Assembly: GCA_036567965.1 (NCBI GenBank)
Contig: DATCTN010000021.1
Span: forward strand, 134,906-198,905
DNA length: 64,000 bases
Reading direction: 5' to 3'
From: Candidatus Kryptoniota bacterium
GTDB lineage: Bacteria; Bacteroidota; Ignavibacteria; Kryptoniales; JAKASW01
Below are positions 1 to 64,000 of this stretch, one piece after another; the stretch's first letter is position 1, and the number at the start of each line of letters is the position of its first letter. The notes under the pieces are model-generated. The model made no database searches. It worked only from the letters and a program-made list of their open reading frames with translations, and had not been told where the DNA came from. Both the position numbers and the translations under genes were made by a program.

Positions 1-1
1 C

Positions 2-847
2 CGCGGCAAAGTTCGCGACGTTTACGAGGTAAAAGATCACCTGCTCCTTGTGGCGACCGACAGGATCAGCGCGTTTGACGTCGTATTGCCAACCGGCATC
101 CCGCATAAAGGCAAAGTGCTCAACCAGATTTCCAACTTCTGGTTCGATCACACGAAAAACATAATAGGCAACCACGTAGTCGCGACTGATGTGAACCACT
201 ATCCACATGAATGCAAACCCTACGCCCACGAACTTGCGGGACGAAGCATGATCGTCAAGAAGACCAATCCGCTTCCGATCGAATGTATTGTCCGCGGTTT
301 CTTGAGCGGTTCCGGCTGGAACGACTATCGACAGACAAAATCTATCTGCGGAATATCTCTGCCGAGAGGGCTGCAGGAATCTGAAAAACTCCCCGAGCCG
401 ATCTTTACTCCGTCCACTAAAGCGGAAATGGGAGTGCATGACGAGAACATTACTTTCGAGAATGCCGCTAAATTAATCGGCGCCGAAATGGCAGAGAAAG
501 TCAGACGCTACTCCATCGAGGTTTATAATTCCGCGGCCGCTTACGCCGAGAGCAAGGGGATTATCATCGCCGACACGAAGCTGGAGTTTGGAATCGATGA
601 AAAGGGTGAGCTTATCCTGATCGATGAACTTCTGACACCAGATTCGTCGCGCTTCTGGGACAGATCGAAATATGAAGTGGGAAAGGCCCAGGCCAGCTTC
701 GACAAGCAATTCGTAAGAGACTATCTACTTGCCCTCAAATGGAACAAGAAGCCGCCGGCGCCAAATCTCACGGAGGAGATAATCCGCGGGACAAGTGAGA
801 GGTATCTACTAGCGCTGAAGATCCTCACCGGCATAGTTCTTAATTGA
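2..847 (+). CDS. purC: Phosphoribosylaminoimidazole-succinocarboxamide synthase (SAICAR synthetase), 5' end cut by the window
   Basis: Catalyses ATP-dependent joining of CAIR and aspartate to SAICAR in cytoplasmic purine synthesis. The frame is open from base 2 and begins inside the conserved N-terminal segment GKVRDVYEV, so the start codon lies outside the window. An in-frame GTG at 50 is only the conserved ...[13 protein letters not shown] strand and is not a start. About 281 residues are visible and family members have about 290-300, so only a few N-terminal residues are missing. Conserved blocks [23 protein letters not shown]-like and [12 protein letters not shown] are intact. The ORF ends in TGA and faces the GT9 gene convergently. 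Identification is firm. Confidence 0.96.
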
Positions 848-883
848 TTCGGTGAAATAAAGTCAGTCTGCAAACGTGTGCGG

Positions 884-914
884 CTCCGTCTGAGCGCGGG
901 GGACGGCGACGGAG
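884..914. repeat. Inverted repeat between convergent genes
   Basis: Seven-base arms CTCCGTC (884-890) and GACGGAG (908-914) are separated by 17 bases in the 99-bp gap between purC and the GT9 gene. The position suits a bidirectional terminator, but there is no T-run on either strand. The call is weak. Confidence 0.25.
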
Positions 915-946
915 GCCGACAGTACGCGGATTCTTGGGACACGCCC

Positions 947-1954
947 TCAGCATCGCTCAAAATCCGAAATCGCCTGCGAGACAATTTCGGGAGTCAATCC
1001 GCGCATGCAATTGAAATGTCCCTTGGGACATGACTCGCGTCCCACATGTGAGCAGGGTCTGCATTCGAGGTCGCTCATCTCAAGGACCTTAGCGTTCGAG
1101 CCGCAGGGGTAGAATCCGAATTCATGCACGCTTGATCCGAAGAGCGCGATGAGATTCTTCCTGAGCGCGTCTGCGGCATGCATGAGGAATGAGTCGTTTG
1201 TGACAACCACGAACGCGTGCCTGAGCATCGCCGCACTCTCGACGAGCGATAGTTTGCCCGAGAAGTCGAGGGCTCCACTCGCCTCCCGGATCTGACGGCA
1301 AGTCGAAACGTCTTCGTCTCCACCGAGGAGGACCAGCTGATATTTTGACATGAGAGTCCCCGCAAGCTGGCACCAGTACTCGACCGGCCATCTCTTGGTG
1401 TAGTGCCTGGCACCCGGACAGAGAATTATCACGGGCCGGCTTTTGTCACCCTCTTTGTTCCATATCGAATCGGTTTCTTTAATGACATCAGGCGGCAGAA
1501 ACAATTCCGGGCACCCCACGCTCGAAATCGATCCGTCAAAAGTTTGTGCATACTTTAGAGCGACAGAACGCACATGTGAAAACAAATTCAACTTTGTCCG
1601 GACAAGCACCGCTCTTTTCACGACTTCCTTCCTGATGACCCTTATTTCGCCGGAGGTGCCCCTCCGCAGGTAGATGCTCCTGAAGTTATTCTGAAGGTCG
1701 AGAGTCAAATCGAATTTCTCACGCACGAACAAACGCCGGATATCCTCGAGTGCGTGAATGCCCGAGTCGTTCTGAACTAAATGCACCTCGTTTACGTTAG
1801 GATTATGAAATATGAGGTCGGCATAACGTGCTTTTACGACGAAATGGATTTCGGAGAGCGGTTCTCTTTCCTTCAGGATTTTCAATAGCGGGGAAGTCAG
1901 GATTATGTCTCCCGCTGAGCTCAGCCTTATCACAAGAATCTTTTTTGCCGCCAT
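947..1954 (-). CDS. Glycosyltransferase family 9 protein (heptosyltransferase-like)
   Basis: 335 residues. The N-terminus KKILVIRLSSAGDIILTSP is the classic GT9 opening. The second Rossmann half carries ILCPGARHYTKRWP and VVTNDSFLMHAADAL, the nucleotide-sugar binding region, and a Cys-rich tail (CRPC...C...C) is common in this family. Family members transfer ADP-heptose or similar sugars to lipopolysaccharide core at the inner face of the inner membrane; the actual sugar cannot be told. Start: ATG at 1954 rather than the TTG just upstream, because a promoter at 1961-1989 would put the transcript start at or next to this ATG and no Shine-Dalgarno is present. The gene is monocistronic and divergent from the AAA+ operon. 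Confidence 0.9.
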   Translation of the reverse strand: MAAKKILVIRLSSAGDIILTSPLLKILKEREPLSEIHFVVKARYADLIFHNPNVNEVHLVQNDSGIHALEDIRRLFVREKFDLTLDLQNNFRSIYLRRGTSGEIRVIRKEVVKRAVLVRTKLNLFSHVRSVALKYAQTFDGSISSVGCPELFLPPDVIKETDSIWNKEGDKSRPVIILCPGARHYTKRWPVEYWCQLAGTLMSKYQLVLLGGDEDVSTCRQIREASGALDFSGKLSLVESAAMLRHAFVVVTNDSFLMHAADALRKNLIALFGSSVHEFGFYPCGSNAKVLEMSDLECRPCSHVGRESCPKGHFNCMRGLTPEIVSQAISDFERC

Positions 1955-1960
1955 CAATAG

Positions 1961-1989
1961 AAATTATGGATTTGTCGGAGTACATTCAA
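1961..1989 (-). promoter_or_regulatory. Predicted sigma70-like promoter of the GT9 gene, leaderless geometry
   Basis: On the minus strand, TTGAAT (1984-1989) is followed by a 17-base spacer and TAATTT (1961-1966). Only six bases separate the -10 box from the ATG at 1954-1952, so transcription would begin at or next to the start codon. The same arrangement recurs at five other genes here. Confidence 0.45.
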
Positions 1990-2079
1990 TCGGAACGACA
2001 GCGGAAGTTCAAGCCGAGTGAATCGCGCGGTCCAGGTATTATGAGAGGATACGCCCAGAGAGGGAACAGACATGCGTGA

Positions 2080-2108
2080 TTGCATTTTCCCGAAGTCAGA
2101 AATAAATT
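2080..2108 (+). promoter_or_regulatory. Predicted promoter of the AAA+/MBL/VWA operon
   Basis: TTGCAT (2080-2085), 17-base spacer, TAAATT (2103-2108). Expected transcript start is about 2115. That is downstream of the ATG at 2112 and upstream of the Shine-Dalgarno at 2121-2130, so it supports 2133 as the true start of the first gene. Confidence 0.5.
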
Positions 2109-2120
2109 CACATGAGAGAT

Positions 2121-2130
2121 GAAAGGGAAG
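2121..2130 (+). promoter_or_regulatory. Ribosome-binding site deciding the AAA+ start
   Basis: GAAAGGGAAG ends two bases before the ATG at 2133 and sits between the alternative ATG at 2112 and 2133. It selects the downstream codon. Confidence 0.6.
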
Positions 2131-2132
2131 TA

Positions 2133-3641
2133 ATGAAACAGGTTGCCCATTCCATTGGCGAGCTGAGGAAGAGCGGTTACAAAGTTCTCTCCGTTAAAGA
2201 GGAGATGAGGAGGAACCTTATCGCGAGACTCGACAAGGGGGAGTCGCTTTTCCCGGGAATCATCGGATACGACAAGACTGTAATCCCTTCCATTGTCAAC
2301 GCGATTCTCGCGAAGCACGACATCATACTCCTCGGCTTGCGCGGGCAGGCGAAGACGAGGATTGCACGGAGCCTAATCGGTCTTCTCGATGAGCAGGTGC
2401 CCGTAATCAGGGGATGTGAGATCAACGATAGCCCGTTCAATCCTGTTTGTAAACGTTGCACAGACCTGGTCGCAGAACGGGGCGACGATGTCGAGCTGGA
2501 CTGGCTGAGGCCCGAGCAGCGTTACGGCGAGAAACTCGCAACACCTGACGTGACGATCGCGGATCTCATCGGCGACATCGATCCTATAAAGGCTGCAGTG
2601 CAGAAACTCCATTACTCGCATGAAGGCGCAATCCATTTCGGGATAATCCCAAGAACAAACCGGGGAATATTTACAATTAACGAATTGCCCGACCTTCAAC
2701 CGCGCATCCAGGTTGGGTTATTCAACATCATGCAGGAAAAAGATATTCAGATTCGCGGGTTCAATGTCAGGATTCCGCTGGACGTGATGATGGTTTTCAC
2801 CGCGAATCCGGAAGATTACACGAATCGCGGAAACATAATCACCCCTCTCAAAGACCGTATTGATTCCCAAATACTCACCCACTACCCGCGGTCGATAGAC
2901 GAGGCGATGAAAATAACCGAGCAGGAAGCGTGGTTCTCTCGCGACAGCGGGCGAGAATTGATCATGCCGCATTACATCAAAGAGGTTGTCGAGGAAATCG
3001 CTTTCCAGGCGAGAGGAAGCGAGTTCGTGGACCAGAAGAGCGGCGTGAGCGTCAGAATGACAATTTCAGTCATGGAGAACCTTATCAGCAGCGCCGAGCG
3101 CCGCGCAATCATAAACAGGGAAAAGCAAATCGTTCCGCGCATATGCGACCTCCACCAGGTGCTCCCCGGCATGACGGGAAAACTGGAGCTGGTGTTCGAG
3201 GGCGAGCAGGAAGGCTCGGTCAAGGTAAGCCGCGCACTTATCGGCAAGGCGGTTAGAGAAACATTCAAGAAATATTTTCCCGATCCCCTTCAGAAAAAAA
3301 TGAGGAACACCGCCGGAGAAGAACCGAAAAAACGCGACGACGAGTATACTCAAATAATTTCGTGGTTTGAATCTGGAAACAAGATTGAAGTAGCCGACGA
3401 TATGCCGTTCGATGAGTATTACGCCGAACTAAGTAAAGTCTCGAACCTCAAAGAGGTCGCCAAGAAACACATGAAGGTGGAGGAATCGAACAAATACGAG
3501 CTTGCCACTTCGATGGAGTTTGTGCTGGATGGACTCCACCAGTTCTCGCGCATCGCGAAAGACGACGCGGACAACGTTATATCGTACAAGGATCTCGTCG
3601 GGAGCATCTTTCCGCCGAAAGGAAGATACGAGGAAGACTGA
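2133..3641 (+). CDS. AAA+ ATPase of the magnesium-chelatase ChlI/MoxR type
   Basis: 502 residues from ATG 2133, chosen by the Shine-Dalgarno and the promoter position; an ATG at 2112 would add seven residues. Walker A is GLRGQAKT (68-75). A ChlI-like insert with Cys95, Cys106 and Cys109 (VCKRC) may bind metal. The Walker B-like strand is GIFTINELPDL (Asn-Glu instead of Asp-Glu), sensor 1 is VFTANPEDY, and a likely arginine finger lies in LKDRIDS. The C-terminal ~150 residues are charged and specific to this group. Such ATPases usually work with a VWA protein to remodel or insert cofactors into a target, and a VWA gene follows two genes downstream. No porphyrin genes are nearby, so a true Mg-chelatase role is unlikely. 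Confidence 0.85.
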   Translation: MKQVAHSIGELRKSGYKVLSVKEEMRRNLIARLDKGESLFPGIIGYDKTVIPSIVNAILAKHDIILLGLRGQAKTRIARSLIGLLDEQVPVIRGCEINDSPFNPVCKRCTDLVAERGDDVELDWLRPEQRYGEKLATPDVTIADLIGDIDPIKAAVQKLHYSHEGAIHFGIIPRTNRGIFTINELPDLQPRIQVGLFNIMQEKDIQIRGFNVRIPLDVMMVFTANPEDYTNRGNIITPLKDRIDSQILTHYPRSIDEAMKITEQEAWFSRDSGRELIMPHYIKEVVEEIAFQARGSEFVDQKSGVSVRMTISVMENLISSAERRAIINREKQIVPRICDLHQVLPGMTGKLELVFEGEQEGSVKVSRALIGKAVRETFKKYFPDPLQKKMRNTAGEEPKKRDDEYTQIISWFESGNKIEVADDMPFDEYYAELSKVSNLKEVAKKHMKVEESNKYELATSMEFVLDGLHQFSRIAKDDADNVISYKDLVGSIFPPKGRYEED

Positions 3642-3643
3642 AG

Positions 3644-4288
3644 TTGCTCATCGAGAAATTTGAAGACGGTCCCATCTGGACGATCGGATATCTTGTCTAT
3701 GATCCGGAATCGCGGGAAGGAATGGTAATTGATGTTCCCATGTGGTGTGCCGACAGGATTTATGAGAGTGTAGATAGACTTGCCCTTAAAGTACGATACA
3801 TTGTCGCGACGCATGGTCACTGGGATCACATCGGGGACATGCACAAGCTCAAGGCCATCACCGGCGCGCTGGTGTGCGCACATAATGCCGATGACTGGAT
3901 GATGCGGGATCCGAACGGCATGATCATAACTCCGCCGGAGTACATCGAGCCGGTCAGTGTCGATATCCCGCTTGAGGACGGAATGAACATACGCGCGGGC
4001 AATATCGAATTCTCGATAATCCACACCCCCGGGCACTCGGCGGGATCAGTTTGCCTTTACAATCAGGGTGAGGAAATACTATTCACGGGTGACACGCTTT
4101 TTTCCGGCTCGGTCGGGCGTGCGGATCTTCCATCCGGCTCGTACGATGAAATGTCAAGAAGCATTCTCAATAAAATATTTCTTCTACCGGATAACGTCAG
4201 GATTTTTCCGGGACACGGCCCGGACAGCACGCTGAAGAAAGAGAGAAACGAAAACCGATACGTTCAAATGATGCTTTCCGAAAAGTGA
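3644..4288 (+). CDS. Metallo-beta-lactamase-fold hydrolase (glyoxalase II-like)
   Basis: 214 residues. It carries the full MBL metal-binding set: THGHWDH (56-62), HTPGHSAGS, FTGDTLFSGSVGRADL and a final FPGHG histidine. This is the hydroxyacylglutathione hydrolase / persulfide dioxygenase-like branch, but the glutathione-binding C-terminal domain is absent; the substrate is unknown and probably a small thioester or similar compound. It starts with TTG two bases after the stop of the ATPase gene, with GAGGAAG as ribosome-binding site. It lies between the AAA+ and VWA genes, so it is co-transcribed with them. Cytoplasmic; no signal peptide. Confidence 0.85.
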   Translation: MLIEKFEDGPIWTIGYLVYDPESREGMVIDVPMWCADRIYESVDRLALKVRYIVATHGHWDHIGDMHKLKAITGALVCAHNADDWMMRDPNGMIITPPEYIEPVSVDIPLEDGMNIRAGNIEFSIIHTPGHSAGSVCLYNQGEEILFTGDTLFSGSVGRADLPSGSYDEMSRSILNKIFLLPDNVRIFPGHGPDSTLKKERNENRYVQMMLSEK

Positions 4289-4355
4289 GAAACGACGACA
4301 GATCACAAAGAATCGCAGCAATACGGAAAGATAACTCAGACGGAAGAGGTTTGAG

Positions 4356-5462
4356 ATGAGATTCAGGTATTCGGAATGGAACGAGCATTCGATGACCGAC
4401 GAGCAGCGACTGCAGAACATGCTGTCGCTGTTCAGCTACCTCCTTCTTCAGACCAGCGGTGATGCCGAAGAGGCACTCGATTGGATGCGTCAGCTCGGTC
4501 AGGAGTATCAGCTGTTCGACTCGGAAATGAGTCTCGAGGATTTCATCGACAAATTGAAAGAGCTCGGTTACGTCGAAGACGCAAAGGATGTAGTGATTCT
4601 TACGTCGAAAGGTGTGCAGAGGATCCGGGAGGATGCGCTGCGTGAAGTGTTCACCAATTTGAAGAAGAGCCCCGAGGGTTCACACGAATCTCCGCATACG
4701 GGCCAGGGAGTCGATCGTCTCAGCGAGACAAAGAAATACGCTTTCGGCGATGTCCCGACAAATATCGATCTGACATCCACTCTGACCAACGCTCTCAAAC
4801 ATGATTCAATTGAGAACTTCAGGCTCGAAGAAGACGACATAGAAATCTACGAGACCGAGCATATGACGAATTGTGCTACGGTCGTCCTGATTGATATAAG
4901 CCATTCGATGATTTTGTACGGTGAAGACCGCATTACACCGGCTAAGCAAGTGTCGCTGGCTCTGGCGGAGCTCATTCGAACGAAGTTCCCGAAGGACCAT
5001 CTCAATATCGTTGCGTTCGGCGATGAGGCAAAGGAGATCACTCTTGCGGAGCTGCCGTTCGTCACTGTCGGACCGTACCACACGAACACGCTCGCCGCCC
5101 TCCGGCTTGCACGGAGCATCCTCAGGAGGAAGGGGAACGTCAACAAGCAGATTTTTCTCGTGACGGACGGAAAGCCGTCGGCAATATTCGACGACACGGG
5201 GAGACTCTACAGGAATTCGTTCGGGCTCGATCCGCGGATTGTCAACAAGACCCTTGACGAAGCGGTCGCGTGCCGCAGGGAAAAAGTGGTTATCAGCACA
5301 TTCATGGTCGCGAAAGATCCGTACCTGATCAACTTCGTCGAAGAATTGACACGCGCGAACAAGGGGCGGGCGTATTACTCTTCACTCAACAAACTGGGCG
5401 AGTATATCTTCGTCGACTATATCCGCAACAGGAGAAAGAAATTTAATTCGTCTCTCCCGTAG
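4356..5462 (+). CDS. VWA-domain protein, partner of the upstream AAA+ ATPase
   Basis: 368 residues. Residues 1-170 are a helical, acidic N-terminal region without a recognised domain. From about 174 on there is a von Willebrand A domain with a complete MIDAS: DISHSM (180-185), the threonine of PYHTNT and the aspartate of LVTDGKPS. This is the layout of the ChlD/CoxE-type partners of MoxR/ChlI ATPases, which bridge the ATPase ring to its substrate through bound Mg2+. Ribosome-binding site AGAGG is present. The 67-bp gap after the hydrolase gene has no terminator, so the three genes form one operon. It converges on the VOC gene. Confidence 0.85.
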   Translation: MRFRYSEWNEHSMTDEQRLQNMLSLFSYLLLQTSGDAEEALDWMRQLGQEYQLFDSEMSLEDFIDKLKELGYVEDAKDVVILTSKGVQRIREDALREVFTNLKKSPEGSHESPHTGQGVDRLSETKKYAFGDVPTNIDLTSTLTNALKHDSIENFRLEEDDIEIYETEHMTNCATVVLIDISHSMILYGEDRITPAKQVSLALAELIRTKFPKDHLNIVAFGDEAKEITLAELPFVTVGPYHTNTLAALRLARSILRRKGNVNKQIFLVTDGKPSAIFDDTGRLYRNSFGLDPRIVNKTLDEAVACRREKVVISTFMVAKDPYLINFVEELTRANKGRAYYSSLNKLGEYIFVDYIRNRRKKFNSSLP

Positions 5463-5523
5463 CCGCTTCTCATTCAGTCTCCCCGCATACGGAATCGCGG
5501 ACTTATTGCCGGCCGGCCACTTA

Positions 5524-5874
5524 TCATTTTTTCTTCTCGACGATATCGATCGTGATCCCGAATGGGTCAGCAAAGTAAAGCGCTTTCCCGCCTTCAAACT
5601 CTTTCAGTATCGAGCATCCGTTTTCAATTAGATGGGCCTTTGCCTCATCGTACCGTGGCACGGCGAGGGCAGGAATGAAAGGAGTTATCCTGTCATCTTT
5701 GTTTACATATAACTTGACGATGCCCGTATCAAATACGAGTTGGGCACGTTCCCGGCTGACTAATTTGAAGCCGAGAACACCGCCGTAAAATTTTTCCGCT
5801 TTCGAGAGATCAGGGACGTGAATGGCAAACTCGCCGTCGGTTCTAAATTTCGGAATTTTTTTCGTTTTCGACAT
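5524..5874 (-). CDS. VOC-superfamily protein (glyoxalase/bleomycin-resistance fold)
   Basis: 116 residues, one vicinal-oxygen-chelate unit of paired beta-alpha-beta-beta-beta modules. The opening reads FAIHVPDLSKAEKFYGGVLGFKL and the end KALYFADPFGITIDIVE. Members are metal-dependent lyases, dioxygenases or binding proteins, and the specific substrate cannot be told. Start ATG 5874 is set by an excellent ribosome-binding site: GGAGGAGG as read on the minus strand (plus-strand 5881-5888). Probably monocistronic. Confidence 0.85.
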   Translation of the reverse strand: MSKTKKIPKFRTDGEFAIHVPDLSKAEKFYGGVLGFKLVSRERAQLVFDTGIVKLYVNKDDRITPFIPALAVPRYDEAKAHLIENGCSILKEFEGGKALYFADPFGITIDIVEKKK

Positions 5875-5917
5875 GCTCGACCTCCTCCAAACTGCCTGAA
5901 TAGTTCGTGTGCGCTAG

Positions 5918-5952
5918 TCGGGTCCCTGGCATCATCTGAGTCCTGGACCCGA
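5918..5952. repeat. Eight-base inverted repeat
   Basis: Perfect arms TCGGGTCC (5918-5925) and GGACCCGA (5945-5952) with a 19-base loop lie in the 139-bp gap downstream of the 6014-6349 gene and upstream of the VOC gene. It may be a transcription terminator without a U-tract, or a binding site. Confidence 0.35.
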
Positions 5953-6013
5953 AATCACGAAAAAACATCAATCCGGCGACATTGCCTTGTTGGTGAACAG
6001 CGTTCAGGCATTT

Positions 6014-6349
6014 TCAGTTTCGCGGGCCGCTTTTGGTATTCATGACTAACCAAACGCTCGCCGCATAAATCAGAAGAGTGGATTCAAACTGTCCACTGAA
6101 CAGATGGAACAAGAACGCAAGACAGAAGACCGCTAATAAGACATATCCGGCTCTCATCAATGTTGCTGTGCTAAGAAGAAGTATTGCCGCTGCCGCCTCC
6201 ACGCCCGCGAGAATGAGAACAACTATCAATTCATGGCTTGAACCGGTCCGGACCATTTCCATAATCGTCGCCACACTCTGCAAGACTATCACAATACTGA
6301 GAGTGTACCGGAATATTGCAAAGGCCTCGCGTCGCAATCGATCGTTCAT
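6014..6349 (-). CDS. Small integral membrane protein of unknown function
   Basis: 111 residues with four hydrophobic segments at roughly 13-30, 41-60, 62-80 and 84-104, which nearly fill the protein. The size and four-helix layout resemble DoxX-like or similar small membrane proteins, but no diagnostic motif is present and no function is assigned. Ribosome-binding site AAAGGA precedes ATG 6349. Neighbours on the same strand are a DinB-like gene upstream and a VOC gene downstream. Confidence 0.7.
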   Translation of the reverse strand: MNDRLRREAFAIFRYTLSIVIVLQSVATIMEMVRTGSSHELIVVLILAGVEAAAAILLLSTATLMRAGYVLLAVFCLAFLFHLFSGQFESTLLIYAASVWLVMNTKSGPRN

Positions 6350-6491
6350 CTTTGTCCTTTCGCACTCACTTTAATTGAAATGAGTACTCACACCAAATTT
6401 TCTCACGGGAATTTAGCCGGGACGGGTCAAAAGTCAAACTAATGGCAGCACTGTGGCATGATTCGGCGGATTAAAGGCGAAACGGACATTA

Positions 6492-6534
6492 AGGGAACCA
6501 ACACCGGGAAGTTAACCTCAGCAATTGGTTCCCT
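6492..6534. repeat. Ten-base inverted repeat downstream of the DinB-like gene
   Basis: Perfect arms AGGGAACCAA (6492-6501) and TTGGTTCCCT (6525-6534) enclose 23 bases. It lies just past the stop codon of the DinB-like gene and could fold into a strong hairpin in that transcript. No U-tract follows, so Rho-independent termination is uncertain. Confidence 0.45.
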
Positions 6535-6587
6535 CACTTTTGAAACTCGTAGTCGATCTTCACGATTACCGTTACTACTGCGGCAGG

Positions 6588-7151
6588 TCACCTCGACGTG
6601 AGCGAGTCCGGTGCGGCGAGATTGCCGGATTCCAGAATGCGTTTCAACTGCTCGAGATGTCTTTCCTCGTGAACGCCTACAAAGACGAGCCACTCTCCGA
6701 GGGTAAGAGGTCCAAAAATCCAGTGAGGCAGAACTGCGCTCGAGAGATCTACCGCTTCAAGGCGCTGCCTGAGTGATTCGAGCGTGCGGTTCATCGCGAC
6801 GATTTCGTCCAACGACTGTCTAATGGAGAAGCCATTTACCGGCTGAGCATTTTCCCTTGCCACGTACTTTTCCTTGCGACTTCGTTGGACCAATGTCTCA
6901 ATGTCTATGGGGAATCCCTTCTCTGCCGAAAGACTCTTTGATCCGCTTTCCGCCTTGTGGAGGAGAATCTCAATTACCTTGAGAAGCTGTAGGTCAACGA
7001 GGGCAATGTGCTCGACGATCTGCGTGATGGACCATCCTCCGGCGGATCTGAGATCTTCGCAGCCGTCGCTCAGACTTCCTGTTCTACTTACGAGCAAGTG
7101 TAGGACCCTTTCGTTCTCGGAGTACACTTCGGAAAGACTGTTAAAGATCAT
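6588..7151 (-). CDS. DinB/YfiT-like putative metal-dependent enzyme
   Basis: 187 residues from ATG 7151. This start is picked because GGAGGG (plus strand 7157-7162) lies five bases upstream; the frame continues open upstream to 7250 without such a site. The four-helix DinB fold is suggested by length and by the three-histidine metal site: IVEHIALVD early and HEERHLEQL near the C-terminus. Relatives are thiol-dependent (bacillithiol or mycothiol) transferases or damage-inducible proteins of unknown activity. No thiol-cofactor genes are nearby. Confidence 0.8.
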   Translation of the reverse strand: MIFNSLSEVYSENERVLHLLVSRTGSLSDGCEDLRSAGGWSITQIVEHIALVDLQLLKVIEILLHKAESGSKSLSAEKGFPIDIETLVQRSRKEKYVARENAQPVNGFSIRQSLDEIVAMNRTLESLRQRLEAVDLSSAVLPHWIFGPLTLGEWLVFVGVHEERHLEQLKRILESGNLAAPDSLTSR

Positions 7152-7156
7152 CGTAG

Positions 7157-7162
7157 CCCTCC
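7157..7162 (-). promoter_or_regulatory. Ribosome-binding site deciding the DinB-like start
   Basis: GGAGGG on the minus strand, five bases before ATG 7151. Confidence 0.6.
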
Positions 7163-7293
7163 GGCTTTTCGTCTCTGCATGGTTTTCTGGTGTAAACGTC
7201 TCATGGAAGTCCTGACTGACATATCTGTGCTTCTCATTAAAACGAATCACCGGGAATCATGAAATACGGAAAGGTCTACCCCCGACGAAGTTC

Positions 7294-7308
7294 TGTCATT
7301 GAATGACA
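7294..7308. repeat. Fifteen-base near-perfect palindrome at the end of the DUF4249 gene
   Basis: TGTCATT-G-AATGACA spans the stop codon (7296-7298) of the DUF4249 gene. It could be an operator for the DinB-like gene downstream, or chance. Confidence 0.25.
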
Positions 7309-8135
7309 AGGGAGCGTGTATCGATCGTGTATGCCGAGAAATATCCGAGAGAGCCATTGGAAAGATTTGTATTTGGGTTTGCAGGAGAAAGTGAAGTCGG
7401 GCTCTGATCGGCTTCGAGAATATTCCTGAGAGTGAAGTAATAGTCGTAAGTTGCTTTGTCAATGCACTCAAGATCGACCGAAACGGTGTCGCCCGGTTTT
7501 AGTTTGCTGCCAACTTCCCCTCGCACTCCGAACATGTAGGTTATCTCGTTCCCGTTGGTAAGCTTGTCGTCCGTAATCTGAAACCCGCCCCTTCCGCCGG
7601 TGATCGAATCGGGAGGAAGCGAGTTGACGTGTGGCACGATCCTATAGTAGTTCCCCAGCTCTGGAGGATCTTTGAAAGTAATATAAAAGTCATATCCGGA
7701 TTCGCCGAAAGGGTTCAGAGACTTCTCAGCGAAAAAGGAATCGATAATCACTTTTTCAGGCATCGTTGAAACGGCATCGTACACCTTCCCCGCGGTGGTT
7801 ACCTTGAGTGCGTATGTCCGTCCGGAAATGCCTCTCGGATTTGTGGAGTAATAGATTCCGGCCGCGGCTTCTGACAGGGTATCGATTTGACCTCCGTCCG
7901 CTATCGTCACGGTCGCCGCGTTTACAGGCGGGAAATTCAATGAGGGAGTAAAATAATCTCCGGTCATAGTTACGACGACTGAGTCCAATCCGCCTTGATC
8001 GTTGATCAGCCCCTCGATGACGATCTGCGGGTTCGACTGGTTGAGATCGACCGATATCACTTTCTGGCAGGACAGCATGCCGACCGCTATAGTGACGACC
8101 AGCATTGACTGGAAAAATATTCTCTTCATTTTCAT
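7296..8135 (-). CDS. DUF4249-family lipoprotein paired with a TonB-dependent receptor
   Basis: 279 residues. A lipoprotein signal peptide ends in the lipobox GMLSC with Cys near residue 23. The rest is a beta-rich domain typical of DUF4249: IVIEGLINDQGG, then TVTIADGG and YALKVTTAGKVYDA. DUF4249 proteins are nearly always encoded next to a SusC-like TonB receptor and are thought to sit at the outer membrane as its accessory. Here the start lies four bases after the receptor stop, so the two genes are translationally coupled. Substrate unknown. Confidence 0.88.
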   Translation of the reverse strand: MKMKRIFFQSMLVVTIAVGMLSCQKVISVDLNQSNPQIVIEGLINDQGGLDSVVVTMTGDYFTPSLNFPPVNAATVTIADGGQIDTLSEAAAGIYYSTNPRGISGRTYALKVTTAGKVYDAVSTMPEKVIIDSFFAEKSLNPFGESGYDFYITFKDPPELGNYYRIVPHVNSLPPDSITGGRGGFQITDDKLTNGNEITYMFGVRGEVGSKLKPGDTVSVDLECIDKATYDYYFTLRNILEADQSPTSLSPANPNTNLSNGSLGYFSAYTIDTRSLVIQ

Positions 8136-8139
8136 CTTA

Positions 8140-10464
8140 TCAGAATTCGAAATTGTATGTGACAGACGGCATGAACGGGAAGATAGTTGTCTGGATTGCC
8201 TGAGTCTCGTTCGGGTTGTCCGGGTTCCTTCGGAAATTTATGGAATAAGCATTCTGACGATCATAAGCGTTATACACTGAGAAGTTCAGACTGGAATGCT
8301 TCCCAAGAGTCCACGTAGTGGAAAGGTCCAGTCTGTTGTACGCGGGCATCCGGTAAGCGTTCTTGGTTGTATAGTAAGGGACAAGACGGCCGTCAATCAA
8401 ATAGTTGCCGCTCGGGAACGTCACGGCGTTACCGGTGTAATAGACCCATGTTGCTCCGAAGGTCCATGTGTCGTTGTAGTTGTAAGTAGCCACGACAGAA
8501 AAATCATGGGTACGGTCCTGGCTCGCGGGGAACGGGTTCCCGTTGTTAATGCCCGCGAACTTCTCTTCGGTTCTGGAAAGCGTGTAACTCAGCCAGCCGG
8601 TTAGCGCGCCTGCCTGCTTCTTCAACATGAGCTCCATTCCGTAACTCCAACCGGTCCCATAAAGCAAAAGCGATTCGACAGTCGGATTCAACTGCAGGTC
8701 TGCTCCATTTCTGTAATCGATCTGGTTCCTCATGTTCTTGTAATAGAACACGATTGAAGACTCATATTCATTCTCGTTAAAATTCCTGTAATAACCGGCA
8801 TCCACCTGGTCAGCGTATTCGGGTGGGACGTTGTTCGTGCTCGGGATCCAAAGATCGCTCGGGTTCGTGGATGTAGAGTTGGAAAGTAGATGGAGGTACT
8901 GCACGGTTCTGTCATATGACGATTTGATCGAGCTTTCTTCATCCAGGATGAATGTCGCCGCGAGACGCGGCTCGATGCTTGCGTAAGTCTTTATCGATTT
9001 TCCGGAGCCGTAGTAGGCTGTATCGAGCACATTTCCGAGATCGTCGAAGGAAAACACTGCGCCCGGGCCAAGAAGTGTAAAACTCGACAGGCGCACCCCG
9101 TAATTGAGCTTCAAATCCGGTAACAGGCTCGTCTGATGAGAAATATAAACCGCACTCTCGAGCGCGTGCTTACGGTCGAGCGAAAGATTATTTGTAAAGC
9201 TTGTTGGACCTGCCGTGATCGAACCCGGAAGGAACGTGTGATAAATTGAGTTCAATCCGAAGTTGATCGTGTTGGCGGAATTCACGAAATACTGGAAGTC
9301 GAATTTCACATTTGCGTCCTGAATTCCTGATGTGATCTGGAATTGGCTGGTGCTTGCTCCGATGGTATTTGTGTATTCGTAATCGCTGTAGATCAGGGAA
9401 GTATTCGAGAAGAATTTTTCTCCAAAGATGTGATTCCACCTGAGAGTAGCTGTTGTATTTCCCCAATCGAAACCGAAGAGGTTCGGGTAATCGAAGTTGT
9501 CACGGCCGAAATAGCCTGAGAGGAACAACCTGTCCTTATCGCCGAAATTATAATTTGCCTTTGCGTTTAGATCGTAGAAATACAGCCTGACCCGGTTAAT
9601 TGTCGTGTCACGGGAAAGTCTCAGGAATAGATCGGCGTAAGTTCTTCTCCCGGACGCTATGAACGACCCCTCGTCTTTGACAATAGGTCCGTCGAGCGTT
9701 AGCCTTGAATCGAGGAGTCCTATTCCGCCTGTACCGCCGAACTTGTTGTCGTTGCCGTCGTCGGTGCGGATGTCGACGACCGAAGACAGCCGGCCGCCGT
9801 ACTCCGCGGGAATTCCGCCGGTTACCACGGTCACGTCTTTTATCGCGTCGGAATTGAAAATTGAAAGATAACCGAGAACGTGCGATGGGTTGTAGACCGG
9901 CGCTTCGTCGAGAATGATCAGGTTCTGGTCCGCGCTCCCACCGCGCGCATAGAACGCGGTGCTCCCTTCTCCCGCGCCTTCAATACCGGGAAGCAGTTGA
10001 ATTGTCTTCATTACATCCTGCTCACCGAGTATGACGGGGAGTGCCTTCACCTGCTGGACCTGAAGCGTGTTCTTGCTGATGTCGGTCGAAGTCACGTTTG
10101 CATTGCGATGTTCGCCTGAGATCGTTACTTCATTTTCCGTAATTGGCTGGGGAGTCAACTCGAAATTGACTGTCTTATCGCGATTGAGATCGATCGTGTC
10201 GGTCAGCGATTTGTAACCAAGGTATTGCACGCGGACGACATATACCCCCGACTCGAGAGAGATCGAATAGAACCCGTAGGCGTTTGATGATGCCCCGATG
10301 GATTGTAAACCGGTCACGATCACAGCGGCGCCTATCAACACTTCACCTGTCTCGGAACTCTTGACAGTTCCGCTGAAAGTGTGTTCGGGTCGTTCTTGCG
10401 AGTAGGCGTGCGGCAACATGAAGGAGAGCACGATCATCGCGGCGGCAACCGGCCGATGCTTCAT
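8140..10464 (-). CDS. TonB-dependent receptor with N-terminal carboxypeptidase-like domain
   Basis: 774 residues. A signal peptide runs to about 22 (MLPHAYSQ). A carboxypeptidase-regulatory-like beta-sandwich covers ~28-110 (TGEVLIGAAVIVTG, GVYVVRVQYLGYKSLT). The plug domain spans ~125-245 (LPGIEGAGEGSTAFYARGG, LDEAPVYNPSH, GGIPAEYGGRLSSVVDIR), followed by a ~22-strand barrel ending in YNFEF with the C-terminal Phe typical of outer-membrane proteins. It imports an unknown ligand using TonB energy. The DUF4249 gene follows directly; no SusD, ExbB or TonB gene is nearby. Confidence 0.93.
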   Translation of the reverse strand: MKHRPVAAAMIVLSFMLPHAYSQERPEHTFSGTVKSSETGEVLIGAAVIVTGLQSIGASSNAYGFYSISLESGVYVVRVQYLGYKSLTDTIDLNRDKTVNFELTPQPITENEVTISGEHRNANVTSTDISKNTLQVQQVKALPVILGEQDVMKTIQLLPGIEGAGEGSTAFYARGGSADQNLIILDEAPVYNPSHVLGYLSIFNSDAIKDVTVVTGGIPAEYGGRLSSVVDIRTDDGNDNKFGGTGGIGLLDSRLTLDGPIVKDEGSFIASGRRTYADLFLRLSRDTTINRVRLYFYDLNAKANYNFGDKDRLFLSGYFGRDNFDYPNLFGFDWGNTTATLRWNHIFGEKFFSNTSLIYSDYEYTNTIGASTSQFQITSGIQDANVKFDFQYFVNSANTINFGLNSIYHTFLPGSITAGPTSFTNNLSLDRKHALESAVYISHQTSLLPDLKLNYGVRLSSFTLLGPGAVFSFDDLGNVLDTAYYGSGKSIKTYASIEPRLAATFILDEESSIKSSYDRTVQYLHLLSNSTSTNPSDLWIPSTNNVPPEYADQVDAGYYRNFNENEYESSIVFYYKNMRNQIDYRNGADLQLNPTVESLLLYGTGWSYGMELMLKKQAGALTGWLSYTLSRTEEKFAGINNGNPFPASQDRTHDFSVVATYNYNDTWTFGATWVYYTGNAVTFPSGNYLIDGRLVPYYTTKNAYRMPAYNRLDLSTTWTLGKHSSLNFSVYNAYDRQNAYSINFRRNPDNPNETQAIQTTIFPFMPSVTYNFEF

Positions 10465-10584
10465 CTATACATCAACGTTGTGCTGGGAACAGGCGTTCCA
10501 AATCTCCATCGCATTTTGTTATTGGACGGGAATGAAAGATCTTGGTTTAAGGACTCCTATTCGGATAACTTTTGCGCTGCGGCG

Positions 10585-11532
10585 TCAGGCAGGTTGAGGA
10601 GTGAAGTTTCTCTTTGTATATGAATAGTACGCGAAGATGATTCCTGATGTCAGGATCAGCGCCACAATAGTCTCAAGGGCATTGACATCCCGAGACAAGA
10701 ATGGAAGACGCAATTCGCCGGTGGTTGTCCTGTAGGTTGAGAGAATTGCAATAAGGTTGTTGGTGAAGTGTGCCGCCATCCCGGGGAGAAGGCTCTTGCT
10801 CCTGTAAAAGAAAAACCCGATCATGATTCCCACAATCGAGAGTGACACGAGTCCGATAGGCTCCATATGATAGAGACCGAAAATCACTCCTGCAATAAAA
10901 AGGCTTTTCATTCCAAGTTGTCTCTCAAGCGTGCGCTGAACGTACCCACGGAAGAGTGTCTCTTCGCAGATTGCCGGAGTCATGCAAACAACGATGATGA
11001 CCCAGATGAATTCGACCGGGCTGTAAGAAGTGAAGATCTCCTCGTTGATTCGGGCGAGAAAATCGGGGAAGTTCAACTGCTTGAGAAAGAACTCCCCGAT
11101 GAACCCGCTCACCGGAACGAAGCAGGCGGTCGCGACAATAGCCAGGAGTATTTCGGCAAGCGGGACCGCCTTAAGTCTCACGTACGAGAGGAAGTCTTTG
11201 GTGTGCCAGTGTCTGATAATCCAGATAGTCGGAATCAGCATGAATATGAATTGTGAAATAATGAGTGCAATCCGGATTGGACCTTTCATCGCGACCATTG
11301 TGCTGGTCATAACTTCGACGAATGTTTTTCCGGTGGTCTGCTGGTGCGCCCCAGGTTGAGCGATGAGAATGACGATCGTCGCTATGATGGCCTGCGCATA
11401 AAAGTATATGATACCTATCAGAATCAGTCCGAAAATCGCTGCCGAGGCAGGACTTCTTCCGGGTCTTTCCCATGACCCCTTGAACTCGGGTACGGGTGGC
11501 GGGGGAATGTATTCGGGCGGATATTCCGACAC
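10585..11532 (-). CDS. CPBP-family (Abi/CAAX-type) intramembrane metalloprotease
   Basis: 315 residues, eight or so membrane helices after a proline-rich cytosolic N-terminus (PPEYIPPPPVPEF). The family motifs are present in order: EETLFRGYVQ (EExxxR), FGLYHMEP (FxxxH) and HFTNN. Members are Rce1-like proteases that cut membrane or lipidated substrates. GTG start at 11532 with ribosome-binding site AAGGAG; it begins nine bases after the stop of the upstream membrane protein, so the two are one operon. Confidence 0.9.
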   Translation of the reverse strand: MSEYPPEYIPPPPVPEFKGSWERPGRSPASAAIFGLILIGIIYFYAQAIIATIVILIAQPGAHQQTTGKTFVEVMTSTMVAMKGPIRIALIISQFIFMLIPTIWIIRHWHTKDFLSYVRLKAVPLAEILLAIVATACFVPVSGFIGEFFLKQLNFPDFLARINEEIFTSYSPVEFIWVIIVVCMTPAICEETLFRGYVQRTLERQLGMKSLFIAGVIFGLYHMEPIGLVSLSIVGIMIGFFFYRSKSLLPGMAAHFTNNLIAILSTYRTTTGELRLPFLSRDVNALETIVALILTSGIIFAYYSYTKRNFTPQPA

Positions 11533-11541
11533 TAAATCTCC

Positions 11542-12555
11542 TTAAACCGACGGCGCTGGCGGAGTTATCTGCGCGTCTGCGGGGACTTCCGGAATCGGGA
11601 AATCATTTTTCCGCGCTCTCAGATCATAGTACATGACCACAGTATACACCGGCGAAATCAGCAGCGTAAGGAGCGAGCTCACACCCGAACCCAGACCGAT
11701 CGCCGGTCCGAGCGATCTCTGGAGTTCTCGGAAGGCATCCATGTCCAACTGGCCGTTGGTATTACCAAGCATCGTGAAGAAATGTTTGTAAAAACCCCAC
11801 ATGCTTGCGAATGTAATCGGCAGCGATATTATTGAAATCACAAATTGTGACAATATCCAGAAGAGGATGAGTATACCGAGTGTCCTCCACCAATACCCCT
11901 TGACGAGCTGCCAGCTTTTACGCAATGACTCGGTGGGACCGAGCCCGTCGACTGCAACTGCAGCGAGGGAGAAATACCATTTGATTGCGAAGAAGATGAG
12001 CGCGACCATCATGGCAATAATCACGACGACCATCACCGCAACAAAGAACGCTTCGGCTCCCTCTGATACTGCGGCAACCACTGCGGCAAGTATTGCCACC
12101 GCAATTCCCCCGACTACAGCGCCGCCTATTAAAATGGCATCCTTCAAAAGGATCTGCCCTATCCCGTACAACCATTTCTTGTCAAACGTGTCCCCGAGGG
12201 CCGCACCGACGTCGATGTGTTCTGATTTGAATTCCTTGCTGACGATAATGCATACCACGATCTCGGCAAGAAGGGTACAGACCGCAAGAAGGATAATCGT
12301 TGCCCAAAATATGGACATGAGCCTGATCATCTCGAGGGCACCCTGAAGTCCTGACCCCAGGGTCTCATTGCCGCCAAGCGCATTCACCTGAGAGATTGCC
12401 ATAAAGAAATGTCTCATTGCGCTCGTCATGAGAATTATGGGGACGATCAGAAAAATGGCGCCGACAATCAAGTTCCTGACGAATGTCCTTCCTATCAGCG
12501 TGAAAGTCTTCTCGAACATGTCGCCGAGTGTCATTGGTTGAATCTGGGCATCCAT
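11542..12555 (-). CDS. Multi-pass membrane protein of unknown function
   Basis: 337 residues with about six hydrophobic segments, including a long Ala/Val-rich stretch at ~140-200. The soluble N-terminus QPMTLGDMFEKTFTLIGRTF and the segment GLGPTESLRKSWQLVKGYWWRT resemble DUF975/DUF7847-type membrane proteins (glycerophosphodiesterase membrane-domain-like). No catalytic motif is seen. Ribosome-binding site AGGAG precedes ATG 12555. It heads an operon with the CPBP protease. Confidence 0.78.
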   Translation of the reverse strand: MDAQIQPMTLGDMFEKTFTLIGRTFVRNLIVGAIFLIVPIILMTSAMRHFFMAISQVNALGGNETLGSGLQGALEMIRLMSIFWATIILLAVCTLLAEIVVCIIVSKEFKSEHIDVGAALGDTFDKKWLYGIGQILLKDAILIGGAVVGGIAVAILAAVVAAVSEGAEAFFVAVMVVVIIAMMVALIFFAIKWYFSLAAVAVDGLGPTESLRKSWQLVKGYWWRTLGILILFWILSQFVISIISLPITFASMWGFYKHFFTMLGNTNGQLDMDAFRELQRSLGPAIGLGSGVSSLLTLLISPVYTVVMYYDLRARKNDFPIPEVPADAQITPPAPSV

Positions 12556-12863
12556 GGCTTGACTCCTTTACTTTATGGAGGTATGGTGCTGAAACTAATG
12601 ATGTCGGAGAACTCTATTTATGCTCTGGCACCTGATTCGTTTGTCTTGGATTCTGATGGAGCAATTCGATCTCACGCCGCGAAACATAGGGAACTTCAGC
12701 TCACCTGCAAAATCTTTGTATTTGTGAATTTAGATAAGGTATCCCGAAAAATCAAAACGACCGTGCGGCAGCAAGAATATCAAACCAAGCTCAGGAAAAA
12801 TGAAAGCAAAATGTCCGCCCTGACTCGGCCGTTAAGAAATCGTAAGTTCTTTTTCCGATTACC
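12556..12863. other. 308-bp intergenic region holding the promoter of the membrane-protein/CPBP operon
   Basis: No convincing gene on either strand. It holds the ribosome-binding site and the predicted promoter at 12727-12755 for the minus-strand operon, leaving a 5' leader of roughly 165 bases, and the downstream flank of the NTF2-like gene. No obvious terminator. Confidence 0.4.
12727..12755 (-). promoter_or_regulatory. Predicted sigma70-like promoter
   Basis: On the minus strand, TTGATT (12750-12755), 17-base spacer, TAAATT (12727-12732). It would drive the 12555 operon with a long leader. Confidence 0.35.
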
Positions 12864-13334
12864 TCAAAACATCGGGTGACCATTGGCCGCTTTCTCCGGT
12901 ACGGCCTGACCGACATCCCAGTGCTCCACGATCTTTCCGTTCTCAATTCTAAAGATGTCGATAACGGACACGGTTCTCGTTCCCTCATGACTCCTCAAAT
13001 GTATGAACACGAGGTTTCCATCCGCGCCGATGTGCTGAATATCTATCGTATCCTTCTGTGCTCCTTTGAACCATTCCTTGCAAGCATCGATCAATGCCCG
13101 TTTCCCGTCCGCTACATAGGGATTGTGTTGTATGTAAACGTCGCCGATATACTTGTTTATCGCATCGATGTTTTTATCGCCGAATAACTCCTGGTAGAAT
13201 TCGGCAACCATCTTCTTGTTCGACTCGAGCGTCATTCGTTCCTTCTCACAGTCAGACATTGTCTGGGCGGATACGGTGACGCGAAGCGCAAACAGTAACA
13301 GAAACGCGGTTGAAAACAGTATAACCTTTCTCAT
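12864..13334 (-). CDS. Secreted NTF2-like (SnoaL-like) protein
   Basis: 156 residues from ATG 13334, fixed by AGGAGG six bases upstream; the frame runs nine codons further up without support. A signal peptide runs to ~24 (LLLFALRVTVSAQT). The mature domain has the SnoaL/NTF2 cone-like pattern: KKMVAEFYQELFGDKN, YIQHNPYVADG and IDIFRIENGKIVEHWDVGQ. Members include polyketide cyclase-like enzymes and many unknown periplasmic proteins; no catalytic assignment is possible. Probably monocistronic. Confidence 0.85.
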   Translation of the reverse strand: MRKVILFSTAFLLLFALRVTVSAQTMSDCEKERMTLESNKKMVAEFYQELFGDKNIDAINKYIGDVYIQHNPYVADGKRALIDACKEWFKGAQKDTIDIQHIGADGNLVFIHLRSHEGTRTVSVIDIFRIENGKIVEHWDVGQAVPEKAANGHPMF

Positions 13335-13340
13335 TTCTTT

Positions 13341-13346
13341 CCTCCT
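13341..13346 (-). promoter_or_regulatory. Ribosome-binding site deciding the NTF2-like start
   Basis: AGGAGG on the minus strand, six bases before ATG 13334. Confidence 0.65.
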
Positions 13347-13394
13347 GCTGGCTAGTTGCATCGACTATTAACGACTAAACCCGGTCGGACCCGA

Positions 13395-13775
13395 CTAAAC
13401 CCAACCGGATTTTTGATAAGATCTAAAACCGACTTCCAGAGCTGTCTTTATTTGCAGAATGGTTGACCTGTCGATCTCTTTAATGTGGAAGCACGACTTT
13501 CTTTTGAGTTTTGACAATATGTTTTTCCCGAGCTTATCCCTGACGGACGTATCTGAACAGATCGGCATAAAATAGGAGCCGACAAAACTGGATTGTATTT
13601 TTATTCCCGCGAAATACAGTTCGTCGTGCCTTCTTCCTTCAACGAGCACTTGTTTGTTTGACCATAGTTCGTACCTGGAATCGGAATTCATTTTTGCAAC
13701 CAAAGGAGGTTGATAACCTCTGAGGACCGTCCTCGGAAATTGACAGACCTGAAACAGATCCGCACGTTTATTCAA
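13395..13775 (-). CDS. Conserved protein of unknown function (DUF1801-like)
   Basis: 126 residues from a TTG at 13775 with GGAAGTGA as a possible ribosome-binding site; an ATG inside at residue 29 would give a shorter protein but lacks a site. The C-terminal half reads ELYFAGIKIQSSFVGSYFMP, then KSCFHIKEID and GFRSYQKSGWV. I associate this pattern with small cytosolic proteins often annotated DUF1801-like. The N-terminus fits poorly with such relatives, so it may be slightly decayed. No function is assigned. Confidence 0.6.
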   Translation of the reverse strand: MNKRADLFQVCQFPRTVLRGYQPPLVAKMNSDSRYELWSNKQVLVEGRRHDELYFAGIKIQSSFVGSYFMPICSDTSVRDKLGKNILSKLKRKSCFHIKEIDRSTILQIKTALEVGFRSYQKSGWV

Positions 13776-13998
13776 TTTTCACTTCCATTTACAATTAAAC
13801 ATATGTGATTTGACTATGAACTCATATTGGTAAACTAGAGGTACGCGCGTTCTTTGTAGTACAACCTCCGTGATTTGTGCGAAGTTCCGGTTTGGCAATT
13901 GATTGAACTTTGTGAGATCTTCCTTGATCGTAGACCGAGGCGGGACGGCGGATGGCCCTTTTCCATAAAGGTTTGTTGAGTTATATTACAAAACACCG

Positions 13999-14073
13999 CG
14001 GGGCGTGGCTCAGTCCGGTTAGAGCGCTTGGTTCGGGACCAAGAGGTCGTGGGTTCGAATCCCACCGCCCCGA
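13999..14073 (+). tRNA. tRNA-Pro (anticodon CGG)
   Basis: Full cloverleaf: acceptor CGGGGCG (13999-14005) with CGCCCCG (14066-14072), D-arm GCTC/GAGC, anticodon stem CTTGG/CCAAG with loop TTCGGGA (anticodon CGG, G37 as usual in tRNA-Pro), variable AGGTC, T-arm GTGGG-TTCGAAT-CCCAC, discriminator A. CCA is not encoded (ACA follows). A TATATT box lies at 13982-13987 but no clear -35. Two degenerate copies of this tRNA follow in tandem. Confidence 0.97.
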
Positions 14074-14288
14074 CAAAAGAAAAATCAGAGCCGAAGGCGG
14101 TTAGAGCGTGGCGCGTATGGCGCCAAGGTCGTGGGTTCTCCCGAAGGGATCCGCCTCCGGCGGAGAATCCCACCGCCCCGACAAAAGAAAAATCAGAGCC
14201 GAAGGCGGTTAGATCGTGGCGCCTCAGGCACCAACGTTGTGGGTTCTCCCGAAGGGATCCGCCTGCGGCGGAGAATCCCACCGCCCCG
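14073..14288 (+). repeat. Two 108-bp tandem tRNA-Pro-derived repeats with palindromic insert in the T-loop
   Basis: Units 14073-14180 and 14181-14288 have a period of exactly 108. Each starts ACAAAAGAAAAATCAGAGCC, then a D-arm remnant GGCGGTTAGA(G/T)CG, an altered anticodon-arm-like hairpin (TGGCG...CGCCA in unit 1, one mismatch in unit 2), and the T-stem GTGGG/CCCAC with the acceptor strand CGCCCCGA. The T-loop is split between TTC and GAAT by 26 bases (14139-14164 and 14247-14272). These form two adjoining hairpins: TCCC-GAA-GGGA and TCCGCC-3-GGCGGA. The 5' acceptor strand is lost, so these are not functional tRNAs. The second unit ends seven bases before the DUF167 start. Confidence 0.85.
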
Positions 14289-14295
14289 ACAAAAG

Positions 14296-14517
14296 ATGTA
14301 TCTCAAGGTTAAAGTCCATCCAAATTCCCGAGTTGACACCGTATTGCGAAAAGCTCCCGACAGCTTGGAGGTATTCGTCCGGGCGAAGCCGGTAGATGGC
14401 AAAGCAAACGATGCCGTTAGAAAACTCCTTCTCGACTTCCTGAAAGTCCCCGCGAGCAAACTTCGTTTGATTCGGGGGGCGACTTCACGCAGTAAACTCT
14501 TCGAACTCGTGGTTTAA
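14296..14517 (+). CDS. DUF167 (YggU) family protein
   Basis: 73 residues. The whole protein is one DUF167 domain: KVKVHPNSRVDTV, FVRAKPVDGKANDAV, LLLDFLKVPASKLRLIRGAT. Small cytosolic alpha/beta fold, function unknown. The frame is open upstream through the tandem repeats, but the domain begins exactly at ATG 14296, so the repeat-encoded extension is not counted. There is no clear Shine-Dalgarno (only AAAAG). The short distance to the tRNA repeats suggests co-transcription with tRNA-Pro. Confidence 0.88.
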   Translation: MYLKVKVHPNSRVDTVLRKAPDSLEVFVRAKPVDGKANDAVRKLLLDFLKVPASKLRLIRGATSRSKLFELVV

Positions 14518-14595
14518 GAAATCCTGTTGTTTCTCCCATAGATTTCACGGAAGCCTCAACAATATCGATTCCCACCTTTTGATTCTCACCGCGTT

Positions 14596-14612
14596 CATAA
14601 TTGCGAATTATG
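14596..14612. repeat. Inverted repeat CATAATT-GCG-AATTATG in the promoter of the PAP2-like gene
   Basis: Perfect seven-base arms overlap the -35 box (14601-14606) of the predicted promoter, so it could be an operator. A related repeat with CATAAT/ATTATG arms lies upstream of the ECF sigma gene (22968-22986). Confidence 0.35.
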
Positions 14613-14630
14613 GAACGTTCGGACTAAATT
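14601..14630 (+). promoter_or_regulatory. Predicted promoter of the PAP2-like/polX operon, leaderless geometry
   Basis: TTGCGA (14601-14606), 18-base spacer, TAAATT (14625-14630), then five bases (GGTGA) and ATG 14636. The GGTGA is too close to the ATG to serve as a normal ribosome-binding site. Confidence 0.4.
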
Positions 14631-14635
14631 GGTGA

Positions 14636-15229
14636 ATGAAGCAGAGGACAGCCCGGATCATTTCATATATATGCATGCCGACGACGTTCGCATTCATCTC
14701 ATTCATTATTCTTTCGAACCAAACGTCATATGGCCGGAACGAGTTCGCCATCGCTGCCGTTGCAGTGACTTTCGGCGCCATCATACCGTTTGCTTACCTT
14801 TATTTGCTTCTCCACCGGAAGAAAGTGACGGAGATCGACATACCCATAAGACAACAAAGGACGATCCCCTATCTTGTCTCCGTGGCAATATATTCGTTCG
14901 GATTCGTTATTCTCTTCATCCTTAAGGCCTCGCTCCCGGTATACGCACTGATGTTTTGTTACGCGACGAACACATTTGTCGTCTCGCTCATTAATGTCCG
15001 CTGGAAGATAAGTGCTCACGCGATGGGCGCATCCGGACCGCTGACAGTGCTCGCAATGACTTTCGGATGGATAGCGGCGCCGGCGTTCTTACTCGTTCCG
15101 GTTGTATCATGGGCGAGGGTCGAATTGAGAGCTCATACTAAGGCTCAGGTGGTGGCAGGTGCACTCCTGGGAATTATTTTGACGGCCGCTCAACTGGCGG
15201 CGTTTCACGAACTTGTCGGGGGTATTTGA
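14636..15229 (+). CDS. PAP2-like integral membrane protein
   Basis: 197 residues with about six membrane helices (near 8-28, 38-60, 78-96, 102-120, 134-165, 172-192). The segment ISAHAMGASGPLT followed later by VELRAHTKAQVVAGALLG matches the SGH and SRxxxxxH regions of the PAP2 phosphatase core (both histidines, SAH and RAH). Most canonical PAP2 side chains around them are altered, so activity on lipid phosphates is possible but unproven. Its stop overlaps the polX start (TGATG), so the two are coupled. Confidence 0.75.
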   Translation: MKQRTARIISYICMPTTFAFISFIILSNQTSYGRNEFAIAAVAVTFGAIIPFAYLYLLLHRKKVTEIDIPIRQQRTIPYLVSVAIYSFGFVILFILKASLPVYALMFCYATNTFVVSLINVRWKISAHAMGASGPLTVLAMTFGWIAAPAFLLVPVVSWARVELRAHTKAQVVAGALLGIILTAAQLAAFHELVGGI

Positions 15230-16989
15230 TGGACAAAAAGCAAATTGCAGGTATGCTGGAAGAGATCGCTCTTCTCCTCGAGTTGAAGGGAGAGGACAGA
15301 TTCAAAGTGAGCGCGTATTCTCGCGCTGCCCGCTCCATTCAACAAACGACATCCGATGTAGTTGCGCTCGTCACCAAAGGAGAGGCGAAGAAGATTCCCG
15401 GCATCGGCGACGCGCTCTCGAAAAAGTTGACGGAATATGTCGAGACCGGCAAGCTGGCCTTTCTTGAAGAACTCCGAAAGAGTTTTCCGGACGGACTTCT
15501 CGAACTTTTCTCGATACAGGGTCTGGGGCCGAGCAAGGTGAAGGCGCTCTACGAGCAGATGGATATCAAGTCGATATCCGAACTCGAATATGCCTGCAAT
15601 GAAAATCGTTTGGTTACTCTGAATGGTTTCGGAAAAAAGACTCAAGACAAGGTGCTCGCCTCGATTCAACAGTTGAAAGCCAATAGCGAGTATCACTTAT
15701 TGAACGTCATCCATGAAACCGCCGGCGAAATCGCCGAGGCACTCGAAAAGCTTTCGGGCGTTGAAATCTATCAATTTACGGGGAGTTATCGCCGCCGCAG
15801 GGAGATAATACGTGATGTCGATTGTGTGATTAAGTTCCGATCGGGTGAACGTGACAAGCTCTTCGCGGCTCTCAGAAAGTTGAAAGGCGCAAAAGCAGTA
15901 AAAGACCCGAGCGCTTCAGGTTCGTCGGCCAATGATCTTGTCTCAGTCGTTTGGTCCAACGGCGTCCCCGTGGAGTTTATCGTGACGAATAAGGCTGAGT
16001 ATCCTTTTGCGGTTCTTCATTCCACGGGGAGTAGAGAATTTTTCGCAAGCATGAAAGAGTACGCGTCGGCGCGCGGATACAATCTCGGTATGCGTGAACT
16101 TAAGAAGGGAAAAGACAAGCTCCACTTCGAGAACGAAGAGGACATTTTCAGCGAGATCGGACTTCAATTCATCCCGCCCGAACTTCGCGAAGGCGAGGAC
16201 GCCGTACTCGCGGCGGCAAGGGGAAATATCCCCGAACTCGTGACGGTGGAGGATATTCGCGGGCTCTTCCATGTGCACACGAATTGGAGCGACGGCGCGG
16301 ATTCTCTTGAAGACATGGTAAAGGCCGCAAAAAGATTGGGACTTCAGTATTTCGGACTCAGCGACCACAGCAAGAGCGCATTCTACGCGAACGGATTGGA
16401 TGAGGCAAGACTAAAAGCGCAGGCCGCCGCGGTGGATAGAGTGAACGCCGAAAATGACGATTTCTTCGTCTTTAAAGGCAGCGAGGTCGATATTCTTGCA
16501 GATGGTAAACTCGATTTCGGAGACTCGGTCCTGAAGAAACTCGATTTCACGGTGGGATCTGTGCACAGCAGGCTCGGCATGAAAAAGGACGAGGCGACAA
16601 AGCGATTGACTTCTGCGCTGAGGAATCCGTACCTCACCTTCCTCGGACATATGACCGGTCGGCTCCTTCTTGGCAGGAGTGGATACGAGGTCGACCTGGA
16701 CGAGATTATCAAAACAGCTTCTCGCTATAGAAAAGTAATCGAGATCAACGCAAGCCCTCACCGACTCGATATGGATTGGCGGCATCTCAAGAAAGCAAAA
16801 GCGGCCGGAGTGAAGTTTTCAATAAATCCTGATGCACATTCGAAAAACGGTCTCTCCGAGTTTATCTACGGCGTCTTCATTGCCAGGAAAGGTTGGCTCA
16901 CGAAAGACGATCTGTTGAACACAAGCTCCGTCCAACAGGTGAAGAAGTTTCTTGCATCCGGATCCTCTGGAAAAAATGCCAAAAGTTAA
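15229..16989 (+). CDS. polX: DNA polymerase/3'-5' exonuclease PolX
   Basis: 586 residues from ATG 15229, which overlaps the upstream stop by one base; a TTG one codon earlier is ignored. Domains: helix-hairpin-helix 8-kDa region (KKIPGIGDALSKKL, SIQGLGPSKV, LNGFGKKTQ), a Pol-beta palm with GSYRRRREIIRDVDC (carboxylates Asp196 and Asp198), and a C-terminal PHP domain from ~345 (FHVHTNWSDGAD, LSDHSK, NPDAHS). It fills short gaps in base-excision repair. The third palm carboxylate position reads VPVEF, Glu249, where I expect Asp. The metal-binding PHP residues look complete. Confidence 0.93.
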   Translation: MDKKQIAGMLEEIALLLELKGEDRFKVSAYSRAARSIQQTTSDVVALVTKGEAKKIPGIGDALSKKLTEYVETGKLAFLEELRKSFPDGLLELFSIQGLGPSKVKALYEQMDIKSISELEYACNENRLVTLNGFGKKTQDKVLASIQQLKANSEYHLLNVIHETAGEIAEALEKLSGVEIYQFTGSYRRRREIIRDVDCVIKFRSGERDKLFAALRKLKGAKAVKDPSASGSSANDLVSVVWSNGVPVEFIVTNKAEYPFAVLHSTGSREFFASMKEYASARGYNLGMRELKKGKDKLHFENEEDIFSEIGLQFIPPELREGEDAVLAAARGNIPELVTVEDIRGLFHVHTNWSDGADSLEDMVKAAKRLGLQYFGLSDHSKSAFYANGLDEARLKAQAAAVDRVNAENDDFFVFKGSEVDILADGKLDFGDSVLKKLDFTVGSVHSRLGMKKDEATKRLTSALRNPYLTFLGHMTGRLLLGRSGYEVDLDEIIKTASRYRKVIEINASPHRLDMDWRHLKKAKAAGVKFSINPDAHSKNGLSEFIYGVFIARKGWLTKDDLLNTSSVQQVKKFLASGSSGKNAKS

Positions 16990-17263
16990 ATTTGTTCCAC
17001 TGAATACGACCGTCGAGTTGAAGAACGGTGAAACTCTCTTTAAAGCCGCAAGGGTTCACGGAATTCCAATCGGCAGCTCGTGCCGCGGTGACTGTGTCTG
17101 TGGTTGGTGTAAGGTTGAAATTCTCGAAGGGATGGAGAACCTGTCAGAGCCCGGAGCATGCGAGAAGAAATTGATGGAAACTAGAAATTATGCACATAAC
17201 GAGCGAGTCGCGTGCAGCGCCAGAGTCCTCGGCGATGTCAGCATAACAACAGGTTATTGGTGA
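16976..17263 (+). CDS. [2Fe-2S] ferredoxin, adrenodoxin-like cysteine spacing
   Basis: 95 residues from ATG 16976, which overlaps the polX end by 14 bases. Cluster ligands follow C-x5-C-x2-C in SCRGDCVCGWC, with an extra Cys between the first two, and the fourth Cys is in RVACSARV. This is the adrenodoxin/FdVI-type electron carrier fold (VELKNGETLFKAARVHG opening). It probably donates electrons to an oxygenase or a biosynthetic enzyme; the partner is unknown. The next gene starts on its stop codon (TGATG). Confidence 0.9.
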   Translation: MPKVKFVPLNTTVELKNGETLFKAARVHGIPIGSSCRGDCVCGWCKVEILEGMENLSEPGACEKKLMETRNYAHNERVACSARVLGDVSITTGYW

Positions 17264-17514
17264 TGGTCGTCTACGTGAGCAAGGGATTCTCAGGAGAGAT
17301 CACGCGCGTGGAGATTGACCCGGCATGCACTCCGGAAACTCGAATGCCTGAATTGGTAGGCAAGATTTTCGGTCCGGACTTCGATTCCGATGAGTTCGTG
17401 CTCTTCAATGTCACGCAGGAGTTCGAATATTCCGAGGGCGAATCGTTTGCAGCCAACACACACGATAATGACCTTCTCCTGCTGATGAATTCCAAGTCAT
17501 TGCCTCATACCTGA
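17263..17514 (+). CDS. Small protein of unknown function between two ferredoxin genes
   Basis: 83 residues from ATG 17263, one base overlapping the ferredoxin stop. The sequence is soluble and acidic (FGPDFDSDEF, EFEYSEGESF). No domain is recognised and there are no cysteines except one, so it is not an iron-sulfur protein. Tight packing with both ferredoxin genes suggests a linked role. Confidence 0.7.
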   Translation: MVVYVSKGFSGEITRVEIDPACTPETRMPELVGKIFGPDFDSDEFVLFNVTQEFEYSEGESFAANTHDNDLLLLMNSKSLPHT

Positions 17515-17516
17515 CC

Positions 17517-17903
17517 TTGAGATATTCCAGACACATCTTCATCTGCACAAACCTCAGGCCGGCCGACGATCCGAAGGGTTCATGCGCGCAAAAGGAAAGC
17601 GAGGAAATTCGATCTCTCTTCAAGAAGGAACTTCACCAGAGAGGACTGAAAGCGATAGTGAGAGCAAACAAGTCCGGATGCCTCGATGTTTGCGAGCATG
17701 GACCGAATGTCGTGATCTATCCCGAAGGCGTGTGGTATTCACACGTTACGACCGCTGATGTCGTTGAGATTATCGAGAAGCATATAATGAAGGGCGAAGT
17801 GGTGGAGCGTCTTCTCCTCAAGGATCCAAGGTACGCACCTGAGAAACTAAGTTTTGGCATCCTGAATTCTGATTCCGCTGGATCGGCAAAAAATAAAGCA
17901 TAA
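17517..17903 (+). CDS. Thioredoxin-like [2Fe-2S] ferredoxin
   Basis: 128 residues from TTG 17517, two bases after the upstream stop. It has the thioredoxin-like ferredoxin layout of Aquifex Fd and the NuoE C-domain: an N-terminal strand HIFICTN, a Cys at DPKGSCAQ, and the late pair SGCLDVCEHGPNVVIYPEGVWY. This gives four Cys ligands (C10, C23, C55, C59 region). It is followed by TTADVVEIIEKHI. Role: small electron carrier, partner unknown. Last gene of the polX run; a 186-bp gap follows. Confidence 0.88.
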   Translation: MRYSRHIFICTNLRPADDPKGSCAQKESEEIRSLFKKELHQRGLKAIVRANKSGCLDVCEHGPNVVIYPEGVWYSHVTTADVVEIIEKHIMKGEVVERLLLKDPRYAPEKLSFGILNSDSAGSAKNKA

Positions 17904-18089
17904 GTAGGAAACAGGAATCTCGTCTGATCATTCTTGAAAGCGAATGTCACCGACTGCGATTGGCATAGATGTCTCCTAAGATAAACGCAAATGAGGCTTG
18001 GCCATTTGACCGTCGCGTGGCTACCGGCTGATTGAGCATTACCATCGTAGATTAGAGTCTAAAGATTGTTCTTCGTGGAGTGATGTCAA

Positions 18090-18893
18090 ATGAAGAGAAA
18101 TATTCTCTATTGGATCATCGCGTTCGTGGTCACGATTGCTTCCGCGATATTTCAGAGAATTACTGGACCGACCTATCCGACTAAAGGGACAGTGGTTCTT
18201 GGAGGAAAGGAGTACCGGTATAGTTTCCCCACCTCACATGAGAGCTCGTCCGATTGCGAATTAGAAGTCAAGACGCATGGCAACAACTTATCAGGAATGA
18301 TTGCGTGGAGGCGATTTGGCACAAACGATTTTTGGACAGTGCAGCCGATGCAATTCGACGAAGGAAGTCTTCATGCCAGTCTACCGCACCAGCCTCCAGC
18401 GGGAAAGCTTGAGTACTTCGCGATCATCAGGCAGGATTCTTTGAACACTATGATGCCGTCAAGGATTCCGGCGGTAATCAGGTTCAAAGGTTCTGTACCA
18501 CCCGGAATCCTGCTAGTTCATATAATCGCGATGTTCGCCGGCATGTTATTCTCAACACGAGCGGGAATCTCGGCGGCGGTTAACGAGTCGAGCATGAACG
18601 GGCTCACTTATTGGGCTACCGGATGCCTCGTGATGGGCGGGCTCATGCTCGGTCCACTGGTACAAAAATATGCATTCGGAGGGTTTTGGACAGGCTGGCC
18701 GTTCGGCAACGACCTGACTGATAACAAAACCGTTGTCGCGGTTGCAATGTGGATCGTCTCGACTTTTCTAATCAGATTAAAAAAGGGCCCGCGCAAATTA
18801 ATCATATGGTCCGCGGTGATCACTCTCGCGGTATATATGATTCCTCATAGCCTGTTCGGATCGGATCTGAACTATTCAGGAACAGCGCACTGA
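18090..18893 (+). CDS. Membrane protein with N-terminal extracytoplasmic beta domain, unknown function
   Basis: 267 residues. A signal-anchor or first helix spans ~5-22, a ~110-residue beta-rich extracytoplasmic region follows (YRYSFPTSHESSSDCELEVK, LEYFAIIRQD), then four hydrophobic helices from ~138 to 255 with the conserved-looking GGFWTGWPFGNDLTDNK loop. No known domain is recognised. Ribosome-binding site GGAG before ATG 18090. Looks monocistronic. Confidence 0.72.
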   Translation: MKRNILYWIIAFVVTIASAIFQRITGPTYPTKGTVVLGGKEYRYSFPTSHESSSDCELEVKTHGNNLSGMIAWRRFGTNDFWTVQPMQFDEGSLHASLPHQPPAGKLEYFAIIRQDSLNTMMPSRIPAVIRFKGSVPPGILLVHIIAMFAGMLFSTRAGISAAVNESSMNGLTYWATGCLVMGGLMLGPLVQKYAFGGFWTGWPFGNDLTDNKTVVAVAMWIVSTFLIRLKKGPRKLIIWSAVITLAVYMIPHSLFGSDLNYSGTAH

Positions 18894-18940
18894 TTTCAAC
18901 TTGACCCTCGGGGCTTGTGATGGATGAAGACTGCAGTCGG

Positions 18941-18969
18941 TTGCCTAAGCGGGGTTTGAATGATAAATT
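18941..18969 (+). promoter_or_regulatory. Predicted promoter of nth, leaderless geometry
   Basis: TTGCCT (18941-18946), 17-base spacer, TAAATT (18964-18969), then eight bases and ATG 18978, with no Shine-Dalgarno between. Confidence 0.45.
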
Positions 18970-18977
18970 GAAACACA

Positions 18978-19706
18978 ATGAAGAAATCGAGAAGCGTCCC
19001 GAAAAAGGGAATACGCGCCAAGGCGAAGCAGAAGTCTAACGCGCGCGAAAACATGACGGCGAAGAAAAGACGGGCGGAGAAAGTATTCTCACGTCTACGG
19101 GAGGACTATCCCGATGTGAAAACCGCACTCGACTTCAACACGCCATTCGAGCTACTTATTGCTACAATACTGTCAGCTCAGTGCACGGATGCAAGAGTCA
19201 ACATGGTTACTCCAGCTCTCTTCAAGAAATATAAATCGCCAGCCGACTTTGCCGCGGCGGATTTAGCCGATCTTGAAAATGAGGTCAGGTCGACAGGTTT
19301 CTATCACAACAAGGCGAAATCGATCATGAGATGTAGCCGCGCGCTTGTTGATAGGTTCGGAGGCAATGTCCCACGGACGATGGACGAGCTCTTGTCTCTC
19401 GAGGGCGTCGGTAGAAAGACCGCGAATGTGCTCCTTGGCAATGCGTTCGGAATCCCGGGAATTGCCGTCGACACGCATGTAGGGCGACTTGCACAACGAC
19501 TCGGTTTCACGCAAGAGGAAGACCCCACGAAAATAGAATTCGATTTGATGGAGATATTCCCACCGGAAAATTGGACTTTGCTTTGTCACCTTCTAATGGC
19601 ACACGGGAGAAAGGTGTGCAACGCACGCCAACCGAATTGCGAAGCCTGCAGCGTCCAGAAGTATTGCCCCTCCGCCTTCCGGTTTCCCGCAAAGAAAGGA
19701 AAGTGA
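18978..19706 (+). CDS. nth: Endonuclease III (base-excision DNA glycosylase/AP lyase)
   Basis: 242 residues. Helix-hairpin-helix LEGVGRKTANVLL contains the catalytic Lys, and the catalytic Asp is in VDTHVGRLAQRLG. The [4Fe-4S] loop is C-x6-C-x2-C-x5-C (CNARQPNCEACSVQKYC). It removes oxidised pyrimidines. A basic ~25-residue N-terminal extension (Lys/Arg-rich) precedes the usual start, which would be Met26 at 19053. The promoter eight bases before ATG 18978 favours the long form, and neither start has a Shine-Dalgarno. mqnD follows after one base. Confidence 0.95.
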   Translation: MKKSRSVPKKGIRAKAKQKSNARENMTAKKRRAEKVFSRLREDYPDVKTALDFNTPFELLIATILSAQCTDARVNMVTPALFKKYKSPADFAAADLADLENEVRSTGFYHNKAKSIMRCSRALVDRFGGNVPRTMDELLSLEGVGRKTANVLLGNAFGIPGIAVDTHVGRLAQRLGFTQEEDPTKIEFDLMEIFPPENWTLLCHLLMAHGRKVCNARQPNCEACSVQKYCPSAFRFPAKKGK

Positions 19707-19707
19707 T

Positions 19708-20550
19708 TTGAGGGTAAGAGTAGCGCACAGTCCTGATTCAGACGACGCGTTCATGTTTTATGCACTCGCGAACAGGAAATTCGATACGGACGGAATTGAA
19801 TTCGAAAATATCCTGAGCGACATCGAAACCCTTAACCAGAAAGCCGTGAAGGGCGAATACGAAGTCAGCGCGGTTTCAATTCACGCGTATCCTTACATCT
19901 CGGACAAATACCAGATGCTATCGAGCGGCGCGAGTATGGGGGACGGTTACGGACCTATGCTGGTAAGCAGGAACCCGCACAAGATCGAAGAGATTAATGA
20001 ACTCAGGATCGCCATACCCGGGAAAAGGACTTCCGCTTTTCTTGCCCTGAGCATTTTCGCCGGCACGTTCGAATACGAGGTAGTTCCATTCGACAAGATT
20101 ATCGATAAGGTTTTGTCGGGTGAATTCGAGGCGGGCCTGATAATCCATGAGGGACAGCTGACGTACAGCGATAGCGGTCTCCATAATATCGTCGATCTCG
20201 GTGCATGGTTTAAAGAGAAATTTAAACTGCCGCTCCCTCTCGGAGGAAACGTCATCAGGCGGGATCTCTCCACGGAGGTAAAAAAGAAGGTGGCTTTCTA
20301 TCTGAAGAAATCTATCGCTTATTCTCTTGAAAACCGTAAAGAAGGATTGAATTACGCGCTCGAGTTCGCCCGCGGGATGAATACGAAACTAGCCGACAAG
20401 TTCGTGGGGATGTATGTGAACGATTGGACTCTCGACTATGGCAGGAAAGGGAAAGAGGCAATTCAACTTTTTCTCGATCTCGCTTATGAGAGGGCGCTCC
20501 TGCCGGCGAGATGCGTCGCTGAATTCATCGAGACACCGGAGCAGATTTAG
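19708..20550 (+). CDS. mqnD: 1,4-dihydroxy-6-naphthoate synthase (futalosine menaquinone pathway)
   Basis: 280 residues, periplasmic-binding-protein-like fold without signal peptide. The N-terminus VAHSPDSDDAFMFYAL, then VSAVSIHAYPYI, GASMGDGYGPMLVS and LPLPLGGNVIRRDL are MqnD hallmarks. It converts cyclic dehypoxanthinyl futalosine to dihydroxynaphthoate, so the organism makes menaquinone by the futalosine route. TTG start one base after the nth stop, with AGGAAAG as ribosome-binding site. No other mqn gene is in the window. Confidence 0.95.
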   Translation: MRVRVAHSPDSDDAFMFYALANRKFDTDGIEFENILSDIETLNQKAVKGEYEVSAVSIHAYPYISDKYQMLSSGASMGDGYGPMLVSRNPHKIEEINELRIAIPGKRTSAFLALSIFAGTFEYEVVPFDKIIDKVLSGEFEAGLIIHEGQLTYSDSGLHNIVDLGAWFKEKFKLPLPLGGNVIRRDLSTEVKKKVAFYLKKSIAYSLENRKEGLNYALEFARGMNTKLADKFVGMYVNDWTLDYGRKGKEAIQLFLDLAYERALLPARCVAEFIETPEQI

Positions 20551-20577
20551 TTCGGCAATGCGGACTGGTATTGACCG

Positions 20578-21195
20578 ATGACCGACCTGGAAGTTAAGCC
20601 GGAATTCAGAGCCGGAGACTGGGACTCCACTTCGAAGGGCGCGAGGGTAGCTCTCTTTATAATGATTACGGGAGGGATTTTTTATCTCGGCGGTTCGACG
20701 GCCCGCGCAATAATCGGAAACGACTTAGTCGAACTCGGGACTCTAAAATTCCGCCAGGATCTTCCGTTTGACGCCGAGAAAGAAATTTATAATCTTCTTG
20801 CCAGGACGTCGCTCCTTGTCGTCCTTGGATATGTGCTTGCTCTGATCGGTTTTATCGTCTTCATGTTCAAGAGTAAAATGAACATGAAGGAGAATCCGAA
20901 CGTCCTGATGGCTGCCATCCTTTTTGCCATTTTCATACCGATCGAGATTTACACTTCTCTTCTCGATTTGAAGTTCTTCGCGTACTATGTAGATTTTCAA
21001 TTGCAGCTCTTCCTGGGCGCCGACCCTGGTCCTCTTCGGGACGATATGCGAAAGTTGTTCGTCGAAAGAGTCGGCGGTGTAGGTGGGCTGTCCGTAATTG
21101 CGGTGCTCTCGTATTTTAGCGCGATAGGAGCAATCGTTTTTAATCCAATAAAGAAGAGAAATAAAGGGAAGATTAGCGGGAATGCCGAGACTTAA
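20578..21195 (+). CDS. Four-helix membrane protein of unknown function
   Basis: 205 residues. A short soluble N-terminus is followed by hydrophobic segments near 24-44, 76-100, 108-128 and 165-188. A soluble loop (LGADPGPLRDDMRKLFVERV) precedes the last helix, and the tail is basic (KKRNKGK). No motif is recognised. It overlaps the next gene by 14 bases, so it belongs to the nth-mqnD-aroQ-acpS run. Confidence 0.75.
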   Translation: MTDLEVKPEFRAGDWDSTSKGARVALFIMITGGIFYLGGSTARAIIGNDLVELGTLKFRQDLPFDAEKEIYNLLARTSLLVVLGYVLALIGFIVFMFKSKMNMKENPNVLMAAILFAIFIPIEIYTSLLDLKFFAYYVDFQLQLFLGADPGPLRDDMRKLFVERVGGVGGLSVIAVLSYFSAIGAIVFNPIKKRNKGKISGNAET

Positions 21196-21484
21196 GACAG
21201 AAGCGCTGATAGCGGAGCTTGAAGAAGCAGCCGAGCAACTCGGCTTGAAGGTGATTTACGAGAAGGGCGACTTTAGCGGAGGATACTGCATCCTCAAAGA
21301 GGAAAAGTTGATCGTGATCAACAAACGGTTCGACCAGAAACATCGCGCGTCCACGCTCGCGAGAAGCCTTTTAGAAGTCGGAATAGAAAATCTATTCCTG
21401 AAGCCCGCGGTAAGAGAATTCATCGAGGAACAGACTGAAGGAACATACGGAACGGAGGCGCAAGATGAAACTGCTGGTAGCTAA
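21182..21484 (+). CDS. Small conserved protein of unknown function
   Basis: 100 residues, soluble alpha/beta: LIAELEEAAEQLGLKVIYEKG, then GGYCILKEEKLIVINKRFDQKHRA and a helical end. This pattern (a strand pair, then short helices) appears in small proteins found next to biosynthetic genes, but I cannot name a family with certainty. It overlaps the preceding gene by 14 bases and aroQ by 20. Confidence 0.72.
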   Translation: MPRLKTEALIAELEEAAEQLGLKVIYEKGDFSGGYCILKEEKLIVINKRFDQKHRASTLARSLLEVGIENLFLKPAVREFIEEQTEGTYGTEAQDETAGS

Positions 21485-21896
21485 CGGCCCGAACCTGAAC
21501 CTGACCGGCTTGCGGGAGCCGCATATCTACGGTAGCGATACCCTGGCGGTCATCAACTCGGAGCTCAAGGGAAAGTTCCAGGAGATTGAGTTTGAGTTCT
21601 TCCAGACAAACAGCGAAGGCGAGCTCATCGACAAGATCCAATCGGTCGAGAAGGAAAGTTATGACGGCGTAATACTCAACCCGGGCGCGCTGTCGCATTA
21701 CAGTTACGCACTACGAGACGCGGTGGCGGCCATCAGGAAACCGGTCGTCGAAGTTCATCTTTCACAGATATTCGCGAGAGAGGAATTTAGAAGGAAGAGC
21801 GTCGTGTCGGCAGTGTGCAAAGGAACAGTCACAGGCTTCGGCAAGTTCTCATATTTCGCCGCCGTGTTCGCGCTGTCCGGGATGTTGAAGAAATGA
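21465..21896 (+). CDS. aroQ: Type II 3-dehydroquinate dehydratase
   Basis: 143 residues, the normal length for the dodecameric type II enzyme of the shikimate pathway. Hallmarks: GPNLNLTGLREPHIYG (catalytic Tyr and Arg), NPGALSHYSYALRDA (Asn, His), VEVHLS and FRRKS. GGAGG lies six bases before ATG 21465, which overlaps the preceding gene. Its stop overlaps the HAD gene start (ATGA). No other aro gene is in the window. Confidence 0.97.
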   Translation: MKLLVANGPNLNLTGLREPHIYGSDTLAVINSELKGKFQEIEFEFFQTNSEGELIDKIQSVEKESYDGVILNPGALSHYSYALRDAVAAIRKPVVEVHLSQIFAREEFRRKSVVSAVCKGTVTGFGKFSYFAAVFALSGMLKK

Positions 21897-22579
21897 TCAA
21901 GGCTGTCATTTTCGATCTCGACAACACGCTTGTGGACTTCATGAAGATGAAAGGCGAGGCAATAGATGCCGCGATCAGGGCAATGATCGACGCGGGGCTC
22001 GATTTGACTTATGACGAAACGAAGAAAAGGATCGACGCGATTTACAAGGAGAAGGGAATCGAGTTCCAATACGTTTTCGATTCCCTGCTGTCCGACATAT
22101 TTGACAAAGTGGATTACAAGATTCTCTCGGCCGGTGTGGTCGCTTACAGACGCGCCCGAGAGGCCGCACTTGTTCCTTATCCGCATGTGCAAATTACATT
22201 ATATGAGCTTCTTAAAATGGGAATGAAGCTTGCCGTCATTTCGGACGCGCCCGCAAGGGAAGCGTGGCTGCGACTGACCTATCTTAACATGCACCATATT
22301 TTTGACGTTGTGGTGACATTCGAAGACACGAACGAGAGGAAGCCGCATCCCGCACCATTCACTCTTGCGTTGACCAAGCTGGGCATCAAGCCGAAAGAAG
22401 CGCTGATGGTGGGTGACTGGGCAGAGCGCGACATTATCGGTGCTAAGAAAGTCGGTATGAAGACCGTCTTCGCACGCTACGGTGACACTTTCAACACAGT
22501 TGTATCGGGCGGCGATTATGATGCCAACGACATTCAGGAACTCATAGGGATAATCAGGAAAGAGAACAAGAATGGTTGA
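21893..22579 (+). CDS. HAD-superfamily hydrolase (subfamily IA-like)
   Basis: 228 residues from ATG 21893, four-base overlap with aroQ. Motif I IFDLDNTLVDF (Asp8, Asp10), a helical cap, motif II VISDAPAREAW, motif III Lys in RKPHPAPF, and motif IV VGDWAERDIIGAKKVGM are all present. Likely a phosphatase for a small phosphate ester; the substrate is unknown. Its end overlaps acpS by eight bases. Confidence 0.92.
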   Translation: MIKAVIFDLDNTLVDFMKMKGEAIDAAIRAMIDAGLDLTYDETKKRIDAIYKEKGIEFQYVFDSLLSDIFDKVDYKILSAGVVAYRRAREAALVPYPHVQITLYELLKMGMKLAVISDAPAREAWLRLTYLNMHHIFDVVVTFEDTNERKPHPAPFTLALTKLGIKPKEALMVGDWAERDIIGAKKVGMKTVFARYGDTFNTVVSGGDYDANDIQELIGIIRKENKNG

Positions 22580-22940
22580 AGGACTGGGCGTTGACATCGT
22601 CGAAGTGAGCCGGATAAGAAAGAGTATCAAAGAATACGGAGAGTCGTTTACGGGTAAAGTTTATACGCCTGCCGAAGTGAAATACTGTTCTGAGAAGCCA
22701 AATCCGTTCCAGCATTATGCCGCTCGCTTCGCCGCGAAGGAAGCATTCAGCAAGGCCACCGGAAACGGGTGGAACAATGAGTTCGCCTGGCATGAAGTTG
22801 AGGTTATCAACGAAAAGAGCGGCAAGCCCACTCTGTGCCTCAGCGGGAATTCGCTCAAGAATCTTGGAAAGAGGCGGGTTTTTCTCTCGTTGTCTCACTC
22901 AGGCGATTATGTCGTTGCGGTGGTTCTCATTGAAAGCTGA
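22572..22940 (+). CDS. acpS: Holo-[acyl-carrier-protein] synthase
   Basis: 122 residues. Transfers 4'-phosphopantetheine from CoA to ACP. Mg2+ ligands Asp8 (GVDIVEVSRI) and Glu57 (RFAAKEAFSKA) and the LSLSHSGDYVVAVV end are intact. It ends the run nth-mqnD-unknowns-aroQ-HAD-acpS with overlapping starts. Confidence 0.96.
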   Translation: MVEGLGVDIVEVSRIRKSIKEYGESFTGKVYTPAEVKYCSEKPNPFQHYAARFAAKEAFSKATGNGWNNEFAWHEVEVINEKSGKPTLCLSGNSLKNLGKRRVFLSLSHSGDYVVAVVLIES

Positions 22941-22967
22941 CTTAAACCGCGCGACGGCCTTTGGCGT

Positions 22968-22986
22968 CATAATTTTGACTATTATG
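22968..22986. repeat. Inverted repeat CATAAT-7-ATTATG upstream of the ECF sigma gene
   Basis: Perfect six-base arms lie 42 bases before the sigma-factor start. Possibly an operator or part of an autoregulated promoter. The arms match those of the repeat at 14596-14612. Confidence 0.35.
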
Positions 22987-23027
22987 TGAAAAAGTGGCGG
23001 ACCGACCATAAACAAACAGCTCTTTGA

Positions 23028-23579
23028 ATGCAAAGTCCGAGCGATCTAGAGCTAGTCGAGCAGGTAAGAAGCGGAAACGACAGGGCGTTCGGCGAGCTCG
23101 TGAATCGCTATGAGAGAAAAGTTTTCTTTGTCGTCAAGAGAATGTTGAACGACGACGATGAAGCCTCGGATGCGACACAGGAGGTCTTCATAAAACTTCA
23201 TGACTCTCTGAAGAAGTTTCGCGGTGAAGCAAACCTTTACACTTATGTTTACAGGATTGCCACTAACGTGGCGATCAGCTATTTGAGAAAGAGGAAAGTA
23301 CGGGCGGTCGTGAGGCTCGACGAAGTGATCTCGAATATGTTGGCGGGCGGGAAAGAGCCGGAACGGGATGCGGACCGCGAGGAATTGAAGAAACTCGTTG
23401 CCGATGCGGTTGCTTCACTCCCGGTTCAACAGAAACAAGTTTTCATTCTAAGATTCTATGAAGAACTTTCGTATGAAGAAATCGCAAGGGTGATGCATAG
23501 GTCGATGGGTGCGATGAAGGCGAATTATTTTCATGCGATGAAGAAAATAGGAGAATACTTGAAAAATGCAATGCGATGA
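23028..23579 (+). CDS. ECF-type RNA polymerase sigma factor
   Basis: 183 residues. Region 2 covers ~10-90 (RAFGELVNRYERKVFFVVKR, DATQEVFIKL, YVYRIATNVAISYLRKRK), and region 4 covers ~125-180 (LPVQQKQVFILRFYEELSYE, then a helix-turn-helix EEIARVMHRSMGAMKANYFHA). The zinc-finger anti-sigma gene overlaps it by 14 bases, so this is a classic sigma/anti-sigma pair probably answering envelope stress. There is no Shine-Dalgarno before ATG 23028. An inverted repeat sits upstream. Confidence 0.93.
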   Translation: MQSPSDLELVEQVRSGNDRAFGELVNRYERKVFFVVKRMLNDDDEASDATQEVFIKLHDSLKKFRGEANLYTYVYRIATNVAISYLRKRKVRAVVRLDEVISNMLAGGKEPERDADREELKKLVADAVASLPVQQKQVFILRFYEELSYEEIARVMHRSMGAMKANYFHAMKKIGEYLKNAMR

Positions 23580-24138
23580 TGTCCTGGTGAATTTGCCCGA
23601 TTTTCTGCTCGGGAAAATCGAACCGAACCTGAAGAGGTACATCGAAGACCATCTTGAATCTTGCGCGGACTGCCGGGAGGAGCTCGAGGAGCTTCGCAGA
23701 CCCGCTGCCGTCCTCGGTGGACTATCCGACGAAGTATATCCCGAGTCATTCTGGCAGGAAATGCGAGCCTCGATCATGGAAAGTGTTTCGGCTCCGAGGA
23801 GAAGCGCCTGGCGGATTCCGGTTTTTGCCGGAAGCCTCGCTGCGTTCGTTCTCCTGATCGGCTTCGGAATATACAGGGTCGTCTTTCCGCCTGTCTCAAC
23901 TACCCGGAGTGTCACTGCGTTGGCGTCTACGCTCCCGACCGATGAGATTGTCTCTCTTCCAAGCTTGAATACCAACTACACGGAAGCTGCATCGACTCAG
24001 ACCGACGGGCTTGAAGAAATGGACGCTGTGGACGACTCCGTCCAGCAAGCGGTGCTGAGATCGATGTGGACGTCGGTTGCCGATTCCACCGGCTCGTTGG
24101 ACAACGTCGATCTTTCCTCGAACCCCATCTTCAACTAA
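23566..24138 (+). CDS. Anti-sigma factor with zinc-binding N-terminus and one membrane helix
   Basis: 190 residues. An N-terminal ZAS-type motif with His29-x3-Cys33-x2-Cys36 plus Cys3 (MQCDDVL...HLESCADC) binds the sigma factor. There is a single membrane helix at about 85-106 (GSLAAFVLLIGFGIY) and a ~84-residue extracytoplasmic tail rich in Ser/Thr/Asp. It holds the sigma factor at the membrane until signalled, probably by cleavage. It is followed after ten bases by a periplasmic protein gene. Confidence 0.92.
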   Translation: MQCDDVLVNLPDFLLGKIEPNLKRYIEDHLESCADCREELEELRRPAAVLGGLSDEVYPESFWQEMRASIMESVSAPRRSAWRIPVFAGSLAAFVLLIGFGIYRVVFPPVSTTRSVTALASTLPTDEIVSLPSLNTNYTEAASTQTDGLEEMDAVDDSVQQAVLRSMWTSVADSTGSLDNVDLSSNPIFN

Positions 24139-24148
24139 TAGGAGTACT

Positions 24149-24628
24149 ATGAAGAGAATTGTTATAGCTTTCGCAGTTGTGGCACTCCAGGTGTCCCTTG
24201 TGACGGGGCAGGAAATGAGGAACAATGCGCCCGAGGTTCGAAGACAGCTCGAGCAGATCAAGATCTGGCAGATGACTAAAGAAATGGATCTCCCCACAGG
24301 CAAAGCGGAGAAGTTCTTTCCTCTGTATAATGACTACACGACCAAATTGAAGGGAGTAACGGCCGACAGGCGCGATGCCATTCGGAATCTTGATACGGCG
24401 GTGGACAACCAGCTCAGCGACGCTCAGATCCAAAAAGGAATTCAGAAAATAATGGACCTTGACTATCAGCTCGCCGACATCCACGCGAAGTTCCTGCAGT
24501 CGCTCGGTGGAATACTGTCCCCCGTCGAGATTGCGAGATACCTGGTGTTCGAACAGAAATTCGACAGGGAGATCAGGGACCGGATAAGGGTTATGCTCAG
24601 GCAAAGGATGAGAGGTCCGGAGCGCTGA
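24149..24628 (+). CDS. Periplasmic helical protein, Spy/CpxP-like in character
   Basis: 159 residues from ATG 24149 with GGAG upstream. A signal peptide runs to ~21 (VALQVSLVTGQE). The mature protein is almost all charged helix: WQMTKEMDLPTGKAEKFFPL, ADRRDAIRNLD, LDYQLADIHAKFLQSLGGIL. It ends in RVMLRQRMRG. The length, the helical repeat layout and its place behind a sigma/anti-sigma pair suggest a Spy-like envelope chaperone or sensor; LTxxQ motifs are degenerate, so this is inference. Confidence 0.8.
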   Translation: MKRIVIAFAVVALQVSLVTGQEMRNNAPEVRRQLEQIKIWQMTKEMDLPTGKAEKFFPLYNDYTTKLKGVTADRRDAIRNLDTAVDNQLSDAQIQKGIQKIMDLDYQLADIHAKFLQSLGGILSPVEIARYLVFEQKFDREIRDRIRVMLRQRMRGPER

Positions 24629-24649
24629 TCCAGCTGCGATTCTTTTTTT
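24624..24649 (+). terminator. Possible Rho-independent terminator after the sigma operon
   Basis: A short stem GCTG/CAGC with loop ATC (24624-24634) is followed by CTGCGATTC-like bases and seven T (24643-24649). It overlaps the stop codon of the preceding gene. The stem is short, so the call is weak. Confidence 0.3.
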
Positions 24650-24703
24650 AATTCCCGCCGCTTTATCTTAAATTTCTTCTCATCTAGCGAATGAAAATAA
24701 TAC

Positions 24704-25645
24704 GTGTGGTTGATATTGAGATCTAGAGTTCTTTTACGCCTTGCCATGCTTTTGGACGTCATAGCAACTGTCAGGATATTCCTGAACCGCGCAGCGAATG
24801 AAGGGGATCAGATGGTATTCCCCTTTGCGCATGATTTGATTTTGGGGTGTGTAGTTCTGTTTGCTGTAGCAACCGCCGAGTTTTCCACAAGGCGGAATAA
24901 TTTTCAAGTGACGGCGGCGTTTGGTCTCAGCGCTGTTGTCTTCTTTGCCTCTACGTTTCCGATGCTCTCCGAATCGCCTCTCAAAGACCCCGCATCTGTC
25001 GCTGCGTATGTTTCAATCGTGGTACAGCTTGCGGGCGTGATCTGTGCAACTTTGGCAGTGCGGTCGGGGCTGAATCGCATCGCCATCATTGCCGTTTTCC
25101 TTTTCGCCGGCTTGACAGCTGCGGGGTTCATGTATACTTTCAGCAGCGACGGGACGAACAATGACAACCGGGATGCGGATGCCGCAGTCGTACTGGGCGC
25201 TTCGGTCTGGGGTAAGCAAACACCGAGCCCACTCCTCAAAGGAAGATTGGACGCCGCATTGAAATTATATAATTTGGGACGCGTCTCGAAAATTGTCGTG
25301 ACAGGAGGAACTAAGAGATTCGGTACCGTTGAATCGGCAGTGGAGCAAAGATATCTCATCGAAAATGGAATTCCTCCTTCGTCAGTTATTGCGGAACAAT
25401 CCACACTTAGTACTTCGGATCAGGCGAAGTTCATAAAGGATCGCGTAATGGGATCCCTTAAAATGAAGAATGTTGAAGTTGTCACCGACAGCTGGCACCT
25501 TCCAAGGATCCTGTTGATGTGCGGATGGGAAAACATTTCTGTCACAGGAATCGCGAGCAACTACAGGATGCAGTGGCCAAGCGAGTTGTACTACCGGGTA
25601 AGGGAATCCGCTGCTCTTCAGGTATATTTGCTTTTCGGAGTTTGA
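24704..25645 (+). CDS. YdcF/ElyC-family membrane protein (DUF218 domain)
   Basis: 313 residues, GTG start at 24704; a later start at the Met of AMLLDVIATV is possible. Residues 1-145 hold four or five hydrophobic helices. From ~158 a DUF218 domain follows: AAVVLGASVWGKQTPSPLLKG, VVTGGTKRFGTVESAVEQRYL, ESTLSTSDQA-like and VVTDSWHLPR. Relatives act on envelope polysaccharide or carrier-lipid metabolism (ElyC, SanA) with uncertain chemistry. Confidence 0.85.
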   Translation: MWLILRSRVLLRLAMLLDVIATVRIFLNRAANEGDQMVFPFAHDLILGCVVLFAVATAEFSTRRNNFQVTAAFGLSAVVFFASTFPMLSESPLKDPASVAAYVSIVVQLAGVICATLAVRSGLNRIAIIAVFLFAGLTAAGFMYTFSSDGTNNDNRDADAAVVLGASVWGKQTPSPLLKGRLDAALKLYNLGRVSKIVVTGGTKRFGTVESAVEQRYLIENGIPPSSVIAEQSTLSTSDQAKFIKDRVMGSLKMKNVEVVTDSWHLPRILLMCGWENISVTGIASNYRMQWPSELYYRVRESAALQVYLLFGV

Positions 25646-25689
25646 CTCATGGATCGCGTTCGAGGAAATGAGACGGTTTTGAATAGAAT

Positions 25690-26157
25690 ATGACTTCACA
25701 GAGAAGACTTGCGCGAGAACGTGTCTTGCAGGCGCTTTACGCCTACGATCTTTCCCGATCCGCACCCGATTTCCTGAGCGAGGATATTTTCAAAGACATC
25801 GAGAACAGTACCGCGCTGGAATTTGCCAAGAAACTCTTCCGCGATACGCTTGAGAACATGCCTGCGATAGATCCAGTCCTTCAGGCACATCTTGATCATT
25901 GGGATATCTCAAGGGTCAATCCAATCGATCGAGGCCTGCTGAGAATGGGTGTCGCAGAAATTCTTTATTCTCCAGAGATTCCCACTAAGGTGACAATGAA
26001 CGAGATTATAGAGCTCGCGAAGCGATACAGTACCGAAGAAAGTCCGAAGTTTGTAAATGGTATCCTCGACGCGGCTTTGCGACAGCTCGACAGTGAAGGG
26101 AAGGTGGTGAAAGAGGGAAGGGGTCTAATCAATACTTCTACAAAAAAGAAATCATGA
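25690..26157 (+). CDS. nusB: Transcription antitermination protein NusB
   Basis: 155 residues. All-helical NusB fold: RRLARERVLQALYAYDLS, LDHWDISRVNPIDRGLLRMG, IPTKVTMNEIIELAKRYS, KFVNGILD. With NusE (S10) it binds boxA and drives rRNA antitermination. A Lys-rich tail extends beyond the usual end. The next gene starts four bases before its stop codon ends (ATGA). Confidence 0.96.
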   Translation: MTSQRRLARERVLQALYAYDLSRSAPDFLSEDIFKDIENSTALEFAKKLFRDTLENMPAIDPVLQAHLDHWDISRVNPIDRGLLRMGVAEILYSPEIPTKVTMNEIIELAKRYSTEESPKFVNGILDAALRQLDSEGKVVKEGRGLINTSTKKKS

Positions 26158-27416
26158 CGGGACAGTCATATTCCCGGCTCACGATCTTTTCCTGGGCGCT
26201 CTTCGATTACGCGCGTACTTCTTTTTCCGTAATGGTGAAGACTGTCGGTTACGCCCTTTACTTCCGCGAGATAGTAGCGGCCGGAACTTCCCGGGGCGAT
26301 TTTTATTGGGGACTGGCCGACAGCATCTCGATGGTAATCGCCGCTTGCCTGTCGCCTATCCTCGGAGCGGCAAGCGACTATTCCCACAGGAAGAAAAGGT
26401 TCCTCATCGTCTTCTCTTCTATCTGTGTTTTTGGTACCGCGCTTCTGTATCAAATACAGCGCGGCATGGTTCTGCCGGGAATGCTGGTCTTCATCGCTGC
26501 CAATGTGGGTTTTCAGGGGGGGTATACATTCTACGACGCGTTCCTCCCCGAGATTGCGCCGAAACATATTTACGGCCGCGTCTCCGGCTATGGATTCGCT
26601 ATGGGTTACCTGGGCGCGCTTTCCATTCTTGCAGTAGCTTTCCCATTCATCAAGGGAGGTTTCGCGCCTTCGAATATCATGAATTTCAGATTCAGCTTTC
26701 TCATAGCCGCGGTCTTCTTCGCTGTCTTTGCCATACCTGCTTTTCTCAGATTGCGTGATCACACAGGCGTGTACCACCATAAACTTCCGTACTTCCGTCT
26801 CGGTTTTCGCCGCGCGGTCAGGACGTTCAAGAGACTTGGCAAACATAAAAACCTCGCCCGGTTCCTTCTTTCTTTCTTCCTTTACATCGATGGTGTGAAC
26901 ACTGTAATATTTTTCTCGGCACTATATGCGCGCGGCACACTCGGGTTCAGCCCTGTCGAAGTAATAGTCTTCTTTATCGTGGCACAGACAACCGCAGTCA
27001 TCGGTTCCGTTGTATTCGGAATCCTTACTGACCATTGGGGACCGAAGAAGAGCATTACCATAACGCTTGTGATCTGGATCGGCGTCGTGCTCTCGGCGTT
27101 TTTCATCGAGACGAAGACACAGTTTTATATTATCGGTCTGTTTGCAGGATTGGCGATCGGCTCGTCGCAGTCGTCGAGCAGAAGCCTAATGGCGCTACTT
27201 ACTCCGGGGGAACATGCGGCTGAGTTCTTCGGCTTCTACGACGGCATCGCTGGAAATGCTTCTGCGATCATGGGACCTCTCACATTTGGAGCAATTTCAA
27301 GCTTCACAGGAAGTCAGCGGATCGCGGTCCTGTCTGTACTGATATTTTTTGTCGGTGGTCTTATATTGCTTCGACAGGTCAAAGTAGAATGGCACAGCAG
27401 ATCCGAACCGGAATGA
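26154..27416 (+). CDS. UMF1-type major facilitator transporter (Atg22-like)
   Basis: 420 residues, twelve hydrophobic helices. The opening FSWALFDYARTSFSVMVKT and the loop SPILGAASDYSHRKKRFL are typical of the UMF1/Atg22 branch, followed by APKHIYGRVSGYGFAMGYLGA and SSQSSSRSLMALLTP. Substrate unknown (Atg22 exports amino acids in yeast). It overlaps nusB by four bases. Confidence 0.9.
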   Translation: MTGQSYSRLTIFSWALFDYARTSFSVMVKTVGYALYFREIVAAGTSRGDFYWGLADSISMVIAACLSPILGAASDYSHRKKRFLIVFSSICVFGTALLYQIQRGMVLPGMLVFIAANVGFQGGYTFYDAFLPEIAPKHIYGRVSGYGFAMGYLGALSILAVAFPFIKGGFAPSNIMNFRFSFLIAAVFFAVFAIPAFLRLRDHTGVYHHKLPYFRLGFRRAVRTFKRLGKHKNLARFLLSFFLYIDGVNTVIFFSALYARGTLGFSPVEVIVFFIVAQTTAVIGSVVFGILTDHWGPKKSITITLVIWIGVVLSAFFIETKTQFYIIGLFAGLAIGSSQSSSRSLMALLTPGEHAAEFFGFYDGIAGNASAIMGPLTFGAISSFTGSQRIAVLSVLIFFVGGLILLRQVKVEWHSRSEPE

Positions 27417-27420
27417 GGAA

Positions 27421-27831
27421 ATGATTTTAAATCTAATTTCGTTAATGATAATGTCTATGATTGCTCAATCTGGTAATTCCCAGAAGTACGTCGGAGTCGA
27501 AATAAGTCCTGCAACTTTAGAGGTTGCGAACGGCAAGGAGTTCTTTCTCTCGTTGTCATTGAAACCATCGGAAGGGATTCATTTAAATGCAGAACCTCCG
27601 GTGACGATCAAATCAGCCGACAGTGTGAAGTTCAGCATCGACAGCTTTTCAAAGACCGGAGAGTATCTGGACAGCTCGAAGCCGCTGAGAGTAAAATGCA
27701 TTGCGTCTGGATTGAAATCCGGCACTCACACGGTAATCGTAGAGATAACCTATACCTATTGCTCTTCGAAAGAAGGTTGGTGCAGGATGGCGAAAGACAG
27801 GCGTTCAATTGACCTGAGAGTAAAATCGTAA
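27421..27831 (+). CDS. Secreted protein resembling the N-terminal (alpha) domain of DsbD
   Basis: 136 residues with a signal peptide to ~20. The beta-sandwich ends in VEITYTYCSSKEGWCRMAKDR, where the two cysteines are spaced as in the DsbD alpha-domain disulfide (typically C-x5-6-C before a Pro/Lys stretch). The transmembrane and thioredoxin-like domains of DsbD are absent. It may receive electrons from a partner elsewhere or be a structural remnant. GAGGAA precedes ATG; it is tightly packed with lpxH. Confidence 0.65.
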   Translation: MILNLISLMIMSMIAQSGNSQKYVGVEISPATLEVANGKEFFLSLSLKPSEGIHLNAEPPVTIKSADSVKFSIDSFSKTGEYLDSSKPLRVKCIASGLKSGTHTVIVEITYTYCSSKEGWCRMAKDRRSIDLRVKS

Positions 27832-28569
27832 TTGAAGCCCGTCTATTTCATTTCTGACATTCATCTCGGAGCGCCTTCCATCGGGAAAGAATTCGATTTG
27901 AAACGAAAGAATGAATTGTTGAAGTTCCTGAGTATTGTAGGTGAAAAGGGAAGCCGCCTCATTATCGTCGGCGACTTGTTTGACTTTTGGTACGAGTACA
28001 GATATGTTATTCCGAAGGATTATTTTTGGCTTTACGCCAAGATCAGAGAACTTGCCGACCGGGGAGTGAAAATTGATTATGTCGCAGGGAATCACGATTT
28101 CGCACAAGGACAGTTTTTTTCCGAGTCATTGGGCATGAGAGTGTTTCAGGACGGCTTTACAGAGGAGATAAACGACAAGAAATTTCTTGTGATCCATGGC
28201 GACGGACTTGCATTGCGGGATAAAGGGTACAGGATGCTGAAGAAGGTTCTTCGAAACGGATTCGTTCGTCGAATGATAAAGTGGATTCATCCGGATGTGG
28301 GGTTCGCACTCGCGCGGACTTTCTCGAAAAAAAGTAGGGAGTACACGACGAACAAGGATTTCGGCGAGACCGATGGAATGATGCAATACGCGGAAAGGAA
28401 ACTCCGGGAAGGCTATGACTACGTGATAATGGGTCACAATCATGTCCCGAAAGTCGAGAGATTCGGCAAAGGAATGTACATTAACCTTGGTGACTGGTTG
28501 AAGAATTTTACTTACGGTATTTTTGAAGACGGAACGATGCATTTGATGAAATGGGAATTTGAACGATGA
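27832..28569 (+). CDS. lpxH: UDP-2,3-diacylglucosamine diphosphatase-like metallophosphoesterase
   Basis: 245 residues. Calcineurin-like metal site: SDIHLG (DxH), IIVGDLFDFWYEY (GDxxD), VAGNHD, IHGDG and MGHNHVPKV. The length and the FDFWYEY signature fit LpxH, which hydrolyses UDP-diacylglucosamine to lipid X in lipid A synthesis at the inner membrane. TTG start directly after the previous stop. The penicillin-binding protein gene starts within its stop (ATGA), which links two envelope functions. Confidence 0.87.
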   Translation: MKPVYFISDIHLGAPSIGKEFDLKRKNELLKFLSIVGEKGSRLIIVGDLFDFWYEYRYVIPKDYFWLYAKIRELADRGVKIDYVAGNHDFAQGQFFSESLGMRVFQDGFTEEINDKKFLVIHGDGLALRDKGYRMLKKVLRNGFVRRMIKWIHPDVGFALARTFSKKSREYTTNKDFGETDGMMQYAERKLREGYDYVIMGHNHVPKVERFGKGMYINLGDWLKNFTYGIFEDGTMHLMKWEFER

Positions 28570-30839
28570 AATGGCGCTACACCAAGGAAGAAATGGAAAG
28601 GTACTTCAACGACCCTGAATACCGGAAGTCGTCAAGAAGGAAGAAGAAGGAATTGACAAGAAACAATCGCGCGGTAAGACTCGGTGCGCTGATAGCGGTC
28701 GTAGTGCTATTTATCGGCTATGTAGTGTATGTGGTCAGCGGCCTTCCTTCGCTCGAGGAGCTCGAGAATCCAAAACCGGAGCTGGCAACAAGAGTGATTT
28801 CCGCCGACGGGCAAGTGATAGACCAGTTCTTCCTGACGAATCGCGCGGCCGTCGATGTCAACGAGGTCCCGCATTATGTTATCGACGCTCTGATTTCAAC
28901 TGAGGACAAGAAATTCTACTCGCATTGGGGGATCGACCCGATTAGGATATTGAGCGCGATGGCGATCGACGTCGTCCATCTTAGAGCCAAAGAGGGCGCG
29001 AGCACGATTACTCAGCAGCTTGCCCGAAACCTTTACCTATCGCAGGAAGTCTCACTGACGAGAAAAATCAGAGAAGCCGTTACCGCAGTTCAGATCGAGC
29101 GCACTTACACGAAACAAGAAATTCTTGCAATGTATTTGAATGTCGCCTACTTCGGGAGGGGCGTCTATGGCCTTGAATCCGCGTCGCAACTTTATTTCGA
29201 CAAATCATCTTCCGACCTTACGCTCCCGCAAGCGGCGCTATTGATTGGAATGCTCCGCTCACCGGGTAGATACGACCCGCTTGAGCATCCGAGCCGCGCG
29301 CTGACGGTGAGAGACGTCGTGTTGAAGAACTTATTTGAAGATGGAAAGATCTCCGATACGACTTACGAAGACGCGAAGAAGATGCCGCTTGATGTAAAAT
29401 ACCATGGCCCATCGACGGGTCTCGCTCCGCATTTTGTCGAGATGATAAGGCAGGACCTGGAAAAGAAAGCAGAGAAATACGGTTTCGACATCTACCGGGA
29501 CGGTCTTACCGTCTACACCACTCTCGATTCGAGGATGCAGGCGTACGCTGATAGTGCAGTGGACCAGCATATCCGCGATTATCAGAAACTTTTCGATTCG
29601 AGGTGGGACTGGACCACAAACCAGGCGACTCTCCATACAGCCATCGACAAGGCGATAAAGGAACTTCCGCAGTACCGTGATGCCGTGAGTGAGGACGAGC
29701 GGAATATGATCTACAGCACTCTTGAAACGAGCCAATCGTTCATTGATTCCGTCAAGAAGGCTGAACAGACAATTCAAGTCGGTTTTGTCTGCATCGATCC
29801 GAAGACAGGCTACATAAAAGCTCTTGTAGGCGCCTCGAACTACCGGCAGTTCCGTTATGGGCTGAATCATGTCACACAGATAGAGCGTCAGCCGGGATCG
29901 GCGTTTAAGCCGTTCATTTACTCCGTGGCAATTGATAATGGATACGCGCCCTCTTATAAACTTCTCAATCAGCCTGTGACGATCGTAATGCCTGACGGCA
30001 CGCGGTGGTCGCCGAGAAACGCGGACGGGTCGTTCGGCGGTGAGGTGACGATTCGGGAAGCGCTTGCGCGTTCGATTAATGTCGTTTCGGTGCGTGCCAT
30101 CCAGGAAATCGCGCCGGTAAACCAGGTGATTGATTACGCGCACCGAATGGGAATCTCAACTTACATTCCGCCGTATGCTTCGATCGCGATGGGAACCAAT
30201 ATGGTCATACCGATTCAACTGGTCTCCGCATTTGGAGTTTTTTCCGACGAGGGCGTTCTCACAAAACCGATCGCAATTTTGAGAATCGAAGACAAGAATG
30301 GAAACGTGATCGAGCAGAACCAGACTCAATCCACGGAGGTCCTGAGCAAGCAGACCGCGTACCTGATGACAGACATGTTGAGAGGCGTGGTTAACGGTGG
30401 AACCGGTTCACGCGTGCGAAGCTCGTTCTTCCTTGACGCAGCCGGAAAGACAGGCACGACTCAGGATTTCGGCGACGCGTGGTTTGTAGGCTACACTCCA
30501 CAACTTGTGGCGGGAGTATGGGTCGGGTTCGACGACGACAGAATTCATTTCACGGATTGGGATGGTCAAGGCGGACGCGCCGCGGCCCCAATCTGGGGAA
30601 TGTTCATGAAGTATGCTTACGACGACCGTGACATCGGACTGCCTATCAGCTCTTTTGTGCAGCCAGACGGCGTGGTAAGCGCGACGATCTGTGTTCAAAC
30701 CGGAAAGATCGCTACCGAGTTCTGCCCGCAGAAGGTCCAGGAGATCTTTAACGCGAAGTACCTTCCCCCTGTTTGCGATGTGCACACATCACCTAATCAG
30801 CAGGCAGTATCGCAGCCTGATGGAAGAATAGGTTACTGA
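28566..30839 (+). CDS. Class A penicillin-binding protein (bifunctional peptidoglycan synthase, PBP1A type)
   Basis: 757 residues. Cytosolic basic N-terminus, one membrane helix (~36-58), GT51 transglycosylase domain (TEDKKFYSHWGID, GASTITQQLARNLYLS, LNVAYFGRGVYG), then a transpeptidase with SAFKPF (SxxK), SIN (SxN) and KTGTTQDFGDAWFVGYTP (KTG). It builds glycan strands and cross-links peptides in the periplasm. A C-terminal Cys-containing tail (CVQTGKIATEFCP, CDVH) is usual for this branch. Confidence 0.95.
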   Translation: MKWRYTKEEMERYFNDPEYRKSSRRKKKELTRNNRAVRLGALIAVVVLFIGYVVYVVSGLPSLEELENPKPELATRVISADGQVIDQFFLTNRAAVDVNEVPHYVIDALISTEDKKFYSHWGIDPIRILSAMAIDVVHLRAKEGASTITQQLARNLYLSQEVSLTRKIREAVTAVQIERTYTKQEILAMYLNVAYFGRGVYGLESASQLYFDKSSSDLTLPQAALLIGMLRSPGRYDPLEHPSRALTVRDVVLKNLFEDGKISDTTYEDAKKMPLDVKYHGPSTGLAPHFVEMIRQDLEKKAEKYGFDIYRDGLTVYTTLDSRMQAYADSAVDQHIRDYQKLFDSRWDWTTNQATLHTAIDKAIKELPQYRDAVSEDERNMIYSTLETSQSFIDSVKKAEQTIQVGFVCIDPKTGYIKALVGASNYRQFRYGLNHVTQIERQPGSAFKPFIYSVAIDNGYAPSYKLLNQPVTIVMPDGTRWSPRNADGSFGGEVTIREALARSINVVSVRAIQEIAPVNQVIDYAHRMGISTYIPPYASIAMGTNMVIPIQLVSAFGVFSDEGVLTKPIAILRIEDKNGNVIEQNQTQSTEVLSKQTAYLMTDMLRGVVNGGTGSRVRSSFFLDAAGKTGTTQDFGDAWFVGYTPQLVAGVWVGFDDDRIHFTDWDGQGGRAAAPIWGMFMKYAYDDRDIGLPISSFVQPDGVVSATICVQTGKIATEFCPQKVQEIFNAKYLPPVCDVHTSPNQQAVSQPDGRIGY

Positions 30840-30873
30840 GGCAGACTTAAGTTAACAAGGCCGCAGGGCGCGA

Positions 30874-31665
30874 TTAGAAGAGGCCTCTATATGCGCCGCC
30901 ATCGAATTGTATAGTTGCTCCGGTGATGTAACCGTTCTTCTCGGAACAAAGGAAAGCAACAACGCTCGCGAATTCTTCAGGCGTTCCAAGTCTTCCCATC
31001 GGAATCTCCTTGACGATGTTCTGTAAGGCCGCCTCTTTTGTAATGCCCCTCTTTGCAGCAGTTTCTTCCAGAAGGTAATCCACTCGCTTTGTAGATACGT
31101 AGTATGGTGCGATGTTGTTTATGAGGATGTTGTCTTTCGCGACTTGCTGCGAAACCGATTTTGCAAAACCGACAACCGCGGCGCGAACGGAATTGGACAG
31201 GAGAAGATTATCCGCCGGTTGTTTGACAGTCAGTGAAGTTATGTTGACTATTCGTCCCCACTTTTGCTTCTGCATAATTGGGAGAGACTTCCTGATGAGC
31301 CGAACAGTACTCATGAGGTTCAAGTCAATTGCGTTGAGCCACTGTTCGTCGTTGAAGTCCGCTAAGTTTCCCGCCGGCGGCCCTCCTGCGTTGGCGACAA
31401 GCACATGGACACTACCCAACTCTTTTTCGACTTGATCGAATAATTTCTCAATGTCTTCAGGTTTTGTAAGGTCGCACTGAAGAGCGACAGGCGTTCTCCC
31501 GGTGGCACTCTTTATCTCTTCCGTTGCATCGTGGAGATTTTGTTTATGACGGCCGTTAATGACCACATTGGCGCCTTCACTGGAAAGTGCTAGCGCCACC
31601 GCCTTTCCAAGACCCTTCGTGGACGCCGCCACTATTGCTGTCTTTCCTCTTAGTCCGAGATCCAT
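30874..31665 (-). CDS. SDR-fold oxidoreductase lacking the canonical YxxxK pair
   Basis: 263 residues. Rossmann cofactor site AASTKGLGKAVA, then LVANAGGPPAGN and NITSLTVKQP (Ser144). At the usual Tyr-x3-Lys position the sequence reads SNSVR (157-161), so both catalytic residues are changed. I recall a subgroup of FabG-like proteins with this LLLSNS-RAAVVG pattern; the reaction is unknown. The C-terminus GYITGATIQFDGG is normal. Ribosome-binding site AAGGAG before ATG 31665. Confidence 0.88.
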   Translation of the reverse strand: MDLGLRGKTAIVAASTKGLGKAVALALSSEGANVVINGRHKQNLHDATEEIKSATGRTPVALQCDLTKPEDIEKLFDQVEKELGSVHVLVANAGGPPAGNLADFNDEQWLNAIDLNLMSTVRLIRKSLPIMQKQKWGRIVNITSLTVKQPADNLLLSNSVRAAVVGFAKSVSQQVAKDNILINNIAPYYVSTKRVDYLLEETAAKRGITKEAALQNIVKEIPMGRLGTPEEFASVVAFLCSEKNGYITGATIQFDGGAYRGLF

Positions 31666-31676
31666 TCTTAGGCTCC

Positions 31677-31891
31677 TTACGTCGTATCGAAGATTTTTTT
31701 TGCGATCAGTATTGCTTCCTTTGCCGCGTCAATAGTGAGGAAGGTGAAATCAGAACTATGAAGATAATTCCACGCCTAATTCACATGCGAAATTATTTCG
31801 GGAGATTCAAACTTTCAAGTATTGAATACCCGCGAAAAGCGTACTCGATATCAGAAAAGAACATTTCGTGGACAGCGCTAAGCAGCTCGAG
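31677..31891 (-). pseudogene. Decayed small ORF of unknown identity (possibly HEPN-like)
   Basis: Two open stretches in different frames look coding. Upstream (31891 downwards) reads LELLSAVHEMFFSDIEYAFR to LNLPK. After a one-base frame change and a TAG it continues AWNYLHSSDFTFLTIDAAKE and AILIAKKIF, ending at TAA (31677-31679), just before the SDR ribosome-binding site. The final helix with DAAKEAILIAKKI recalls the C-terminal helix of HEPN-domain proteins; this is a guess from pattern. No start codon or ribosome-binding site was found, so it is a remnant. Confidence 0.35.
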
Positions 31892-31908
31892 TCAGGATGA
31901 TTGGATCG

Positions 31909-32745
31909 CTACACGCGCTCGCAATCGACCGTAACGAAAGGGACTTGCATGGAAAAGGCGCCGGTTCTCATTGCAGAGTCGTTGATTTCGTTTTCCACCT
32001 TCCGAAAGACACTTTCCCGGATATCGCTCGGGACGAGCTTCTTCCAGCTTTCTCCGAACGCAAGCCTGATAAAAAAATGATTCAACATGGCGGATCCATC
32101 GCTGAATCTGTAACTGAAGCAATCTTCCCGGAGAGAGTTCACCTTGAAACCCGACCCATTAAGTCGCCGTTTGATTTCATCGATTGGGCGTCGTTTCAGG
32201 TAAATGTGGTCGGAAATAATTCTGTCGCCGTCTTTCAATTGGGCATCTCCCAGGGCGCTCCTTAGCACTTCGTAAAATTCGATGAACGTCTTTTCCGTAT
32301 TCATGGTGAACACGAACTGTCCGCCCTTTTTCAATACACGTCCACATTCTTCGAGCGTCCTGCCGAGATCCTCGACATTGTTTATGCCGTTATTGGAGAC
32401 GATCATATCGAAAAGGGAATCCGCGAATGGCATATCTTCCGCAGTTCCCTCCACGACGTGAATGTTCCTCACGCCGCATACATCACACTTCTGTCGTATT
32501 CTTTTGCAGCCCTCGTGCCATGGATCGATTCCGGTCAGCAGTGATGTCTCTCCGAGGCGCATCGCGAGCTCCACAATCGGGAAACCTAACCCGGACCCGA
32601 TGTCCAGCACTCTCAAGTGCTTCCCGTAATGGACGGCGTCGAGCAGCGCAAGTCCGAACGGTGCCGACCACAAAGAAAGCTCATCGATCATTGAAACCAA
32701 TTCCGGATCTTCGAGGCTGAGGGTGGGTTTGGGATCAGTCGTCAT
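31909..32745 (-). CDS. Class I SAM-dependent methyltransferase
   Basis: 278 residues. Motif I is VLDIGSGLGFPIVELAM, the acidic second strand TGIDPWHEG follows, then VVEGTAEDMPFADSLFDMIV and a post-II KKGGQFVFTMN. This is the UbiE/Methyltransf_11 type, acting on a small molecule in the cytoplasm; the substrate is unknown. It starts nine bases after the DUF1579 stop, so the two form an operon. Confidence 0.88.
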   Translation of the reverse strand: MTTDPKPTLSLEDPELVSMIDELSLWSAPFGLALLDAVHYGKHLRVLDIGSGLGFPIVELAMRLGETSLLTGIDPWHEGCKRIRQKCDVCGVRNIHVVEGTAEDMPFADSLFDMIVSNNGINNVEDLGRTLEECGRVLKKGGQFVFTMNTEKTFIEFYEVLRSALGDAQLKDGDRIISDHIYLKRRPIDEIKRRLNGSGFKVNSLREDCFSYRFSDGSAMLNHFFIRLAFGESWKKLVPSDIRESVFRKVENEINDSAMRTGAFSMQVPFVTVDCERV

Positions 32746-32754
32746 TCCGACATC

Positions 32755-33294
32755 CTATTTATCGGATAAAGGAGTCGCAATCTGGTCAATTGAAAGCATG
32801 CTCCCTTGACCCATGTCGTTGAACACCTGAAGCCTCACGTTGTTTCCCTCCTTGAACCACTTCAGGCTTTGAACGAACGGTCCCTCGGGCGTGCTGATGT
32901 TGGACGACATTGTGAGTGTATCGCCCGAAAAGGCCCCGGTGTATTCGGGCCTGTCTCCAAAATTGTTGTACATCGTCAATACGTATTTCCCGGATCTCGA
33001 TTCATATCCGAGGATGCCGAATCCTTTGTATTGCCCGAGCCCCGGATTGTTTTCCGTTGCATCCAGGAACACAAACATCGAGTCGAGCCCCCAGCGGAGT
33101 GTGGAGGTGCCTGATCCCACGATAGGTTCACCCGAGTTCGGATCCATATAGACTTTGGTTTGGGTTGAAAAATGCCCTGTCAGGAAACTGAGTTTCGCGA
33201 GCTCGGGGCCGAAGACCGGTTTTGCCATCTGGCACTGAGACTGGACGGCCAGCAACGCTATAACCGTCACCGAAAGCGCAAAATATTTTGACAT
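32755..33294 (-). CDS. Secreted DUF1579-family protein
   Basis: 179 residues with a signal peptide to ~21 (VIALLAVQSQCQ). The DUF1579 domain reads LSFLTGHFSTQTKVY, then GILGYESRSGKYVLTMYNNF and QSLKWFKEGNNVRL. Lipocalin-like beta-barrel expected; function unknown. Ribosome-binding site AGGAGG before ATG 33294. First gene of a two-gene operon with the methyltransferase. Confidence 0.83.
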   Translation of the reverse strand: MSKYFALSVTVIALLAVQSQCQMAKPVFGPELAKLSFLTGHFSTQTKVYMDPNSGEPIVGSGTSTLRWGLDSMFVFLDATENNPGLGQYKGFGILGYESRSGKYVLTMYNNFGDRPEYTGAFSGDTLTMSSNISTPEGPFVQSLKWFKEGNNVRLQVFNDMGQGSMLSIDQIATPLSDK

Positions 33295-33546
33295 GAATCC
33301 TCCTAATTATTCGTGTCTACTGAATTGGGTTGGAGGCCCGACCTCTGCTCGTCAGTTGGGTTCGTTCGGGAAGTTCCCTTCGATCAAATGACGACTCCTG
33401 CCTCCTTGTGTTTTGATGAAAGTATCAAGAAGGTAGTCGAGAATCAAGTTTTTCAGCCGAAGGCCGGAGGAGTTGTCTCTGCGATGAATTTTTCGTAAAG
33501 TTTGAACAAATGTCCGTAAAGTAAATCATTCATTAAAGGAGAACGC

Positions 33547-34155
33547 ATGGGCAAAAAGGACCCGAGAGTTGACGCTTACATTGCAAAGTCGGAAAAGTTC
33601 GCGCAACCTATCCTGATTCATTTGCGGAAGATCGTAGATCGCGCGTGTCCCGATGTTGTGGAAACCATCAAGTGGAACATGCCCATCTTCGAGTACAAGG
33701 GCATCCTTTGCAACATGGCCTCATTTAAGAATCACTGCGCCTTCGGGTTCTGGAAGGGCAAGTTGATTTTCGGCAACAAGCGTGCGAAAGAAGAAACCCA
33801 GGCAATGGGGAGCTTTGGAAAAATTGGATCGGTTCAAGATCTTCCTTCCGAAAAGATAATTGCATCGTACATCAAGAAAGCAATGGAGCTGAACGAAGTC
33901 GGAATCAAAACTCCAGCACGAAGAAAGGCGGGTCTCGAAGTCGAATCAATTCCTCCGGCCTATTTCATGGATGCACTGAAGAAGAATAAGATGGCGCTCG
34001 AGACCTACGAGAAATTCAGTCCCGGCAATAAGAGAGAGTATGTAATGTGGATTCTCGAAGCTAAGACGGATGAGACTAGAAACAAGCGATTGAAAACTGC
34101 GATCGAATGGATGGCAGAAGGGAAAATCAGAAACTGGAAGTACGTAAAGAAATGA
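33547..34155 (+). CDS. YdeI/OmpD-associated family protein (DUF1801 plus OmdA-like C-terminus)
   Basis: 202 residues. The N-terminal DUF1801 domain spans ~1-115: LIHLRKIVDRACPDVVETIK, then WNMPIFEYKG and FKNHCAFGFWKG. The C-terminal OmdA-like helical domain spans ~130-200 with YEKFSPGNKREYVMWILEAK and TRNKRLKTAIEWMAEGK. Cytosolic and of unknown function. AAAGGAG lies close to ATG 33547. Monocistronic; nuoJ follows with its own promoter. Confidence 0.88.
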   Translation: MGKKDPRVDAYIAKSEKFAQPILIHLRKIVDRACPDVVETIKWNMPIFEYKGILCNMASFKNHCAFGFWKGKLIFGNKRAKEETQAMGSFGKIGSVQDLPSEKIIASYIKKAMELNEVGIKTPARRKAGLEVESIPPAYFMDALKKNKMALETYEKFSPGNKREYVMWILEAKTDETRNKRLKTAIEWMAEGKIRNWKYVKK

Positions 34156-34209
34156 TACGCGCGCGGCGGCTCAGCTGACTGACAGCAAGAACGACCGGGA
34201 TCGCCTATC

Positions 34210-34226
34210 TGCAATTCCAAATTGCA
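34210..34226. repeat. Inverted repeat TGCAATT-CCA-AATTGCA
   Basis: Perfect seven-base arms around a three-base loop lie 55 bases past the YdeI-like stop. There is no T-run after it. It may be a weak terminator or a regulatory site upstream of the nuo promoter. Confidence 0.35.
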
Positions 34227-34265
34227 ATGGAGTTCTCGGACGAATCAGGCCGTGGGCTTTTCTCG

Positions 34266-34294
34266 TTGATTGTTTTCGCCCCTTTTTTTATATT
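34266..34294 (+). promoter_or_regulatory. Predicted promoter of the nuoJKLMN operon
   Basis: TTGATT (34266-34271), 17-base spacer, TATATT (34289-34294). It leaves a ~30-base leader with GAGG before the TTG start at 34329. Confidence 0.55.
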
Positions 34295-34328
34295 TTTCCG
34301 TCCAGAATACACATCTTGAGGCAAACTG

Positions 34329-34835
34329 TTGAATCTCGAGCTTATTGGGTTTTTAATTCTCGCTGCTGTTGCAATAATTTCTGCCGTCCTGATGATCACC
34401 CGCCGGAACCCCGTTGCGAGTGCGCTGTATCTGGTACTGAACTTCTTCGTGATTGCAGTGCTTTATCTCTTTCTGCGCGCTCAGTTCATTGCGATCATCC
34501 AGATCACAGTCTACGCCGGCGCCATCATGGTACTCTTTCTCTTTGTGATAATGCTGCTCAACCTGGGAGATGAAAGACTTTCTCGCTGGAAGCCGACTAC
34601 CGCGAATACAGTCGCGACCCTTCTCTGTGTCGCCTTTCTCATAGAGATTTTATATTTCGTGAGAGCCTACACTTCCAAGGGACCAATATCGTCTCAAGCG
34701 GAGACTCTCGGTACGGTAGAAGCGATAGGCAAGGTCCTGTTCGGCAATTACCTATTCCCATTCGAAATTACTTCGTTCCTCCTACTGGCAGCAATAGTGG
34801 GAGCGGTTTTGCTTGCAAAGAAAAAATTCGATTAA
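34329..34835 (+). CDS. nuoJ: NADH-quinone oxidoreductase subunit J
   Basis: 168 residues, five membrane helices. VASALYLVLNFFVIAVLYLF and IQITVYAGAIMVLFLFVIML (the conserved pi-bulge helix of complex I) identify it. Membrane-arm subunit of the proton-pumping complex. TTG start with GAGG upstream. nuoK starts directly after its stop. The first seven to nine subunits (A-I) are absent upstream. Confidence 0.95.
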   Translation: MNLELIGFLILAAVAIISAVLMITRRNPVASALYLVLNFFVIAVLYLFLRAQFIAIIQITVYAGAIMVLFLFVIMLLNLGDERLSRWKPTTANTVATLLCVAFLIEILYFVRAYTSKGPISSQAETLGTVEAIGKVLFGNYLFPFEITSFLLLAAIVGAVLLAKKKFD

Positions 34836-35138
34836 ATGATACCACTGTCATACTATATAGGTCTAAGTGCAGTTCTCTTCTCGATCGGAGTAGTCGGCGT
34901 TCTGACTTTGCGGAATGCTATCGTGATTTTCATGTCCATCGAGTTGATGCTGAATTCGGTCAATCTATCGTTGATCGCTTTTTCGGCATATTCCGGCGAC
35001 CCCGCGGGACAAATTCTCGTTTTCTTCGTCATCGCGGTTGCGGCGGCCGAATCCGCCGTTGGACTCGCGATAATCATCGCGCTCTTCCGTAACAGACTCA
35101 CGGTCAACATCGACGAAGTAAATATTCTGAAATGGTAA
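34836..35138 (+). CDS. nuoK: NADH-quinone oxidoreductase subunit K
   Basis: 100 residues, three helices: [20 protein letters not shown] carries the conserved membrane Glu, and [18 protein letters not shown] the second. Length is standard. It follows nuoJ without a gap. Confidence 0.96.
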
Positions 35139-35203
35139 ATCGTCGCGAGGGTTTGATCGGACCAGGCTCCATCGGACAATCGGCTCCTAATTAAGGATAT
35201 GTC

Positions 35204-37153
35204 ATGCAGAACCTCGTAATATATATTGTCGCGCTTCCGATCTTAGGCGTACTAATAAACGGTTTGTTCGGTGCGATCATCCAGAAGAAACTCGGGGAAA
35301 AAGTTGTTGGGCTCATTGGGAGTGCGACAATAGCTCTTTCTTTCGCCTGCGCAGTCGTGATCCTTATCGATTTGCTCGGCGAACCTGCCGGCCAACGAAA
35401 CCATATCTTCAATTTGTACACTTGGATCGCGGCGGGCGGGATATCGGCCAGCGTTTCATATCTTATCGATCCCCTGTCAATAGTCATGCTCCTCGTCGTT
35501 ACAGGAGTGAGTTTTCTGATTCACGTCTACTCAATCGGCTACATGCACGGCGACAGGGGCTGCTTTAGGTTTTTCACCTACCTGAATCTCTTCGTCTTCT
35601 CGATGCTGAATCTAATCCTTGCGGACAATTTTTTGCTGATGTTTCTCGGTTGGGAAGGCGTCGGACTTTGCTCCTATCTTCTGATCGGGTTCTGGTACGA
35701 CAGAAAGTTCGAAGGAGTCGGCATAACGTGGACCGGAGACGCCGGGATGAAGGCGTTTATCGTAAACCGAATCGGGGATTTTGCTTTCCTGATCGGAATG
35801 TTCTTGATTTTAGTGAATTTCGGGACATTCAATTTCGACACGGTATTTGGAACCGCTGCGTCTCATTTCGCGACCGGTGACACGACCGTGACGTGGATAG
35901 CGATACTACTTTTCATCGGCGCGACAGGGAAGAGCGCGCAGATCCCGTTATACATCTGGCTGCCCGACGCCATGGCGGGTCCAACTCCAGTCTCCGCTCT
36001 GATCCACGCTGCTACGATGGTCACCGCCGGAGTATACATGATCGCCCGGAGTGCCGTCATATTCGCGCTCGCCCCTTCAGCTATGATGCTCGTGGCGATT
36101 GTCGGAGCAGTTACCGCGATCTACGCGGCTTCGATGGGTCTTGTGCAGAATGATATCAAGAAAGTACTCGCGTATTCGACCATCAGTCAGCTGGGTTATA
36201 TGTTTCTTGCTGTCGGCGTAGGCGCGTTTAGCGCGGGCGTGTTCCATCTTATGACGCATGCGTTCTTTAAGGCGCTTCTCTTCCTTGGCGCCGGAGCTAT
36301 CATTCATGCACTGCATGAAAACCAGGACCTTCGGAATATGGGAGGTCTCAAGTCTCTCATGCCGGGAACGCACAAGACATTCCTCCTTGCGTGTCTGGCG
36401 ATCGCGGGCTTGCCGCCGCTCGCAGGTTTTTTCAGCAAGGACGAAATACTCGCCCATGCGTTCGCGACTTCTTTCTACCTGTGGTTGATTGGCGTGATCA
36501 CTGCCTTCCTGACCGCGTTCTATATTTTCAGACTTTTCATTATGGCTTTCGAGGGGAATCCCCGATTCGACTCGCATCATATCAACGTGCACGACGCTCC
36601 TCCATCGATGCTGATACCACTTTGGGTCCTCGGTATCATGTCAGTTGTAGGAGGCTGGATAGGTATCCCATCCGTTCTTGGTGGCGGAGAGACCTTCGAC
36701 AAATTCCTCGAGCCAGTATTTGATAACGCACAGGCAAAGATGCCCTCACTATTCTTTCTTGAGCATTCTACCGAATTTGTCTTGATGCTTATCTCGGTTC
36801 TGCTCGCGGTCGGTGGGGTGTATCTTGCCTACATTGCCTATTTGAAGAAGCCCGCCGTCTCAACCAGGCTAAAGAAGATGGCCGGTGATTTCTACGAGAT
36901 TATTCTTAACAAATATTATATAGACGAAATCTATTCCGCCATCTTCGTGAAACCGCTTGTATATCTCAGCGAGAAATATCTGTGGCGGGGAGTTGACGAG
37001 ATGGTCATTGACGGAAGCGTGAACGGTACCGGTAAGCTGGTACGCCTCGTCGGGAGACTTAGCCGCCGGATCCAGACGGGTTTAGTCCAGACCTACGCCA
37101 CGATCTTCGTGGTCGGAATCATTTTGATAGTCGGCTTCCTCATTCTGAAGTAA
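35204..37153 (+). CDS. nuoL: NADH-quinone oxidoreductase subunit L
   Basis: 649 residues, about 16 helices. The antiporter-like core contains FLGWEGVGLCSYLLIGFWY, TGKSAQIPLYIWLPDAMAGP, TPVSALIHAATMVTAGVYMI and KVLAYSTISQLGYM, and the long C-terminal lateral helix is present. AAGGAT precedes ATG 35204. Confidence 0.96.
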   Translation: MQNLVIYIVALPILGVLINGLFGAIIQKKLGEKVVGLIGSATIALSFACAVVILIDLLGEPAGQRNHIFNLYTWIAAGGISASVSYLIDPLSIVMLLVVTGVSFLIHVYSIGYMHGDRGCFRFFTYLNLFVFSMLNLILADNFLLMFLGWEGVGLCSYLLIGFWYDRKFEGVGITWTGDAGMKAFIVNRIGDFAFLIGMFLILVNFGTFNFDTVFGTAASHFATGDTTVTWIAILLFIGATGKSAQIPLYIWLPDAMAGPTPVSALIHAATMVTAGVYMIARSAVIFALAPSAMMLVAIVGAVTAIYAASMGLVQNDIKKVLAYSTISQLGYMFLAVGVGAFSAGVFHLMTHAFFKALLFLGAGAIIHALHENQDLRNMGGLKSLMPGTHKTFLLACLAIAGLPPLAGFFSKDEILAHAFATSFYLWLIGVITAFLTAFYIFRLFIMAFEGNPRFDSHHINVHDAPPSMLIPLWVLGIMSVVGGWIGIPSVLGGGETFDKFLEPVFDNAQAKMPSLFFLEHSTEFVLMLISVLLAVGGVYLAYIAYLKKPAVSTRLKKMAGDFYEIILNKYYIDEIYSAIFVKPLVYLSEKYLWRGVDEMVIDGSVNGTGKLVRLVGRLSRRIQTGLVQTYATIFVVGIILIVGFLILK

Positions 37154-37168
37154 TAAGAGTACTGTGAA

Positions 37169-38698
37169 ATGTTCGATTCCAATTTGCTGACATACTTGAT
37201 TTTCACGCCGCTCCTTGGAGCGTTGATCCTTCCTATGATGCGGAGCGATCGCGTTGCCAAGATTGAAGCCATCTTTTTCGCCGGCTTGACGTTCGCCCTG
37301 TCGGTATTGTTGTACCTCCGTTTTGACGGTTCGGCGGCAGGATTCCAGTTCGTAGAATTTGTTCCATGGATCTACAGCCTCAATGTCTCGTATCATCTTG
37401 GCGTAGACGGAATTTCTCTACTCTTGATTGTCCTTACGACACTTCTCACTCTGCTGTCTCTGATCGCGTCATGGTCCTCAATTCAAAAGAGAGTCCGGAG
37501 CTTCAACTTCTTCGTTCTCCTCCTCGAAGTGGGAATGCTTGGAGTTTTTTCTTCGCTCGATCTCTTCCTGTTTTACATTTTCTGGGAAGCAATGCTGATC
37601 CCGATGTACTTCATCATCGGAATATGGGGGCATGAGCGGAGAGTATACGCCGCTGTAAAGTTTATCCTGTACACGATGTTTGGAAGCCTCCTGATGTTGG
37701 TCGCGATCATTTGGCTGGGGTATTACGCTGGAACTTTGCCCGGGGGAAGATTTACAACTGACCTCGTCCAACTCTACAGGATCGGTCCGACAATTCCTAT
37801 GGCGATTCAGGTGTGGTTGTTCCTGGCGTTCACGCTAAGTTTTGCAATAAAGGTGCCCATATTTCCATTTCACACGTGGCTTCCAGATGCGCACACTGAG
37901 GCCCCGATGGCAGGGAGCGTGCTTCTCGCTGGTGTTCTCCTTAAAATGGGGACTTATGGCCTCCTCAGGTTCTCGCTTCCTCTCTTCCCGCAATCGACGT
38001 TCAAATTTCTTCCTCTCATGGCGGTCCTCGCGATCATCGGCATAGTCTATGGAGCCCTCGTCTCGATGGTCCAAAAGGATTTAAAAAAACTTGTCGCGTA
38101 TTCGTCAGTGGCGCATCTGGGATTCGTGGTCCTTGGAATTTTCGCGATCACCGTGGAGTCAATCCAGGGTTCGGTAATTCAAATGGTCAACCACGGCCTG
38201 ACGACAGGCGCCCTTTTCCTTCTGGTAGGTTTGATGTACGACAGGAGGCACACAAGAATGATAAGCGATTTCGGCGGCCTGGCGAAGGTCGTTCCGGTCC
38301 TTGCTACATTCTTCATGATTTCCATGCTCGGATCTGTCGGGCTTCCCGGTCTGAATGGATTCGTTGGTGAATTTCTTATCCTCGCAGGATCATTTAAGAG
38401 CGATTTCCTCGGAAGCCAGGCTTATGCAATCCTTGCCACGAGCGGCGTCATTCTTGCCGCGGTCTATTTGTTATGGATGTATCAGCGGGTCTTCTTCAAG
38501 AAGATTGACGTTCCGGAGAATGAACTTATGAAGGATCTGAACCTTCGTGAGGCCGCAGTGCTCGCGGTCCTGGTGCTGTTCATAGTATGGATTGGTGTGC
38601 ACCCTATTACGTTCTTATCCAAGAGCGAACTGGCGGTCAGAGCGTTGGTTGATACCTTGACGAAGGTAAAAGTAGGAGCGCTCGCCGTTACGCAGTGA
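37169..38698 (+). CDS. nuoM: NADH-quinone oxidoreductase subunit M
   Basis: 509 residues, 14 helices. LFYIFWEAMLIPMYFIIGIW, PIFPFHTWLPDAHTEAP and LKKLVAYSSVAHLGFV are the antiporter-like channel signature. It starts 15 bases after nuoL and is followed by a 184-bp non-coding gap, then an alpha/beta hydrolase gene, then nuoN. Confidence 0.96.
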   Translation: MFDSNLLTYLIFTPLLGALILPMMRSDRVAKIEAIFFAGLTFALSVLLYLRFDGSAAGFQFVEFVPWIYSLNVSYHLGVDGISLLLIVLTTLLTLLSLIASWSSIQKRVRSFNFFVLLLEVGMLGVFSSLDLFLFYIFWEAMLIPMYFIIGIWGHERRVYAAVKFILYTMFGSLLMLVAIIWLGYYAGTLPGGRFTTDLVQLYRIGPTIPMAIQVWLFLAFTLSFAIKVPIFPFHTWLPDAHTEAPMAGSVLLAGVLLKMGTYGLLRFSLPLFPQSTFKFLPLMAVLAIIGIVYGALVSMVQKDLKKLVAYSSVAHLGFVVLGIFAITVESIQGSVIQMVNHGLTTGALFLLVGLMYDRRHTRMISDFGGLAKVVPVLATFFMISMLGSVGLPGLNGFVGEFLILAGSFKSDFLGSQAYAILATSGVILAAVYLLWMYQRVFFKKIDVPENELMKDLNLREAAVLAVLVLFIVWIGVHPITFLSKSELAVRALVDTLTKVKVGALAVTQ

Positions 38699-38873
38699 TA
38701 GGCACCGGAATAATATTATGCATTGCACGGTGATGCTTTCTGCGGTCGCAGATAGTCACGCCACCTCCAAGGCTGATTCCTGCCACGAAGACAGTTCGGA
38801 ATTCCGGAATGCCAATCCGCGGATTCCTACTCTTTCATTGTCGGTTTCTATCTTGCAACTCGGAGCAGCGCCT

Positions 38874-38880
38874 GGAGGTT
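38874..38880 (+). promoter_or_regulatory. Ribosome-binding site deciding the hydrolase start
   Basis: GGAGGTT ends two bases before ATG 38883, which shows that the open frame upstream to 38718 is not translated. Confidence 0.6.
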
Positions 38881-38882
38881 CT

Positions 38883-39557
38883 ATGGCGAGAATTGAGAAA
38901 GAACGTATATCTTTTGAAACTCCTGATCATTGCAGGATCGTCGGTGATTTCTATTTTGAAAACGGAAAGAAATCTGTTGCGCAGCCGTGTGTCGTACTCG
39001 TCCACGAATTCAAGAAGGGCAGGGAGCAATGGAACAGCTTCGCGGCTGCGCTCGTGAGCGCCGGCTACAAGGTCCTGGCGTACGACGTTCGAGGACATGG
39101 CGAATCAGCAAACCTGAAGGACGTTACTTCCGTACTAAGCGATCCGCAGCTCGCTCCGTTCGATTTCGACGGTGCGGTAACCTGGTTGACCCATAGAAAA
39201 GGCGTGGATGCGGGTAGACTCGCTTCAATCGGCGTTTCGTTCGGTGCCTACGTCGCATGCGGCGGTAATGCGGCTTACCGCGAACAGGTCAAGGCCACGG
39301 TTGCAATCTCATGTTCCTTGAAGGGAGCTCTGACATTTCTCAGCCACAAGCCTGGCGAAAGAGCCATGCACAAAGTTTTGTACATGGCGGGCAAGGGACA
39401 GCCCGCGAAGGACGCGGCAGAACTGTCCGACAAGTACACCAGCGGCGCCAGGACGGTCAAGATTTTCGATGAGACGGCAGCACAGGGGATCGATCTCTTA
39501 AACACGAAGCCTGAGGCGATGGAAATCATACTTGAGTGGCTGAATGAAAACTTATAG
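38883..39557 (+). CDS. Alpha/beta hydrolase (dienelactone-hydrolase-like), inserted between nuoM and nuoN
   Basis: 224 residues from ATG 38883. Alpha/beta-hydrolase core: VVLVHEFKKGREQWNSFA, YDVRGHGESAN and the nucleophile elbow IGVSFGAYVA (GVSFG). An acidic residue in KIFDETAAQG and a histidine would complete a triad, but the final His is not obvious; the usual place has QGIDL. Substrate unknown. The 184-bp gap on its upstream side and the 26 bases to nuoN show it sits within the nuo operon. Confidence 0.85.
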   Translation: MARIEKERISFETPDHCRIVGDFYFENGKKSVAQPCVVLVHEFKKGREQWNSFAAALVSAGYKVLAYDVRGHGESANLKDVTSVLSDPQLAPFDFDGAVTWLTHRKGVDAGRLASIGVSFGAYVACGGNAAYREQVKATVAISCSLKGALTFLSHKPGERAMHKVLYMAGKGQPAKDAAELSDKYTSGARTVKIFDETAAQGIDLLNTKPEAMEIILEWLNENL

Positions 39558-39583
39558 ATATACTGTAATCCCAGAGGTAACTG

Positions 39584-41008
39584 ATGGCGTTTAACTATAA
39601 CGATCTCATTTCCGTAAGTCCTGTAATTTTCTTGAGCGTCTTTTCGCTTCTCCTTCTCATTGTGGACGCGAGCTTTAAGAAATCAGCAAATATCGTTTAT
39701 GTTCTTACAGTGCTGGGCATTATATCGACAGCGGTTTTGACCGCGAACACTTTCTATGCGCAGGGAAGCGCTTTCAACGGAATGGTCTTCACCGGAAGAT
39801 TTCCTGCCTTTTTCGAAATTGTGTTTCTGTTAAGCGCGGGCTTCAGCGTAGTGCTTTCGAAGCCGTATCTGGAACGGACGGAAGTCAACCACGGTGAGTA
39901 CTACATACTTATAATTTTCGCAACCATCGGCATGATGTTAATGGCAAGCGCGCGGGATCTGATGATCCTCTTTCTCGGTCTGGAGCTGATGTCAATCAGC
40001 TTGTATGTCCTTGCGGGATACAATAGGCGGGACGCCAGGTCGAATGAGGCCTCGCTCAAGTATTTCTTGCTAGGTGCGTTCTCTACAGGCTTCTTCCTTT
40101 ACGGAATTTCCCTCGTCTATGGTGCTAGTGGAACGACGAACCTGGCAGCGATCGTCGGCAGGCTCCCGTCGCTCCAGAATAATTCTCTCCTGTGGGGTGG
40201 CGCGACTCTCATACTAATCGGACTATCGTTCAAGATTTCTGCTGTCCCGTTTCACATGTGGGTACCTGACGTCTATGAAGGATCACCCACAACCATCTCG
40301 GGATTCATGTCGACCGGAAGCAAGGCGGCAGCATTCGCTGCGCTTGTAGTTGCTTTCAGTTATTCGATCCGCCCGACCTGGCAGCTGCAGCTTGTAATCG
40401 CATATATCGCCGCAATCACTATGATACTTGGGAATGTTATAGCATTGGTCCAGCAGAATATCAAACGGATGCTCGCGTACTCCAGTATCGCGCACGCGGG
40501 TTATGCATTGGTGGGGATCGCGGCTGGCAACAACCTGGGAACAACCGGCGTTCTATACTACATGCTTGCATATACTTTCATGCAGATTGGCGCCTTCGGC
40601 GTTGTGTCCGTCCTTGAAAGCCGGGACGGGAAGTATCTTCAACTCAGCGATTACGAAGGGCTGGCGAATCGGCATCCCGTGATCGCGGCCCTGATGGCTC
40701 TGTTCATGTTTTCCCTTGCCGGCCTTCCGCCGTTTGCTGGATTCTTCGGAAAATATTATCTCTTCGCTTCCGCCGTTAGTTCCGGCATGACATGGCTTGC
40801 GGTTGTCGGCGTTCTTGCAAGTGTCGTCTCGGTTTATTTTTATGTGGGCGTGGTAGTAAACATGTATTTCAAGGAAGTACCGGAAGAGATCGCCACTTTT
40901 AGAGTCTCCCGACTCGGTGCGGCTGCCCTGGTATTAGCCGCTCTGGCAGTTATTGAACTTGGCATAACACCGGGGTACATTGTATCTTTGACCGAGAAGC
41001 TGTTCTAA
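39584..41008 (+). CDS. nuoN: NADH-quinone oxidoreductase subunit N
   Basis: 474 residues, 14 helices, shorter than L and M as usual. FLGLELMSISLYVLAGYNRR, SAVPFHMWVPDVYEGSPT and IKRMLAYSSIAHAGYALVG place it as NuoN. AGAGGT lies before ATG. The nuo block ends here; an 84-bp gap follows. Confidence 0.95.
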   Translation: MAFNYNDLISVSPVIFLSVFSLLLLIVDASFKKSANIVYVLTVLGIISTAVLTANTFYAQGSAFNGMVFTGRFPAFFEIVFLLSAGFSVVLSKPYLERTEVNHGEYYILIIFATIGMMLMASARDLMILFLGLELMSISLYVLAGYNRRDARSNEASLKYFLLGAFSTGFFLYGISLVYGASGTTNLAAIVGRLPSLQNNSLLWGGATLILIGLSFKISAVPFHMWVPDVYEGSPTTISGFMSTGSKAAAFAALVVAFSYSIRPTWQLQLVIAYIAAITMILGNVIALVQQNIKRMLAYSSIAHAGYALVGIAAGNNLGTTGVLYYMLAYTFMQIGAFGVVSVLESRDGKYLQLSDYEGLANRHPVIAALMALFMFSLAGLPPFAGFFGKYYLFASAVSSGMTWLAVVGVLASVVSVYFYVGVVVNMYFKEVPEEIATFRVSRLGAAALVLAALAVIELGITPGYIVSLTEKLF

Positions 41009-41092
41009 AATTATTTAGAGTGTCTGAGTTGTTAAATTATCATGAAAAAGCAACGAGACTCTTGACTATGATACATAGCCTACTGAGGTAGT

Positions 41093-42679
41093 ATGGAAAA
41101 AGTATTGACTGCAGAAGAGATGAAAGTTTGCGACTTGGAAGCCATCGAAGGGGGAAGGGTGACAGGTGTCTCGCTGATGGACAAGGCGAGCCTTGGAGTA
41201 GCCAAGGTGGCCTCCAAGATGCTGGGCGAAGTCCGCGGCAAACGTATCGCTACGCTATGCGGGACCGGCAACAACGGCGGGGACGGGTTCGGCGCATCTT
41301 TTTATCTGGCTCAAATGGGCGCAACGCTGAAAGTCTATGTACTCGGAAGTACTTCGGATATTACCGGAGACCCCAAGGTGTTTTTCGACAAGTTAAGGCA
41401 ACTCTCCGACCAGCATGCGAAGATTGAGATCCTGGAATTTGAAAGAGAATCAGGGTCGTTGGATCTCAACGACTGTGACCTTGTGATAGACGCGATCCTG
41501 GGCACCGGCCTGACAGGCGAACCACGTGGATCGGCCCAGAAAGCAATTGAACTCGCGCGAAACGCGTTTACTCCTGTGCTTTCTGTGGATATACCCAGCG
41601 GGTTAAGTGCCAACAATGGTTCGTCCTATGCAGCTTCCGTGCGTGCCGCGGCTACCGCTACCATGTCAAACCTGAAACGCGGTCTCCTTATGAACGACGG
41701 TAAGCAAAACGCGGGCGAAATTTTTCTTATCGACATCGGTCTGCCCGATGACACGCCGGGAGCCAAGAAGGTCGACACATATATGATTAACTGCGATGAT
41801 GTTCGCAATCTTCTCCCTCGCAGAAAGGCAGAGACTCACAAACACGCGGTCGGAAAAGTTTTTGGGCTCGTAGGTTCTGTTGGACTTACCGGAGCCGGAG
41901 TGATGGTTGGACAAGCTGCAATGCGCGGTGGGGCCGGCGCTGTGATCCTCGGCGTACCCTCCAGCTTGAATCCGATCTTTGAAACGAAACTCACTGAAGT
42001 CATGACGGTGCCGCTCCCCGAAACGCGTGACGGCACGCTTTCACTCGCGGTCCTTCTCGATATCCAGAAGTACTTTGACTGGGCTGACGTCCTTGTAATA
42101 GGACCCGGTATTTCGAAGAATCAGGAGACTGCGCAGCTGGTGCACAAGGTGCTCAGAAGTCATGATGGCACAATAATCATCGACGCAGACGCCCTGAACG
42201 CAATAGCCGACCAACCCGAGATGCTGAAGGACAGCCAGGGAGAAATAATCCTGACTCCTCATCACGGTGAATTCAGCAGGCTCACGAAATTTTCTGAATC
42301 AGAAATTTCAAGAGACAGAGTCGAGATGGCTCGCCGCTTCGCGAGAGAAAACAACGTTACTCTCGTGCTGAAGGGATCACCCACGGTTATCGCGTCGAAG
42401 GACGGCAGGACTTTCATAAATGTCCACGGGAATCCCGGCATGGCAACTGCCGGTACGGGAGATGTCCTCACAGGAATTATCGCGGCGCTGGTTAGTCAAA
42501 AACTCAGCCCCGTAGACGCAGCGATCGCCGGGGTCTATTTACACAGCGTAGCCGGCGACATTGCTCTGGAGTCGAAGGGACTCTACCCGATGATTGCGAC
42601 TGACCTGATCGAAGATCTCCCGGCAGCCTTCAGAAAAATTGATCGCGGGGAGATAGTCGAGTTTGAAAAGATTGCCTGA
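41093..42679 (+). CDS. nnr: Bifunctional NAD(P)HX epimerase and dehydratase
   Basis: 528 residues. The N-terminal epimerase spans ~1-220: CGTGNNGGDGFGASFYLAQMG, VIDAILGTGLTGEPRG. The C-terminal ribokinase-like dehydratase spans ~225-520: KVFGLVGSVGLTGAGVMVG, VIGPGISKN, ILTPHHGEFSRL and GMATAGTGDVLTGIIAAL. It repairs hydrated NAD(P)H in the cytoplasm, a fitting neighbour of complex I. GAGG precedes ATG. Its end overlaps the VanZ-like gene by 17 bases. Confidence 0.94.
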   Translation: MEKVLTAEEMKVCDLEAIEGGRVTGVSLMDKASLGVAKVASKMLGEVRGKRIATLCGTGNNGGDGFGASFYLAQMGATLKVYVLGSTSDITGDPKVFFDKLRQLSDQHAKIEILEFERESGSLDLNDCDLVIDAILGTGLTGEPRGSAQKAIELARNAFTPVLSVDIPSGLSANNGSSYAASVRAAATATMSNLKRGLLMNDGKQNAGEIFLIDIGLPDDTPGAKKVDTYMINCDDVRNLLPRRKAETHKHAVGKVFGLVGSVGLTGAGVMVGQAAMRGGAGAVILGVPSSLNPIFETKLTEVMTVPLPETRDGTLSLAVLLDIQKYFDWADVLVIGPGISKNQETAQLVHKVLRSHDGTIIIDADALNAIADQPEMLKDSQGEIILTPHHGEFSRLTKFSESEISRDRVEMARRFARENNVTLVLKGSPTVIASKDGRTFINVHGNPGMATAGTGDVLTGIIAALVSQKLSPVDAAIAGVYLHSVAGDIALESKGLYPMIATDLIEDLPAAFRKIDRGEIVEFEKIA

Positions 42680-43058
42680 TTTTGTCAGGTATCAGTTGCC
42701 GGCCCTTGCTTGGATGATTCTGATATTTGTTCTCTCATCGGTACCTGGTTCCACCCTTTCGCATTTTGAGTTTCCTTTGGCCCACGAGATTGCACATATT
42801 GTTTTGTATGCGTCCCTTTACTTCCTTGCGTACCTGGCATTGCGGCATCAGAATAGAATCAGTTTCCTATCGACCTACAGAATTACTGGCGCGTTCATCA
42901 TTGTGGCCGTCTATGGTGCGAGCGATGAATTTCATCAGTCATTCACTCCGGGGCGTTCGCCGGAATTCAAAGACTTCCTGATTGATGTTGCGGCGGCTGC
43001 CGTAATTCTTTTGTTCGTCTCGATAGCGGAGCGAAACGCAGTACGACAGGAGAGATAA
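42663..43058 (+). CDS. VanZ-like membrane protein
   Basis: 131 residues from TTG 42663, overlapping the nnr end. Four helices with the VanZ signature: ALAWMILIFVLSSVPGSTL, AHEIAHIVLYASLYFLAYLA and GASDEFHQSFTPGRSPEFKD. In glycopeptide-resistant strains VanZ gives teicoplanin resistance; most homologues are of unknown function and there is no van cluster here. Confidence 0.87.
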   Translation: MKRLPDFVRYQLPALAWMILIFVLSSVPGSTLSHFEFPLAHEIAHIVLYASLYFLAYLALRHQNRISFLSTYRITGAFIIVAVYGASDEFHQSFTPGRSPEFKDFLIDVAAAAVILLFVSIAERNAVRQER

Positions 43059-43094
43059 TTTTCCGGCCTTCCACGAGACAATTTTCGCCGTCGA

Positions 43095-43124
43095 TTGTTC
43101 TTTGCAGCGCAGACTTTCTATATT
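43095..43124 (+). promoter_or_regulatory. Predicted promoter of the CNNM/CorC-like gene
   Basis: TTGTTC (43095-43100), 18-base spacer, TATATT (43119-43124). Leader of about 13 bases, with AGGAG nine bases before TTG 43144. Confidence 0.42.
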
Positions 43125-43143
43125 CATTTGAGGAGTTCGCATT

Positions 43144-44346
43144 TTGACGGAGTACGCGGTCCTGGTGTTCTCGCTTATAATGGTCGCCTGCTTCTCGGCA
43201 GCGGAAACCTCTTTCGTTGTCTCCGACAAAGTCGCGCTTCTCGTGGGACAGGGGAAGGGCTATTCGGCAAAGTCCGCCGTCTTCTTTCTCCAAAATGACA
43301 ACATCTTCTTCGCGTCAGTGGTAGTTGCGGCGAATTTGTTCATCACAATCTTCTCGTCTCTAAGCGAGGGAGTGTTCCATGAACAGCTGCACCTGGGCCT
43401 TTCGGCAGTGATTCTCCTGACAACGTCTGCCGGTCTTTTGCTGGGGGAGCTCATCCCGAAAACTGCGGCCATGGGAAGTGCAGAACCTGCCGCGGGTTAC
43501 TTACTCCCGCTGGTGAAAGTCTTTTATTCCATCTTCCGGCCTGTGGTCGATTCCACTGCCCGCGTATCTTCATTTATAGCTGAACATATTTTCAAGTCTC
43601 CACCGCATTCTGCCATTTTTCAAAAACGTGACGTCTATCGATTCCTGGGGAAAACTGTCAGTAGCGGGTATCTTGATAAGATTGAATCGGAAATGATTCG
43701 CAAATTTCTGTCCAATGCGAATCTACCTGTGAGAACCATCGCGGTCCCAAGAACGCAGATTGTAGCTGTCAAGCTCGGAACCAGAATTGAAAAACTGAGG
43801 GACATATTTGAAAAGACGGGAAAATCCAAGGTGGCGGTATACGATTCCACGATAGATAATATCGTGGGCGTTGTCCATGCAAAAGAGTTGTTTAAGAACG
43901 CCGCCTCAATATCCGAACTTGTGAACGATGTCCTTTTTGTCCCTGAGAACATTTCAGTGGTGGATCTCTTGGACGAGTTTCGGTCCGAACGTGTGTATGT
44001 GGCTGTCTTGATCGATGAATTTGGAGGCACGACAGGTTTTGTCACCACGTCGGATGTAATGGAACTCTTTCTCGGGGAAGTTGCGATTATGTCAAATGAG
44101 CAGAAGATACTCGAGACCGGGCGGAAACAATATCTGATATCAGGCGGTGCTGAGGTCGCTGAAGTCGAAACAAGGCTGAGAATTAAACTCCCCAAAGGAG
44201 ACTATACTACGGTGGCCGGAATGGTGTTGTCCGAGCTGGGAAGAATACCCGCCCAAGGAGAAAGAGTGTATATCCACGGATTTGAATTTCTTGTAGTGAA
44301 ATCTGATGGCAAGAAAGTCGACAGCCTGAGGTTGACTTTGAAATGA
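43144..44346 (+). CDS. CNNM/HlyC-CorC-type membrane protein (DUF21, CBS pair, CorC_HlyC domain)
   Basis: 400 residues. DUF21 spans residues 1-180 with three or four helices and LLGELIPKTAAM. The CBS pair covers ~195-320 (VPRTQIVAVKLGTRIEKL, NIVGVVHAKELFK, VAVLIDEFGGTTGFVTTSDV), and the CorC/HlyC domain ~330-400 (LPKGDYTTVAGMVLSELG). Family members transport or sense Mg2+/Co2+ at the membrane; the hemolysin name is historical. TTG start with AGGAG. Confidence 0.9.
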   Translation: MTEYAVLVFSLIMVACFSAAETSFVVSDKVALLVGQGKGYSAKSAVFFLQNDNIFFASVVVAANLFITIFSSLSEGVFHEQLHLGLSAVILLTTSAGLLLGELIPKTAAMGSAEPAAGYLLPLVKVFYSIFRPVVDSTARVSSFIAEHIFKSPPHSAIFQKRDVYRFLGKTVSSGYLDKIESEMIRKFLSNANLPVRTIAVPRTQIVAVKLGTRIEKLRDIFEKTGKSKVAVYDSTIDNIVGVVHAKELFKNAASISELVNDVLFVPENISVVDLLDEFRSERVYVAVLIDEFGGTTGFVTTSDVMELFLGEVAIMSNEQKILETGRKQYLISGGAEVAEVETRLRIKLPKGDYTTVAGMVLSELGRIPAQGERVYIHGFEFLVVKSDGKKVDSLRLTLK

Positions 44347-45536
44347 AATGGCCCGCAGAAAATAAACCTGCGACGGTTAATGATGAAGAGCTCCTGAGCG
44401 GTCACCCTGCACGCGGCGGTTTTCATTTTCTTCTTATTATCATCTTTGCTACGTTCTTCTGGAACGGCACCTTGTTTTGTCAATCCATCTTCCTTGATGA
44501 TGAGTATTTGCTCCCAACCAGGGCGGCCGCGATGTCAGCCTACGTTGCCGATCCCGATTATCCTCATGCTGTCGTATTGAATCCGGCGAAACTTGGTTTT
44601 GTGCAGTTCGTCCACGCCGCTTCGGATTATCAATATTTCTCGCGGGATGTGAGTGAACTCTTTCTCGGCGATTCCACGTCAAATCCATTTCAAAATGGGA
44701 AACTAGCGGCGTGGGACGTCTCTACGGCGTTTCCGGTCGGACCGTTGGGAGCGGGAATCGCTTACACGAGTTCCTACCTCGGCGGATGGCGGACCGATGT
44801 GGCTCGATTCGGTATTGGATTCGGGTTACCTCTTGGTTTTGCTGCGGGAATTACCGGCAAATATGTTATGTACACGCGATCGAATTCGACCTCGATTCCT
44901 GACGGCGCAACACAAATCTACCAATCGAACGCGGACAAATTCACTGTGGATGTGGGAATAGAAAACAGAACTGTTCTTGCGGATAACACTTTCTTCCTCG
45001 CGATTGTTTCGAGCGGCGCGACGTTCTCTAATATTTTGAGAAGCGCCACACTGAATCCGGTCTCCGGTCCGAATCTCCAACCGAATCCGGGTATTATCCT
45101 GCCGGAAGTATTGACTATCGGCGGATCTTATTTGTTTGCATCGAACTACCGGGTTGCGGACTTCGAGCTTTTCAGACTGACAGGAGCCCTGGACTATTCC
45201 CATTTGTTCAAAGGCTCGAGCCCCCCGGACAATCTCGTCTCACACACTGACCAGTACAGGTTAGGATTAGAAGCTTCTGCACTTGGCATCTTATCCCTCA
45301 GACTTGGGTACACATACAAGGCTCCTACCGTTAGAGTTGAAGACGGTTATAATCATTTGCAGGTTCCTATGATGGGCACTGGTTTTTCATACGGTTTCTC
45401 TCTTCGCTTCCCCATAAAACTTGTCCTGCCGGTTCTTCCCATTACAACTATTGAAATGTCATACGCCAAAAATCCCGAATGGAGCTCAGGTATGTACCAT
45501 GATCTATTCGGCCTCACTCTTGAGATGCTGTTCTAG
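44343..45536 (+). CDS. Outer-membrane beta-barrel protein, PorV/FadL-like in character
   Basis: 397 residues. It overlaps the preceding gene by four bases. A hydrophobic segment near 30-47 (HFLLIIIFATFFWNGT) may be a signal peptide starting from an internal codon. The rest is alternating beta strands with AVVLNPAKLGFVQFVHA, where NPA is a landmark of PorV/PorQ and related barrels, and ends in ...LEMLF with a terminal Phe. Its function is unknown; possibly a porin or secretion partner. Confidence 0.72.
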   Translation: MKWPAENKPATVNDEELLSGHPARGGFHFLLIIIFATFFWNGTLFCQSIFLDDEYLLPTRAAAMSAYVADPDYPHAVVLNPAKLGFVQFVHAASDYQYFSRDVSELFLGDSTSNPFQNGKLAAWDVSTAFPVGPLGAGIAYTSSYLGGWRTDVARFGIGFGLPLGFAAGITGKYVMYTRSNSTSIPDGATQIYQSNADKFTVDVGIENRTVLADNTFFLAIVSSGATFSNILRSATLNPVSGPNLQPNPGIILPEVLTIGGSYLFASNYRVADFELFRLTGALDYSHLFKGSSPPDNLVSHTDQYRLGLEASALGILSLRLGYTYKAPTVRVEDGYNHLQVPMMGTGFSYGFSLRFPIKLVLPVLPITTIEMSYAKNPEWSSGMYHDLFGLTLEMLF

Positions 45537-45584
45537 GCCAGCTCAAGGTATAGACGTAGGCCTAAGGCTGGTGGGGGAAAAACG

Positions 45585-46937
45585 TTGGAAACTACTGCGG
45601 CCTCGCATAAATTGAGTTATATGAAAATTCATGGTGTGTTCCCCATAGTCGATCTCAAATCCGAAAGGGCACAGTTACTACTTAAGAAGATTCGCTCAAG
45701 GAATGCTATCCTTGACGCCGGTGTGCGCGGGACGGTCGTCGAGATCATCCGAAATGTCCGGGCATCAGGGGACGCTGCTGTGAAGAAGTACACTCAGGAA
45801 TTTGACGGAGTCACTCTCGAGAGATTTAGAATACCGCCCGAGGAAATAACACGCGCTAAATCGGCAGTGGGATCGCGATTAATGTCGATTCTTGAAGAGG
45901 CTGCGGCAAACGTCCGCATGTTTCACGAAAATCAAAAAGAAAGGTCGTGGACGATTCATAAAGAGGATGGAACAATCCTCGGTCAACGGGTGCTGCCGCT
46001 CGAACGCGTAGCGGTTTATGTCCCCGGCGGCACCGCCGCATATCCATCGACCGTTATTATGAATGCCGTTCCTGCTCAAGTCGCCGGTGTCGACGAGATA
46101 ATTGTCATCACTCCGCCGAATAAGGACGGCAGTGTGAACCTGAACGTTCTCGCCACGTGCGCCATTCTTGGCCTCGAAAATGTGTACTCGGTAGGCGGGG
46201 CGCAGGCGATTGCGGCTGTTGCATACGGAACCGAATCGATTCCTAAAGTTGATAAGATCGTCGGTCCGGGGAATGTCTATGTCACGGCGGCTAAAAAGGA
46301 AGTGTTTGGAGATGTGGACATTGATATGATTGCCGGGCCGAGCGAGGTCGTGGTACTCGCAGACTCGAGCGCGAACCCGGCAGAGGTCGCTGCTGATCTC
46401 CTTGCTCAGGCCGAACATGACGTCAATGCTGCCGCGATCCTTGTGACTACGGATGGGAGGCTCGCCAGGAAAGTCAAACGGAACATTGAAGTGCTGCTTA
46501 AAGGGTTAGTGCGGGGACGAATCGCGTCGGAGTCTATTCGCAGGAACGGCGCCGCGTTCGTCGCGCGAACCGTCAGTGATGCAGTAGCCCTTGTAAATCA
46601 GATTGCGCCCGAACATTTGGAATTGATCGCAAGGGATAGCTGGGAGATCCTCGACAAAATCAGGAATGCCGGAGCTGTGTTCCTGGGAGAATACTCGCCC
46701 GAACCAGTGGGCGACTATTTCGCCGGACCGAGCCACGTGCTTCCCACCGGCGGGACCGCCAGGTTCTCTTCCGTGCTGGGCGTCGACGCATTCGTGAAAC
46801 GTTCGAGCATAATCCATTATTCAAGAACGGCATTCGAAAACGACTCAAAGAAGATTCAGACATTTGCCGAAAACGAAGGACTTACTGCACATGCGATGTC
46901 TATAAAGATCAGAGAGAAAAGTGGACGCAAAAAGTAA
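45585..46937 (+). CDS. hisD: Histidinol dehydrogenase
   Basis: 450 residues from TTG 45585, which has GGGGGA upstream; ATG 45621 would give 438, nearer the usual ~430, but lacks a site. Signatures: VPGGTAAYPSTVIMNAVPAQ, GGAQAIAAVAYGTESIPKVD, AGPSEVVV, QAEHDVNA, QIAPEHLEL and VLPTGGTARFSS, with the Zn and catalytic histidines. Last two oxidation steps of histidine synthesis. hisC overlaps its end by 17 bases. Confidence 0.94.
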   Translation: METTAASHKLSYMKIHGVFPIVDLKSERAQLLLKKIRSRNAILDAGVRGTVVEIIRNVRASGDAAVKKYTQEFDGVTLERFRIPPEEITRAKSAVGSRLMSILEEAAANVRMFHENQKERSWTIHKEDGTILGQRVLPLERVAVYVPGGTAAYPSTVIMNAVPAQVAGVDEIIVITPPNKDGSVNLNVLATCAILGLENVYSVGGAQAIAAVAYGTESIPKVDKIVGPGNVYVTAAKKEVFGDVDIDMIAGPSEVVVLADSSANPAEVAADLLAQAEHDVNAAAILVTTDGRLARKVKRNIEVLLKGLVRGRIASESIRRNGAAFVARTVSDAVALVNQIAPEHLELIARDSWEILDKIRNAGAVFLGEYSPEPVGDYFAGPSHVLPTGGTARFSSVLGVDAFVKRSSIIHYSRTAFENDSKKIQTFAENEGLTAHAMSIKIREKSGRKK

Positions 46938-48003
46938 TTTCAGGAATACAGTACTTCAACTCGCCCCTTATAATGTGTCGGGGCATCCGGCGAAAATCAA
47001 ACTGAACCAGAATGAAAGTCCCTTCGACATTCCGCTAAAATTGAAGAAAGAAATCACAGAAGAGTTCTTCCGAATCGGTTGGAACAGGTATCCCTCAGTC
47101 TTTGCGTCTGAACTTCCACGAAAATTGTCGGAGCGGCACAACTTACAGCCTGATTGCTTCATCGTCGCGAACGGATCTAACGAGCTAATCTACACGATCG
47201 CGACCTCGATCGTCATGGAGGGGACCGAAGTCCTGATCCCCCAGCCGACCTTCTATCTCTTCGAGAAGATTTGCACAATTCTTGGAGGAAGGATAGTAAA
47301 GGTGAACGCGCGCGCGGATCTGTCCCCTGATGAAGATGAAATCCTGCGGGTTGCCTCGAAAATCGGAAATGGACTTGTCATCATCGGGTCCCCGAACAAT
47401 CCGACCGGCAAATCCGTGACTTCCGGATTCCTTGCGCGATTACTCGAATCGACGCCCGCGATAGTCCTTCTCGATGAAGCATATATTGAATTCTCAGAAA
47501 AGAAAAGCGCAATTGATCTCGTTACCAAGTATGAAAATCTTGTCGTGCTAAGAACATTCTCTAAAGCATTCAGCCTTGCGGGATTGAGGATCGGCTACCT
47601 CGCAGCGCATCCTGGGACGGCGTTTGAGATTCTAAAAGTTAAGATCCCTTTTACTGTTAATCCTCTTTCTGAATTTACGGCAGTTAAGCTCCTGGAACAC
47701 TCGGAGCTCTTTGCAGAACGCGTCGACTTCCTCAAGAAACAGAAAAAAGAAATGATAACGAAACTGAGATCGCTCGCGGGGGTGGAAGCCCTCGACTCCG
47801 ACTCGAATTTCTTCCTGTTTTCTACGCCCCTCGGGGCACGGGAAATGTTCGACCGTCTCCTGGATAAAAACAATGTTCTTGTAAGGGACGTCTCTTCGTA
47901 TCCCATGCTGCAGAAATATCTGCGTGTTAACGCGGGATCCTCTGAGGAGAGTGCCTATTTCAATAAATCTGTGGAGGATACGCTTCGAAATCCCATGGAA
48001 TGA
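46921..48003 (+). CDS. hisC: Histidinol-phosphate aminotransferase
   Basis: 360 residues from GTG 46921. PLP enzyme of fold type I. Conserved: KLNQNESPFDIP, VANGSNELIY, IIGSPNNPTGKSV, LLDEAYIEFSE and the PLP lysine in LRTFSKAFSLAGLRIGY. Together with hisD it makes a two-gene his cluster; the other his genes are outside the window. Confidence 0.95.
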   Translation: MDAKSNFRNTVLQLAPYNVSGHPAKIKLNQNESPFDIPLKLKKEITEEFFRIGWNRYPSVFASELPRKLSERHNLQPDCFIVANGSNELIYTIATSIVMEGTEVLIPQPTFYLFEKICTILGGRIVKVNARADLSPDEDEILRVASKIGNGLVIIGSPNNPTGKSVTSGFLARLLESTPAIVLLDEAYIEFSEKKSAIDLVTKYENLVVLRTFSKAFSLAGLRIGYLAAHPGTAFEILKVKIPFTVNPLSEFTAVKLLEHSELFAERVDFLKKQKKEMITKLRSLAGVEALDSDSNFFLFSTPLGAREMFDRLLDKNNVLVRDVSSYPMLQKYLRVNAGSSEESAYFNKSVEDTLRNPME

Positions 48004-48042
48004 AAGTACTCGAGCATTGAACGGCTTTTAGCACCATGTCTC

Positions 48043-48071
48043 TTGTGCATCTTAGTCACGTAAACTATATT
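48043..48071 (+). promoter_or_regulatory. Predicted promoter of the NtrC-type regulator, leaderless geometry
   Basis: TTGTGC (48043-48048), 17-base spacer, TATATT (48066-48071), then eight bases and ATG 48080; no Shine-Dalgarno between. Confidence 0.45.
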
Positions 48072-48079
48072 TAGGCAAC

Positions 48080-49444
48080 ATGGCTGTACCTGTGGTCTAC
48101 TTTCTGGATGATGACGAAAACATCATCAAGCTCGTGAAGTACGGATTGCGCAACGAGCAGTTTAACATGAAATTCTTCGATCATCCTACAAATCTCATCG
48201 AGGCCATAAAGGTCGAATACCCCGACGTTGTCGTGAGCGATGTGATGATGCCCGATATCGACGGCATCGAATTGATCGACAAGCTTCGCGGGCTGTCGAG
48301 GTTTATGCCGGTGATCATGGTGACCGCGAAAGCGGCTGTCGATACGGCGGTAAGGGCCATGAAGGCCGGTGCATTCGAGTACCTCACAAAGCCGATCAAT
48401 TTTGACGAGCTCAAACTTGCTATCGGCCGCGCCGTGGAAGTCGGACGGCTACGCACCGAAGTCGATGAAATAAAATCCGGATTCAAGTCCCGCTATTCGT
48501 TCGATAGTATCATTGGCGAAAGCGAGCCCATCAAAGCGATGCGGGATTTTATCAAGCGCGTCTCATCAGTCACGGAAGCCGTCATACTCATGAGGGGAGA
48601 AAGCGGAGTCGGCAAAAACCTTGTCGCACGCGTCATACACTACACGAGTCCGATATTCGACAAACGATACATGGAAATTAACTGCGCGTCGCTTCCGTCC
48701 AATCTCCTCGAAGCGGAACTCTTTGGATACGAGAAGGGCGCTTTTACTGACGCGAAGACCTCGAAGAAAGGCCTCCTGGAAGTGGCGAGCGGTGGTACGG
48801 TTCTCCTCGACGAAATCACGAGCATGGACCTCTCGCTTCAGGCAAAATTTCTGTCGTTCATAGAAAATCGCCGCATAAGACGCGTCGGAGGACTCGAAGA
48901 GATTCCTGTCGACCTCAGGGTCATTTCCGCTACGAACTCCGATCTGGAAGCCGACGTGTCCGCCGGAAAATTCAGGAGTGACTTGTTCTATCGCATTAAT
49001 GTCGTGTCGCTTATCGTGCCGCCCCTGCGCGACAGGGATAAGGATGTCATCCTGATCGGACGGAAATTCATCGAAGACTTCAATGCCAAATTCAAAAAGC
49101 ACGTGAAGGGTTTGACGAATTCTGCAGAGCGAAAGCTTCTTTCACATAATTGGCCGGGAAATGTGAGGGAACTCCGCAACGTTATAGAGCGCGCGATGAT
49201 ATTCGCAGAGAAGGAACATATCGACGGCGACGAAATCGCGCTCACCAGCCTCGCAACTCAGACTCCCGGGATGGAGGACGGTCTTCATCTGCCGAGAGGA
49301 ATGTCGTTCGACCAGATTGAAGGCGAATACCTGAAGCGGGTTCTGGAATGGAACAATTTCAATCTTGAGGCCGCTGCCAAGCAGCTCGGCGTCACTCGTA
49401 AGACTCTCTGGGAAAAAAGGAAAAAATTCGGACTACTTGATTAG
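48080..49444 (+). CDS. NtrC-family sigma54-dependent response regulator
   Basis: 454 residues. The receiver domain has Asp10/Asp11, phospho-acceptor Asp54 (SDVMMPDIDGIEL) and Lys104. The AAA+ domain has Walker A GESGVGKN (173-180) and the sigma54-contact loop GAFTDA (220-225, not the textbook GAFTGA), then a conserved VLLDEITSMDLS. A FIS-type helix-turn-helix (LEAAAKQLGVTRKTLWEKR) ends the protein. No histidine kinase is next to it, so it is an orphan regulator here. Its 3' end overlaps the convergent GT4 gene by 12 bases. Confidence 0.93.
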   Translation: MAVPVVYFLDDDENIIKLVKYGLRNEQFNMKFFDHPTNLIEAIKVEYPDVVVSDVMMPDIDGIELIDKLRGLSRFMPVIMVTAKAAVDTAVRAMKAGAFEYLTKPINFDELKLAIGRAVEVGRLRTEVDEIKSGFKSRYSFDSIIGESEPIKAMRDFIKRVSSVTEAVILMRGESGVGKNLVARVIHYTSPIFDKRYMEINCASLPSNLLEAELFGYEKGAFTDAKTSKKGLLEVASGGTVLLDEITSMDLSLQAKFLSFIENRRIRRVGGLEEIPVDLRVISATNSDLEADVSAGKFRSDLFYRINVVSLIVPPLRDRDKDVILIGRKFIEDFNAKFKKHVKGLTNSAERKLLSHNWPGNVRELRNVIERAMIFAEKEHIDGDEIALTSLATQTPGMEDGLHLPRGMSFDQIEGEYLKRVLEWNNFNLEAAAKQLGVTRKTLWEKRKKFGLLD

Positions 49445-50542
49445 TCCGCTCACTACCCTAAGGAATTTTTCTTTCTCCACCTGCCAGTTCAATTCCGAAG
49501 ACGCGTTCACACAATTGGCGACAAACCCGTCGTAAGTTTCACGACGTGAAGTCATTTCGACGATTGTCTTTGCCGCTTCATCAAGATTGGCGGGATCAAC
49601 CGTTCTCCCGACCGAATACGTTCTTACAATTCTGTCCATCTCGGGAAAATTGGGAACGATTACCGGGATTGCGGCGGATATGAACTGGAACAGTTTGTTC
49701 GGGAGCGCCAGGTAATGACATAAGCCGGTGTTCTCCATGAGATAAACACCCAAGTGGCATTTAGACAATTCATTCACGACTTCCGAACTTCTCACTCTTC
49801 CGCTGAAATGGATGCGATTTCCCAGGCGCAGCATCTTCGCCTGGTTCTCCAACTCAGGTCGCAGATTTCCATCTCCAATGATTCGCAGTTCGTATTTTTC
49901 CGGCAGGAAGGTCAAGAGCCTGACGAGATTGTGCAATCCTCGACCTGGCTGAAGTCCTCCGGAGAACGCGAGGAGAATTTTGTCGAGCGATCTCGGAGTT
50001 TCCGGCCGCATAGGTCTGGAATCAGGAACATTCATCACAACTGTGGTGGGAAGATGCCACCTTGCCTCAAGAGCCTCGGAAATGGATTGGTTAACCGTTA
50101 TTACCGAGTCCACTTTTCTGATCGATCGGTTTTCTATGAAATCCCAAAAAAGAAAGCTCGACCTTCTCCTTTTCAGGCTGGGGAGTTCTCTGTACAGTTC
50201 TTTCGAATCGTAGATTAATCTGGAAGATAAACCTGCACGGGAGCCCGAGTTTTTTGCTGCAAGAGCGGGCGGCAAAGCGAACAGATCTCCCGCGATCACG
50301 AGCTTTGCCTGTGTGCGTCTCGCTTCTGGAATTACATTCCTGTAAAAATCAAAAAAGAATTTCTTGCCGCTCCGTGCTCTTGTTGGAAGGCGCACTAATT
50401 GGTCTGTATGTTCCGAGGACCCGTCGATCGAAATCCCGACAATTCTTGATTTGAATCCTGTCGCAAGAAGGGAATTCAGGAATTTGGTGCTTCGAGTGTC
50501 GTACCGGGGATCGGAACTTACGACGATCAATACGTCAAGCAT
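49433..50542 (-). CDS. GT4-like glycosyltransferase
   Basis: 369 residues, GT-B fold. Conserved pieces: ILLAFSGGLQPGRGLHNLVR, KYELRIIGDGNLRPELENQA, IHFSGRVRSSEVVNELSKCH and the donor-site strand around VYLMENTGLCHYLALPNKLF. The donor and acceptor are unknown; likely cell-surface polysaccharide. Last gene of the long minus-strand run. Overlaps the regulator gene tail to tail. Confidence 0.87.
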   Translation of the reverse strand: MLDVLIVVSSDPRYDTRSTKFLNSLLATGFKSRIVGISIDGSSEHTDQLVRLPTRARSGKKFFFDFYRNVIPEARRTQAKLVIAGDLFALPPALAAKNSGSRAGLSSRLIYDSKELYRELPSLKRRRSSFLFWDFIENRSIRKVDSVITVNQSISEALEARWHLPTTVVMNVPDSRPMRPETPRSLDKILLAFSGGLQPGRGLHNLVRLLTFLPEKYELRIIGDGNLRPELENQAKMLRLGNRIHFSGRVRSSEVVNELSKCHLGVYLMENTGLCHYLALPNKLFQFISAAIPVIVPNFPEMDRIVRTYSVGRTVDPANLDEAAKTIVEMTSRRETYDGFVANCVNASSELNWQVEKEKFLRVVSGLIK

Positions 50543-50551
50543 GTACCCGGT

Positions 50552-51481
50552 TCAAAGAATGAAAGAGAGGGTGAATGTCTGGGTGTTGCCGAAATCCTGT
50601 TGAATCGGTACGTATGAGTAGTCGAACTTTACGAAACGGTACTGTACTCCGCCGCCGAACGAAAAGCCCGTCACACCTGCGACCGCGAATCCCATAAGGT
50701 CATTTCCGGACGCGTATCCCGCCCTGAATGCTATGAGATCGTGATAGCCAAGCTCAGCACCGATACTCGGCGTTATACCGCCTGACTTGAATGTCACAAC
50801 ACCCGCGTATGCGGTCAGGGCAAAATTCGCGTCCAGTGATGTCGTGTAACTTCCGCCTGCTCTCAGAAAAAGCGGAAGGGTGATCCTCTGGGAGATCATC
50901 TGAGACGCGGAGCCGATGTTACCGGTCGCCACTCCGATTTGGATGTTGTCAGCGATCGAGTATTTCATGCCGGCGTTGAAAGCCAGTCCCTGGGATTCGT
51001 AAATGAAAAGTTTTTCATAAAGATAGGTCGCAGACATGCCGACGTCGAACCTATCAAATGAGTGAGCGATACCCGCGGCAAAAGCGAAATCCTTCGCGTT
51101 AAACGTAGCTGCGGGATCACCGACAACGTTCCTTACCTCGATATCCGGGACGGTGGAGAGAAGAAGACTTGTGCCGAAAGAGAAGCCGCCGCCCTCGAAC
51201 CTTGTTCCGAACAAATCGATGGTTGTACCTGCAATGTAGGTTCTGTGCGTCAGCAGAATATTCAGACCGATCCCTTGAGGGTCACCAGCTGATGCCAACC
51301 CGGCCGGGTTCAGAAAAACGGCAATCGGTTCCTTCGTAAGTACATCGGATGAGTTTGCGAGCGAAAGATCCCGGGCGGAATAACCGAGTTTCAAGATTTG
51401 AAATCCTGCTGTTCCCGGCTGCGCGAATGCGCCAGCAGCGAGAAACATCACCGAGAGGCCCGCCAAAATAGTTGTTCTCAT
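50552..51481 (-). CDS. PorV/PorQ-family outer-membrane protein
   Basis: 309 residues with signal peptide (LSVMFLAAGAFAQPG). FadL-like barrel pattern: GTAGFQILKLGYSARDLSLA, AVFLNPAGLASAGDPQ, then alternating strands to a terminal aromatic-rich segment ending FILS-like. PorV shuttles or anchors type IX secretion substrates in Bacteroidota; paralogues have unknown roles. Six bases before the next gene in the run; a second paralogue of the same length lies immediately upstream. Confidence 0.82.
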   Translation of the reverse strand: MRTTILAGLSVMFLAAGAFAQPGTAGFQILKLGYSARDLSLANSSDVLTKEPIAVFLNPAGLASAGDPQGIGLNILLTHRTYIAGTTIDLFGTRFEGGGFSFGTSLLLSTVPDIEVRNVVGDPAATFNAKDFAFAAGIAHSFDRFDVGMSATYLYEKLFIYESQGLAFNAGMKYSIADNIQIGVATGNIGSASQMISQRITLPLFLRAGGSYTTSLDANFALTAYAGVVTFKSGGITPSIGAELGYHDLIAFRAGYASGNDLMGFAVAGVTGFSFGGGVQYRFVKFDYSYVPIQQDFGNTQTFTLSFIL

Positions 51482-51486
51482 GATTC

Positions 51487-52416
51487 TTAGAATCCGAAAA
51501 TTAGAGAGAATGACTGAATTCCATTAGGCACAAACGGCTCCACTACATAAGCGTAGTTTATTTCGGGGGCCAAATCAAGGAACGATACCTTCGCACCGAA
51601 TCCAAAAGACCAGGTCAGTTGCGTACCCACATGTTGTTCATTCGATGACGATACTCCGGCTCTTATCGCAAGCACTTCGAACGGAGACACCTCCAGGCCG
51701 ACCCTTAAGCCGTTCAGCGGCGCGGGCGCAACGTCATATTCGACCGATAGAACGGAGGGAGTTATCGGCAATGCGTAAGATGCCGCTAACTTGACAACGT
51801 GCGGGAAGGCTGTGGTGAAGTTTGATCCGTCTGTGCCGTAGAGGCTCGAAGAGTCCCAGTGGTAATCTTCCCCGAGGTCGGCTACCACAACGCCCATCGA
51901 AAGATCGCCAGTAACTTTGTAAGCCGCGCCCAGGTCGAAACCTATCGATGTCGATGTTATTCCGCCGTAAAGTTTATAGTAATACAGCTTCAGGCTCAGT
52001 CCCAGCGAGAATCCCTCGCTGAACTTGTTTGAAAAACTGAAGAAGAACAGGTTTTCACTCGTCGACAGGTCTGAAGTGTGGACTCCGTCAGCATCACGGC
52101 CATCAATATCGGATACGGTTGCGTTAAGGATGCCCAGTGACAATCCCGCGGTCGGCTTCAGACTTTGGGTGTAAGTAAGCGCGTTTAGCTCCCGGTCCAG
52201 GTCAAGCAAAGAGACAGATGCTGAAACACTTCCGCCATTCTGGAAGGACGCCAGGGCAGGGTTGTAGTATGTATACACATTTCCTTCGGTCATTGCCGCG
52301 ATGGAGTTGCCGAGTGCCATTCCCTTAGCATTCAAGCCGAGGCGGGCAAAACTCCCTGGGTAACTCTGTGCGAGAGAGATTGAGCAAGTTAGAAAAACAA
52401 GGAAAAGTGTCTTCAT
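51487..52416 (-). CDS. PorV/PorQ-family outer-membrane protein, second copy
   Basis: 309 residues, signal peptide LVFLTCSISLAQSYPG. SFARLGLNAKGMALGNSIAA, YYNPALASFQNGGSV (NPA landmark), then strands such as GFDLGAAYKVTGDLSMGVVV, ending SLIFGF. It is not identical to the neighbour but has the same design, suggesting old duplication. Its start overlaps the stop of the BNR gene (ATGA), so they are coupled. Confidence 0.82.
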   Translation of the reverse strand: MKTLFLVFLTCSISLAQSYPGSFARLGLNAKGMALGNSIAAMTEGNVYTYYNPALASFQNGGSVSASVSLLDLDRELNALTYTQSLKPTAGLSLGILNATVSDIDGRDADGVHTSDLSTSENLFFFSFSNKFSEGFSLGLSLKLYYYKLYGGITSTSIGFDLGAAYKVTGDLSMGVVVADLGEDYHWDSSSLYGTDGSNFTTAFPHVVKLAASYALPITPSVLSVEYDVAPAPLNGLRVGLEVSPFEVLAIRAGVSSSNEQHVGTQLTWSFGFGAKVSFLDLAPEINYAYVVEPFVPNGIQSFSLIFGF

Positions 52417-53942
52417 CTTACCACCAGGATTTTACCCCAAATCGGGTTGCCGCCGTCAAGAGCGACGCTGTAGAAATAAACTCCGTTATCAACATTTTTT
52501 CCGCCGTCGTCAGTGCCGTTCCAGGGCTCGTCCTGCTCTCCCGTGGTACGTGTCGCGTTCTGAAGTACGGTTGAGATTACGTGCATTGCAAAATCATAAA
52601 CCCGTATAGTCACTGTGCTCTGCGATTTGTTTACGCTGTAATGTATTCTACCGACATCCAGATGAGGCGAGAACGGGTTTGGGTAGAAGTAAGTAGTATG
52701 AGTCGCAGCGACCGGTACAAATGCTCTGAATACCTGCCAGCTGGCCGGATCGATCTCGACCCCGTCATCCACTCCGTTCACAGTTCCGTCCGATGAACCT
52801 GCCCAGAGTGTGTCTCCTGAGGTCGCAGCCGCGTAGAAGGCGGGCGAGAGAGTGGATTGACCGGTCCTCGAGTCGTAGACATTTGTTATCACTTGACTGG
52901 AGTGACCGTAATCTGATGTCCTGAACAGTCCGTCATCTGAGACGCCATATACGATGTCTCCGTAAAAGGCCATCCCGTGGAAGAAGTGTCCGCTGAGGAT
53001 CTGTTTCCAATCTAATCCTCCGTCTGCCGAATAGCTCAGCGCCGGGACTTCGTCGGACGCTTCGGCGTTCACCGTCGCCGCCCAGATGTGATGAACCCCG
53101 CTAAGACCCTGGGAGTTGATAGAGACCACGAAATTTCCTGAGATAGGATTCGCCTGATTCTGGTGATCGAACTTGTACCATGTGTGACCGTTGTCTGTCG
53201 ACTTGTTTATTCCGTCTGCCGTGCCGACGTATAGTACGCTGTCGCCGTCTGAGAACACGGAGAAGACTCGGTGGTTCAAATTGCTTTCGCTAGTGATATT
53301 GCCCGAGACTGGTGAAAGTTGGAAAGTGTAACTGCTGTCCGCGCTTATGAAATCAAGGTAGTCGGGAGGAATCACGACGCGCTCCCAAGTCTTGCCGAGA
53401 TCTGTACTTCGCCTCAGTCCGCCGGCAAAGTTGGAGGTGTACAAAAAACCCTTGTGAAATGCCAGGTCGTATGAAATGTTGTTGACGGCAGTAGTCACCG
53501 GGAGCGCCTTCAGGGTGTCGATGCCGAAGACCACAGTTGAATCCCGGAGCGAGTCGAGGCTTTGAGGTTGACTCGTCCATGTCGCTCCGTTGTCGGTCGA
53601 CGCATAAAGTCCTTTGCCAACCGGATAAGTCGTCCCGCTTTGATCCAATGTAGTGGAGACAGCGACGACTATAGTATCACCTTTTACGGCGACCGCGTTT
53701 ACACTGATGCCTGTCGGTGAGTTCTGTCCGAAGTTGGTCTGGAATGTTTTCCCGCCGTCCGTCGTCAGATTCAACCCTTTATCAGTACCGAGGAATACTT
53801 TTGAGCCTTCGATAACAATCTGCGAAACCGAATTGCTGGAAGGAAGACTCGACGAGCCGCCGAGCTTGTATGTCTCCTTGAGTAGCTGCGCGTTTGCATT
53901 TGCGACAAGAAATGTAATGCAAATAAAACATCTCATCTTCAT
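52413..53942 (-). CDS. Secreted BNR-repeat protein with type-IX-secretion-like C-terminal domain
   Basis: 509 residues, signal peptide (FICITFLVANANA). Repeated BNR-type units, e.g. TTDGGKTFQTNF, STDNGATWTSQ, STDLGKTWERV, STDNGHTWYKF, form a propeller as in HCF136/sialidase-like proteins. The C-terminal ~85 residues (FYPNPFSPHLDVGRIHYSV, VTIRVYDF, PWNGTDDGGKNV, YFYSVAL) match the FlgD-Ig/type A sorting domain. Likely exported to the cell surface, possibly with the PorV-like proteins encoded next to it. Confidence 0.87.
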   Translation of the reverse strand: MKMRCFICITFLVANANAQLLKETYKLGGSSSLPSSNSVSQIVIEGSKVFLGTDKGLNLTTDGGKTFQTNFGQNSPTGISVNAVAVKGDTIVVAVSTTLDQSGTTYPVGKGLYASTDNGATWTSQPQSLDSLRDSTVVFGIDTLKALPVTTAVNNISYDLAFHKGFLYTSNFAGGLRRSTDLGKTWERVVIPPDYLDFISADSSYTFQLSPVSGNITSESNLNHRVFSVFSDGDSVLYVGTADGINKSTDNGHTWYKFDHQNQANPISGNFVVSINSQGLSGVHHIWAATVNAEASDEVPALSYSADGGLDWKQILSGHFFHGMAFYGDIVYGVSDDGLFRTSDYGHSSQVITNVYDSRTGQSTLSPAFYAAATSGDTLWAGSSDGTVNGVDDGVEIDPASWQVFRAFVPVAATHTTYFYPNPFSPHLDVGRIHYSVNKSQSTVTIRVYDFAMHVISTVLQNATRTTGEQDEPWNGTDDGGKNVDNGVYFYSVALDGGNPIWGKILVVR

Positions 53943-54736
53943 TGGTAAACCTTGAGATTAATTGACAGTGGCGAGCTCGAAACTCCGCTCCGGTCGACGG
54001 CGAAGAATGTGAATTTGTACGTGCCCGTCGTGGTGCCCGGAGGGAGCTGGATCTGCAACGTATAGATGCCGTCGTGTGCCACTTGGTCCGCGTCGCCCCC
54101 GGCTCCACTGGCTCCTCCGTCATCGTACATGATGAAAGGATTACCGTTAGAGAGCTGCCCGTTGGGCCTCGTCGAGTTAAAATATGCCTTTACGATGTCG
54201 TTTAATCCGTCCGCATCGTGAACAAACGCGTAGATGTCTATAAGCGCCGTCAGGAGAGTGTCTACACTTACCGAATCCGGTGCTTGCACTGAATCCACGA
54301 CAGGTGCGTGGTTTTTCGAATTGAATAGTCTTACAAATTTTGTTGTCGGATTCCCCGCATTACCGCGGACGTTGTACGCGGTGAAAGTGTAGGCGAGGTC
54401 GCCGACGTATACTCCTGAACTCGATATGGTTATAGTTCCGCTTACCAGGTCGCCGCTTGCAGTGGGAAATGAAACATCCGCCAGCGTTGTGCCTGAATCA
54501 TTGAGGACCATCGCGTCAAGATGGCCAAAGCCTTCGACTGAACTCAGCTTCACCACAAAATCGTCGCCGATCGTCAACGACTGGCTGCCGATGTATTGGG
54601 CTATGTCGACGCTGTCTCTGTCAAACGAAGTCAGCTCAGCGTTGATAGGCTGCGAACTGTCAATGACTAAATTGTCCGCCTTCTGACAGGCAGAGAATAT
54701 CAAAGCTAATGCAAACACTAAAATTGTTCTTCTCAA
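53939..54736 (-). CDS. Lipoprotein of unknown function with Ig-like domains
   Basis: 265 residues from TTG 54736. Lipobox FSAC (Cys17), then two beta-rich Ig-like domains (GTITISSSGVYVGDLAYTFT; TGTYKFTFFAVDRSGVSSSP). A calcium-loop-like FVHDADGLNDI and a Gly-rich DDGGASGAGGDADQVAHDG are present. Its stop overlaps the BNR start. Probable outer-membrane surface lipoprotein, partner unknown. Confidence 0.8.
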   Translation of the reverse strand: MRRTILVFALALIFSACQKADNLVIDSSQPINAELTSFDRDSVDIAQYIGSQSLTIGDDFVVKLSSVEGFGHLDAMVLNDSGTTLADVSFPTASGDLVSGTITISSSGVYVGDLAYTFTAYNVRGNAGNPTTKFVRLFNSKNHAPVVDSVQAPDSVSVDTLLTALIDIYAFVHDADGLNDIVKAYFNSTRPNGQLSNGNPFIMYDDGGASGAGGDADQVAHDGIYTLQIQLPPGTTTGTYKFTFFAVDRSGVSSSPLSINLKVYQ

Positions 54737-54745
54737 GAATTTCCC

Positions 54746-55741
54746 CTATTGGACTGCGAAAGGTGTAGGTGAGAATGAGACGATGAAAATAACGATGGTT
54801 AGCCATCCGATGATTTTTCTCTTGGTGTCTAGAGGCGATGCGTCCATTACCGGAGGGTGATCGAGCTTGATGACAAAAAAGAGGATGATGCACCAAAGGA
54901 TCCATCCAATCCAGCCGAAGTCTGTTTGGATTCCTGCAAGTGGAAGGAGTCCGGCCAATCCGATTGCAAGGATGATCGCGAAAAATATGCGGGCTATTTT
55001 CTTGTGCGATTTGCCGAACATCCCATAAATCAGGTGACCGCCATCCAGCTGCCCGACGGGAAGGAGATTCATTGCTGTTACAAACAGACCGAACCAACCG
55101 ACACAGAGGAAGGGGTAATGGTAAATCTCGCTCATCGGCGGAACGAATTCGCTGTGCGGATTTGTGAATGCGAGTTGGAGCAGTTTGAACAATATCGTGT
55201 TTCCGAAAGCCAGCGGAATACCGTCCGATCCAGGGACAGTGTTCGTAGCAAAATTGTAGTTAGGATGAATCGCAATCAGGTACTCACGTGAAGGTAGGTG
55301 AGTGAATCCAAAAATGAGTACGGCTATGCTCACAATAAAACCCGCGATAGGTCCGGCGACTCCGATATCGAACATTGCTTTGCGTGACGGCACGGGCGTC
55401 TTGGTGCGGATCACCGCGCCCAGCGTTCCGAAGTTCAACAATCCCGGAATTGCCGGGAAGGGGATGAAATATGGCAGGGTCGCCTTTACCTTGTGCCGAC
55501 GTGCCAGGAAGTAATGCCCGAATTCATGTGTCCCGAGGACGAGTAGTAAAGACAAGCTGTATGCGAGCCCAGACTCAAAATTGCGCAAGTCGAAGGCGTC
55601 CTTGCCGACCCACTGAACTCCTGCTAGAGTCGTCGTAAAAAGAGTGATCAGAAACAGCCCGACATGCAGCGGAATTCTTAATTCGCTCAACGATGTGGTC
55701 GGATCTTCAAAATAATCGAATCGCTCGGACGATTCGGACAT
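54746..55741 (-). CDS. Site-2 protease (M50 family zinc metalloprotease)
   Basis: 331 residues, six or more helices. Zinc motif GTHEFGHYFLARRHKVK (HExxH) and the third ligand region NLLPVGQLDGGHLIYG (NxxPxxxLDG) are intact. FDIGVAGPIAGFIVS is typical of S2P without a PDZ domain. It cuts membrane-spanning regulators within the bilayer, for example anti-sigma factors. It starts one base over the GT2 stop. Confidence 0.92.
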   Translation of the reverse strand: MSESSERFDYFEDPTTSLSELRIPLHVGLFLITLFTTTLAGVQWVGKDAFDLRNFESGLAYSLSLLLVLGTHEFGHYFLARRHKVKATLPYFIPFPAIPGLLNFGTLGAVIRTKTPVPSRKAMFDIGVAGPIAGFIVSIAVLIFGFTHLPSREYLIAIHPNYNFATNTVPGSDGIPLAFGNTILFKLLQLAFTNPHSEFVPPMSEIYHYPFLCVGWFGLFVTAMNLLPVGQLDGGHLIYGMFGKSHKKIARIFFAIILAIGLAGLLPLAGIQTDFGWIGWILWCIILFFVIKLDHPPVMDASPLDTKRKIIGWLTIVIFIVSFSPTPFAVQ

Positions 55742-56847
55742 TAATAGTTTCGTCCTTTCCAGGTGACTCCCTTCCCCACGTAAACCAGGAAGGGAAGAAT
55801 AGCAACGTATGTTATATAATAAATCTCAAAATAAAGTATAAATTTCAAGTGAGCAATCTTTCCGTAGTGCGATAGCGTGGGCAAAACAAAGACGCTGTCA
55901 AGAATAATCTTTGCAATCAAGCCGAGTCCAAACGCTTCGAGCGATACAAATGGAGATATAATGATCGCCCAGTGGAGCATGAATCCGGCGCCAAGTGTCA
56001 GGAATCCGAAGATGCCGGTGTCTTTTCCTCCGGTTCCCCATCGCTTTCTCTGGGAAAAAACATCCTTCAATGTCCCGACCGGTTTGGTTTCCACCAGCGT
56101 GTTTCGGTCCATCGGGAAAGCAAATCTCCATTTTCCCGATTCCGCTATCGCTTTGTAGAGTGCGAAATCTTCCGTTACACTAAAACGAATCCTGCTGTAG
56201 CCACCCACATCTTCATAGGCTTTCTTCCGAACCACGAGATTATTTCCAAGGCACGCTATAGGTTTGTGGAGCGTGGCGGCGCCCGCGCACACCGTCAACA
56301 GGAAATCCCAATCCAGCGCCTGCATTCCATAAACGGCCTTATCCGTCTGGCTTATGAGCGTAACTCCGCCTACTATACCGACGTCCGGATCAAAGTACTT
56401 CAGCGTTTCCTTGATCCAACCCTTTGGCACGATGCAGTCGGCGTCCGTAAGAAAAATAAATTCGCCGCTTGCATTGGCGATTCCTTGAGACAGTGCGTTT
56501 GCTTTTCCTTTGAGAGTCTTTGTCTCTACCGCGTCGACTCTCCTCACCGTATTGGTTATTCGAGAATATCCATCAATGACGGCAGGCGTGGAGTCAGACG
56601 AGTCATCATTCACCACAATTACTTCCAGCAGGTCGGCGGGATAATCGAGCTCGACAACAGATTTCAAGCAAGCAGGTAAATTCACCTCCTCATCTTTTGC
56701 GGCTATTACCACCGATACGCGCGGAAGCGTGCTGAGATTTCGAATCGATCTTGAGCTTCGTCTGGATATATTCGCGGCGTAGGAATAGAAACCCAGTTCA
56801 ATTATGTAGAGCAGTATGAAAATTCCCAGCAGGCCTTCAAAACTCAT
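55741..56847 (-). CDS. GT2-family membrane glycosyltransferase
   Basis: 368 residues from ATG 56847, which overlaps the DUF2723 stop (ATGA); the open frame upstream of it is ignored. One N-terminal helix (LGIFILLYIIELGFYSY), GT-A domain with VSVVIAAKDEEVNLPACLKS, FLTDADCIVP (DxD) and SQRKRWGTGG (QxxRW), then three or four C-terminal helices. Processive or polyprenyl-linked sugar transfer for surface glycans; substrate unknown. Confidence 0.9.
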   Translation of the reverse strand: MSFEGLLGIFILLYIIELGFYSYAANISRRSSRSIRNLSTLPRVSVVIAAKDEEVNLPACLKSVVELDYPADLLEVIVVNDDSSDSTPAVIDGYSRITNTVRRVDAVETKTLKGKANALSQGIANASGEFIFLTDADCIVPKGWIKETLKYFDPDVGIVGGVTLISQTDKAVYGMQALDWDFLLTVCAGAATLHKPIACLGNNLVVRKKAYEDVGGYSRIRFSVTEDFALYKAIAESGKWRFAFPMDRNTLVETKPVGTLKDVFSQRKRWGTGGKDTGIFGFLTLGAGFMLHWAIIISPFVSLEAFGLGLIAKIILDSVFVLPTLSHYGKIAHLKFILYFEIYYITYVAILPFLVYVGKGVTWKGRNY

Positions 56848-58835
56848 TTGCCGTACTGCCTTTGAGAAAGTTGTTGTTCTGCTGCGACAGCGGACTGGAA
56901 AGACGGATCCACCTCGAGTGTTTTGTCCAACCACGATCGTGTTTCCGGGATGTTGCTGTGTGCAAATTCATAGACCGCCCGCATATAGAACATTCGTGTA
57001 TAGAATCCCAGGATCTGTTTTGAATAGTCGGTCTCAACCGTCTTGCTCGCCAAAAATCCGTCCAGTCCGCCGGACTTGAAGGGAACATACACTGTATCCG
57101 TCCTGAGTTCAAATAGTAATCCAAATGGAACCTTCTTGTATCCGTACAGATATTGGTCCTCCATTTCCGGTCCGACAAATACGCGTCTTCCGCTGTTGAG
57201 TCCACCTGAAATAACTTCCCTGATAAAGTTCGAGTAGCTCCGTTCGATTGCTGCGGCGTCGTAAGGAAGTTCGTTTTCAAAAAGTCTGAGATTCTCACGA
57301 TATGAATCATATGCCGGGTCATAAGTAGGGAAAAGTGAGGCGAATCGTGTGTGGACGTCAGCTGCGTACCATGACCTCCGCAGCAATTCTTTGTCGATTA
57401 CGGTGACATCCGGACGAATACGGTCAACGTATTGATAGTATATCGAGGCCGAGACGAAGTTATCCCACTGGAACGATAAGACGACCGCATTCTGCGGGAG
57501 GTTCGTCAATATATCACGTGTGTACTTTTCAACCGAGTAATCCTTACTTTCGTCGACATCGGCGAAGTTCGAATATGCCGCGAAGAGCGGGAAGATTGCC
57601 AAGCAGGCGAAAACAAAAAGGTATCCGACATTCAGTCTTGCAACTTGCTCCACTGCCCATTTCACTCCTACTGCTGCAAAAAGTGCGAGTGCGACGTACG
57701 CGAGCAAGAAGTAGCTTGCTATATCATGAATATTGTAGTTGGCCGCGTAAAGTATATCCCCCGCGAGAAGGAGAACGCAAAACCAGAACAACCTTCTGTA
57801 TAATCTAAGGGAGACGATTATCCCGACCAGGATTAGTATTAATGTCAGTCTGAATTCAGGGTAAATGCTCGTGAAGAACACCCCCAGCTGTTTCTGGAAC
57901 ACGTCGGTCGAGCTGAACATCCAAACCCGAAATTGTTTGCCTGATACGTGCCAGATGAATCTCTTGACAGTTTCAGGGTCTCCCCAATTCATCAGTGGAG
58001 ACTGCGAAGCTCTGAGCGGAAGATAAAGATATAAAGCCGAAGCGATAAGTCCTCCATAGATCACGGGCAGGATTAAGGACTTGTCGAACAACCTGTCCCT
58101 GTAGGTGAGGTATACCAGAAACAAGAGTGCAGGTACCGTCAGTACGGTCGTCATGTGATTTGTAAATCCAATTCCGAGTGCGAGGCCCGAAATGAATGCT
58201 TTTCGTCTCGACGGCGCGGAGTAGAATCGCGTCCAGGAGAGAATGACCAACCCAAACAGAAGTAACTGGAGTGGGTAGACTTCGACAGAATTACTCTGAT
58301 CCCAGAAAGTCCGTGAGAATGCCAGTGCTAACGCGGCGGTCAGCGAAGCGGCGGTTCGCGGCAGTCTCATCGTTCTGTATGCTTTGTCACCGGGAGCGAC
58401 CTTCGTCCTGTCCCGTTCACGGTCCGGAGATGTGGGCGGGAATACGTTGAGGGCAGAAACAAAGGCGAGATAGAAGGTTCCGCAGGCAAGTGATGTACAT
58501 AAGTTTGCAAACAGGTTCGCCCTTACCGCAACTTCACTTGTGAGGGGAATGTGAACGAATAACCCGCCCAGGAGACTGAAGAGTGGGTAACCGGTCGGAT
58601 GAGCGATCCCGTACGTCCAGAGGACAGTCGTCAGCTCTCCGCCGTCGATTGGCGGAACGCTTCGCGACATGGTGAAGAGGTAAACGCAAAATGACGCCGA
58701 CGCAAGTCCCGCTGAGACCAGATAGTCTGATCTGTCGAACGGTACAAGTTGCGCCACCCGATGTTCCGGTAGGCTCCTGGCGTTCTTTGCGGGTTGATTG
58801 TGCTGCCGCTTCTCGATTCTTCCCAAGCGTGCCAC
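56844..58835 (-). CDS. DUF2723 multi-pass membrane protein
   Basis: 663 residues. About ten helices in the first ~430 residues with PPIDGGELTTVLWTYGIAHP and TGYPLFSLLGGLF, the DUF2723 signature near the N-terminus, then a soluble C-terminal part ending in tetratricopeptide-like helix pairs. The fold is GT-C-like, so a lipid-linked sugar transferase is plausible. GTG start one base over the glnE stop. Confidence 0.87.
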   Translation of the reverse strand: MARLGRIEKRQHNQPAKNARSLPEHRVAQLVPFDRSDYLVSAGLASASFCVYLFTMSRSVPPIDGGELTTVLWTYGIAHPTGYPLFSLLGGLFVHIPLTSEVAVRANLFANLCTSLACGTFYLAFVSALNVFPPTSPDRERDRTKVAPGDKAYRTMRLPRTAASLTAALALAFSRTFWDQSNSVEVYPLQLLLFGLVILSWTRFYSAPSRRKAFISGLALGIGFTNHMTTVLTVPALLFLVYLTYRDRLFDKSLILPVIYGGLIASALYLYLPLRASQSPLMNWGDPETVKRFIWHVSGKQFRVWMFSSTDVFQKQLGVFFTSIYPEFRLTLILILVGIIVSLRLYRRLFWFCVLLLAGDILYAANYNIHDIASYFLLAYVALALFAAVGVKWAVEQVARLNVGYLFVFACLAIFPLFAAYSNFADVDESKDYSVEKYTRDILTNLPQNAVVLSFQWDNFVSASIYYQYVDRIRPDVTVIDKELLRRSWYAADVHTRFASLFPTYDPAYDSYRENLRLFENELPYDAAAIERSYSNFIREVISGGLNSGRRVFVGPEMEDQYLYGYKKVPFGLLFELRTDTVYVPFKSGGLDGFLASKTVETDYSKQILGFYTRMFYMRAVYEFAHSNIPETRSWLDKTLEVDPSFQSAVAAEQQLSQRQYGK

Positions 58836-61696
58836 TACTTGGCGTCTGCCTGCAGATCTTGAATCGTCTTCTTGAAGAGCGAGCTCATGTGGCGCATCCT
58901 TGACTTGAGGCTGTCGCTGAATTCAGTCGGGTTTTTGAAATCGAGTAAAGCGGAAAGTGACGCGAGCTCGGCTTCATCGTGTGGAATCTTGTGGCTGGTC
59001 TTCGAAAGTGAAACGTAATTCGAAAACTCTATCATCCGATAGAATTCGTACGACTCTTTTATTTCTTCGGCCGCCGCCTCTTCCAGAAAATCAATTCCCC
59101 TCAACTCGTCGATAAGTTGCGGTACACTCGCCGGTATGAATGCTACGGTCCGCTTTGGGTCTTTCAATATGAGAGCCTGGACGAGAAATTCGATTGCAAA
59201 GATCCCTCCGTCTCCGAATTTAATATCTATTTCGTCAAAGTAACTTTTGCTCTGAATGACTTTACTGTAGAGCGACAGGATTTCCTTGAGCGCGTCACGA
59301 GTTAATTGAAAATTCTGAAGAGCATGCGAGATCAGATTCATCACTTCCTGATCGTTTGACAGCGACCTGAAACGAGTCATTGCCATTAATTCCCAGATCG
59401 ACAGTCTCTTCTCTAGGTAAACTTTATATTCAGACTCGGTCATCAAGAGAGGAGCGCTTTTGCCCTCCGGTCGGAGTTTCAAGTCTATGGAAATCACCTG
59501 AGCACCATTCTCATCGAGGAATAGTTCCTGGAGCTTGGAAATTTTCTTTTCGATGGCAGGTTTCATGGCTTTGTGTTTATCGGGTAGGATGAATATGACG
59601 TCGAGGTCCGAGAGGAACGACATCTCTCTTGTACCGAGCTTTCCACCGGCAATGATAGTCGGTTTGTTCTTATGAAAAAGGGAATCGCACGCGCTTGTCA
59701 GGAGCGTTTCGGTAAATCTCGTCCATGTCTCCTCCATTTCGTGAAGCGTAATCTCACCGAGAAGATACAGCATCCCGAGCTTGAGCTCGTTGAATTCTTT
59801 GAGAAGCGGTGTGCCGAGCGAATCCGAAACGAATATCGCACGGTCCAGAAGCTGGTCGCGGGAAATCGCAAGATCGAACAGAATAGGCTGCACGGTCAAA
59901 TAATCGACGAACCTTGTCGCCTTCGAACAAAGGGTAAGGATCAGCCGTCTAAAATTCTCGTCGGCGAGCGATCCGTAAAATACTTCCAGACTCTTGACCG
60001 TCGGCACGATTCTCGCAAGGTTCCTCAGCGTGAGATCGGGGTCCACTGTCAATTTCATGTCCTCGAACAATGCGGGCGCGATCTCCCTGAAGGCTTTCGT
60101 CACCACCGCGGGGAACTCGACGTCTCCGGCGCGCGTGACGCCCCGCGATAGGAACTGGGTGTTGCGGTAGCTCTCTGCCGACTTTACCAGGCCGTAGTTT
60201 TCGAGAACGTGTTTTGTTCGCTCGTCGTTCAGAGAACCTTCGAGGAGCTGCTCTATTTCCGACCTCTCGATTGGCTGGTCGATCTTGAAAACACTGTCGA
60301 ACATTCCTGCTACACGGTCGAAATAGCCGAACAATTCGTTCCTGAACCTTCTCTCGTTTTTGTAACCGCACCGCTTGGAGAGGTTTCGGAATTCGACAAG
60401 GTCGGAGGGGAGAGTGTGAGTCTGAATGTTGAGGAGAAGCTGGAGTCGATGTTCGACCAATCTGTAAAAAGAGTACGCGTCGGTAAGTAGAGATGATTCC
60501 TGTTTGCTGATGATTTTATTTTTTCCTAGAAGCATTATAGCGATAAGTGTGTTGCCTTCCCGAACCTCAGGCTTCAGACCTCCGTTGAGCAGCTGAAGCG
60601 CCTGGACTATGAACTCGATATCCCTGATTCCGCCGCGCCGCGACTTGACGTTGAGCTCGTTCGGGTTTGCGGCCTCGATTCTCACTTTCATGCGCGGGAT
60701 TTCATCGATAGGATTTTCGAACCATGTCCGCGGGTATACGAAAGGCCGCATATGATTGAGGAACGTGCTACTGACTAACTCCTCACCGGCTACATGACGG
60801 GCCTTTATCAGCATTTGTCTTTCCCACAACTCGCCGCGCGATTCGTAATAGGTGATAGCACTGCCCAGGCTCCGGGCTACCGAACCGGCCGCACCATCAG
60901 GCCGCAGCCTTAGATCTATTCTGTAGAGATGACCTTCCGGTGATTCTGATGTCAGCAGCTTCACAAGCTGGTTCACGAAGTAGTTTGCCTTCTCGGAAAT
61001 TTCCTGACTGTCCTCCGAATCGGAATAAAGGAACATGAGGTCGATGTCTGAACTGTAGTTCAGCTCGTTGCCGCCGAACTTCCCGAGCGCGATACACGAC
61101 ACCGGCGGAGGCGATACTCCGTATTTCATTTTGAATATTTCGGTTACAATTTCGAATGAGCTCTTGAGAATTGAATCCGCGAGTTGGGAAATCTGAAGGG
61201 TGGTACCCGGCAATTCGTCACGTCCGCAAATGTCCCTTCCCCCAATTCTCAGAATTTCCCTCTTGTAAATTCGTCTGATGTAATCCGTCTTGTGAGACGC
61301 CTCTCCATAAATCGATACCTGACGTGTAATCTCGGACAGGAGCGCGGCCGGGTTCAACTGGTTTTCAATTCCAACCGGAGAAAACAGAAACCGGAAATAC
61401 GTGGGGTGCGTGACCATTATGTCGGCGAGATACTGGCTTGTAGAGACTATCCGGAGGAAGTCCTGAGACAGCTTTTCGCTCTTTCCAAAGTCTGAGACCA
61501 CCGATGCGATATTCGGCGTCGTCGACAGGAACCGCTCAAAATTATTCAGAGCCATCAGCTGGTCCGGTGAGTTCTCCGCCCAGGATTCGAGCTTCTCGAT
61601 GAACTCGCCCGGCTGAATCGCGGCGCCTGAATTGACGATCAACTCGAATATCTTCTGAAGGGATGCGCCTGCGGCCTGTTTAAGTGTCGCGTTCAC
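58835..61696 (-). CDS. glnE: Bifunctional glutamine synthetase adenylyltransferase/deadenylase
   Basis: 953 residues, GTG start at 61696. Two nucleotidyltransferase domains: GKFGGNELNYSSDIDLMFLY near 210 (deadenylation) and GKLGTREMSFLSDLDVIFIL near 690 (adenylylation), both with the G-S-D-x-D core, separated by the helical linker. It controls glutamine synthetase by AMP transfer. Unusually for the window it stands amid envelope genes. It overlaps the M20 gene by 17 bases. Confidence 0.94.
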   Translation of the reverse strand: MNATLKQAAGASLQKIFELIVNSGAAIQPGEFIEKLESWAENSPDQLMALNNFERFLSTTPNIASVVSDFGKSEKLSQDFLRIVSTSQYLADIMVTHPTYFRFLFSPVGIENQLNPAALLSEITRQVSIYGEASHKTDYIRRIYKREILRIGGRDICGRDELPGTTLQISQLADSILKSSFEIVTEIFKMKYGVSPPPVSCIALGKFGGNELNYSSDIDLMFLYSDSEDSQEISEKANYFVNQLVKLLTSESPEGHLYRIDLRLRPDGAAGSVARSLGSAITYYESRGELWERQMLIKARHVAGEELVSSTFLNHMRPFVYPRTWFENPIDEIPRMKVRIEAANPNELNVKSRRGGIRDIEFIVQALQLLNGGLKPEVREGNTLIAIMLLGKNKIISKQESSLLTDAYSFYRLVEHRLQLLLNIQTHTLPSDLVEFRNLSKRCGYKNERRFRNELFGYFDRVAGMFDSVFKIDQPIERSEIEQLLEGSLNDERTKHVLENYGLVKSAESYRNTQFLSRGVTRAGDVEFPAVVTKAFREIAPALFEDMKLTVDPDLTLRNLARIVPTVKSLEVFYGSLADENFRRLILTLCSKATRFVDYLTVQPILFDLAISRDQLLDRAIFVSDSLGTPLLKEFNELKLGMLYLLGEITLHEMEETWTRFTETLLTSACDSLFHKNKPTIIAGGKLGTREMSFLSDLDVIFILPDKHKAMKPAIEKKISKLQELFLDENGAQVISIDLKLRPEGKSAPLLMTESEYKVYLEKRLSIWELMAMTRFRSLSNDQEVMNLISHALQNFQLTRDALKEILSLYSKVIQSKSYFDEIDIKFGDGGIFAIEFLVQALILKDPKRTVAFIPASVPQLIDELRGIDFLEEAAAEEIKESYEFYRMIEFSNYVSLSKTSHKIPHDEAELASLSALLDFKNPTEFSDSLKSRMRHMSSLFKKTIQDLQADAK

Positions 61697-62933
61697 GCTG
61701 TCTCAGATATTCGATTGCGAGGAATGCGAGCAGGGAAGAACCGTAAAACATAGCTTCTTCGTCTATCCGAAATGATGAGCTGTGAATTGAAGAGGTGGCA
61801 CCCATTTTCCTGTTGCCCGCACCGATCCACCAGAACGTGCCGGGGACAACTCGGAGGAAATAAGCGAAATCTTCTGCCCCCATCACCGCGGGCACCGTGA
61901 TTACGGACTTTTTCCCAAACAAATTCTGCGCAGCTTGCCTGGCAAACTCTGTCTCGGATTCTGAATTCACCAGTACAGGGTAACCGCTGCTTATCGTGAA
62001 GTCGCACCTTCCTCCCACCGACGACGCAGTCTGCTTTGCCGTTGAACTAATCAACTTAAGGGCCTTACTGCGCCAGCTCTCATTCATTGTCCTGAGTGTG
62101 CCCGATAATTTCACCGAGTCAGGGATTATGTTTGTGGCCGTTCCTCCATGGATCGAGCCGATCGTCAAGACCGAAGGATCGAGCGGATCCTTCATCCGGC
62201 TTATCACTGATTGGAGGGACGTGATCACCTGCGCCGAGATGAAAATCGGGTCGATGGCGTCGTGAGGCTTGGCTCCATGTCCGCCCTTACCGATTATCGT
62301 GAAATAGAGTTCGTCCGCGGAAGCCATCATCGGTCCGGCGTGAAATCCGATCCGACCGGTGGGAAGATCAGTCGTGATATGCTGACCGAAAATTACATCG
62401 GCATCGGAGACCGCCCCGTCCCGAATCATTCCCGGTGCACCACCCGGGTTTTTTTCTTCACTGGGCTGAAAGATGAAAATTACTTTTCCACGGAGATCGT
62501 TTCTCATATGTGAGAGAATCCTCGCAGCTCCGATGAGCATCGCCATGTGAGCGTCATGCCCGCACGCGTGCATTTTTCCCTTTGACTGGCTCGAGAATGA
62601 GACACCACTTTGCTCGTCGATCGGGAGCGCATCCATGTCGGCACGCAACGCAACGGTCCCCGCGGAGCCGGTGCCCTTCAATACACCAACGATACCTGTT
62701 TTCCCGACACCCTTCGTGACTTTAACGCCAGAATTATTCAACTCTTCTGCCAGCGTCTTTCCTGTAATGAGTTCTTCAAATGCAAGTTCGGGATATCGAT
62801 GTAGGTGACGCCTGAGTTTGACGACCTGAGGAAAGAATTTCCTACCAAGACCTAAGACAACTTCTGCCACGTTCTTCGCTGGTTCAGCCTCCGGCCGATC
62901 GGCCCTCTTTGACCGAAGGGAATTGTTCGTCAT
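61680..62933 (-). CDS. M20-family metal-dependent amidohydrolase
   Basis: 417 residues from ATG 62933; the frame stays open to 63437 but there is no support for an earlier start. Metal-site motifs: LRADMDALPI, HACGHDAHMAML, QPSEEKNPGG, HITTDLPTG and a C-terminal HSSSF. Typical of N-acyl-amino-acid or indole-acetyl-amino-acid hydrolases (IAA-amino acid hydrolase ILR1-like). The natural substrate is unknown. A promoter on the minus strand leaves only six bases before the ATG. Confidence 0.9.
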   Translation of the reverse strand: MTNNSLRSKRADRPEAEPAKNVAEVVLGLGRKFFPQVVKLRRHLHRYPELAFEELITGKTLAEELNNSGVKVTKGVGKTGIVGVLKGTGSAGTVALRADMDALPIDEQSGVSFSSQSKGKMHACGHDAHMAMLIGAARILSHMRNDLRGKVIFIFQPSEEKNPGGAPGMIRDGAVSDADVIFGQHITTDLPTGRIGFHAGPMMASADELYFTIIGKGGHGAKPHDAIDPIFISAQVITSLQSVISRMKDPLDPSVLTIGSIHGGTATNIIPDSVKLSGTLRTMNESWRSKALKLISSTAKQTASSVGGRCDFTISSGYPVLVNSESETEFARQAAQNLFGKKSVITVPAVMGAEDFAYFLRVVPGTFWWIGAGNRKMGATSSIHSSSFRIDEEAMFYGSSLLAFLAIEYLRQRERDT

Positions 62934-62939
62934 TACTTT

Positions 62940-62968
62940 AAAATATTTCGTTAACTCTTCAAATTCAA
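62940..62968 (-). promoter_or_regulatory. Predicted promoter of the M20-glnE-...-GT4 operon, leaderless geometry
   Basis: Minus strand TTGAAT (62963-62968), 17-base spacer, TATTTT (62940-62945), six bases, then ATG 62933. No Shine-Dalgarno. Confidence 0.42.
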
Positions 62969-63005
62969 TTGACTTATGAAGATTAGCGGCTGCATGTTTA
63001 ATTAC

Positions 63006-63034
63006 TTGACCGCGATTCCGATCAAACTTAAATT
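63006..63034 (+). promoter_or_regulatory. Predicted promoter of pgsA, leaderless geometry
   Basis: TTGACC (63006-63011), 17-base spacer, TAAATT (63029-63034), eight bases, then ATG 63043. It is divergent from the M20 promoter in the same 109-bp gap. Confidence 0.5.
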
Positions 63035-63042
63035 GTCTCAAG

Positions 63043-63648
63043 ATGACGCTACCGAACCAGCTTACAATTCTAAGAATTCTTCTCACTCCGATTTTTGTTG
63101 TCATGTTTGTGAGTGAGCGACTTATTCTGAAGCAGGTTTCGGTGATGGTATTCGCTGTCGCTGCACTGACTGACTGGTACGACGGCTGGATCGCGCGTAA
63201 ACTCGGGAAAGTTACCAAATGGGGCGTGTTCCTCGATCCGCTCGCGGATAAGGTTCTCACTTCGGCCGCTTTTATTGCTTTTGCGTGGCTTGGAATGGTC
63301 GGCTGGTGGATGGTTGCGGTTATTGTTGTACGGGATATTTCCATTACGATTCTTCGTTCGTTTGCCGAGCTGCGGGGACAGTCGATGGCTACAAACTTCA
63401 GCGCAAAAGTGAAGACATTTACCCAAATGGTTTTCATTTATGGCATCTTGCTCGCGGTCGTCTTTAGAAATACTTTCACTGCGTTGTCACCGGTCACGGA
63501 ACTTATTCTCGATAGAAATGTGGTCTACTATTCGATGCTCGTGGTCACGATTCTCACATTTGGAACCGGCGTCCAGTATGTTCTGGAAAACCTGAAGATT
63601 ATTCATTCTTTCTTTCGGTTCGTGGGTGGAAGACCAGAATCTGAGTGA
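63043..63648 (+). CDS. pgsA: CDP-diacylglycerol-glycerol-3-phosphate 3-phosphatidyltransferase
   Basis: 201 residues, four or five helices. CDP-alcohol phosphotransferase motif D-x2-DG-x2-AR-x8-G-x3-D-x3-D is complete: TDWYDGWIARKLGKVTKWG, then VFLDPLADK. First committed step of phosphatidylglycerol synthesis. It overlaps the following phosphatase gene, the next step of the path. Confidence 0.94.
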   Translation: MTLPNQLTILRILLTPIFVVMFVSERLILKQVSVMVFAVAALTDWYDGWIARKLGKVTKWGVFLDPLADKVLTSAAFIAFAWLGMVGWWMVAVIVVRDISITILRSFAELRGQSMATNFSAKVKTFTQMVFIYGILLAVVFRNTFTALSPVTELILDRNVVYYSMLVVTILTFGTGVQYVLENLKIIHSFFRFVGGRPESE

Positions 63649-64000
63649 GCGCAAAGCCACCATTATCGACAAACTGGTCTCTACAGGACTGGGGAGCGGG
63701 CTTTCACCGGTAGCTCCGGGTACTGCCGGATCGCTCGTCGGAATCCTGATATATCTCATTCCCGGTTTTGAGAAGAACCAGATTATTATCCCCGCAACTG
63801 CTGTGTTTTTCTTTTGGGGTGCATTTGCCTCCGGTAAAATGGAAAAAGTGTACGGCCACGACCCGTCACGTGTCGTCATCGACGAAATCGTAGGTATGTG
63901 GACCTCATTCGTATTTCTTCCGAAGAAAATCGTCGTCGTTGTGGCCGCATTTCTTCTCTTCAGGCTGCTCGATATCATAAAGCCGTTTCCCGCCAGCCGA
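63626..64000 (+). CDS. pgpA: Phosphatidylglycerophosphatase A, 3' end cut by the window
   Basis: 125 residues visible, open to the last base. GTG 63626 (EDQNLSERKATIIDKLV) overlaps pgsA by 23 bases; other starts are possible. PgpA signatures: STGLGSGLSPVAPGTAGSLV, DPSRVVIDEIVGM (catalytic Asp/Glu) and LFRLLDIIKPFPAS. Dephosphorylates phosphatidylglycerophosphate, so pgsA and pgpA are a matched pair. Confidence 0.9.
   Translation, partial: MEDQNLSERKATIIDKLVSTGLGSGLSPVAPGTAGSLVGILIYLIPGFEKNQIIIPATAVFFFWGAFASGKMEKVYGHDPSRVVIDEIVGMWTSFVFLPKKIVVVVAAFLLFRLLDIIKPFPASR

Follow-up and report, generated by a model that had tools for sequence, protein, structure and literature searches.

Hairpin-bearing tRNA-Pro copies in a Kryptoniota genome as probable relics of a tRNA-linked GIY-YIG element

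We analysed a 64,000-nucleotide stretch of DNA (the window) from a Candidatus Kryptoniota bacterium, in which an intact tRNA-Pro gene is followed by two tandem tRNA-derived units and a short open reading frame (ORF) that we take to be YggU/DUF167-like. The features of the locus were as follows.

13999-14074, plus strand: intact tRNA-Pro (anticodon CGG), the host tRNA of the proposed element (ARAGORN; Rfam RF00005, 71.4 bits)
14057-14080, plus strand: 24-nt direct repeat GAATCCCACCGCCCCGACAAAAGA, copy 1, formed by the tRNA 3' part and 6 nt (repeat analysis)
14075-14182, plus strand: unit 1, displaced tRNA-Pro copy, 5' acceptor strand missing (repeat analysis)
14109-14125, plus strand: unit 1 hairpin TGGCGC-GTATG-GCGCCA, which replaces the 17-nt anticodon arm (sequence)
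14139-14164, plus strand: unit 1, 26-nt double hairpin in the T-loop (11 + 15 nt; triloops GAA and TCC) (sequence)
14165-14188 and 14273-14296, plus strand: direct repeat GAATCCCACCGCCCCGACAAAAGA, copies 2 and 3 (repeat analysis)
14183-14290, plus strand: unit 2, second displaced tRNA-Pro copy, 93% identical to unit 1 (repeat analysis)
14217-14233, plus strand: unit 2 hairpin replacing the anticodon arm, stem partly decayed (sequence)
14247-14272, plus strand: unit 2, 26-nt double hairpin in the T-loop (sequence)
14296-14517, plus strand: YggU/DUF167-like ORF, conserved neighbour and anchor for the comparison of the locus between species (ORF)

Repeat analysis showed that the units have an exact period of 108, with the 24-nt repeat present three times at that spacing, and that both are tRNA-Pro copies without the 5' acceptor strand. 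Together with ARAGORN and Rfam, it bore out the original prediction of a tRNA-Pro followed by two 108-bp tRNA-derived units of exact period, although the predicted span (13999-14288) stopped 2 nt before the end of the second unit. The near-identical 26-nt double hairpins predicted between TTC and GAAT of the T-loop were found between TTC and GAA(T) and differed by 1 base, and the predicted rebuilding of the anticodon-like arms was confirmed in both units. No further copy of the 26-nt insert was found in the window with up to 3 mismatches, and none appeared in 100 shuffles either. Palindromes of the form TCCCG...CGGGA numbered 3 against 1.44 expected and are therefore no window-wide feature. 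RNA folding of the units showed a slight gain over shuffles (z of -2.7 and -1.4), so fold energy was dropped as evidence and the case was built on comparison. A group I intron in the tRNA was rejected, since nothing interrupts the tRNA-Pro and Rfam returned tRNA only. The 108-bp units held no coding genes. Spurious ORFs cross the tRNA and the remnants at 13835-14281 (minus strand) and 14028-14312 (plus strand) and could reach protein databases as false genes.

The original prediction proposed a search of the genome for further copies of the insert, and the search found them both in tRNA-derived sites and elsewhere. In the window's own genome (G000; 4.15 Mb, 32 contigs, 46 tRNAs above the Rfam cut-off), comparison with the tRNA table placed all 7 exact occurrences of GGTTCTCCCGAAGG downstream of a tRNA, within about 200 nt. 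Reading of the sequences gave at least 13 sites with palindrome-bearing tRNA-derived copies, namely at Pro-CGG, Pro-TGG, Pro-GGG, Lys-CTT, Val-GAC, Val-TAC, Arg, two Met, an fMet array, Leu-CAA, Ser-GCT and Ser-CGA. When only the core pattern was searched, with the T-loop flanks left out and up to 1 mismatch, G000 had 10 places at 9 sites, of which 7 were tRNA-derived, 1 was intergenic and 1 was in a protein gene. In this last site (L093, contig C16, about 2992-3009), close to the 3' end of the gene, which presumably encodes a secretion-signal domain, a related palindrome lies in frame, much as Rickettsia palindromic elements do. Elsewhere in G000 (L207, contig C7, 269500-276100), a palindrome occupied the T-loop of a tRNA-Met remnant about 5 kb from the intact tRNA-Met, and a second palindrome cluster lay about 300 nt away. 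Contig ends often fell in or beside tandem arrays (L208, contig C20, 10500-20431; L088, the start of C30; many of the loci L286-L365), so copy numbers are probably underestimated.

A small GIY-YIG-type ORF preceded several of the palindrome-bearing tRNA copies. G000 had 16 matches to PF01541. Nine genes were of the tRNA-linked type, of which 5 adjoin intact tRNAs (at 3 to about 770 nt) and 4 lie within the fMet-tRNA copy array, where palindromes occur in the D-loop and T-loop; 4 genes from a different GIY-YIG subfamily had no tRNA beside them. All members of an 18-member alignment (A1) matched PF01541, and Y5, Y16, G18, R26 and E62, which we take to be catalytic, were invariant. The nearest solved relatives were UPF0213 proteins (PDB 1zg2, E 3e-16; 1ywl, E 6e-14), followed by SLX1, and I-TevI was marginal. 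Few of the 18 matched PHROG homing endonuclease families (phrog_314: 4), and 7 matched the NCBIfam group I intron endonuclease, with the displayed member under its cut-off. Plasmid, phage and viral collections were also considered as a source of carriers and set aside, as they returned nothing beyond tRNA matches, no match to the pattern, or Listeria and Bacillus homologues of 35-40% identity.

We then measured how closely this nuclease is linked to tRNA genes. The nuclease profile at 1e-8 matched 72 of 100 genomes of the class and 125 of 198 genomes of the phylum. An intact tRNA was found within 200 nt of the gene in 87 of 110 class loci, a set made up of the automatic loci and 80 stretches in listed order and not a random sample; it was on the same strand in 86 of the 87 and upstream in 65. 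Among the 80 loci flanked by 1 kb or more in each direction the count was 70, and the chance expectation of such proximity is about 0.8% per gene. No tRNA lay within the fetched stretch in 18 of the 110 loci, many of which were at contig ends. The phylum search gave 20 further loci, one of which (L384) duplicates a place among the 110, and 17 of them had a tRNA within 200 nt (12 of 14 outside the class). At L261, the nearer 'Cys' called by ARAGORN is a remnant, and the locus was treated as Pro-CGG in the tree and hairpin statistics but still as Cys in the linkage count. A scan of named genomes for the T-loop-insert pattern returned 48 stretches, nearly all from Ignavibacteria, Bacteroidota, Marinimicrobia or Calditrichia and including the isolate Tangfeifania diversioriginum. 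At least 7 of the 48 (L146, L152, L163, L168, L169, L178 and L187) were without tRNA-like context. L178 and L187 are likely chance matches, and the other five belong to a repeat family of the Bacteroidetes MAG DeMMO3_9 that shares the double hairpin, there placed between genes and outside tRNAs.

Displaced tRNA fragments accompanied the nuclease on the side away from the tRNA. With the tRNA upstream, a 3' fragment of that same tRNA followed the nuclease gene in 51 of 65 cases (11 of 325 in the control with other tRNAs), and with the tRNA downstream, a 5' fragment lay ahead of the gene in 15 of 21 (control 3 of 105). A script test on the 65 upstream cases scored the T-loop as uninterrupted in 24, carrying an insert in 12 and missing its own 5' side (lost or substituted) in 13, while 16 had no fragment. 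Remnants with a whole T-loop usually had another arm swapped; for Gln, Ala, Val, Gly, Lys and Pro-CGG this was the anticodon arm. Asp remnants differed in that the T-arm itself was swapped. Over 55 distinct remnants, tRNA sequence mostly resumed about 18, 17 or 31 nt from the 3' end, and a perfect stem of at least 6 adjoined this 3' block in 40 of the 55, compared with frequencies of 4.5% in shuffles and 6.5% in random windows. The position of the break depended on the amino acid, with a purity of 44 of 55 against a highest value of 43 in 5000 permutations. These statistics are independent of the selection for pairing in the double-hairpin alignment (A2) described below.

The positions of the hairpins bear on the core of the original prediction, that mobile palindromes of the Rickettsia type entered tRNA duplicates; on this reading the duplicates would be dispensable and the nuclease a separate passenger. 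Rickettsia palindromic elements and REP-type palindromes are short and dispersed through the genome. Those in G000 are likewise short and dispersed, and the in-frame palindrome at L093 adds to the likeness. The TCCCGAAGGGA motif recurs throughout the FCB group, and 11 of 30 fetched places of the unbiased core pattern were not tRNA-derived (19 were; the split was made by eye). However, the hairpins in the remnants sit at fixed landmarks set by the tRNA type, differ widely in sequence, often take the place of a tRNA arm of equal length and are tied to a nuclease gene, and remnants that lack the T-loop insert usually have another arm swapped. Fixed landmarks with such different sequences are unlike the random entry of one repeat. 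We consider independent mobile palindromes an unlikely explanation of the units, and the original reading is partly supported: related palindromes do occur outside tRNAs, once in frame, but the hairpins of the remnants are held to tRNA landmarks.

Alternatively, the remnant could be a working structured RNA, such as a tRNA-like decoy, a processing signal or a regulator of the nuclease mRNA, with its fold under selection. Arm-for-arm replacement retains a cloverleaf-like outline, and ARAGORN calls one remnant tRNA-Cys. The hairpin stems also vary with compensation, both in A2 and in an alignment of Asp T-arm remnants (A3; 6 hand-chosen rows only), although the pairing in A2 is partly there by construction, because its script demanded full pairing and its loci came mostly from the TCCCGAAGGGA pattern. 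One AT-rich 22-nt match was left out of the 22-nt list. Every changed pair in both alignments was Watson-Crick and one-sided G-U steps were absent, a pattern more readily expected of DNA palindromes than of RNA helices. The remnants also lack the 5' acceptor strand, the window units gave modest fold z-scores, and relics persist without the nuclease. A selected RNA fold is in our judgement rather improbable.

The tRNA-Pro/yggU locus was compared across 13 genomes of the genus. All 13 had the YggU-like gene, and the sequence upstream of it varied in state, with element-bearing and element-free alleles coexisting at the site. In L221, the tRNA-Pro was accompanied by two GIY-YIG genes with a Pro remnant after each. 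L222 had a GIY-YIG gene and then a remnant with the TGGCGC/GCGCCA arm and an uninterrupted T-loop; its first unit (locus L263), which lies between the tRNA and the nuclease and in which the nuclease is almost gone, is an intermediate towards the state of the window. L215-L217 had only a decayed nuclease start directly 3' of the tRNA (judged by eye), L218 had a remnant with a rebuilt anticodon arm and without the T-loop insert, and L220 and L225 had a clean site. GIY-YIG ORFs were also present in L223, and the locus argument leaves out the rest of L223 together with L214, L219 and L224. The TGGCGC/GCGCCA anticodon arm is common to the window units and to L218, L221 and L222, and the same stem occurs in the Pro-CGG remnants L273 and L360, whose hosts belong to other families. 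The rebuilt anticodon arm belongs to the GIY-YIG element and is common to its nuclease-bearing relatives. Contrary to the condition that would have refuted the original prediction, namely no other copy of the insert in the genome and an identical locus in all distant relatives, further copies were found and the state of the locus varied between relatives. A tRNA-Cys (ACA) called by ARAGORN at L221 2123-2193 (minus strand) is in fact a tRNA-Pro remnant in remodelled form and could mislead annotation.

To describe target fidelity, we built a tree of 99 nuclease proteins (at least 75 bits, a same-strand tRNA within 700 nt, identical proteins used once) by a quick method with no mixture model. The best match in another host family had a tRNA of the same amino acid for 63 of the 99 proteins (permutation mean 12.9, maximum 29) and the same isoacceptor for 48 (mean 6.0, maximum 17). 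The tree showed 25 changes of amino acid, 38 of isoacceptor and 51 of host family, and nuclease lineages track tRNA identity more closely than host family. No YggU-like gene was found beside Pro-CGG elements of other families in the fetched stretches, which indicates that the nuclease follows the tRNA and not the neighbourhood. Long vertical residence at a tRNA with changed neighbours could look similar.

We found two further explanations very hard to credit. In ordinary tandem tRNA duplication followed by decay, the hairpins would be due to chance; the 24-nt repeats and the exact period do amount to tandem duplication, but the tRNA linkage, the remnants of the element's own tRNA, the 13 or more such sites in G000 and a hairpin frequency far above that of shuffles contradict it. 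Equally remote is that the units are att-site scars of a classical island. Direct repeats of a tRNA 3' end are typical of integrase-borne islands, and integrative elements in tRNA 3' ends leave the tRNA intact and displace a 3' tRNA fragment, as is seen here. However, there is no integrase between the repeats, the units are 108 bp (0.1-0.4 kb over the elements described here), the full versions hold only a GIY-YIG gene between the repeats with tRNA and remnant within a few hundred nt of it, the remnant is altered by hairpins, and 5'-fragment forms exist too.

The sequences show the anatomy of the nuclease-bearing loci, their tRNA linkage, the remnants, the hairpin positions, target fidelity and presence or absence within the genus. 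In the complete element an intact tRNA comes first, followed, usually after 0-70 nt, by the start of a GIY-YIG gene of about 80 codons and then by a displaced copy of that tRNA, which is missing its 5' end and in which a perfect hairpin either replaces or extends one arm. In a mirrored arrangement, 5' fragment and nuclease both precede the tRNA. The window units are probably nuclease-less relics of such an element, a small, selfish, homing-like GIY-YIG element that targets tRNA genes. Of the original claim that a palindrome entered a duplicated tRNA and spread by tandem duplication, the duplication and the recurrence of the insert family in the genome stand, whereas the unit itself appears to be the tail of a tRNA-linked GIY-YIG element.

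For such an element we infer DNA cutting, homing or mobility, and a role for the hairpins. The nuclease would cut the corresponding tRNA gene of DNA that lacks the element, and repair templated by the element-bearing copy would install the cassette with the intact tRNA kept or rebuilt. The leftover half of the target would become the remnant, in which the hairpin may break the recognition sequence. Breaks and direct repeats could also drive tandem amplification, and in the window the nuclease genes would have been lost and the hairpin-bearing copies left behind.

The closest described system, in the available portion of its report, is SegB of phages T4 and T6, a freestanding GIY-YIG homing endonuclease that cuts within tRNA genes with a preference for RAWTSGAAC (PMC13096335). 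According to that portion, SegB is found near tRNAs in many phages, and tandem tRNA-segB repeats arise through homologous recombination (PMC13096335). The likeness lies in the GIY-YIG gene beside tRNA genes, the cutting inside tRNA genes and the tandem tRNA-nuclease repeats. SegB belongs to phage genomes, whereas the present elements are in bacterial chromosomes; the same portion of the report has no displaced hairpin-bearing tRNA remnants, and no isotype preference is reported for SegB (PMC13096335), whereas the present nuclease lineages track their tRNA. In sequence, the present nucleases are nearer to UPF0213/SLX1 than to I-TevI or SegB. The UPF0213 or bacterial Slx1-like GIY-YIG proteins (1zg2, 1ywl) are the closest solved sequences, but the available text on them mentions no linkage to tRNA genes (PMC1564403), and the present genes are multicopy, tandem and beside tRNAs.

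The SegB motif, when reverse-complemented to GTTCSAWTY, fits the T-loop, a comparison made in the present analysis and not in the SegB report as available (PMC13096335). The window tRNA-Pro carries it and neither unit does; in its strict form it occurs in only 15 of the 46 tRNAs of the genome itself. The putative target is disrupted in remnants, yet intact in the tRNA that adjoins the nuclease. The tRNA-Pro is identical in element-bearing L222 and empty L220, so the putative target is kept beside the nuclease and the homing reading does not account for its sparing from self-cleavage; for SegB, the authors call self-damage an open problem in the portion of their report available (PMC13096335). 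The displaced regions with an uninterrupted T-loop (24 of 65) and those with no 3' fragment (16 of 65) also count against homing.

A search of the open-licence PubMed Central literature, with subscription papers and preprints outside its scope, yielded no description of tRNA-linked GIY-YIG elements in chromosomes that are accompanied by remodelled tRNA remnants, and the wider family is apparently undescribed. Tentatively, the elements may represent a large chromosomal GIY-YIG family of Bacteroidota-group bacteria that parasitises essential tRNA genes without self-splicing or integrase sites; the tRNA would stay or be made whole again, and the leftover target would be disabled when a DNA hairpin takes the place of a cloverleaf arm at the arm boundary. 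There are hints of a structure-guided, SLX1-like nuclease that reads tRNA genes as cruciforms, an idea drawn only from the similarity to SLX1 and the breaks at arm boundaries. Tools for tRNA finding and assembly call for caution in any case: ARAGORN took a remnant for a tRNA, and contigs frequently break off in the arrays. If the reading is true, it would account for the multiple small GIY-YIG genes, and for the unusual tRNA-like fragments, of many Bacteroidota genomes, would extend the phage-based story of tRNA-linked GIY-YIG nucleases to bacterial chromosomes, and would offer a natural experiment on the persistence of a selfish nuclease within an essential gene.
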